NCBI GenBank assembly: GCA_027600665.1
Contig: JADGJL010000381.1
Location: forward strand, 1 to 23,365
Direction: 5' to 3'
Length of the DNA: 23,365 nt
Source: Irineochytrium annulatum
Lineage: Eukaryota; Chytridiomycota; Chytridiomycetes; Chytridiales; Chytridiaceae
Positions 1 to 23,365 of this stretch are shown piece after piece. The notes beneath the pieces were generated by a model. The model worked only from the letters and a program-made list of their open reading frames with translations. It made no database searches and was not told the origin of the DNA. Both the position numbers and the translations under genes were made by a program. Position 1 is the first letter of the stretch; each line of letters opens with the position of its first letter.

Positions 1-2
1 GT

Positions 3-432
3 GAGGGGGCAACGACGGTGGGGGGTGCGACGGCGAATGATCTGATCACGACGATGACTGGCGCTACGGTAACGCCGACGGGGGTGACGGTGTCGGCGGC
101 GCCGGCCGCGATCGCGGCGGCGGATACGGCAGCGGGGCAGGCGGGGTCGTATGCCTCGGCGGGACGGCAGCCGACATCGAAGGCCGTGGTCATCGGGGTG
201 TCGACGTCGGTTGTCGTCGTCGCCATGGCGCTCACGGCCGCGTTGGTGGTCACGGCGCTTAAGCGGAGGAGGAATGGGGCAAAGAAGGTGAGGCATTAGC
301 CCTTGAATATGTTCGGTCGAATGCTTATACTAAAGTATTTGTTGTTGATTTCAGGCTCAATCTAATTCCGTCGAGAGCGGCCGCACGATCCCACCGGCGT
401 CGTCGTCTACGAACTTCCTCACAGCGGCCTGA
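3..432 (+). CDS. C-terminal part of a single-pass membrane protein (5' end outside window)
   Basis: The frame is open from the window edge (base 3), so the start lies upstream. The visible part is an Ala/Thr/Gly-rich, probably extracellular stalk, then a hydrophobic stretch of about 25 residues (about codons 60-85, Val/Ala/Leu-rich) and a basic stop-transfer KRRR. This is the layout of a type I membrane protein with a short cytoplasmic tail. I model a last intron at 288-354 (67 nt): donor GTGAGG after an AAG codon, a perfect TACTAA branch-point at 328-333 and acceptor TTTCAG. The spliced frame continues from 355 for 25 codons to a TGA at 430-432, adding a Ser/Thr-rich tail. If unspliced, the frame stops at TAG 297-299 after three more residues. 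The family cannot be named from this fragment. Confidence 0.68.
288..354 (+). other. Intron, last intron of the membrane-protein gene
   Basis: Phase 0 intron of 67 nt with donor GTGAGG, branch-point TACTAA at 328-333 and acceptor TTTCAG ending at 354. It contains the in-frame TAG at 297-299, so retention changes the C-terminus. The size matches the other introns in the window. Confidence 0.65.
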
Positions 433-1663
433 TGGGCGACGGAGTGCTCAAAGCCGATTTGTTTTTGTGCGGCTGTATCCGTTCTGCTGTTCTTTAGGTT
501 AAAGTCACTGAAGAGGCACTTCTTTGTCTTTTTTATTCTTTGCAATTATTCTGTTCAGTTTCCTTTTGTTTTGCATGCCGGGAACCTTTCGTGTACCGCC
601 ACCATTGTACTTTCTTTAATTAGGCGCTCACTGATTACCCCGTTCTTTCAATTTACATACGTATTTATGTATCATTATCTATCACTACTGTATGTTGGCG
701 TTTCAGTTGTTATTTACTTCATCATTTGTCAATATAAGACATCTTATTTACGTGGACATTGCATTGTTGCCTGAGTTTAGATTATTTATTGTGTCTTCTC
801 CGTTTTCGTATTGGTCAGGCTATCTCGTCCCGTCGAAAGGACGACTTCGACCACAACACTTGTCGAGCTGTTGAATCCTTTTTTTACCTCTCGACACTGG
901 CCTCCTTCTCTAGAAACTTGTTTTACTCCCCGCCTGAAATGGTGGTGTCGTTTTTCGTACCAAGTGGTTTTGTTTCTTGAGACCTGCCTCGTTGGTTCTG
1001 AACATCCACGTTCTCCTCACAGACATCAGCCATCTATACGTACAGGGTCCGCAAGCTCGCCGCATACGCCGAGCGCCGTTGGTATACATTTGCATCATAA
1101 AGCCGCAGGGTCGTTGCGTGCAAGCATGACGGAACGACGGACGAGTTGGTGATGCGTAACATCGTTTCTGTTATTTATTGACTAAACACCCCCGTTACTT
1201 CGTCAAGGTCCTTTCTCTCTTTACGAGTGCTATGATCAGTAGTAAATCCCACGCGACCTCATCTCGTCCCCCAAGGGTATGGCGCCATCACGCCACGCTG
1301 AGCACACCTCCTCGCTGCGTCCACGAACGCTGCCGCATACGCGTTCCTTCTTCCTACGTGCTGCATCCAGCAGAACTTAAATTACTCCCGCCTGATCTTT
1401 CAGCTTAGCTGTTGTTGCTGGAATGCTAAAAGCTGTGGAATATCACTTTCAGCCCCAACCCTCACGCCGCCCCCGTTACAGTCTTCCTCCGTCCCCACTT
1501 GCGCAGCTGCCGCGATCGGGTGAGAGGAGTCCGTTGCCCCGAGCGGAGGCTTCCATCCGGACGACTCCCCTGCCAGCACGCCGAGCAACCGCTACAAACT
1601 CAGCTGCCTTCTTCCACTGAACTGTATTGGCCATTCCGACCTCCGTCATCGGAAGCTCTTGCC
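433..1663. other. Spacer between the membrane-protein gene and the Crinkler-like gene
   Basis: About 1.2 kb with no supported gene. The first part (to about 1000) is T-rich and fits a 3' UTR and intergenic DNA. The part from about 1250 is C/T-rich and fits a fungal promoter and 5' leader for the gene starting at 1664. Open frames here are short, overlap each other in several frames and carry no domain-like pattern or coding bias. Only weak inverted repeats are visible around 823-852. Confidence 0.6.
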
Positions 1664-3440
1664 ATGCGCCGCCTCACCGGCCTTGTCCTCGGCCAGCGCC
1701 AGGAGTCCGCCTTCATGGTCGTCGTCGACCCGCACGCTCCAATTGACCTTCTGCGGGCCAAGATCGCGGCCCGCATTCTGATAGCAGCGGACGTGTTCCA
1801 CCTGTTCCGCATCAACGACCCATCGCTGAAGCTGTTCGACGCCCGCCTCGACCCGGCCGTCTGGCAGGCCATTGAGCGCGATAGCCTCCAAGAAAGCAGC
1901 AATCCGACCGCAGTGGACGACGCTGGCATCCGACACCTCCTCAACAACGTCCCCTGCACGCTCCTTCCGACCCCGTCGTCCTCCATCGCAACTGCCGCGT
2001 CAGCCGCGACCATCGGCGATTGGTTCGGGTTTGAGACCCAGGACCGTGGTGCCAACTTCCACAAGGTATTTCTTCCTTCCGCAGGATGTAATATATTATG
2101 CTGACAACTGTTCTCCCTGAAAGGTCCACTTCACCATTCTTGTTCCCCAGATTATTACGCCCTCCGTCGTCGTCAGCGCCACCTCGTCGCCTTCCAACGT
2201 CCTCCTCCGTTCTCCTCCGGCGTCGCCCTCAATACAAACATCTCGTCTATCTAGCGACCCTATTGATACCCCCGATGCCAGCACCACATCGACCGAAACG
2301 CCCACCATCCTGCCACCGAGCCCACCAACCTCGGAGGACAATATGTACACGTCCTTCGAGGATCTCAACCTGAACCCACCGAGCCCTTCCACAATCGTCA
2401 CAGACACTTCTCACTCGGCGCGTCTGAGCGCGCTGGCGCGTACGAACTCCCTAGGCTCCACAGCCGTCAACCCCGTCGCACCCACCCTTCCTCCCATCGA
2501 CGTTCTCGACGAGGAGGACGAGGACGAAGACGACAACCCCTCCCCGCGAGCTCCGCTCTTCCCCAACGGTCTCACACCCAGCCGACTCCTCCCTCCCCCC
2601 ATCCGTACCCGCAATCGGAATTCCCTCACGCCCACCGTTGAGTCCTCCATCTATCCGGACGACTCCATCTCCTACATCGACGTCCGCGACTTTATCCTCG
2701 AGCGACGCCGCGCCGCTCAGCAGCAACTCGACCGCAACGGAGACGACCGCGACGACGCCACCATCGTGCCTGCAGCTTCGGGCACGTCCGATGACGACGG
2801 CTCCCCGTGGTGGGCCGATGGCGCGTCCCTCGCCGCGACGCACGACGAGATGTCGGTGCTTGACATGCACGACGACTGCGACTTCACGTACCCGCGCGAA
2901 CCCCTCCTGGACCTCGTGGCGCCACCGCGCACGAGCACGACCACCACCAGCTGGTCTTCGACCACGTCCCCTCCCGCGACGCCAACGACGCCGACCGTGA
3001 CGACGCCCACCGTGACGACGCACCCGTCCCTCCTGCGCAACATCCTGACTCCCCGCGCGCCCCGGGAGCCCCGGGAGCCGCGGAGCCTCCGGTCCCGCAA
3101 GTCGAGCTCGCTCAGCTTCGCGGGGACGGCGTCCATCATCGGCCGGCCGCGCGCCCCCAGCTCGTCGGCGGGGTCGTCGGCGGGATCGCGGTCGTCGGCC
3201 GAGGGTGACGCGCCGCCGGCCATACAGTGGCCCGAGATGCCGCCGGGGCTGCCGATGGAGAGGGTGCGGAGCGCCAAGAGCGGGAAGGCGTCGATGGAGG
3301 GGAGGGCGAGCACGAGTACGAGCGGGGGCAGCTCGAGGGAGGGCACGCTCAAGGGTGGGAGTAAGAAGGGGAGGCAGCCGATCACGATGGAGGAAAAGGC
3401 CGCGATGGAAGCGGCGCTGAGGCTCATTGGGGTCGCATGA
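1664..3440 (+). CDS. Crinkler-like protein: ubiquitin-like N-terminal domain plus disordered Ser/Thr/Pro-rich tail
   Basis: Spliced CDS 1664-2065 joined to 2124-3440 (intron 2066-2123, phase 0), 572 residues. Residues 1-144 resemble the Crinkler (CRN) N-terminal domain. They start with a short MRRL then GLVLGQ, followed by an SAFMVVVD strand, a helix like the DLK region of CRNs (IDLLRAKI), an FRIND strand, and a closing VHFTILVP (135-142) in the place of the conserved iHilVq-P / HVLV element. That last element is rebuilt only by removing the intron, which supports both the splice and the family call. The start is chosen because CRN domains begin a few residues before this strand; no classical signal peptide is visible, as is usual for CRNs. 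The rest (about 145-572) is low complexity: Ser/Thr/Pro-rich, an acidic run at about 263-271, a WWADG at 363-367 and Arg/Ser-rich stretches. I see no nuclease, kinase or other CRN C-terminal effector domain, so it may be a CRN-domain protein with a non-effector tail. Confidence 0.75.
2066..2123 (+). other. Intron of the Crinkler-like gene
   Basis: 58 nt, donor GTATTT after an AAG codon, branch-like TGCTGAC at 2098-2104, acceptor GAAAG at 2123. It carries a stop in the upstream frame (TGA at 2102-2104). Removal joins two frames at phase 0 and gives 73 further open codons before the first Met of exon 2 at 2343. An alternative acceptor (CGCAG at about 2083) does not restore the frame. Confidence 0.8.
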
Positions 3441-4997
3441 GTTTTAGTTGTGGAGTGTAGGGGCGAGAGAAAAGGTGGGGGCGTGTGGATATCCGGGGAT
3501 CTCATTCATAGTGTTCTCCAAGTTTCTTCTTTTCTTGCTCTACGCTTGTTGTATGTACTGATACGTGTGGTGCACTTGCTGGCACAATAAGAAGACATTT
3601 AAATACGGCCTTAATCTGTGGCGAGGGTTCAGCCGGCACAATAATTTGTTGGAACCGGCAATGAAGACCATTTAAGCTTGGCGCATTCATATTGTTTCAG
3701 ATTTTGGCTTGTCACAAGCCGCCATCTTCCAAGCCATCTGAGCCAGTGGAATGAGTTCCCTCCTTGGCCACCCAATGCCAGCACCTCTGTCTACACTCCC
3801 TGCAACGCTCCGCACAACTGAGAAATCTGTTAAAGGTGCCATCCTCTCCCGGTTGATATGCTTGTTCCCGGTCATCGCATTTAACTGGCTTCATTCCGGC
3901 ACCTTGCTGTACAACGACGTTGAAAAACAGCGCCATGAAACAACCTCTTCCTCGGTCTCTTCTTCAGCACACACGAGCCGCAGGCGCTCGTTTCCTGCTT
4001 TGATCGTGTGCCGGACTGCGGGGCCTGCGGGCCCATGTCACGGAGTACTCTGATCTTAAGATGGTCGCGCGGTACGGTAGGGGAGGTACGACGCCAGACA
4101 CGATTTCTTGGTTTATGAGCGCCATCTTGAATGCGACAATGGTTCACGGTGGATGTCAGCGAGGTTTGAGTTGGCGATGTGGCAGGCGTTGGTGCTTCTC
4201 TTGGGATGATATTCGAGAGGTTTACGTGGACCCCACGCAGCAGAGGTAATGATGGTATCATACGAAGTGTAAGTTGAGCGTCGGATGGGGTCACGTAGCA
4301 GCAAAGCAGATTAAACGGTAGATGCCTCTGGGTTTCTTTATTGAATTTTGTTGTTGCTGTATCACTACATGAATACATGTATCGTCAGATACTCAGTAAT
4401 CAAACTTGCTTCGTTGGCCCTGCACATAACGTGCAACGTAACATACTTCAAGTTCACCTTACAGGACCCGGGGTCCACCTCCAGCTCGTCACCAGTCTAG
4501 ATGGTTACCTCCCCCTCCCAGGCACGCGTGGACGCGGTTGAGCGACGTCCCACACGCATGGATGATGGTGCGGTGGCGTGCCATCGGCAATGAGGTCGCG
4601 CCGAGACCGCCGAGACCACGGACGAGGCGACCGATGCGTGCTCGACGTGTATCCCATCCCACCGTCCCAAAGCAAGGTCTTTCCTGCCAATGAATTGCAA
4701 AGCGCGGAGCCCCAAAAATGAACGAACGAACGAACGCTTGGTCGTGCGAGCTACCCACTTTTTCAACATCCGCTCCTGTTTCGGACACTCCCGACCGATT
4801 CCAAAATTCGCTCGCCCTGCAGCAAACTCTTCCCGCTCTTTGCTCTCCGCTCTGTGCTGGGGCATTGATCTCCCTCGTCCGTCGTCCCCCCGTCCATCGT
4901 CCTGAAGCTTTCGCACACCATCATCTGCACCCCCCGAACTGCAACTGTCCGCATCCACCGCCCCTCCCCGCCCCACCCCGCACTCCCTCGACCGACC
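3441..4997. other. Spacer and probable promoter of the giant gene
   Basis: About 1.55 kb with no supported gene. The left end is the 3' UTR of the Crinkler-like gene. Near 3581-3675 the words GGCACAATAA and GAAGAC(C)ATTTAA occur twice in the same order, a degenerate duplication. A (GAAC)4 microsatellite lies at 4720-4735. From about 4850 to 4997 the plus strand is strongly pyrimidine-rich, typical of a fungal core promoter/5' leader, and runs into the ATG at 4998. Open frames on both strands here (up to about 165 codons, minus strand 3881-4378) have no recognisable domain or coding bias. Confidence 0.6.
4720..4735. repeat. (GAAC)4 microsatellite
   Basis: Four perfect GAAC units about 260 nt upstream of the start codon of the giant gene. 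No function is evident. Confidence 0.8.
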
Positions 4998-5075
4998 ATG
5001 AGGACAACGTTTGTTGTCGGGTCGCTCTTGGGCGTCGTATTCTCCGCCGCGGGGCCAACAGCGGTCGCGGCGCAA
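4998..5075 (+). other. Signal peptide of the giant protein
   Basis: Residues 1-26: a short basic start (MR), a Val/Leu/Phe/Gly core and an Ala-rich c-region with an AVAA-type cleavage site just before QQ. It is followed within 10 residues by the first module cysteine (5103). This implies entry into the secretory pathway, where the disulfides would form. Confidence 0.85.
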
Positions 5076-8000
5076 CAGGCGGCCGCGACCGTCGCCGCGT
5101 CCTGCAGTGGGGTGCCTGATGGCCATATCGTTTGCACGTCCGGGACCGCATTTCAGACGTGCTTGGGCGGAGGTACGGTGTTCGGCGCTTTCTCTTTATT
5201 TTATCCTCCCTTCTCGAGGTCAGCAACCGATTAACATACTTCGTGGACAGCGCTCGTTCCGGGGACCCAGACTTGCCAAACGGGACTGCGGTGCTGCACT
5301 TCCGCCAACGCTTGCATAGCAGCTGACGCGAATTGCCCGTCGCCCCCTGCTCCTTCCCCCGCACCCTCACCATCGTCTACGCCGCCATCATCCTCCCCTT
5401 CTCCCGCCGCCAGCCCGTCACCTGCCCCCGTCGTCGCCCCGTCGTCCCCTGCCGCCGCTGCTAAGGCACCGAGTTGCTCCGGAGTTCCTGACGGACATAT
5501 CGTGTGCACGGCGCCGAGCACTTTTCAAACTTGCTTAAACGGAGGTACGTTGTTTCCTTTTTTTCCCCTTCTCTGGGTATTCCTTCCCAAATTAGCTTTA
5601 CTGACGTTTAAATATCGCACAGCTTTGGTACCAGGCACTCAGAACTGCCAAGCGGGACTGGTTTGCTGTACCTCCTCCAACTCATGCCAGCTGCCGTCTG
5701 CCACCTGCGCCTCCGGCACGGTCGCCGCCGGTGGATCGCCGGCTGCTTCGCCCGTTGTCGCATCCCCTGGGGCCACCGGCGGCGCGTCGTGCAACGGCGT
5801 GCCCAACGGCCACATTGTTTGTACGTCGGCAACGGCCTTCCAAACGTGTCTTAACGGAGGTGCGGTTTTTCTTTCACTTCCTTTCGGGGCTATTTATGTT
5901 TGTAAACAACTTCCACTGATCCTTGTTCAAAATAGCCATGGTACCCGGCACTCAAAGTTGCCAGGCTGGGCTTCAGTGTTGCACATCTTCCAACTCATGC
6001 ATAGCTTCCGGGTCGACGTGCGCGAGCGGTATCCTTACGACGACTGTCTCTGCGGCGCCTGTTTATGTCACGCCTTATGGACCGGCAACGGGCTTTATCG
6101 CGCTGACGTCGGGTAACCTTTGCTCGGGCATTGCGGACGGGAAGATTGCCTGCTTGTCGGACACGACGTTCAATATCTGCCAGGGCGGTGGTACGTTTTA
6201 ACCTTACATTTACTTTTTTCCACGTCTAAATTCAAACGTGTCCTCTTCACAGTTTTCGCTCAAGCCGCCCCTCAAAGATGTGTTGCTGGTCTTCAGTGCT
6301 GCACCGCAACCGACCGCTGCGAGTGGCCCGGTCAGTGCGGGACATACCAGTACGCGACGAACCTCTGCAATGGCATCACGGACAACCACATCGCCTGCAC
6401 GAGCGCCACGACCTTCAACATCTGTGCCGGCGGAGTCTTCGCCCGGGCCGCCGACCAGACCTGCCAGGCCGGCTTGCAGTGCTGCACCGCGACGAACTCG
6501 TGCGTCCGGCCCGGCGAGTGCCCCTCTGGTGCCTACACGCCCTTTGTCACGCCCACCGTCACGGTCCTGCCCGTCGCCCAGAACGCGTACGTCTGCGCGA
6601 ACCCGACCACCGTCGCCCCCGTTCTGGTCACGTCGACGTCGAACCCGTACCCGGGAACTTGCATTGGAATCGCGGATGGTCATATTTCCTGCACGAGCGA
6701 CACTTCGTTCAACGTGTGCTTGGGCGGAGGTATGTATTACTTCCTCGTTTTACATTTTTTGATATGTGGGAATGGCTAACCTTTTTCTCGGTTACTTAGT
6801 TTTCGCGTCTGCCCAGCTTCAGAAGTGCCCGGCCGGCACCGTTTGCTGCACATCTCAGAACGCTTGCGTTTACCCCGGTAACTGCGCGACTATGACGTAT
6901 TCGTACACGATCCCTGCCTACACGCCTACCTGCACGCCCTCGCCGATCGCGTCGGCCACGATCGTCACCGTTACGCTCGCGCCCACGACCGTCATCACGG
7001 CGAACGTCGTCACCGTCACGCTCTCCGGTGCCGCCGCCCTCGTCCCCGTCGCCACCGTGTACCAACCCCCGCCGTCAGCTTGCTACGCGATCCCGGACGG
7101 TCACATCTCCTGTTTGTCGGCTACCACGTTCAACATATGCCAGCGGGGTGTGTTTGCACAGGCCGCGCCGCAGAGCTGTCCGGCGGGCCTGATCTGCTGT
7201 TCCGCGAGCAACTCGTGCCAATGGCCTGGTACTTGCAATGTCGTTACCGGAAACTACTGCGCGAACATCCCGGACGGGCACATTTCTTGCACCAGCAGCA
7301 CGACCTTCAACATTTGCACGGGTGGAGGTTGGTTTCACCATCCTATATGCTCGCGAATTCGATGCTAAAACTTTTTCCTGCAGTCTTTGCCTCCGCGCTC
7401 GACCAGGTCTGCCAGCCTGGGCTCCAGTGCTGTACCGCGACGAACTCTTGCGTCTACCCCGGCCAGTGCCCGTCGCCTTTCACTGCTGTCGTCCCGACCG
7501 CCACCCCTGTCGTGGTCGCCCCGGTTGTAGGCTTGCCCACGGTCGTCGTTGTCACACCCTCGCCTATCGTCACGTCGCTCTCGCCTTACCCAAACTCATG
7601 CGTGGGTATTCCGAACGGAAACCTGGCTTGCAGGAACGCGACAAACTTCCAATACTGCATTAACGGAGGTGCGTTATTTTTTCTTCTTTAGTGACGCATG
7701 GCGGATTCATTGACCGATTTTTCCAGCTTATGTCCTTGCGAACGACGTCGTGTGCCCGGTCGGTACTACCTGCTGCACCTCGGCGAACGCTTGTGTCTGG
7801 CCCGGTTCTTGCCCTGCCGTTCTCTACACCGTCACGCCCTCGCCCGTCCTCGCGACCACTTACGTGGTCCAGCCGACCAACATCCCCGTAGTTACGGCCG
7901 TATATACTCCGGCGCCCAACATCTGCAACGGTGTTAAGGACGGAAATATCGCCTGTTTGAGCGCGACCACGTTCGAGACCTGCCAGAACAACGTCCTTTC

Positions 8001-11000
8001 GACGGCTGCGGTGCAGAACTGTCCGGCCGGTCTCTACTGTTGTGCTGCAACGAACAGATGTGATTACCCTGGTAATTGCCCCGTCGTGAGGAACAACTAC
8101 TGCGCGGGTGTCGCGAACGGAAACATTGCTTGCACGGGTCCCACCACGTTCAACATTTGCGCTGGAGGAGGTTTGTAGTTTTGGTTTAGTCGCAATCGAG
8201 AGCATTGCATTGACCCTTACCTTGCTTTTTTTAGTTTTTGCCACACAGGTTGATTGGTCTTGTACTGCCGGCACCGTCTGCTGCGCTGCCACGAGCTCCT
8301 GCGTTTACCCTGGGATGTGCCCGTCCGCTGCCAACTACATCCCGGCGCCTGCCTTCACCTACCCCATCGTGTACCAGGTTCCGGCGATGGTCACGGCGTT
8401 CCCGCCGGCTCTCGTCGTCGCGACCCTGAACCCGTACCCAAACAACTGTTTCGGTATTCCGGATGGACATGCGGCTTGCAAGAACGCGACGAACTTCAAC
8501 ATCTGCCAGGGTGGTGGTGAGTAACTTTTATACAATTGGACGATGGTATATGGAAACTCATATCGATTTTAGTTTACGCCCAGGCGGCTGACCAGGTCTG
8601 CCCTCTCGGTCTGCAGTGCTGCACGTACCTGAACGAATGCGTCTACCCCGGCCAGTGCCCGATCGGGACCTACACCGTCACCCAGGCGGTGGCTACCGCC
8701 ACTATCTCGACCGTCGCTGTCCTGCCGACTGTCTACCAGGCCCCGAACTTGGCCTGCACGGGAATGCCGTCAAACTCGATTGTCTGCCTGTCGCAAACGA
8801 CCTTCAACATCTGCAATAACGGTTTCCTCGCCGCCGCGAACGCTCAGACCTGCGCGCCCGGAACTGTCTGCTGCCAGGCTACCAATAGGTGCGACTGGGC
8901 CTATAACTGCCCGTACGCGTACGCCCCGTCGACCTCGTCGTGCGCCAATATCCCTGACAACCACATCTCGTGTCTGACGTCAACCTCGTTTAACATCTGT
9001 CTGGGCGGTGTCTTCGCTAACGCGGCGGCTCAATACTGTCCATCTGGGACGGTTTGTTGCGCGAGCAGCAACCGTTGCGATTGGCCGTCGAACTGCGGTG
9101 TCGTTGCCGGCAACCTCTGCGCCAACATCCCGGACGGTCACATCTCCTGCACGGGCTCGACTACTTTCAACATCTGCACGGGGGGTGTCTTCGCTCATGC
9201 CGTTGACCAGACTTGTGTGCCTGGTACGGTTTGCTGCACGGCGCTCAACCAATGTGTCTACCCCGGTCAATGCACCTACGGCGCCTACAACACTTACGTC
9301 CCGCCTGTCCTCGTTCTCCCGCCCGCCCCATCGTACGTTACGTTCCCCGTCGTCACCGCCACGTTCAACCCGTTCCCGAACGCTTGCGCCGGTATCAGCG
9401 ACGGCCACATCGCCTGCAGGAACAGCACGAACTTCAATATCTGCCAGGGTGGTCAGTACGTCATTGCGAACGATCAGGTGTGCCAGCCCGGTCTCGTCTG
9501 CTGCACATCCTCAAATGCATGTGTCGCTCAAGGGCAATGTCCCGCCGTTACGTATTATGTCACCCCGCCGCCGATTATTCCCTTCACCCCGGTCACTATC
9601 TATGTTACGCCGTTTGTGGGCTCGACTCCGTCTGTCACCCCGACCATTACGCCGAGCGTGGCGCCCATTCTGGCCAACCTGTCGCCTTGCCAATCGACAC
9701 TTAACAACCAGATTGCATGCGCTAACTCGACGTCGTTCTGGGTCTGCTTGGGAGGTGCTCCCGCTAGCGGTATCAACGCTCTGCAGAGTTGCCAGTCGGG
9801 TACTGTCTGCTGCGCCGCGACAAATAAGTGCGACTGGCCCGGTAACTGCCCTGCCGTCTATGGGAACCTCTGTTACAATGTGCCCAACGGCGGTGCTGCG
9901 TGCACGGGCCAAACGACGTACAACATTTGTGTCGGCGGCGTGTTCCAAAACGGCATCGACTCCTCTTGTCTCCCCGGTTTTGTGTGTTGCCCTGCCCTAA
10001 GGCAATGTGTTCTGCCCGCTCAGTGCTTCGCCTCGTTGCAGTCGGCGACGCCTACCCCGACTCCAACTGTGACGTCATACGTTTTCCAGACCTCGACGGT
10101 CATTCTCACCACTGCGACGCCGAACCCGTACCCGAACTCCTGCTTGGGTATTCCGAACGGTCAGATCTCGTGCAGGAACGCAACCAACTACGGCTTCTGC
10201 GAAGGCGGACAGTACATTAACGCGGTGGACTCGGTTTGTCCCTCGGGTACCACTTGCTGCACTGCTGCAGACTCTTGCCTGCCGACCGGCAAGTGCCAGA
10301 CTTTCGGCTATGTCTACGCCTCAACGTCGTACTTCTACACCACTATCCCAGTCACGACCGCCGTCCCGACCGTTACGGTTGCACCGCTTATCACGTACAC
10401 GCCGAACCCGTACATCGCCTGCAATGGCATTCCGAACGGACACATTACGTGCTACAATGCGACATCGTTCAACATTTGCCAGAATGGCCTTGTCGCCCAG
10501 GCTGCGCTCCAGAGCTGCCCGGCTGGTACTGTGTGCTGCACGGCGACAAACAGGTGTGACTGGCCCGGAAGCTGCCCCGTTGTCCAGACGAACCAATGCT
10601 ACAACGTTCCTAACGGCCAGATCTCTTGCACTGGCCCCTCGACGTTCAATATCTGTACCGGCGGCGTTTTCGCCTACTCGATGGACCAATCCTGCCAGCC
10701 TGGTCTTCAGTGCTGCGGTGCGACGAATTCGTGTGTCTACCCCGGAACCTGCCCAACAACCAATGGCGTCTCGGCGTTCTTTGTGCAACCGCGTCTGAAG
10801 AAGCGCCAGGTCTTCGTCTACCCCGGCGTCTCGACGGTCTATTACTACCTGCCCCAGGTGACAAACAACGTCGTCCCGTACACGATTCTTGCCGGTCTTC
10901 CCGTCATCGCTACCATTAACCCGTACCCGAACGCATGCACCGGTATCCCTGACGGCCACATCGCGTGCAAGAACTCGACCAACTTCAACATTTGCCAAGG

Positions 11001-14000
11001 TGGTGTCTACGCCTCGGCCGCCGACCAGTATTGCCCGGCCGGTACTACCTGCTGCACAAGCTCGAACTCTTGCGTCTATGTTGGACAGTGCCCCGTCGTC
11101 ACCTACACTGTTACGCCCGCCATTAATACGTACGTCCCGACATATACGCCTGCTCCTATCGCTCAAGTGCCTACGGCTTACATTTACACGCCGCCTACGA
11201 ATATTTGCACCGGAATCCCGGATGGCCACATTTCGTGTCTATCGTCGACTACCTTCAATATTTGCCAGGGTGGAGGTTTGTATCTTGTTGATTGAACATA
11301 CGGCTCAATTTCTTTTTTCTAGTCTTCGCACAGGCGGCGCCCCAGTCTTGTGTTGCCGGCACTGTTTGCTGTACTGCAACGAACAAATGCGATTGGCCTG
11401 GAAACTGCCCGGTTGTCTACAACAACCTGTGCTCGAGCGTGCCCAACAGTAACTTGGTTTGCACGAGCCCGTACACGTTCAACATTTGCACACAAGGAGG
11501 TGAAGCCTTTGCGCTTAAATCGATGTTTCGCAATTTAACCCGTCTTTTTTAGTGTTCGCATCGACCCTCGGCTTTACCTGCATGCCGGGAACCGTTTGTT
11601 GCCAGACGACGAACTCATGCGTTGTGCCCGGCACGTGCCCCAACGGAGGCTACACCTACACGGTAACGATCGCCCCATCGACTGTCTACGTTACGCCAAC
11701 GCCGACAGCCGTCGCCCCGTACGTGATTGTAACGACAACCATGAACCCGTACCCAAACTCGTGTCTCGGCATCCCGGACAACCAAATCTCTTGCAAGAGC
11801 TCCACTAACTTCAATATCTGTCTTAACGGTCAGTTCGTCCAAGCCGCCGACCAGGTCTGTCAGCCGGGTCTCGTCTGCTGCACATACGCAAACAAGTGTT
11901 TGTACCCGAATCAGTGCGCCCCGCTCACGTATACGTACACGTCGTACGTTCTCCCGCCCGCCGCTGTGACGACCTCTACTTCGATGACGATGACTGCGCT
12001 TTCGACTTCGACGGCCACAGTAACCTCGGGCAGCTTAACAACTACCACAGCGTCGACGGTTACGGTCACGGTTGTGACGACATTCACTCCCTCCCCCACA
12101 CCGTGCGCCTCCGTTCCAGACGGTCACATTTATTGTTTGAACGCCATCCAGTTCAACGTTTGCGTTAAAGGAGTCTTCGCTCTCTCGTCGACCCAGGCAT
12201 GCAACCCCGGTCTCGTCTGCTGCGCGGCGACGAACATGTGCGACTGGCCTGGTAACTGCCCTGTCGTCACCGCGAACCTTTGCTCCGGTATCCCCAATGG
12301 CCAACTCTCCTGCACCAGCGCCACCACATTCAACATATGCACGGGCGGTATCTTTGCCTTGACCGTGGATCAAACGTGTCTCCCTGGCCTCCAATGCTGC
12401 GCCGCTCTCAACCAGTGCGTCTACCCTGGTCAATGCCCGACGGGGGTCTTTACAGCTCCAGCCCTGCTGTTGAACCCGGTCGTGCCGCTCCTCCCGGCCC
12501 CGCCGCTCGTTGTTACTATGACCCCGTACCCTGCATCGTGTCTGGGGATCCCGGATAACCACATTTCCTGCTTGACCTCGACGACATTTAATATTTGCTC
12601 CGGTGGAGGTATATAGCGACAAGGAATTTCTGTGCTTGATTTTAACTATATCGCTTTCTAGTCTTCGCCCAGGCACAGGCACAGACGTGTCCCGCGGGTC
12701 TTCAATGCTGCACGGCTTCGAACGCTTGTGTCTACCCCGGGCAATGCCCCGTCGTTACTTACACCGTTGCCACTCCGGCCGCGACTTACGTTCCCACTGT
12801 GATCGCGGCGATGACGTATGCGACACCGACGTATACGCCCGCTATCAACGTGTGTTCGAACATCCCGAATGGTCACATTAGCTGCTTGAGCGCGACTACG
12901 TTCAATATCTGTCAAAACGGAGGTTAGTTTCCATACACTCATTGTATAGACCTATACAGTTTAGATTAATGTTTCTTTTTAGCATTTACGACCTCCCAGT
13001 CTCAGTCGTGCCCGGCTGGTACTGTGTGCTGCACGGCGACAAACTCTTGCAATTGGCCCGGTGACTGCCCCGTGGTTTCCAACAACCTCTGCTACCAGAT
13101 TCCGGATAACCATATATCCTGTACGGGAGCCACGACCTTCAACGTTTGTACCGGAGGTGTCTTCGCCCTCGCTCACGACCAGAGCTGTGTTCCCGGTACT
13201 GTTTGCTGCACTGCCCTCAACCAGTGCGTCTGGCCCGGTTCCTGTCCCGGCGGAGGTTATACTTACACGGTCGCTCTCCCGGCTATTGTCACTCCGACTG
13301 TTGCCGCTGCTGCTGTCCTTGTCACGGCGACCCAAAATCCATACCCCGGCAACTGCGTTGGTATCGCCGACGGTCATATCTCCTGTACGAACAGTACGGC
13401 TTTCAACGTCTGCCTGGGCGGCGTCCCCGCCAGCAATGGAGCTCTTCAAAGCTGCCCGTCCGGTCTCACTTGCTGCACGGCCTCGAACTCCTGTGTCAAC
13501 GCGGGACAGTGCGCCGTCGTTACCTACACGGTTACCAAGCTCAACCCGACCTTCACGCCGGTCCCAACGCCCGTGTACGTTGCCCCTTCAAGTGTGTGCG
13601 CAAATATTCCGGACAACCATATCACCTGTCTCAGCTCATCGACCTTCAACATCTGCTTGGGAGGACAGATGGCTGGTGCTGCGTACCAAACCTGCCCCAC
13701 CGGCACAGTTTGCTGCGCTGCGACAAACAGCTGCAACTGGCCGGGTAACTGTCCTGTTGTCTACGCAAACCTTTGTGCCGGAGTTCCCGACAATCATATT
13801 GCTTGCACCGGCACGACCACGTTTAACATTTGCTTGAGTGGAGGTTTGCATTTGCTGTTTTCTTTTCACGATCGCTAAAGCGTTCAATTGCTAATTCATC
13901 TTAGTCTTTACTGGCGCTGTCGACCAGTCTTGTGTCCCCGGCACCGTCTGCTGTACCGCTACGAACAGCTGCGTCTGGCCTGGGCAGTGCCCGACCGGTA

Positions 14001-17000
14001 CCTACGTAGCTCCGGCTGCTCTTTTGACTCCGTCTTACGTCTACCCGGTCGCTCCTGTTATCGTAACGATGAACCCGTACCCGTATGCTTGTTATGGTAT
14101 TCCGGACAACCACATCGCTTGCTCAAACCAGACTGCGTTTGGTATCTGCATGGGCGGTGTTCTCGCAAGCAACGGTGCTCAGCAAAGCTGCCCGGCGAAC
14201 ATGGTCTGCTGCACGGCTGCCAACGCTTGCTTATACCCTGGTCAATGCCCCGCCGTGACCTACACCGGTACCCCTGCTGCCACCGTTTTCCAGACTATTA
14301 CGGTCACAGCTAGCGCCGCCGTTGCTACGATTCCCGTACCGGCTGCATCTTGTAAAGGTGTTTTGGATAATCATATTACGTGCTACAACCCGACGACATT
14401 TAACATCTGCTTGAACGGAGGTAACTTTATTAGAATGCCGCTATCTAATCTAATCGGAATTTAAAGCGTATTCTTTACCGAATCCGCAGCAGTGTAGTCC
14501 GGGAACGATTTGCTGCACCGCTACCAACCGTTGCGATTGGCCTGGAAACTGCCCCGTCGTTACGAGCAATGCATGCTATAACGTCCCAAACCAGAACATT
14601 GCTTGCACCGGTGTCTCTACGTATAATGTCTGCGTTGGTGGAGGTGAGCTTGGCGCTTGTGTTCCGTTACCTTATTCACTGATGTCGATAAATTTGTAGT
14701 GTTCGCGCTGGCCCTCGATGCTTCGTGTAGCCCCGGCTTTGTTTGCTGTTCATCGACGAACTCTTGTGTCTACCCCGGCCAATGTCCTCAAGGATACTAC
14801 GTTTACCCGCAAACCTTGCAGCCGACCTACACTGCTTACGCATCCCCGACGATCGTCCCGGTTGTAACCACGATCCCGGCCTACACGGGCTCCTGCGCCG
14901 GCATTGCTGATGGTCATATCTCCTGTACCGATTCGGCTACCTTCGGTGTTTGCCTCGGTGGTGTCTTCGCCAGTGGCGGCGCAAAGCAGAAGTGCCAGTC
15001 CGGTCTCACTTGCTGCACCGCCCTCAACCAATGCGTAGCTGCGGGGGCGTGCCCAACCGTTACGTACACCGCTACCCTGATCAACCCCGCCGTTTACGCT
15101 ACTCAGGGGGCGTCAATGTACACTCCGGCCTCAACGGCGTGCGGTTCGATCCCGAACGGCTACATTTCCTGCGTGACGTCGACAACTTTCAACATATGCA
15201 ATAATGGCGTCTTCCCGTCAAACGGTGTTCAGAGCTGTCCATCTGGCACCGTCTGTTGCGCTGCCTCGAACAGCTGCAGCTGGCCTGGAAGCTGCCCGGT
15301 CGTCGTTGGCAACCTGTGCACAAATATTCCGAACAATAACATTGCCTGTACCGGAAGCACGACCTTCAACATCTGCACAAACGGAGGTGAGCCCTCTATT
15401 TTTATTGTAGAACCGGATTTTAATGTAGATAATAGTTTTCGCACATGCTCTCGACCAGTCTTGCCAGCCCGGTCTCGTCTGCTGCACCGCTACGAACTCT
15501 TGCGTGTACCCGGGTCAATGTCCGACTGGCGGTTACGTTGCCCCCGCTGCAATTGCTACACCCGTCGTTTCTCTTGCGTACGCACCTATCACCGCTACTC
15601 TGACCGCTTACCCGAACTCGTGTGCTGGTATTCCCGACAACCACATTGCTTGCAAGAACGCGACCAATTTCAACATTTGCTCCGGAGGACGTTCGTTTAT
15701 TGTTTACATTATTGATCGTGACTAATCCTCGCTTTCAGGGTATGTGATCGCGCCGGATCAGATGTGCCCTGCGGGAACTACTTGCTGCACAAGCTCCAAC
15801 GCGTGTGTCTACCCGGGTCAATGCCCTTCCGTTACCTACACCGTTTCGGCCGTGACGACGACGTACGTTCCGTTGGCAACCCCGGTTGTTGCCACCGTTG
15901 CGTATAATGCTCCAAACTCCGCGTGCCAGAACGTTCCAAACGGTCACATCTCTTGCTTGACGGCGGCGACCTTCAACATCTGCCAGAACGGAGGTTAGAT
16001 AATATTCGATAATGAAGCTTACATATTGTTAGCCTTCTCTTTAACGCAACCGCTCCCTTGTGGTCCGGGGACGGTTTGCTGTACCGCGACTAACAGGTGC
16101 GACCAACCTGGTAACTGCCCGGTCGTCAGCAACAACTTGTGCTACAACGTCCCGAATAACAACATTGCGTGCACCGGACCGACGACGTGGAATGTTTGCT
16201 ACAACGGAGGTAAACGTTCTAACGCCTCGCTACCGATTGCCTGACTCGTTATAAAGTTTTCACAAACTCTTTGGATTCGTCTTGCCAGCCGGGCTTCGTT
16301 TGCTGTACCGCGTTGAACGCTTGCGTTTACCCGGGAACTTGCCCTGGCCCCATTAATGTGGCGATCAATGCACTCTCAAATCCAGTGGCCCTTATTTCTG
16401 GATCTTGTCAAGGCATCCCCGACGGAAGCATCTCATGCATTTCAAATACGACTTTTGGCATCTGTCAATACGGCTGTAAGTTTTTACTTCCGTTTTGTTG
16501 TTTGTTCTGCACTTCTAACGTGCTTTTCCTAGCTTTCTACAACGCACCCGCCCAGTCTTGCGTTGCGGGCACTGTTTGCTGCACTGCTTACAACCAATGT
16601 ATTTGGCCCGGTCAATACTGCCCTTCGATGTACCAGCTTCAGCCCGCCGTGGTCACCGTCACTCCCGTTCCGTATGTTATCGGCGCTTACGTCTACGCCA
16701 CGCCGCTTCCCTATGTGACCGTCACGATTCCGCAAGGCTCGTGCACCGGAGTGCCTAACGGCAACATTGCTTGTCTTACGTCCAACTCGTTTGGTGTCTG
16801 TCAGGGAGGAGGTTCGTCGTAATCGGACCCATGTTGGTTTTAATGATTATTTCTAGTTTTCGCTGCTGGAGCGAACGCTCAGTACTGTCAAGCCAATTTG
16901 ATCTGCTGTCAGTCGATGAATCAGTGTGTGTACCCGGGCCAGTGTCCTGCGGTTGCTACCGTTATTCCGGCGCCTACTCCGATTACAGTAAACGGCGTTG

Positions 17001-20000
17001 TTGTTCCCTACGGGTCTTGCGCGGGTATTCCCAACGGCAACATTGCTTGCTTGACGACATCGACTTTCGGCGTCTGTCTTGGTGGAATGTTCGTGAATTC
17101 CCTGGCGCAAGTGTGCCAGCCCGGCTTGGAGTGCTGTACCGTAACGAATCAGTGCACTTGGCCGGGCACCTGCCCGATCATTGTTGCCCCTCCAGCTATC
17201 GCTGCTACGACGACAGCCTCAAGTGGTACATCAATCCCTGTAAAGAGCACTTTGGGAACCGCGAAGTCTGTTTCGGTATGTGCATTTATTCGATTGTCCG
17301 TGTATCATTGACAAACTTGTTTTAGTCACCGAGCGGAACCTCCACCCCGGCTACTACTACGTCTGCCGCGGCTCCGGCCAATCCCACAAACTTCTATTGT
17401 ATGGGTGGTGACGTCGTGGTTGGAATCAATGGAGGTAGGCCGAGTTTTCAGTAAAGATTAAATATTAACGGATGTTATCATGCAGCCCTTGTGCAGTGCG
17501 GTTCCATCCCGACAAGTCTTTACGGCGGTACTGCATCGCCTAAGAGCTGCATAAACGTTAATAACGTGGCCAACGTCGCTCTCTTTGCCTGCGGTGGAAA
17601 CTGTTGCGAGTCTTTGGGAGGGTGTGTTCAGCCTAATACCAATTGTCCCGCAACGAACCGCGGTCCTCCAGCGGCCGCGCCCTATAGATTTGAAAAGCAC
17701 GTGAAGATTGAGAGCAGGTCTTTCCCGGATTCGTGTGCCTATGTTAAGGACAACCAGATGGCTTGCGCCTCTGCTACGACGTACAACATCTGCCAGAAAG
17801 GAGGTAAGCCTTTTTCTTTGCTCTCTTTTCGCGTGTTTACTCACGTCGATTTTAGCACCCATCTTCGGCACTCAAACCTGCGCCTCGGGCCTCGTCTGCT
17901 GCACCTATCTTAACCAATGCATCTGGCCTAACCAAGTGTGCCCGCCTGCCCCTGGCCCCGCGGCTCAAACCCCTGTCGCTTCGTCGTTACCGTTCGTTGC
18001 CGGTGCGATCGCTGTCAGCGCTGGAGTGCCGATCACCGGAACTTGTACCGGCATTCCCGACGGCCACATTTCTTGTATGACATCTAGCACCTTTGGCATT
18101 TGCCTTGGCGGAGGTTGGTGCATTTTGCTTTTGAGACTATTTCGTGTTTGCCGACCTATGTTCTTTAGTCTTTGCCACGTCTGCCCCGCAGAGTTGTCAA
18201 GCCGGCTTGATTTGCTGCACGGCCACGAATTCCTGCCAGTACCCGAGCTCCTGCCCCGGCACCAACACTGCTTTGGCTACAAATAACTGCGCGGGTATCC
18301 CGGACGGCCAGATTAGCTGCATCTCTACGTCTACGTTCAACATCTGCCAAAACCAGGTGTTCGTTAACGCGCTACCTCAAGTCTGTCAGCCTGGATTGGT
18401 CTGCTGCACATCGCTCAATCAATGCATCAACTCGTACCAAACCTGCCCGGCGGTGGCTCCGACTCCCATAGTTCCTTCTCCGACGGTTACTGTTATTGGT
18501 GTTTACATTCCGACCGTGACGATTACTATGGTTCCGATGGGTTCATGCGTTGGTGTTCCCAACGGCCAAATCGCCTGCAGGACTTCGGTTTCGTTTAATG
18601 TTTGCCAGGGAGGAGGTACAAGTTCTGTTTTCTTTTAGTACCCTAACGAGACATTTTAGTGTTTGCTCTTGCCGCCGACTCCTTCTGCCAGGCCGGCACC
18701 ATCTGCTGCCAGTCGACGAATAGCTGCACGTACCCTTTCAACTGCCCTGGTGCAGCCTACGTTGCTCCTGTCAACCCCTGCGCTGGTGTTCCGGACTTGC
18801 ACATCGCTTGCTTGGACAATACCTTGTTCAATATCTGCCTTAACGGAGGTTCGTTTCTCGTTTAGAATGCTCTTTAATGTTTCCCACCTTTTTGCTGAAC
18901 GTTCAATTAGTCGCTATTCAAGCTCTTCCGCAATACTGTCAAAGCGGCTTCCAGTGCTGCACGGCGGCGAACGCATGTGTTAACCCCGGTCAATGCCCTA
19001 ACCCGAACGTCATTCCGACGATCGCGCCGCAAACGTCCACGTCGACGACAATGACGACGACTACGACCAAGACGCGGACTGGGACGAGAACGAAGACCGC
19101 GACGTCGACGACAGGAACGGCTGTGCCTGCGATCACCCCTAGCTCTTGCGTTGGTATTCCGGATGGTCACATCTCCTGCGTGAACTCGACGTCGTTCGAT
19201 TTCTGTCTCGGACAACGTAAGTTCGCCTCTTCATTCCTGTTGTTCCACACGCCGTCTGACAGAGTTCACTTACTATAGGGTACTTGGGTCTTGGCTTCCA
19301 AAACTGCGCCCCCGGAACTGTTTGTTGCATGACGACGAACCTGTGCGACTGGGCGTACAACTGCCCTGCCCAGCCCGTTACGGCAGTTGCATCGCCGTCC
19401 AGCCCTTGTCTTGCCATCCCGGACGGCCGCATTTCCTGTAAATCGCCTACTACGTTCAATGTCTGCCTCCACGGAAGTAAGTTCGGTGACTTGTCTAATC
19501 ACGGTTGGCTAACCTCTATTCAGTGTTCTCGACGACTGCCGATCAGCAGTGCCAGCCTGGTCTGCAGTGCTGTACCTATCTTAACCAGTGCGTCTACCCG
19601 GGAGGATGTCCTATCCCCAATGTTTATCCCACGATCTCCACAATCGGTACTGTCGGAAGTGTCGGTACCGTGTCGGTGACTTGTGCCGGCGTACCTAATG
19701 GCAACATTGTCTGCACGAGCTTATCGACCTTCACCACGTGTTTGAACGGAGCTATTGCTTCTACCGCCAGCCAGAACTGCCCTGCCGGTCTCGTGTGTTG
19801 CGCCGCCACAAATTCGTGCAACTACTTGTCGGCCTGCCCGTCAGCAGCCAACCTCCCGTCGGGCACTACTATCGGTCCGCTCGCAAACCCGTGCGCTGGT
19901 CAGCCGGCGAACGCGATTGTGTGTACGGGCCCAAACTCGTTCAACTACTGTAGCAACGGCATCCTTTTGTCAACCCCGAGCCAGAGCTGTGCGGCGGGTA

Positions 20001-21999
20001 CTGTTTGCTGCGCGGCGACGAACACATGCAACTACCTTGCGTCCTGCCCTAGCGGTGCTGCGGCTTACATCGGCACTACGATCGGGACGGGCGTCCCCGC
20101 AACGGGAGTTACTATCACTGCAAGCTCCTGCGGGTCACTGCCAAACGGAGCTACTGTGTGCACGGGCCCAACTCAATTCAACTTCTGTTTGAACGGTGCC
20201 CTTATCGCCAACACCCCGTCACAGTCCTGCCCCGCTGGAACGGTATGCTGCGCAAACACGGGCCAGTGCAACTTCTCGTCGACCTGCACGGCTGCCGGTA
20301 TTCCTGCGGGAACCATTACAACAAGTGCATCTACTTGTGCTGGTCAGCCTAACGGGGCTACGGTTTGCACCGGTACGAACACTTTCAACTATTGTGCAAA
20401 CGGTATGATTATGGCGAACACGGCCTCGCAGTCCTGCCCGGCCGGCACTGTGTGTTGCGCCGGGACAGGTCGCTGTGACTACCTGTCTAGTTGCTCGTCT
20501 GGTACCATCTCCACGGCGACCGGCTCGGGCTCCGTTAACCCTGTTACCGTTGCTTCGACATGCTCCGGTGTCGCCGACGGACAGCTCATCTGCACCGGGC
20601 CGACTACGTTCAACTACTGTGCCGGAGGCTCGATTGTTACGGGCCACAAAGATCAGAGCTGTGCGCCGGGTACCGTTTGCTGCGCTGCCACCCGTCTTTG
20701 CGATTACGCCTCGAACTGTGGCTCAGCACCGGTTGTCGCCGGATCGACGACGCCTTCTGGCAGCACCGGCGGGGCCGTCAGCTTCACGGGGTCGTGCACC
20801 GGGTTGACCGATGGGTCCCTCGTATGCAGGAGTCTTAACACGTTCAACTACTGTCTTGGCGGCATGTTCGTTGGCACGGCTGACCAGGCGTGTCCGTTGG
20901 GTACCGTCTGCTGCCCCGATACCGGGCGATGTAACTACGCGAGCAACTGCGCTGGTGGGCCGCCGACGGGGATGCCTGCCTCCACCACCCCGACTGTCGT
21001 TGCTGTCCCAGTCGCTCAGTCGGTTGTGCCGCCGATGGTCATCGCCAACTGCACCGGAATCGCAGATTATGGGCGCGTTTGTAACGGTCAAACATCTTTT
21101 GTTTACTGCAAAGGAGGAGGTGAGATTCGTCGCATAACATTATATTGGCGACTCTAACTGAATACTTTATCAGCTCCCATCCCGAACCAGGCTATCAACT
21201 CTTGCGCCCCCGGTACGGTCTGCTGCTCGAACTCGAACTACTGCGATTGGCCCTCGAGCTGCCCGGCTGCGCCCCCTGCTCCTGTCATCCCTCCGCCGGC
21301 TCCGTCCGGTATCGCTAACAACGCCGTTTGTGTCGGCCAGCCAAACGGCGCGACTATTTGCGCTGACTCGACCAACTTCGCCGTCTGTATGAAAGGATGT
21401 AAGTCTTTAGATGTCGTTTAAGCATAGCTAATATGATGCCAGTGGTTTCCTCGACTCAACCTTGCGCGCCCGGGACTATTTGCTGCGCTGCTACCAACCA
21501 GTGTGACTTCGCTTTCAACTGCCCTGGTGGTAGCGTCAAACCTCCAGCGGTGTCACCTGTTACAAACGCGCCTTGCTACGGTGTTCTGGACGGCTTCAGC
21601 GTCTGCTCGACCGACATGTCCTCTGTGCTGACCTGCAAGGGTGGTGGTACGTATCCGTTAATTGGGGCCCCAACGTTTCGCAAATAACCTTTGTCTTATG
21701 TAGCCACCCAAGCGTCTCTGTCTTGTGGCACTGGCACCTCGTGCTGCCCGACGTCTCGGACCTGTGTCGGGACCGGTACTTGCCCGTCCGTCTGCGCCGG
21801 CGTCGCGGATTCTTCTCTTGTTTGCCAGAGCGTGAACACATTCACTTTATGCGTTGGGGGAGGTAAGAAGTCTTGTGTCAAAATAGTATGACAGCGTTTC
21901 TAAAACATTTTCGCAGGACCTACGTCGCTTATTACTTGCGCCGCGGGTACGGTTTGCTGCCAAGCCAAACAAGTCTGCGATTACCCTTCCAACTGCTGA
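4998..21999 (+). CDS. Giant secreted 63-module cysteine-rich (CBM19-like) protein, 35 exons
   Basis: I resolve one gene of 35 exons; the spliced CDS is 15,111 nt, about 5,036 residues. Residues 1-26 form a signal peptide: MRTT, a hydrophobic core, and an Ala-rich end with likely cleavage after AVAA. The rest is 63 modules, each about 52 residues, C-x9-C-x8-C-x12-C-x5-CC-x5-C-x5-C, with consensus GIPDGHISC, TTFNICxGG, VFAxAxxQSC, PGTVCC, N-x-C and (D)WPGNC or VYPGQC. That is about 500 cysteines and probably four disulfides per module. The first half (DGxIxC, C, then CxxGTxC) resembles the chitin-binding CBM19 family; the CC and WPGNC end is extra. Thr/Val/Pro-rich linkers with NPYPN separate many modules. 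There is no enzyme domain, transmembrane segment or GPI signal; the chain ends in a module Cys. All 34 splice junctions keep one frame, so splitting it into several genes is unlikely. The ligand (chitin or another glycan) is inferred. Module number could be under-counted if the assembly collapsed repeats. Confidence 0.93.
5103..6021 (+). repeat. Modules 1-3, N-terminal module class
   Basis: Three modules that resemble each other more than the rest: PxGHIVC, AFQTCLNGG and A(L/M)VPGTQxC in place of TFNIC and VFAxA, and no WPGNC. Linkers are Pro/Ser/Ala-rich (5335-5475 and 5700-5790), unlike the Thr/Val linkers further on. Each module carries an intron at the common site, so exons 2 and 3 are single-module units made of the end of one module and the start of the next. 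Confidence 0.85.
8573..11275 (+). other. Exon 10, long intronless block of modules 13-22
   Basis: A 2,703-nt exon with ten complete modules (13-22) and halves of 12 and 23, none carrying the intron found in most other modules. It holds the doubled A module (13/14) and a KKR site at 10798-10806. Its neighbours on both sides are split every one or two modules. Confidence 0.88.
10798..10806 (+). other. Possible Kex2 processing site (LKKR-Q) in a B-type linker
   Basis: Residues K1735-K1736-R1737 of the giant protein, preceded by Leu and followed by Gln, in the linker after module 21. Dibasic KR is the known target of the fungal Golgi protease Kex2. Basic residues are rare in the linkers, which makes this one stand out. 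Cleavage is inferred. Confidence 0.4.
16406..17173 (+). repeat. Modules 43-45, end of the regular array
   Basis: After module 42 the three-module order breaks down. Modules 43-45 share TFGxCxxG instead of TFNIC, and GNIAC in modules 44 and 45. Module 43 has one extra residue before its last Cys (PGQYC). Intron 21 (16476-16532) and intron 22 (16812-16856) are at the common site. Confidence 0.8.
17326..17646 (+). repeat. Divergent module 46 (exons 24-25)
   Basis: A Ser/Thr-rich stretch ends at a phase 0 intron (17276-17325), the only intron outside the common site. Then comes a sequence with FYCMGG, VQCGS, SC, LFACGGNCC and CVQPNTNC. The CC and final-Cys spacing recall a module but the DGHIxC-TFNIC half is missing. 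Intron 24 (17435-17485) is phase 1 after a GGA codon, as in true modules, so I read this as a degenerate or strongly diverged module. It could instead be an unrelated small Cys-rich insert. Confidence 0.6.
17733..19609 (+). repeat. Modules 47-53
   Basis: Seven modules without clear A-B-C order, six of them with the intron at the common site. The linker of exon 29 (about 19010-19140) is an unusually Thr-rich run with interspersed Lys/Arg, a likely O-glycosylated stalk. Exon 29 ends CAA-C and joins GG from exon 30, so module 52 has GQR in place of GGV. Confidence 0.82.
19682..21262 (+). repeat. Modules 54-60, FNYC class in exon 31
   Basis: A second local expansion with its own signature: mostly NG(A)xVCTG, FNYCxNG, a T/SQSCPAGTVCCA core and CNY or CDY followed by LSSC or ASNC in place of WPGNC. 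Modules 54-59 lie in one 1,596-nt exon without introns; module 60 carries the intron at 21120-21173. Linkers are short and Gly/Ser/Thr-rich without NPYPN. Confidence 0.82.
21329..21996 (+). repeat. Modules 61-63, C-terminal modules
   Basis: Three diverged modules, each split by an intron at the common site (introns 32, 33 and 34). Module 62 has an extra residue before its third Cys, and module 63 follows 62 with only a two-residue linker. The final exon (21917-21999) encodes just the second half of module 63 and stops right after its last Cys with TGA at 21997-21999. Confidence 0.85.
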
Positions 22000-22700
22000 A
22001 TGTACAAAGTGTAATCATTAGCTCGCGCTCTGAGCTGTTCTCTATTATTACTACTTTTTCAATATCTATTTAATCGCTTACTGTTCTTCTAACTTCCCTC
22101 TTTCTTCCCTTGTTTTGTTCTTTGCCTATTACACCTTCTCATCTTTGAGGCAGTTTCCTCGTAACGGAGTTGCTGCATCTTCATTTCGGGTGTGTGAATT
22201 GGGTCATAGCTTAATACGCTTGTGGGTTGTTTTTCGTCTTCTGTTGTTTCCGCTTTCCGTAAGATGTCTCGCTAGAAATAAAACATTATTGTAAGAAATA
22301 CTCAAGCTTGGGAACCCACCACAGCAGCCCCAGCTACACCCCGGTCGGCTGGAGGCGAATTTAGGCACTTGCCCCAAGATTCGCTTTCCAGCGCTTCTGT
22401 GTGGGCGCTACGAGGCGCTATTTGCTGTAAAATTCCTTTTAAAGCGCGTTTCAATTTCGCCGTCAAAGCGCCCTGGGCACCGCGCTCACAAGGTGAGTCG
22501 GCAGGAAAGCGCTTGTACGCGCCCCACCACCACGTTGCTCTCCGCCGTCCCGGCAGCCCGCCCTCAATCTGCGATTGCAGGGAACTGGTTAGTCGCAGTA
22601 ATAAACATCAGGTATAGTCAGTGTTTAGACACTGCGCATAACACTATGTATATATGCTTCATGTATTCAGTGTTTTGCCACTGCGTATAACACTATGTAT
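22000..22700. other. 3' UTR and spacer downstream of the giant gene
   Basis: T-rich sequence follows the stop to about 22290, with an AATAAA at 22277-22282. From about 22300 to 22580 composition changes to GC-rich with many short GCGC/AGCGCTT words (22390-22520), quite unlike the flanking DNA. The end holds the 49-bp tandem duplication listed separately. No supported gene is seen. Confidence 0.6.
22277..22282 (+). terminator. Candidate poly(A) signal of the giant gene
   Basis: AATAAA 278 nt after the stop codon, followed by a T/A-rich stretch. Fungal poly(A) signals are loose, so this is only the best visible candidate. Confidence 0.4.
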
Positions 22701-22716
22701 CTATACTTTACATGTA
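22612..22716. repeat. 49-bp tandem duplication with small palindromes
   Basis: Two imperfect direct copies with a 49-bp offset (cores starting 22619 and 22668). Both share CAGTGTTT, CACTGCG, ATAACACTATGTAT and CATGTA. Each copy has a small hairpin at its left end: CAGTGT/ACACTG with a 4-nt loop in copy 1, and CAGTG/CACTG in copy 2. Copy 2 contains the stop codon of the minus-strand gene (22701-22703). Confidence 0.8.
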
Positions 22717-23363
22717 ATCGCCATCATTCTCAAAATGAGAACGCTGTAAGCATGGTCAGGCTCAACCATTAGATTCAAAGGCCTCGTGCCGTGGTGTCCT
22801 CCGTAAAAAGTAACATTGTACATATCCGAGTTTGTGGTCCATACAGCAATGCATGTCTCGAATACGGCTGCCAGGGCAGCATACGTGCGGTCTTGAACCG
22901 TTGGCAGCATATCATTCTCCGTTGGTGGTGGCGATATCAATTGAGCATGTTGAGTTCTGTCCTTGAGGTAATTCACAAAGTCGCTGCCGTCGTCGAGTTG
23001 TATGCCTACCTTCACATATATAGTCCAAATTACAGCATGATAGACATTGTCGTCATGGCGGGGAATGGCTGTCTTGACTATGTCTTGCCGTTCTACCTCC
23101 ATAATGCCCTTTTCACAGGAAAACGGCTTCTGTCTTTCAAGGCCGCAGACGCGATCCTGCTCCTGACGTAGCAGTTCCTTGTGCTGTTCCCGTAGACTCG
23201 TTATTAGCTGTTGCAAAGACTCCTGCTGGAGCACTGGCCACAGAAGCGGAGGCTGTTGGAGCGGTTGGAGTGGAGGCTGTTGGGTTAAGGCTCGTTCATT
23301 CAACAAACGGGCCACCACGGCCAGACAAACTATTAACTTCTTTCGTCGCCGTGGACTTAACGG
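22701..23363 (-). CDS. Hypothetical protein with coiled-coil and possible OTU-like region (5' end outside window)
   Basis: The minus-strand frame is open to the window edge, so the true start may lie beyond it; within the window the first ATG lies well inside the frame, so a start here is not convincing. Counting from the GTG at 23318 (205 residues), residues 10-65 are Gln/Leu/Pro-rich then a heptad-like helical stretch (QQLITSL, EQHKELL, RQEQDR). Residues 88-195 have the layout of an OTU cysteine protease: DDNVYHA where OTU has DGNCLFRA, then a helix, RTYAALAAVF, CIAVW strands and DHAYSVL where OTU has its HY motif. The catalytic Cys position is Val, so it would be inactive if homologous. 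OTU-like domains occur in fungal mobile elements as well as host genes. The family call is weak; the reading frame is moderately supported. Confidence 0.5.
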   Translation of the reverse strand, partial: PLSPRRRKKLIVCLAVVARLLNERALTQQPPLQPLQQPPLLWPVLQQESLQQLITSLREQHKELLRQEQDRVCGLERQKPFSCEKGIMEVERQDIVKTAIPRHDDNVYHAVIWTIYVKVGIQLDDGSDFVNYLKDRTQHAQLISPPPTENDMLPTVQDRTYAALAAVFETCIAVWTTNSDMYNVTFYGGHHGTRPLNLMVEPDHAYSVLILRMMAITCKV

Positions 23364-23365
23364 AT

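Follow-up and report, generated by a model that had tools for sequence, protein, structure and literature searches.

A single gene at positions 4998-21999 of the forward strand of contig C416 of the chytrid Irineochytrium annulatum probably encodes one secreted giant protein, composed of modules related to the CBM14 and CBM19 domains, that would bind chitin through avidity and cross-link or coat the cell wall or extracellular matrix. The window analysed here is the entire contig (23,365 bases, in a genome of 26.9 Mb). Chytrid walls contain chitin, and, to our knowledge, the organisation of chitin walls in early-diverging fungi is poorly known; a family of giant chitin-binder-like proteins in chytrids would supply a concrete scaffold to test.

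The gene model rests on a Viterbi splice model anchored at the ATG at 4998, which yielded 35 exons, 34 GT-AG introns of 39-78 bp, and a single frame open to the stop ending at 21999, with 5,036 residues and 506 cysteines; one acceptor was moved by eye, placing the end of intron 2 at 5622 and restoring module sequence. The coordinates, the 35 exons, the approximately 5,036 residues, and the 63 modules proposed in an earlier note on this DNA were all reproduced for the predicted gene by this splice model. When the ends were left free over the whole window, 4998-21999 with 34 introns was returned again (score 2955), as compared to a score of 57 and no modules on the minus strand and scores of 8-13 and no modules in five dinucleotide shuffles of the gene; as the codon table was trained on the same gene, these controls show contrast rather than independence. 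By contrast to the splice model, the GenBank entry for the gene (HK101_007564, "hypothetical protein," 3,332 aa) is truncated, corresponding to residues 237-3589 minus 2851-2940 and being out of frame thereafter, and the entry for a paralogue on contig C230 (HK101_004606, 2,735 aa) covers residues 299-3293 of a 4,896-residue splice model. Such shorter models would fit several adjacent genes or an assembly artefact in place of one protein, a reading that we consider highly improbable and rejected as the main one: the largest non-coding gap is 78 bp, the free-end model returned identical ends, the paralogue is colinear over 59 of the 62 regular modules, and predicted proteins of Dinochytrium, Phlyctochytrium, and Zopfochytrium combine an array with the same C-terminal modules (the C-terminal cap) in one chain. 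With regard to misassembly, a repeat search (seed 20, minimum 30 nt) reported two families, of 91 and 72 nt, with copies 60-77% alike, rather than long exact repeats. The single open frame, the short gaps, the colinear paralogue, and the single-protein relatives in other genera thus bear out the earlier claim of one gene, which is well supported; the gene is real and well conserved, and both giant genes show that standard annotation can truncate genes of this type.

A fixed cysteine pattern defines 62 regular modules in the protein, 44 of which follow C-x9-C-x8-C-x12-C-x5-CC-x5-C-x5-C exactly (i.e., spacing 9-8-12-5-0-5-5); residue-shuffled versions of the protein (n = 200) contained a mean of 0.045 modules and a maximum of one. 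Together with a divergent 63rd module (Table 1), these hold 504 of the 506 cysteines, and 1,805 residues lie outside the 62 regular modules. The central block consists of 13 A-B-C triplets (modules 4-12 and 14-43) plus an extra A-like module 13, each of the three types having a separate consensus; over modules 4-44, lags of 3, 6, 9, and 12 gave similarities 17.8 units above those of the remaining lags, as compared to a maximum of 8.9 in 1,000 permutations. The A-B linker is 7 residues long in 12 of the 13 triplets, and B and C are followed by linkers of 21-65 residues. The C-terminal residue is the last cysteine of module 62, with no C-terminal anchor, and the most hydrophobic windows by hydropathy, near residues 694 and 2487, fall in Pro/Val/Ala-rich linkers and would not appear to be membrane helices. 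With 9 Glu, 89 Asp, 35 Lys, and 35 Arg (3.3% charged), the protein is almost uncharged; the charged share is 3.6% in the paralogue and 8.2-9.8% in the three giants of other genera.

Table 1. Features of the giant gene (window coordinates).
Feature	Coordinates	Strand	Basis and remarks
Whole gene	4998..21999	+	Splice model; 35 exons, 34 introns, 5,036 residues, 506 Cys
Probable signal peptide, ~25 residues, AVAA/QQ	4998..5072	+	By eye; hydropathy of 1.82 in the window at residue 5
N-terminal modules 1-3, intron in each	5103..6021	+	Cysteine pattern
Central block, modules 4-43	6121..16621	+	Period three; consensus and linkers
Exon 10, modules 13-22, intronless	8573..11275	+	Splice model
Module 20, example (CBM_14 E 0.0025, 18.3 bits)	10420..10575	+	Single-module Pfam scan
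Modules 44-45	16742..17173	+	Cysteine pattern
Divergent 63rd module, eight Cys, residues 3698-3763; phase-1 intron 17435-17485 at matching place	17398..17646	+	By eye
C-terminal block, modules 46-58	17734..20950	+	Cysteine pattern, module tree
Exon 31, modules 53-58, intronless	19524..21119	+	Splice model
C-terminal cap, modules 59-62	21050..21996	+	Alignment to C termini of paralogue and three other-genus proteins

Intron positions follow the modules closely. Phase 1 applies to 33 of the 34 introns, and each of the 32 that interrupt a regular module splits one and the same codon in this phase, four residues past the third cysteine (C3). The paralogue shows the same codon for 31 of 31 within-module introns; the other 7 of its 38 modelled introns fall outside modules, including four in the doubtful 5' part. 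Intron presence was concordant in 43 of the 59 paired modules of the two genes (Fisher p 0.0006) and showed clustering in the window gene (23 runs vs 32 expected, p 0.014). We infer that the ancestral module already bore an intron, that symmetric phase-1 exons allowed the array to grow through exon duplication, and that introns subsequently disappeared, in part from consecutive modules (13-22 and 53-58), such that the fixed phase-1 intron would make the array a record of exon-duplication growth followed by intron loss.

The similarity of the module to CBM14 and CBM19 appears weak but specific. In single-module Pfam scans (cut-offs 22.1 bits for CBM_14, PF01607, and 20.1 bits for CBM_19, PF03427), CBM_14 was found in 11 and CBM_19 in 7 of 30 window modules, with six other families in one module each and most E-values at 0.002-0.3, while cysteine-preserving shuffles of the same 30 modules matched neither family (0/30 for both) and two other families once each. 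Among 64 modules from the window and its homologues, CBM_14 was found in 19, CBM_19 in 17, and thirteen other families once each. A total of 32 of the 62 window modules were scanned singly, and neither cut-off was passed by any of the 23 with full tables (maximum 18.3 bits for both families). Detailed tables for 21 of the 30 modules showed ten CBM_14 matches, at 18.3 to 11.7 bits; seven span the profile from position 1 or 4 to at least 47, and three start at position 15 or 16. Module 20 gave the best CBM_14 score seen, with residues 1-51 aligned to profile positions 1-49 of 53, and modules 23 and 28 scored lower or lacked the match. CBM_19 matches with detail (n = 3; 18.3, 17.2, and 16.4 bits) cover positions 26-60 of 61, i.e., only the latter half of the profile, with no full-length domain match among the three; the best CBM_19 match in the window (E 7.4e-4, bits unprinted) would lie near the cut-off by extrapolation. 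Module 14 matched both families.

Searches with longer sequences and with structures gave a mixed picture. No Pfam or NCBIfam family was matched by two long segments of the window protein, and none of the 22 CBM_19 matches across the genome falls at a window locus. A paralogous array (C51:283-441) passed the CBM_19 cut-off (24.8 vs 20.1 bits) and an Entophlyctis homologue, P0025, passed that of CBM_14 (E 3.1e-7, 30.8 vs 22.1 bits); CBM_19 was matched below the cut-off in the whole homologues P0002, P0015, and P0008 (E 0.0032, 0.0098, and 0.004, respectively), and most others matched no family. In the PDB, the best match of one P0025 module was the chitin-binding domain of human chitotriosidase (residues 1-50 of 51, E 0.062), whereas module 23 reached a chitin-binding beak protein only weakly (E 0.56), behind an unrelated match (E 0.17); whole P0025 matched only the unrelated FlgD (E 0.076), module 20 alone matched only antistasin (E 7.3), and the module profile matched no chitin binder. 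The best PDB match of that profile, to hydrophobins (E 0.5), rests on a 13-residue CC stretch, and hydrophobin identity was rejected, as was hevein/CBM18 (PF00187; one match among 64 modules, at E 0.1, and none among 30 window modules). Profile comparison with the CBM19 set of the same genome was weak (probability 15.5% vs 0.3% for shuffles), and CBM_14 and CBM18 profile searches of the genome gave no match anywhere, with equally silent controls, and so carry no weight. A WSC-like N-terminus of P0013, a protein encoded on C212, looked plausible by eye and was set aside, Pfam giving nothing up to E 1.

At the residue level, chitotriosidase Pro451, Leu454, and Trp465, which in PMC6128652 are aligned by the authors with Avr4 P87, L90, and Y103, correspond by spacing count to module positions 34, 37, and 48, and the Avr4 contacts C101-D102-Y103 described there correspond to positions 46-48. 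An aromatic residue stands at position 48 in 48 of the 62 modules; other key Avr4 residues are partly lost, with no common aromatic at position 45 (Trp100), Asp47 in 9 of 44 modules, and Pro34 in 20 of 62. On the best reading, the module would be an eight-cysteine distant relative of the CBM14/CBM19 domains. Because of this likeness, the high avidity for chitin suggested in the earlier note gains sequence support, chitin binding itself being a prediction.

Patterns of cysteine loss bear on the disulfides of the module. The module profile gave 427 matches on 27 sequences, 390 of which, spread over 26 sequences, occupy 44 or more of the 52 columns. Cysteine was missing from at least one of the eight columns in 79 of these 390 modules, with a shifted cysteine nearby in 60; the remaining 19 lacked C2 with C5 (six), C6 with C8 (six), C5 with C6 (one), C7 with C8 (one, where the sequence ends), and single cysteines (five). 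Twelve of the 14 two-loss modules fit C2-C5 or C6-C8, and the C5 with C6 row does not; the paired losses recur in several genera, although some rows are paralogues and the independent events hence fewer. These paired losses suggest bonds C2-C5 and C6-C8, which would leave C1, C3, C4, and C7 to pair as in CBM14, where the six-cysteine framework is C1-C3, C2-C6, and C4-C5. By analogy with the Avr4 disulfide Cys86-Cys101, as given in PMC6128652, C4 would pair with C7 and, by remainder, C1 with C3.

The CBM14/peritrophin-A family (PF01607; Avr4, tachycitin, the chitotriosidase domain, and insect peritrophins) resembles the module in its length of approximately 52 residues, in the order of its cysteines, and in its CP-x-G and C-D-W/Y motifs; the module differs in having eight cysteines with a CC pair, putative C2-C5 and C6-C8 bonds, and 63 copies per chain. 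CBM19 (PF03427), a chitin-binding domain known from fungal chitinases, shares the C-x2-G-T-V-C core and the fungal setting, whereas the giant has no chitinase domain. The six-cysteine CBM19 domains of the same genome, unlike the giant array, occur in small proteins of another kind. Eight loci (L038-L045, on C354, C557, C618, C222, C201, C843, C9, and C165) carry near-identical CBM19 domains, two per locus, in small proteins with Pro/Tyr/Ser linkers in the three loci read, and form a multicopy CBM19 family. In PMC3569864 and PMC5364385, the multi-CBM18 lectin-like proteins of Batrachochytrium are likewise tandem chitin-binding modules in a chytrid, most with secretion signals and some without other domains, but their modules are hevein-type with a different cysteine pattern, and the 2012 report (PMC3569864) gives up to 11 per gene, as compared to 63 here. 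Insect and tubeworm peritrophin-A matrix proteins (PMC8476170, in part, and general knowledge) offer a works-like analogy as secreted chitin-binding modules; these are animal proteins, unlike the chytrid giant, and the analogy is limited to the domain group.

With regard to function, we infer a secreted, non-enzymatic single giant chain. Each module of approximately 52 residues would fold as a small CBM14/CBM19-related chitin-binding domain, with eight rather than six cysteines and disulfides C1-C3, C2-C5, C4-C7, and C6-C8, and the closely linked A-B pairs and single C modules would be carried on Thr/Pro/Val/Ala-rich linkers that are perhaps O-glycosylated. None of the 26 scanned homologues (27 were listed; P0019 was left out) had a catalytic Pfam domain over the cut-off, and the reading of a module joined to an enzyme in one protein was rejected; a hydroxyethylthiazole kinase match in P0014 reached 11.4 bits, below the cut-off. 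A long chain with 63 chitin-binder-like heads and no recognised enzyme suggests that many weak sites per chain bind the polymer by avidity and bridge fibrils, the most likely role being that of a cross-linker or coat of the chytrid chitin wall or extracellular matrix. Of the wall or zoospore-coat role proposed earlier, the zoospore coat is the less probable of the two, because chytrid zoospores are described as wall-less.

CBM14 and CBM19 are known as chitin-binding families, and chitin is present in chytrid walls; both points would favour own-wall cross-linking, our first choice, over its main rival, adhesion to foreign surfaces. A carbohydrate-binding module directed at something other than the organism's own chitin, i.e., at a substrate or another glycan, seems to us rather unlikely, even though resemblance to CBM14/CBM19 alone does not fix the ligand and the authors of the Batrachochytrium CBM18 work, in PMC5364385, favour adhesion or damped host recognition over shielding. 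We regard it as improbable that the array is a secreted precursor from which modules are released by cleavage, or an Avr4-like shield of wall chitin against chitinases. The intermodule linkers could be cut, but basic residues are scarce (35 Lys and 35 Arg in total) and the 5,036 residues contain one basic run (KKR, 1735-1737), so that usual cleavage sites are few; Avr4 is a binder of fungal chitin with a protective effect against chitinases (PMC6128652), and against a shield of this type only the size difference counts.

The paralogue on C230 is the second giant of the genome. Its splice model contains 60 modules, and, as the first exons are doubtful, its length is closer to 4,800 residues. 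The 59 window modules paired with it in order show 65% identity, as compared to 45% in linkers, and dN of 0.289 for modules vs 0.551 for linkers; dN/dS for modules is omitted because synonymous sites are saturated. Among the 506 window cysteines, 478 align with cysteine in the paralogue and 2 with other residues, and reciprocal best hits gave 27 module pairs, 22 of them in order vs 7.9 by chance. The colinearity of modules in both paralogues thus indicates that an array of approximately 60 modules is older than their duplication. Further array matches in the genome were found on C51, C212, C507, C422, and C269.

Protein database searches revealed at least 27 homologues among the matches listed (17, 5, and 5), with candidates chosen by length and shared words (in the first search, the best 7,999 candidates were scored); 26 of the 27 carry an organism name, and all 26 are chytrids, as we take the genera other than Irineochytrium to be. 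A search with 3,400 of the 5,036 residues yielded, among the matches listed, giants from Dinochytrium kinnereticum (3,045 aa), Phlyctochytrium bullatum (3,543 aa), and Zopfochytrium polystomum (2,337 aa). Modules 59-62 align to the final residues of these three and of the paralogue, with identities of 123/239, 117/239, 82/236, and 140/241, respectively; for the Zopfochytrium protein (P0023), the cap scored 400 and central pieces 349-416, so that the cap aligned no better and only the position at the very end would speak for cap homology. In a tree of 227 modules, in which supports were often low and the modules short, C-terminal modules were mixed across genera and A-B-C modules grouped almost only within the two Irineochytrium genes; the C-terminal part therefore looks old and the centre lineage-specific.

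The earlier description of such proteins as unusual in fungi needs narrowing, as large arrays recur in several chytrid genera and the named matches listed are all chytrid. Tentatively, chytridiomycetes may possess giant proteins of the wall or matrix that form a class not yet described, equivalent in fungi to the peritrophins, with eight-cysteine chitin-binding chains acting as chitin cross-linkers, conserved C-terminal ends, and a centre re-amplified by lineage (here as A-B-C triplets via phase-1 exon duplication). No paper on this protein family was recognised among those listed from CC-licensed PMC text; its members, with a module resembling both CBM14 and CBM19, are annotated as shorter hypothetical proteins and missed at Pfam cut-offs.

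Over the whole window, Rfam gave no matches at gathering. Elsewhere in the window, the first exon of an upstream gene (1664-3440, forward strand) weakly matches a Crinkler effector N-terminus (PF20147, E 0.006, 17.8 bits vs a cut-off of 24.6) and is followed by a Ser/Thr/Pro-rich part. A 220-residue ORF on the reverse strand (22701-23363), open at the contig end, has no Pfam match over the cut-off, and positions 1-299 of the forward strand hold the 3' end of a gene for a possible membrane protein, with a hydrophobic stretch and a basic tail recognised by eye.
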